Part shown: one piece after another, positions 1 to 7,712 of the stretch
How the letters are laid out: every line of letters begins with the position of its first letter
How positions within the stretch are numbered: position 1 is the first letter of the stretch
Assembly: GCA_902775835.1 (NCBI GenBank)
Contig: CACYNZ010000179.1
Coordinates: 1 to 7,712 of the forward strand
From: an uncultured Eubacteriales bacterium
GTDB lineage: Bacteria > Bacillota_A > Clostridia > Christensenellales > Aristaeellaceae
DNA length: 7,712 nucleotides
Reading direction: 5' to 3'
The notes under the pieces: generated by a model
The model's database searches: none
Seen by the model: the letters and a program-made list of their open reading frames with translations, nothing else
What the model was told of the DNA's origin: nothing
Translations under genes and position numbers: made by a program

Positions 1-480
1 GTCATCTGTTGTCCTAACAGTGCGTAAATTGTAAAGCGTAACCCCTGCATCGCACATGCGGCAGTTTTGCGCAATCGAGCTGATGAACTTCGGAACGCTG
101 CACAGCTGATAATTCCTATTACGGTCTTCGGATGTATAGGAAGTTCTTGAAGCCAAAAACAGCTTCTCTTCTTTTATGAACAGAGTAGCTTCCACAGTCC
201 ACATTCTGCCTGCAACTTCTGAGTCTGCATGGACAACTTTAATGCAGTAAATTTTATGTCTAGTATTGAAGTAGATGTCAATGCTACGTGAAATTCCAGA
301 CCAGCTCCATATCTTTGGCTTAGGCGGGATCCAGTCATCTGGAAATTTTCTGATGATCCATGAGTGTATTATTGATTTGACATAATGGAACGTATTCATG
401 ACACTGTATCCATCATTCGGCAGGATTTCATAAATCCCCTGATACGAAGTATGGATATAGTTTTTATTAAAAGAGTTCAT
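1..480 (-). CDS. Unidentified protein, N-terminal 160 residues (3' end outside window)
   Basis: Reading leftwards from the ATG at 480, the frame stays open for 160 codons to base 1, so the gene is cut by the window edge. It begins MNSFNKNYIHTSYQGIYE and shows no signal peptide or membrane segment. It is rich in aromatic residues and has four cysteines near its visible end. The start is well supported: GGGAGGG at 488-494 sits 7 nt upstream. Only 14 nt separate it from the permease stop, so the two are probably co-transcribed. The position suggests the second importer permease, but the sequence is not a permease. Five 60-base stretches that I counted give about 39% GC, clearly lower than the transporter genes, and AGA and ATA codons are common. 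This hints at a foreign origin. I do not recognise the family. A basic/aromatic segment followed by a W-x-V-E-A strand pattern suggests an alpha/beta globular domain, nothing more specific. Confidence 0.8.
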   Translation of the reverse strand, partial: MNSFNKNYIHTSYQGIYEILPNDGYSVMNTFHYVKSIIHSWIIRKFPDDWIPPKPKIWSWSGISRSIDIYFNTRHKIYCIKVVHADSEVAGRMWTVEATLFIKEEKLFLASRTSYTSEDRNRNYQLCSVPKFISSIAQNCRMCDAGVTLYNLRTVRTTDD

Positions 481-487
481 TTTGCTT

Positions 488-494
488 CCCTCCC
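488..494 (-). promoter_or_regulatory. Ribosome binding site of the gene starting at 480
   Basis: GGGAGGG lies 7 nt before the ATG and directly abuts the TGA stop of the permease (495-497). This arrangement favours translational coupling and fixes the start at 480. Confidence 0.75.
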
Positions 495-1454
495 TCATAT
501 GAGCGTGTCTTCGCCCAGCCGGCTGGAAATGAAGTTTGCACCCACCAGCAGGACAATGGCGACGACGCTCTTGAACATGCCGGCTGCCGTGGCGACGCCG
601 ATGTTCAGTTTCTCTGTACCATACTGAAGCACGAAGATGTCGATGGTCCTTGACCAGTCGTCCACCAGTCCGCCGCCCAGCAGGTACTGGATCTCAAAGC
701 CGGCTTCCAGCAGATGTCCGATATTCATGATCAGCAGAATCACGAAGGTGGACTTGATGCCCGGAAGCGTGACATGCAGGATGCGCTGGAAGCGTCCCGC
801 ACCGTCAATGGATGCGGCTTCATAGAGACAGGGGTCAATGGCCGTCATGGCGGAAATATAGATAATGGTATTCCAGCCGACTTCCTTCCAGACATTGATG
901 ACGCCCACCAGCCACCAGAAATACTTGCCTTCGCCCAGCCAGAATACGGGTTCCTTCACCAGGCCCAGAGACAGCAGCATGCCGTTGACGGCACCGTTGC
1001 TGGCGAAAATGTTCTGCGCCATGCTGACAACGATAACCATGCTCAGGAAGTGGGGCAGGTAGGTGACGGTCTGCACGGTGCGCTTATAGGCGCGCTGCTT
1101 GACTTCGTTGAGCAGCACGGCAAGAAGGATGGAGGAGACGGTGCCAAAGACCAGGTTGATCAGGCTCATGGCCAGAGTGTTCCGGATGCTCTGAAAGAAG
1201 TCCGGGCGGCTGAACAGCCAACGGAAATTGTCCAGGCCGATCCACGGCGTGATGCCTTTTGCCACATTCTTTTTGTTGGTGAAGTCGCGGAAGGCATTGA
1301 TCCATCCCCACATGGGCACATAGTTGAACAGGAAAACATAGAGCAGCATGGGTACGGACATGGCCATGAGCTGCCACTGCTTTCCGAGCGTACGGAGCGT
1401 ACTGTGCTTCTTTCCATGGGAGAGGCCTGCCGCATTCTTTGTCATACTCGTCAT
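495..1454 (-). CDS. LplB-type carbohydrate ABC importer, permease subunit 1
   Basis: This 319-residue integral membrane protein forms one half of the channel of a type I sugar or oligosaccharide importer. About six membrane segments are visible, near residues 29-47, 92-115, 127-150, 180-200, 233-250 and 290-308. The cytoplasmic EAA loop that docks onto the ATPase is textbook: EAASIDGAGRFQRILHVTLP at 212-231. YLPHFLS (132-138) and the C-terminal SSRLGEDTLI are typical of the LplB branch of the family, and the length is normal, so the gene looks intact. The start at 1454 is set by AAGGAGG 9 nt upstream; the next Met, residue 4, would lie too far away. It sits downstream of the solute-binding protein gene, behind a terminator-like hairpin. 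The partner LplC/YtcP-type permease is not found next to it, and no ATPase is encoded here. The substrate cannot be read from the sequence. Confidence 0.95.
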   Translation of the reverse strand: MTSMTKNAAGLSHGKKHSTLRTLGKQWQLMAMSVPMLLYVFLFNYVPMWGWINAFRDFTNKKNVAKGITPWIGLDNFRWLFSRPDFFQSIRNTLAMSLINLVFGTVSSILLAVLLNEVKQRAYKRTVQTVTYLPHFLSMVIVVSMAQNIFASNGAVNGMLLSLGLVKEPVFWLGEGKYFWWLVGVINVWKEVGWNTIIYISAMTAIDPCLYEAASIDGAGRFQRILHVTLPGIKSTFVILLIMNIGHLLEAGFEIQYLLGGGLVDDWSRTIDIFVLQYGTEKLNIGVATAAGMFKSVVAIVLLVGANFISSRLGEDTLI

Positions 1455-1463
1455 ATCTTCAAG

Positions 1464-1470
1464 CCTCCTT
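1464..1470 (-). promoter_or_regulatory. Ribosome binding site of the permease, just after a terminator hairpin
   Basis: AAGGAGG stands 9 nt before the ATG at 1454. It begins only a few bases after the T-run of the hairpin at 1475-1509. Read-through transcripts therefore carry a strong hairpin directly in front of the permease ribosome binding site. Confidence 0.85.
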
Positions 1471-1474
1471 TGAG

Positions 1475-1509
1475 AAAAACCAGGGGAGTGAGACAGCTCA
1501 CTCCCCTGG
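1475..1509 (-). terminator. Intercistronic intrinsic terminator / attenuator
   Basis: Bases 1480-1492 (CCAGGGGAGTGAG) and 1497-1509 (CTCACTCCCCTGG) form a perfect 13-bp GC-rich stem with a 4-nt loop. On the minus strand the stem is followed at once by five T (1475-1479). The plus strand has no T-run, so the site acts leftward only. It lies between the solute-binding protein stop (1523) and the permease start (1454). The likely effect is partial termination and 3'-end protection of the upstream message, giving more binding protein than permease, a common ratio in importer operons (inference). The short T-run fits incomplete termination. Confidence 0.85.
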
Positions 1510-1522
1510 CCGGGTGATCAGA

Positions 1523-3190
1523 TCATTCACCGAGAACCTTCTGGACCTCAGCCAGCACAGCTTGCTGCATGTAATTACCGAACGCAGTGGCGGAAGGCGT
1601 GATTTCCTCGACGAAGGCATCCCACAGTCCGTCAAACTCGGCAGGATCGCACATGATCAGTTCAGGCAGGCGCTTGTCCTGGATGTTCAGGAAGTCAGTG
1701 TGCTCCACTTCCACAGGGTTGTAGTTGATCTGCCAGGCTTCGCCGTAGGGAGCCAGCTCGATGGGCGGGTTCACGAAATCGGCGAACTTGGAGAAGCCGT
1801 AGTGGGACAGGAAATCCTTGTCATAGTCGTTCATCAGACCGAGAACGATTTCAGGCTGGTTTGCGGGATCCCAGCAGTTGCCGGCATACTCGCCTTCCAG
1901 AATGTAGCCCTGCTTCTTGGGGCTGCTCTCGAAGAAGGCCAGAGCGCGGTTCTTCAGCTTCCAGGTGTTGTCGTTGCGCTGAGCATACTGCTCGTCGGTC
2001 ATCAGGAGACGGCCGTTTTCCACATAGTAATCTTCGCCTTCGATGCCCCAGTTGAAGATCAGCTGCCAGCGTTCAGACATCATTTCTTCCCACATGGCCA
2101 CGATGCGTTCCGGGCACTGGCAGTTCACGGAGATGCCGAAGCCGCGGCGGACATTGGGCAGGGAACCGTTCACATAGTGCTCTTCAATTTCCTTGCCGTC
2201 CACATACTCGGGATCATACACGAGACCCAGTGCGACGTAGGTGTTCTTGTCCATCTTGGCGTCCTTCAGGGCAGCGGTGGCGTTGCCGAAGTCCCAGGTC
2301 TGGTCGAACATGCCCAGGACGGTGCCGCTGGACAGGGCTGCGATGTACTGGTCATAGTTCATGACGAAGGTGTCGCGGCTGATGAGGCCCTTGTGGAATT
2401 CCTCATTCAGCTTCTTGTAATAGGGCTTTGCATAGGGCTTGTCGATGAACGTTTCGGTATGGTAATCGGGGGTGGAGACATCGATGAGCACTTCACCGTC
2501 GTTCGGACGGCCCATCAGGTGCTGCACGGGGTTGATCAGGCAGAAATGACGCCAGTCTTCGCAGAGGATGGAGAATCCGGTGTAGGGAGTGCCGTCCTCA
2601 TTGGTGGGATTTTCAGCCAGGAAGCGCTCGATCAGATCGAAGTACTCATTCAGAGTGTGGATCTGGGGATAGCCGGCCCAGGCCAGAACCTGCTTCTGCA
2701 CGAAGAAGGCAGGACCATTGACTTCGTTGACGATCTGGTCGCCGTCGGTCAGGCCGTAGTTGGGGATGATGTAGAGCACGTCATTGCCGTTCTCATCCTT
2801 CTCGATCAGACGGGCCTTCTGGGGCTCGATGTGTGCCCACAGCCGGGGGGTCTTTTCGGGGCTGATGTAGTCCAGCAGGTTGATCAGGGCGCCGCCGTCG
2901 ATGATCAGGTCAGCGCTGTTGCCGCCGTCGAACAGGTCCGGATAGTCCTGGCCGAAGATCTTCAGGCCCAGGGTTTCATCCAGGTTGCCTGCCAGGAATT
3001 CGAATTCGAACTTCACGCCGAACTCCTCTTCGATGAGCTTGTAGATCTTGTTGTCCTCAGCAGGCTGATCACCGGGATCGCCACGGAAGACGGTCAGAGT
3101 GATGGGATCCTGTGCACCTTCACCCAGTGCCATGGGCATCAGTGAAAGGATCATTGCAACTGCCAAAATCGTAGCCAACAGTTTCTTCAT
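1523..3190 (-). CDS. Extracellular solute-binding protein (family 1, LplA-like) of the carbohydrate importer
   Basis: This 555-residue exported protein captures a carbohydrate outside the cell and delivers it to the permease. It begins with a signal peptide: Lys2-Lys3, a hydrophobic core to about residue 19, and a likely signal peptidase I site A-L-G|E after residue 23. The mature start has the family pattern: TLTVFRGDPG, then DNKIYKLIEEEFGVKFEFEF and a YPDLF segment. Tyr, Trp and acidic residues are plentiful, as usual in sugar-binding clefts. The length matches LplA-type proteins. The start at 3190 is chosen because AAGGAGG lies 8 nt upstream and a signal peptide follows; the in-frame upstream ATG at 3286 lies about at the transcription start and its extra 32 residues are unlike a leader. 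Oddly, the signal region has no lipobox cysteine, so lipid anchoring is not expected. The substrate is unknown. Confidence 0.93.
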   Translation of the reverse strand: MKKLLATILAVAMILSLMPMALGEGAQDPITLTVFRGDPGDQPAEDNKIYKLIEEEFGVKFEFEFLAGNLDETLGLKIFGQDYPDLFDGGNSADLIIDGGALINLLDYISPEKTPRLWAHIEPQKARLIEKDENGNDVLYIIPNYGLTDGDQIVNEVNGPAFFVQKQVLAWAGYPQIHTLNEYFDLIERFLAENPTNEDGTPYTGFSILCEDWRHFCLINPVQHLMGRPNDGEVLIDVSTPDYHTETFIDKPYAKPYYKKLNEEFHKGLISRDTFVMNYDQYIAALSSGTVLGMFDQTWDFGNATAALKDAKMDKNTYVALGLVYDPEYVDGKEIEEHYVNGSLPNVRRGFGISVNCQCPERIVAMWEEMMSERWQLIFNWGIEGEDYYVENGRLLMTDEQYAQRNDNTWKLKNRALAFFESSPKKQGYILEGEYAGNCWDPANQPEIVLGLMNDYDKDFLSHYGFSKFADFVNPPIELAPYGEAWQINYNPVEVEHTDFLNIQDKRLPELIMCDPAEFDGLWDAFVEEITPSATAFGNYMQQAVLAEVQKVLGE

Positions 3191-3198
3191 GGAAACAT

Positions 3199-3205
3199 CC
3201 TCCTT
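3199..3205 (-). promoter_or_regulatory. Ribosome binding site fixing the binding-protein start
   Basis: AAGGAGG is 8 nt before the ATG at 3190. The competing upstream ATG at 3286 has no such site, so the signal-peptide start is preferred. Confidence 0.88.
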
Positions 3206-3215
3206 ATGAAGTTTT

Positions 3216-3294
3216 GAGCCATCATCGGGCTCGCTGACATTATTGTAAATGATCCAAAAATCGCAGGCAATGGGAAGCCCATTCACTCATTGCC
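3216..3294 (-). promoter_or_regulatory. Hairpin-forming 5' leader / possible operator of the importer operon
   Basis: Two inverted repeats lie between promoter and gene. GGCAATG (3266-3272) pairs with CATTGCC (3288-3294) across 15 nt and begins directly after the -10 box, at about the transcription start. GAGCC (3216-3220) pairs with GGCTC (3228-3232) across 7 nt, just before the ribosome binding site. The first could be a repressor operator or a stable 5' end of the transcript; the second is weak. No known riboswitch class was recognised. Confidence 0.45.
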
Positions 3295-3323
3295 ATATTA
3301 ATTCTCAAATTTTGTCATGTCAA
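3295..3323 (-). promoter_or_regulatory. Sigma-A promoter of the importer operon
   Basis: On the minus strand TTGACA (3318-3323) is separated by exactly 17 nt from TAATAT (3295-3300). That is a perfect -35 and a five-of-six -10 at ideal spacing. Transcription should begin near 3288, leaving a leader of about 100 nt before the ATG at 3190. No other promoter of comparable quality precedes the operon. Confidence 0.85.
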
Positions 3324-4137
3324 GTCACAAGGAACATCTCATAACAAACGAGAGACAAAAAATGCACTTACCCATGAAAAACACAGAAAATATCTGAAAA
3401 GGCCCAAAAGAAACCAGAACAGACAGAAATCAAACAGCGAATTTTCCATAGAATGTGGAGCAATTTAGAAAAAATATCAGAAATCAATGATGGATTGCTC
3501 AGCAATTGTTCAGTATGAATAGTGAGAAAAAACCGCATGAGATGGGCAGACTTGATTATATTTCTTCTCATTGATCTCAGGAAAAACGTATGCGAACTGC
3601 GTTATGAAAAATGGTATTCAATGATATGGTTCGAAAGGCGCGCTTTGTTCAAAGGGAACGCACGGATGGGAGAACCTGAGTAAATTGGTAAAGAAAAAAC
3701 TGAAGCTGCGCGGTAGGGCAGCGTTTTGAGAGACTACACCGGGGTGCAGGCGGCCTGGTAAAGCATTGAGCATACGAGGATGAAACTGTATGCAGTGCAG
3801 AGAATTCTGATTCTGTGACAAGAGAAGCATAAATTAGTTGTGCATTCAGCGTTGAAGTTGTGGGGCATAACTCAGCAATACTCGGAAAAGTAACATTTCT
3901 ATTTGGAAAACAGCTTGATGCGTTGGGTGTTTTATCTTCTGTAAGTTATTAAGTTCTGTATGGAGGGAAAATGATTTGGTAAATCTACGCCGTGACACAG
4001 AGGTGATTATTGGTAGCATGTAATAACAAATGTAAAGCTGTGTTCTTTATTATATGAAAGCAAAATCACGGGGTAAACTGTACCATATACATCGAAATTG
4101 TTTACAAATACGCATTATAAATAATCTCTTTTGGGAG
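3324..4137. other. AT-rich divergent intergenic region without a supported gene
   Basis: About 810 nt separate the two promoters. The only open frames are short minus-strand ones (67 codons at 3368-3571, 70 codons at 3618-3830). They lack convincing ribosome binding sites and family-like sequence. A 13-nt palindrome, ATTGCT-C-AGCAAT, lies at 3494-3506. A weak 5-bp hairpin at 3705-3722 is not a persuasive terminator. GGAGGG followed by ATG near 3970 leads to a stop after three codons. I see no tRNA, recognised riboswitch or transposon end. The region may hold unrecognised regulatory sites or an RNA gene, but nothing shows it. Confidence 0.6.
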
Positions 4138-4154
4138 TTTGCAAATATTGCAAA
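4138..4154. promoter_or_regulatory. Palindrome overlapping a -35 box, possible operator
   Basis: TTTGCAA (4138-4144) and TTGCAAA (4148-4154) are perfect inverted 7-mers separated by ATA. The right arm contains the proposed -35 hexamer of the surface-protein promoter. A dimeric repressor bound here would block polymerase. The arms are short and AT-rich, so chance is possible. Confidence 0.4.
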
Positions 4155-4175
4155 ACGATAACAAACCATTATAAT
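4148..4175 (+). promoter_or_regulatory. Probable promoter of the large surface-protein gene
   Basis: TTGCAA (4148-4153, four of six matches to TTGACA) is followed after 16 nt by a perfect TATAAT (4170-4175). Transcription would start near 4182 and give a leader of about 180 nt before the ATG at 4364. It is the best plus-strand candidate in the intergenic region. Confidence 0.6.
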
Positions 4176-4181
4176 TATAAA

Positions 4182-4363
4182 ATGCCATAGGTGTATCTGT
4201 TTGTTTTCATATGAGGAAGGTCAAGCCTGTGGATATGGGTATTTCTTTCTGCTGATGTAGTCCACACGTGCTATTTGGAAATCGTTGCGAGAAAGCGAAT
4301 GATTTCTAACTGCAGGGAACAGGAAAAGTGCATCAGGACGAGAACCGAAGAGATGAGAAAAAG
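4182..4363 (+). other. Long 5' leader of the surface-protein gene
   Basis: The leader is long for a simple promoter. It contains a 14-codon frame at 4211-4255 (starts MRKVKPVD, ends with TGA). Just before the main start there is a 4-codon frame at 4353-4367 (ATG AGA AAA AGA TGA), whose stop overlaps the main ATG. Either could be chance. No recognised riboswitch fold was found. Confidence 0.3.
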
Positions 4364-7300
4364 ATGAAGAATAGAAATTTGATTCCTGGGAAAAGGGACG
4401 GTAAGCGTCACGGTAACCGTGAAGCCAATGAATACCTGCGCAAGAGAAAGCTCAGGCATACCTGGGGCTGGATTTCTGCGTTTTTCGGCGTCGTGGTTGC
4501 CATTGCGATGTTTCAGTCTCTGAAAAAACCTGCCATTACTATGGAAGTCCAGACATGCCAGATGGAGGAGCATGTGCATACGGAAGCATGCTATGGATAT
4601 GATCACGAGGAAACCGTGCAGGAAACCATATCCGAACTGTATCTGGACTGTGCGTTTCAGCCGCATGTTCATACAGAGGATTGCCAGGATGGAAATGGCA
4701 GCCTGATCTGCGGATATGCGGAAGAATACATTCATGTTCATGATGATTTCTGCTATGTGGAGGACGAAAACGGGGAACGGCGGCTGGTCTGCGTGCTGAA
4801 CGAGCTTCCGGAACACGAACACACAGATGAGTGCTATACCCGGGTACTTGTGTGCGGACAGGAGGAAAATCCGGGGCATATTCATACGGATGAGTGCTAT
4901 ACAACTGAGTTTTTTCTGGATGAGGATCCTGTGTGTGGGCTGGAAGAAACGGACTGTCATGTACACAGCGAGGACTGCTATGCGGATGTGCTCGTATGCG
5001 AACTGGACCATGAGCATACCGACGCATGTTTTATAAAAATTCTGGAGTGCGGCATGGAGGAAGGTCAGAGCCATGTCCATACCCAGGAATGCTATCCGAG
5101 TATACGGAATCTTACTTGTGAACTGGAAGAAGCCGAAGGGCATGTGCATGATGATTCCTGCTGGGCAATGCTTCTGGACTGTCCTTGGGAGCATGTACAC
5201 ACCGAAGAGTGTTTTGACGAAAACGGACATGTGACTTGTGGGCATGTGGAAATTCTGCGGCATCAGCATACCGAGGAATGCTTCACGCCCAGAACAATCG
5301 TGGTGAAGGCTGGTCATGTGCACTCAGATACATGCGCAAAAGTGCTGATGTGCGGGAAAGAGGAACATGTGCATTCCAGTAGCTGCTTCTCTACAGTGGA
5401 GACAGTAAATTCCGAAAAGACTGCTGCAGAGGTATACGTATCCGATCAGGAAGTTATTGAGGAAAACATTGAAAATGACACAAGTGAACTGGAACAGCTG
5501 ACAGTTAACGAGATCGATGAAATCAGTGAATATGATCTGGTCCTGGAGACGGACGGCGAACAAATAGCAGATGATGGGACAGCAAATCTTCTTTTGGCAG
5601 ATGCCGTTTCTGAAGCTGGCGAAGCGGCGATTATACCGGATATTCTCGATGAGGAGTATATTCTGGTAGAAGAAGATCCCGACTGGGATGCTGCGTTTGT
5701 GGAGATGCAGGCTACGGATCATCAGGAAACAGCTTCTGGCAATAAAACAGAACATGGTCTGCGGAACGGTGAATCTTCAGAATTGCCGGATGAAAATGAG
5801 CTGAAAACAAAGGCAGAGGCATCGGAGGTCTCAGATGAAACATCTTTGAAATCCGACGAAGCCACCGTTGAAACCGATGACAATACCAGCAATGAAGCAG
5901 ACAATACAGACCAGAGTCTCATGGGGAGTAAACAGGCAGAAATATGGGTGGTTCCAGTTTGGGAAAACCGTCTTTTCGCTGTATTTGGACTGGATAATGA
6001 GCTGTCTGCGGACCGGATTCTTGAATCTGCAGATCGATCCGGAAATGAAATCGCTGAGCTCTGGACAGATTCCATTTCTCTGCAGGTACAGGATGATAAA
6101 GTGGTCTGCGTGTTTGCCTTCCGGACAGCGGTGATTCATATTCTGCTTGCTGACGGTACGGAGCTTCAGGTCGACTGCGCTTATGAAGAAACACCCCGTG
6201 AAGAAATCCAGAATGCATTTGCTTATGATCCTTATGAACTGGAAAATGGTGATGAAAAGGATTTAAGCGAAGAACCAGGCACACTGGCGCTGGCAGAGGA
6301 GATTGTGACTTCTGAAGAAAACGGTAATGAAGAGGAAGTAATCGAAACGCTGCTGGAAGAAGAAAACGGATTAACTGATGTTGAACAGGAAGCAGCAGAT
6401 GATGATTCTGAATCTGCTATTCTGAGTTCCGATGGGGAAGCAATCGAAACAGACGAAATGCCGGAGACGGATGATGCTGCAGACATTGAAGCTCTGGCCA
6501 GTGAGAAATCGGGAACAGAGCAGGAAGGACTGGCTGCAGATACTGAAGCGGGTCTGGCAACTGCTTCTGATCTTGAAGAAAGCATGCAGGGCGAAAATTA
6601 TGGAGTTGAGGAATCAAGCGAAGAAAGTCTGCAGGATGCCAGGGAATCGGCAGAAGAAGAATCGCTTCTTTCTGTTCATGAAATCAGCAGCACTGAAAAT
6701 AATGATGCACATGACTCGGACATTTTAGAAAAATCTGAAAAAGCAGGGACGCTGATTGACGCCCTGCTTGCCACGGATACAGATCTTATTGAAGAAGATG
6801 TTCAGGAAGTCAACAGCAGCGAAGATAGTGTTGTGGATGAGTGGACAGTTTCGCGGGAAGACGATGAAGCGTCGAAAGCCCAGGGGGACGCACTGCTTGC
6901 AACTGGTACAGATCTTACAGTAGAAGAGACTTCGGAAGAAGACATTGTTCTGGAAGGCAATGAAACAGAACTGGTGGAAGAACCATTGGATGAAGAAGTA
7001 ATGGCGGAAGCTGATCTTCTAGATGAAGCGTCGCTTACTTTTCAGGGGGAGGACTACCAAGTTGTTGTTTTTGGGGATGACGAAGCAGGAATCCCTGAAG
7101 GAAGCAGATTGGTTGTTTCAGAACTGACCGAAGCCGAAGCTGTAGAGGCGTACAAAGAAAAAATACTGGAAACCACCGGATATGGAACGGAGCAGATTTC
7201 CGTGCTTCGTCTTTTCGACTTGGAAATTCAGAATGAATATGGAGAAAAAATTGAACCGCTCAGCAAAGTTTCTGTTGTGATCAACATGAGTTCCGTGGCA

Positions 7301-7712
7301 AATACGGAAATGCATGTTATTCATTTTATACCTCAGGTGATCAATGAGGATACTGTCGGTCATGGTATTCAACTTATGGGAAGGCAGAAGCAACGTCAGC
7401 AACTTTATGCCAAACCCTCAGCGTTTGAATTGTCTGATGAGACAGCGCAGGTACTAGAAGCTGAAGTAACAGAGTTTGATGAACGTACCTGGGACATAAC
7501 CTTTGAAACAGAAGGGTTTTCTGTGTATGCGATTGTCGGAACTGTCATCGAGAAGTATGTACTGGCCAGCGATGGACGGAATTACAGGATAACGGCCACC
7601 TACGGCCCGGAAACCGGAGTTCCGGAAGACGCACAGCTGAAGGTTTCTGAAATACTGCCGCCGGAAAGCGATGAAACCATTGCCGGAAGCGAAGAGCCGC
7701 TTGATTCCTCTC
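4364..7712 (+). CDS. Giant Cys/His-repeat, acidic surface protein (C-terminus outside window)
   Basis: The frame is open for 1116 codons without interruption and continues past the right edge. Residues 1-33 are strongly basic (MKNRNLIPGKRDGKRHG...). Residues 34-52 form one hydrophobic segment, a signal or anchor, followed by PAITME at 56-61. I recall PAITME after the signal segment of many Firmicutes surface proteins. Residues 65-341 hold thirteen H-x-H-x3-C units. Residues 342-525 are acidic. Residues 526-608 look globular, with W-V-V-P-V-W and Cys582/Cys605. Residues 606-885 contain about 97 Asp/Glu and only 8 Lys/Arg. Residues 891-1059 form a beta-rich module ending GFSVYAIV, and a second copy starts at 1067. 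The start at 4364 is chosen because the basic tail and membrane segment follow; the ribosome binding site is weak, and an in-frame GTG at 4328 is an alternative. The role is unknown; adhesion, wall interaction or metal capture are guesses. No LPxTG-type anchor is visible before the window ends. Confidence 0.9.
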   Translation, partial: MKNRNLIPGKRDGKRHGNREANEYLRKRKLRHTWGWISAFFGVVVAIAMFQSLKKPAITMEVQTCQMEEHVHTEACYGYDHEETVQETISELYLDCAFQPHVHTEDCQDGNGSLICGYAEEYIHVHDDFCYVEDENGERRLVCVLNELPEHEHTDECYTRVLVCGQEENPGHIHTDECYTTEFFLDEDPVCGLEETDCHVHSEDCYADVLVCELDHEHTDACFIKILECGMEEGQSHVHTQECYPSIRNLTCELEEAEGHVHDDSCWAMLLDCPWEHVHTEECFDENGHVTCGHVEILRHQHTEECFTPRTIVVKAGHVHSDTCAKVLMCGKEEHVHSSSCFSTVETVNSEKTAAEVYVSDQEVIEENIENDTSELEQLTVNEIDEISEYDLVLETDGEQIADDGTANLLLADAVSEAGEAAIIPDILDEEYILVEEDPDWDAAFVEMQATDHQETASGNKTEHGLRNGESSELPDENELKTKAEASEVSDETSLKSDEATVETDDNTSNEADNTDQSLMGSKQAEIWVVPVWENRLFAVFGLDNELSADRILESADRSGNEIAELWTDSISLQVQDDKVVCVFAFRTAVIHILLADGTELQVDCAYEETPREEIQNAFAYDPYELENGDEKDLSEEPGTLALAEEIVTSEENGNEEEVIETLLEEENGLTDVEQEAADDDSESAILSSDGEAIETDEMPETDDAADIEALASEKSGTEQEGLAADTEAGLATASDLEESMQGENYGVEESSEESLQDARESAEEESLLSVHEISSTENNDAHDSDILEKSEKAGTLIDALLATDTDLIEEDVQEVNSSEDSVVDEWTVSREDDEASKAQGDALLATGTDLTVEETSEEDIVLEGNETELVEEPLDEEVMAEADLLDEASLTFQGEDYQVVVFGDDEAGIPEGSRLVVSELTEAEAVEAYKEKILETTGYGTEQISVLRLFDLEIQNEYGEKIEPLSKVSVVINMSSVANTEMHVIHFIPQVINEDTVGHGIQLMGRQKQRQQLYAKPSAFELSDETAQVLEAEVTEFDERTWDITFETEGFSVYAIVGTVIEKYVLASDGRNYRITATYGPETGVPEDAQLKVSEILPPESDETIAGSEEPLDSS
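4556..5386 (+). repeat. Array of thirteen C-x(4,5,8)-H-x-H-x3-C units in the surface protein
   Basis: The H-x-H-x3-C core occurs thirteen times without change in spacing: first His at residues 70, 101, 124, 151, 172, 199, 216, 237, 260, 277, 300, 318 and 335. Twelve units have an upstream Cys 4, 5 or 8 residues before the first His (C65, C96, C116, C143, C164, C191, C212, C229, C252, C273, C292, C330). In unit 12 the place is taken by V-V-K around 315. The residue after the last Cys is aromatic in eleven of thirteen units. The usual form is L-x-C-G-x-E-E-x-x-x-H-V-H-T-E-x-C-Y. Codons vary between units, so the repeat is old and kept by selection at protein level (inference). Confidence 0.93.
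6758..6916 (+). repeat. Direct repeat encoding DALLATxTDL in the acidic region
   Basis: Bases 6758-6787 and 6887-6916 match at 26 of 30 positions. They encode DALLATDTDL (residues 799-808) and DALLATGTDL (842-851), each followed by an E/V-rich stretch. The 43-residue period suggests the acidic region grew by duplication and then diverged. Confidence 0.7.
7034..7712 (+). repeat. Tandem C-terminal module, first copy complete, second cut by the window
   Basis: Residues 891-925 and 1067-1101 align without gaps: L-x-x-x-G-x-x-Y, then after a strand E-x-G-[IV]-P-E and L-x-V-S-E-[LI]. Copy 1 continues through L-R-L-F-D-L-E-I and I-E-P-L to W-D-I-T-F and GFSVYAIV (about 1052-1058). Copy 2 leaves the window after about 50 residues. 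From memory, modules of this style occur repeatedly in large Clostridia surface proteins. I cannot assign a Pfam family or a ligand. Confidence 0.7.

Follow-up and report, generated by a model that had tools for sequence, protein, structure and literature searches.

The window, i.e., the whole stretch of 7,712 nucleotides that was analysed, harbors on its forward strand a reading frame that starts from the ATG at position 4364 and stays open up to the window end, with 1116 amino acids of the encoded protein visible. The following features were recognized in this gene:

4364..7712, + strand: exported protein with the array, running beyond the 3' edge of the window (1116 aa visible), with GTG 4328 as another potential start
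4466..4522, + strand: hydrophobic segment (aa 35-53), after a basic N-terminus and before a PAIT-type element; signal anchor or signal peptide
4556..5386, + strand: CHHC array of 13 units
5387..7712, + strand: Asp/Glu-rich remainder, with no family match at or above cut-off and a conservation far below that of the array

The basic N-terminus and the hydrophobic residues 35-53, which directly precede the array, fit the surface location that had been proposed for this protein in a preliminary description, and the same layout is common to most of the array loci examined. The window stops ahead of any C-terminal anchor, and no LPxTG motif is present in the 1116 visible residues. The array segment is strongly acidic (66 Asp/Glu versus 10 Lys/Arg in 285 residues), and the visible protein contains neither the HxxHxH motif nor CxxC, CCHC or C2H2 patterns.

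All 13 H-x-H motifs of the visible protein are followed by x3-C, and twelve of them are preceded by a cysteine at a gap of 3, 4 or 7 residues (C65, 96, 116, 143, 164, 191, 212, 229, 252, 273, 292 and 330), the only exception being unit 12 (H318). Of the 28 visible cysteines, 26 are located between C65 (nt 4556) and C341 (nt 5386). The preliminary description had reported the same motif in 13 of 13 units, the same 12 upstream cysteines, all but two of the 28 cysteines within the array and the span 4556-5386, and each of these statements proved to be exact. The single units are the following:

4556..4591, + strand: unit 1, C65-H70-H72-C76, gap 4
4649..4684, + strand: unit 2, C96-H101-H103-C107, gap 4
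4709..4753, + strand: unit 3, C116-H124-H126-C130, gap 7
4790..4834, + strand: unit 4, C143-H151-H153-C157, gap 7
4853..4897, + strand: unit 5, C164-H172-H174-C178, gap 7
4934..4978, + strand: unit 6, C191-H199-H201-C205, gap 7, with the extra C198
4997..5029, + strand: unit 7, C212-H216-H218-C222, gap 3
5048..5092, + strand: unit 8, C229-H237-H239-C243, gap 7
5117..5161, + strand: unit 9, C252-H260-H262-C266, gap 7
5180..5212, + strand: unit 10, C273-H277-H279-C283, gap 3
5237..5281, + strand: unit 11, C292-H300-H302-C306, gap 7
5315..5335, + strand: unit 12, H318-H320-C324, lacking an upstream Cys; in the window model, the one unit for which no turn is predicted
5351..5386, + strand: unit 13, C330-H335-H337-C341, gap 4

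A chance origin of the array can be rejected, since 10,000 shuffles of the array segment gave a mean of 0.24 and a maximum of three H-x-H-x3-C motifs, against the 13 observed. C198 is the one extra cysteine among the 26, C191 occupying the regular ligand position of unit 6; in the closest homologue, P0001, a serine is found in place of C198.

Two AlphaFold2 runs, which used alignments with 47 (the 48-sequence alignment) and 39 sequences hand-picked from the best 120 homologues, predicted a confident and regular mini-fold (pLDDT 85.9 and 82.0). A turn of three residues that closes at the last cysteine is predicted in 12 of the 13 units of the window model and in 13 of 13 in the second model. 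The idea that a unit without its first cysteine always loses the turn holds for unit 12 of the window and is false in the second model, whose unit without a first cysteine still has it, suggesting that the predicted turn is independent of the presence of all four ligands. The pTM is low in both models (0.46 and 0.49), so that they do not support a stiff rod.

A search with the whole visible protein as query, restricted to sequences of 0.55 to 1.75 times the query length, scored 7993 candidates and retrieved 2953 homologues at E ≤ 0.001. The best 120 of these 2953 all carry the array, with 11-30 units each as counted by a regular expression, which misses strongly degenerate units; in most of them the array starts near residue 55-62, right behind the hydrophobic segment, and 98 of the 120 show an LPXTG-like motif (loose pattern) in the last 70 residues. 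At the DNA level, a pattern for E-E-H-x-H-T-[DE]-x-C-Y matched at least 119 stretches in species genomes. Among the matches listed, the 80 titles belong mainly to Lachnospiraceae, Oscillospiraceae, Ruminococcus and unnamed Clostridia, plus a few from Solobacterium (two), Erysipelotrichaceae (one) and Actinobacteria (two, L010 and L076), and many of the titles name a rumen or gut compartment. Two or more units in one frame occur at 117 of the 119 loci among the matches listed, with none at L047 and L111, and at most of these loci the array is N-terminal, the exceptions being frames cut at the edge of the locus, plus L031 and L071, where it starts later. When the window array was used as query (seed genomes included), a match was found in 2 of 299 genomes across the phylum of genome G001, in 13 of 87 genomes of its family and in 27 of 150 genomes of the family of G011; as far as one query can tell, the distribution of the array appears to be patchy.

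No Pfam or NCBIfam model reaches its cut-off over the array in the window protein or in seven homologues, no PDB entry matches the array sequence, and Foldseek gave no significant match for the predicted structure. The array was therefore rejected as a known Pfam, NCBIfam, PDB or Rfam entity, the searches of all four having given no match over it. The model NF047540 ('LIC_13241') touches the array of homologue P0010 below cut-off (30.1 versus 50 bits), and this lead was abandoned, as it matched in 0 of 5 genomes, with the control likewise without a match anywhere, so that the zero count does not establish absence. A phage or plasmid gene was also rejected: the same DNA pattern gave no match in IMG/VR, no plasmid match was found, and the one match in the phage collection is an UNVERIFIED 14 kb scaffold without annotation. 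In the literature searched, whose scope leaves most subscription journals outside, no paper was found for the typical motif strings of the array, and none of the papers listed names the array. The proposal that this is a widespread, undescribed module is thus supported by the 2953 homologues, the best 120 all with the array, and by the lack of any family model or motif-string paper. Both surface metal repeats and the tip proteins of pili are of kinds already described; what appears to be new, as far as these searches reach, is a tandem CHHC arm at their N-terminus.

The conservation of the array is concentrated on the putative ligands. In an alignment of 17 sequences (16 of them hand-picked from the best 120 homologues), the only invariant array columns are Cys and His, even though some ligand columns are not invariant, and the same holds for the invariant array columns of the 48-sequence alignment. 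In the 1980 units of the 120 proteins, the gap between the first Cys and the first His is mostly 7 (987 units) or 4 (494), and that between the last Cys and the first Cys of the next unit is mostly 8. A cysteine lies within nine residues of the first HxH in 115 of 120 arrays and within 14 residues after the last unit in only 18 of 120; arrays thus begin with a first Cys and rarely have a Cys behind the last unit, suggesting that the C-H-H-C set is a closed unit. A count over 225 array stretches (not deduplicated, each site being counted once) yielded 1617 distinct full sites, 495 with gap 4 and 1122 with gap 7, against 43 single losses at the first His, second His or last Cys. For gap 4 and gap 7, respectively, the first His was lost 0 and 5 times, the second His 0 times and once, and the last Cys 5 and 32 times (37 in all); moreover, 144 of 2112 HxHx3C sites have no first Cys within 12 residues. 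Since the arrays were found through HxHx3C, degenerate units at their ends are under-counted. The full four-ligand set is kept in 12 of the 13 window units. Conservation of the Cys and His positions, on which the preliminary description had staked its proposal beforehand, is therefore clear from both the alignments and the loss counts. Across units, the His appear to be at least as constrained as the Cys, which favors a shared site over plain disulfides.

The number of units changes while the rest of the protein stays the same: the relatives P0010, P0020, P0038 and P0065 of the window protein carry 30, 26, 23 and 23 units, respectively, at 90-98% pairwise identity, and recombination might be the cause. 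The window array and that of P0001 share 268 of 284 residues (94%), while the two regions following it share 100 of 210 (48%) and 114 of 224 (51%). In seven homologues scanned, the domains outside the array are SpaA, Cna_B, VWA with a GBS104-like Ig domain, fibro-slime, CHAP, a papain-type peptidase with Big_2, and collagen-binding.

The gene order around the array gene at loci L141 and L147 is signal peptidase I, array protein, backbone pilin, sortase, minor pilin-type protein and second sortase. The signal peptidase I scores 122.0 (L141) and 120.1 bits (L147) with TIGR02227 (cut-off 47); the backbone pilin matches PF16569 at both loci and NF033902 at L141 (127.5 bits, cut-off 95); the first sortase matches PF04203 at both loci and the class C model NF033745 at L141 (282.1 bits, cut-off 160); the minor pilin-type protein matches PF16555 at L141 and Cna_B at L147, and the second sortase PF04203. 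NCBIfam was applied to six of the ORFs at L141 and to two at L147. In the linked signal peptidases of L141, L147 and L139, a Ser is present within GSSM[TA]PT or GDSMTPT and a Lys within [VI]KR[VC]I, and these two we take to be the catalytic residues. A signal peptidase I homologue stands at the start of several, even though not all, known pilus operons.

The proteins of L141 and L147 were used as phmmer queries for the context counts, which refer to the 131 distinct arrays left after removal of duplicates and include both query loci. A signal peptidase I gene is located less than 1 kb upstream, on the same strand, at 72 of the 115 distinct loci with at least 700 nt upstream (it is absent in 43), and within 150 nt of the array gene at 70 of the 115. 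Downstream, 26 distinct loci have at least 3 kb, and a backbone pilin was found at 16 of them, a class C-like sortase at 17 and either at 18; all three genes (signal peptidase I, pilin and sortase) are present at 11 of the 22 distinct loci with both flanks. Downstream pilus genes are absent at eight of the 26 loci (L137, L134, L060, L080, L117, L028, L054 and L016). Two of these, L134 and L137, are without pilus genes in the flanks examined; the next gene downstream encodes a SNF2-type helicase at L134 and, at L137, where the array gene is free-standing, a solute-binding protein of PF00496, a family that takes peptides and, in some members, nickel. In the family of G011 (150 genomes), 22 of the 27 array-bearing genomes encode a class C sortase that scores over its cut-off, versus 7 of the other 123 (Fisher p 7e-16, genomes being treated as unrelated); among 18 genomes chosen from the whole set for carrying arrays, 17 encode one. 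In many of the relatives, the array gene occupies the operon position typical of pilus tips or ancillary pilins.

The window gene itself has no signal peptidase I gene upstream, nt 3287-4327 containing no + strand ORF of at least 60 aa. Beyond about 1 kb upstream lies a divergent set of sugar-type transporter genes, including a permease (PF00528) and a 587-aa protein without a Pfam match that reads like a solute-binding lipoprotein. The two loci nearest by the first 346 residues, L022 and L123, are without a signal peptidase, and the third, L059, has one. The window copy might be one of the free-standing array proteins that lie close to the pilus-linked ones, or else be linked to further genes downstream, past the window end.

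The explanation that best fits these data, and which, judging from sequence, we consider somewhat better than an even bet, is that the array forms an exported, length-variable arm of Zn-clamped CHHC beads, which gut anaerobes carry at the outer end of their pili and other surface proteins. That metal of some kind is held in the units is quite probable, and the invariant H-x-H within a Cys frame makes Zn-type sites the simplest reading. The array would be a tandem of very small metal-clamped mini-domains; in each C-x3-7-H-x-H-x3-C unit, two Cys thiolates and two His imidazoles would bind one ion, most likely Zn(II), with H-x-H in an extended stretch, a helix of a single turn closed by the last Cys, and the next unit reached through a beta strand or hairpin. 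With no hydrophobic core and in the anoxic gut, the metal might take over the role that disulfides have elsewhere. The chain would be a stiff, acidic and protease-resistant arm at the N-terminus of exported proteins; wherever sortase anchors the C-terminus, this arm would reach out farthest from the cell. In many of the relatives, the array protein would be the tip protein of a pilus that is assembled by sortase and encoded together with its own signal peptidase I, and shifts in unit number by recombination might tune reach or valency.

The position of the arm depends on the fate of the signal segment. Its cleavage is suggested by the signal peptidase I gene linked to the array gene in the relatives; with the segment cleaved and the C-terminus attached through sortase, the array would be outermost, and then less a stalk than the head itself, i.e., a multivalent or reach-setting arm. 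If it is uncleaved, the array is at the membrane. Stalks normally lie between a binding domain and the anchor, so that 'stalk' may be the wrong word for an N-terminal array at the far end of the protein.

A different explanation, to which we assign a low probability, is that the array mainly captures or stores Zn or another ion outside the cell, passing it on or withholding it. In its favor, the window protein has 12 four-ligand sets, relatives reach 30 HxHx3C units, the array segment is strongly acidic, and a PF00496 gene is next to the array gene at L137. A role of this kind has been proposed for streptococcal Pht and corynebacterial ZnuF and ZnuG, the latter belonging to the surface Zn proteins ZnuE, ZnuF and ZnuG treated in the accessible part of PMC12445094. 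However, the commonest neighbours found among those searched are sortase, pilin and signal peptidase genes, those in the window are sugar-type transport genes, and the array occurs in one chain with adhesin-type, collagen-binding or peptidase domains. Moreover, from family to family the first units retain both their order and their private features, which would not be expected of a mere sponge.

The preliminary description had proposed either metal or disulfides for the units. In the second case, the two Cys of each unit would pair outside the cell, stapling the repeats, and the His would serve in pH response or ligand contact. The two Cys per unit and the even Cys number in 156 of the 225 array stretches are consistent with such pairing, which is nonetheless improbable, the six His losses versus 37 last-Cys losses and 144 units without a first Cys showing the His to be the more constrained. 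As stated in the accessible part of PMC12453122, some Clostridia make disulfides, and working VKOR or DsbA proteins occur in some of them. VKOR was found in none, and a DsbA-family protein in three (G001, G011 and G496), of 18 array genomes, which were chosen for carrying arrays and many of which are MAGs and may be incomplete; in the controls, VKOR matched 3 and DsbA 8 of 14 named genomes. Metal is thus favored over disulfides, since the two His are the most constrained positions, VKOR is in none of the 18 array genomes and DsbA is lacking in 15, even though two of the three genomes with a DsbA-family protein, G011 and G496, are those in which the two nearest loci of the window lie, so that disulfides may still be formed in the window's own host.

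Another cofactor (Cu, Ni, Fe or Fe-S) might occupy the same sites instead of Zn, as a number of soft or borderline metals fit a C2H2 site, but two Cys and two His close in sequence are a usual structural Zn set, and this substitution is to be considered very unlikely. Least credible of all is a thiol adhesive, in which reduced Cys at the tip would exchange with mucin disulfides and hold the cell to mucus, the His keeping the thiols reactive: the N-terminal position of the array in LPXTG-type proteins, the many rumen or gut carriers by title among the matches listed and the low VKOR/DsbA content of the array genomes agree with it, but the fixed H-x-H-x3-C frame is left unexplained.

The proposed Zn-clamped arm can be compared with several known systems. 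Zinc knuckles (CCHC) and C2H2 fingers are very short sites with four Cys/His ligands; the array differs from them in being exported and tandem, in its C-H-H-C order, in having no CxxC and in giving no significant Foldseek match. The motif of Pht is HxxHxH, and Pht and the corynebacterial ZnuE, ZnuF and ZnuG are, like the array protein, surface proteins with His motifs tied to Zn; the window protein differs from Pht in having neither HxxHxH nor a Pfam match. The motifs of ZnuE, ZnuF and ZnuG are HxD...HxH, about 150 aa apart, according to the accessible part of PMC12445094.

A repeated structural Cys motif in a Gram-positive surface protein, the cysteine ladder, is reportedly present in listerial InlJ, in this respect similar to the array; InlJ is built of leucine-rich repeats, unlike the array, and has, to our knowledge, no His frame. 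The terms zinc, metal, histidine and Lachnospir are absent from the accessible text of a survey of fibrillar adhesins (PMC9210967). With the periscope proteins (SasG, Rib and Sgo_0707), the array relatives share a repeat number that differs between near-identical surface proteins, repeat-number variation in surface proteins being the periscope concept as given in the accessible part of PMC8201768. Periscope repeats are, however, whole domains placed between the binding domain and the wall anchor, whereas those of the array are Cys/His mini-units, N-terminal and directly after the hydrophobic segment.

The closest parallel in gene setting is offered by the pilus tip proteins GAS Cpa, GBS104, RrgA and SpaC, whose slot resembles that of the relatives (signal peptidase I, large exported protein, pilin and sortase), whole at L141 and L147, and P0010 likewise carries VWA and a GBS104-like tip Ig domain. 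We know of no CHHC array in Cpa, GBS104, RrgA or SpaC. The accessible part of PMC7900414 makes no mention of a CHHC-type array and describes GAS SipA/LepA as without conserved catalytic residues; the array-linked signal peptidases of L141, L147 and L139 differ from SipA/LepA in keeping Ser and Lys.

A large set of surface proteins shares this module, for which no family model was found, and rumen or gut is the source of many carriers. Should the array make up the N-terminal end of proteins anchored by sortase, it would lie where cells first touch mucus, food particles or each other. Luminal zinc is set by diet and by host calprotectin; if the units hold zinc, the array would represent a new way of building extracellular arms without disulfides, and colonisation by gut Clostridia would be tied to luminal zinc. 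A broader picture can be put forward only tentatively, and is rather doubtful in its entirety: many gut and rumen Clostridia, with some Coriobacteria and Erysipelotrichia, might tip their sortase pili and giant surface proteins with a zinc-knuckle arm of 2 to ~30 CHHC beads that replace disulfides in an anoxic niche, the proteins being matured by their own signal peptidase I and adhesion perhaps depending on free luminal zinc. If this were true, zinc withholding by the host or dietary zinc would unfold or fold the tip. For genomes with unstudied pili, the array moreover serves as a sequence tag of pilus operons.

The genomes of some relatives harbor several frames encoding tandem Cys-His-His-Cys (CHHC) arrays. 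In the Coriobacteriaceae genome G008 (the genome of locus L076), many of these array frames are located on one contig (C4). Those of the Blautia genome G005 (locus L069) reach up to 4615 aa; the array frames of contig C4 and of G005 are local gene families. Several array frames also occur in a single genome from roe deer duodenum (G011; loci L152, L153 and L155). At L153, a 973-aa frame whose end resembles an anchor comes after the end of the array frame; the two may be parts of a single interrupted gene or the product of a misassembly.

Unusual architectures can be seen in other relatives. At locus L048, one frame encodes two blocks of CHHC units that are separated, on visual inspection, by an inserted CHAP-like stretch, so that arrays may flank an enzyme domain. 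At locus L090, a very long (PTAEVTAE)n repeat follows the array, as does a small second set of CHHC units.

The regions considered beyond the arrays, in the window and at locus L137, include the following:

Window 1-498, - strand: frame of 166 aa running off the edge of the window
Window 495-3286, - strand: sugar-type ABC transporter permease (PF00528) and 587-aa exported protein
Window 6104-6185: stretch of the array protein without match around two outlying Cys (aa 582 and 605), by eye
Window 7040-7560: second stretch of the array protein without match, by eye
L137 13626-15605, + strand: PF00496 solute-binding protein gene, directly after a free-standing array gene; possible ligands are peptides or a metal

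By eye, both stretches of the array protein look like small domains, and the second resembles a recurring "FSVYAIV" surface domain. The Pfam search gave no match for the 166-aa frame, nor for the 587-aa exported protein, which reads like the solute-binding lipoprotein of this transporter. The approximately 1 kb between the divergent genes (window 3287-4327), which could be an extended regulatory region or the remnant of a gene, contains no + strand ORF of at least 60 aa, and no Rfam family reached the gathering score across the window.

The array protein is also matched by MT835974.1 (L156), an UNVERIFIED 14 kb scaffold labelled "Bacteriophage sp.", which may be of bacterial origin and misfiled as phage.
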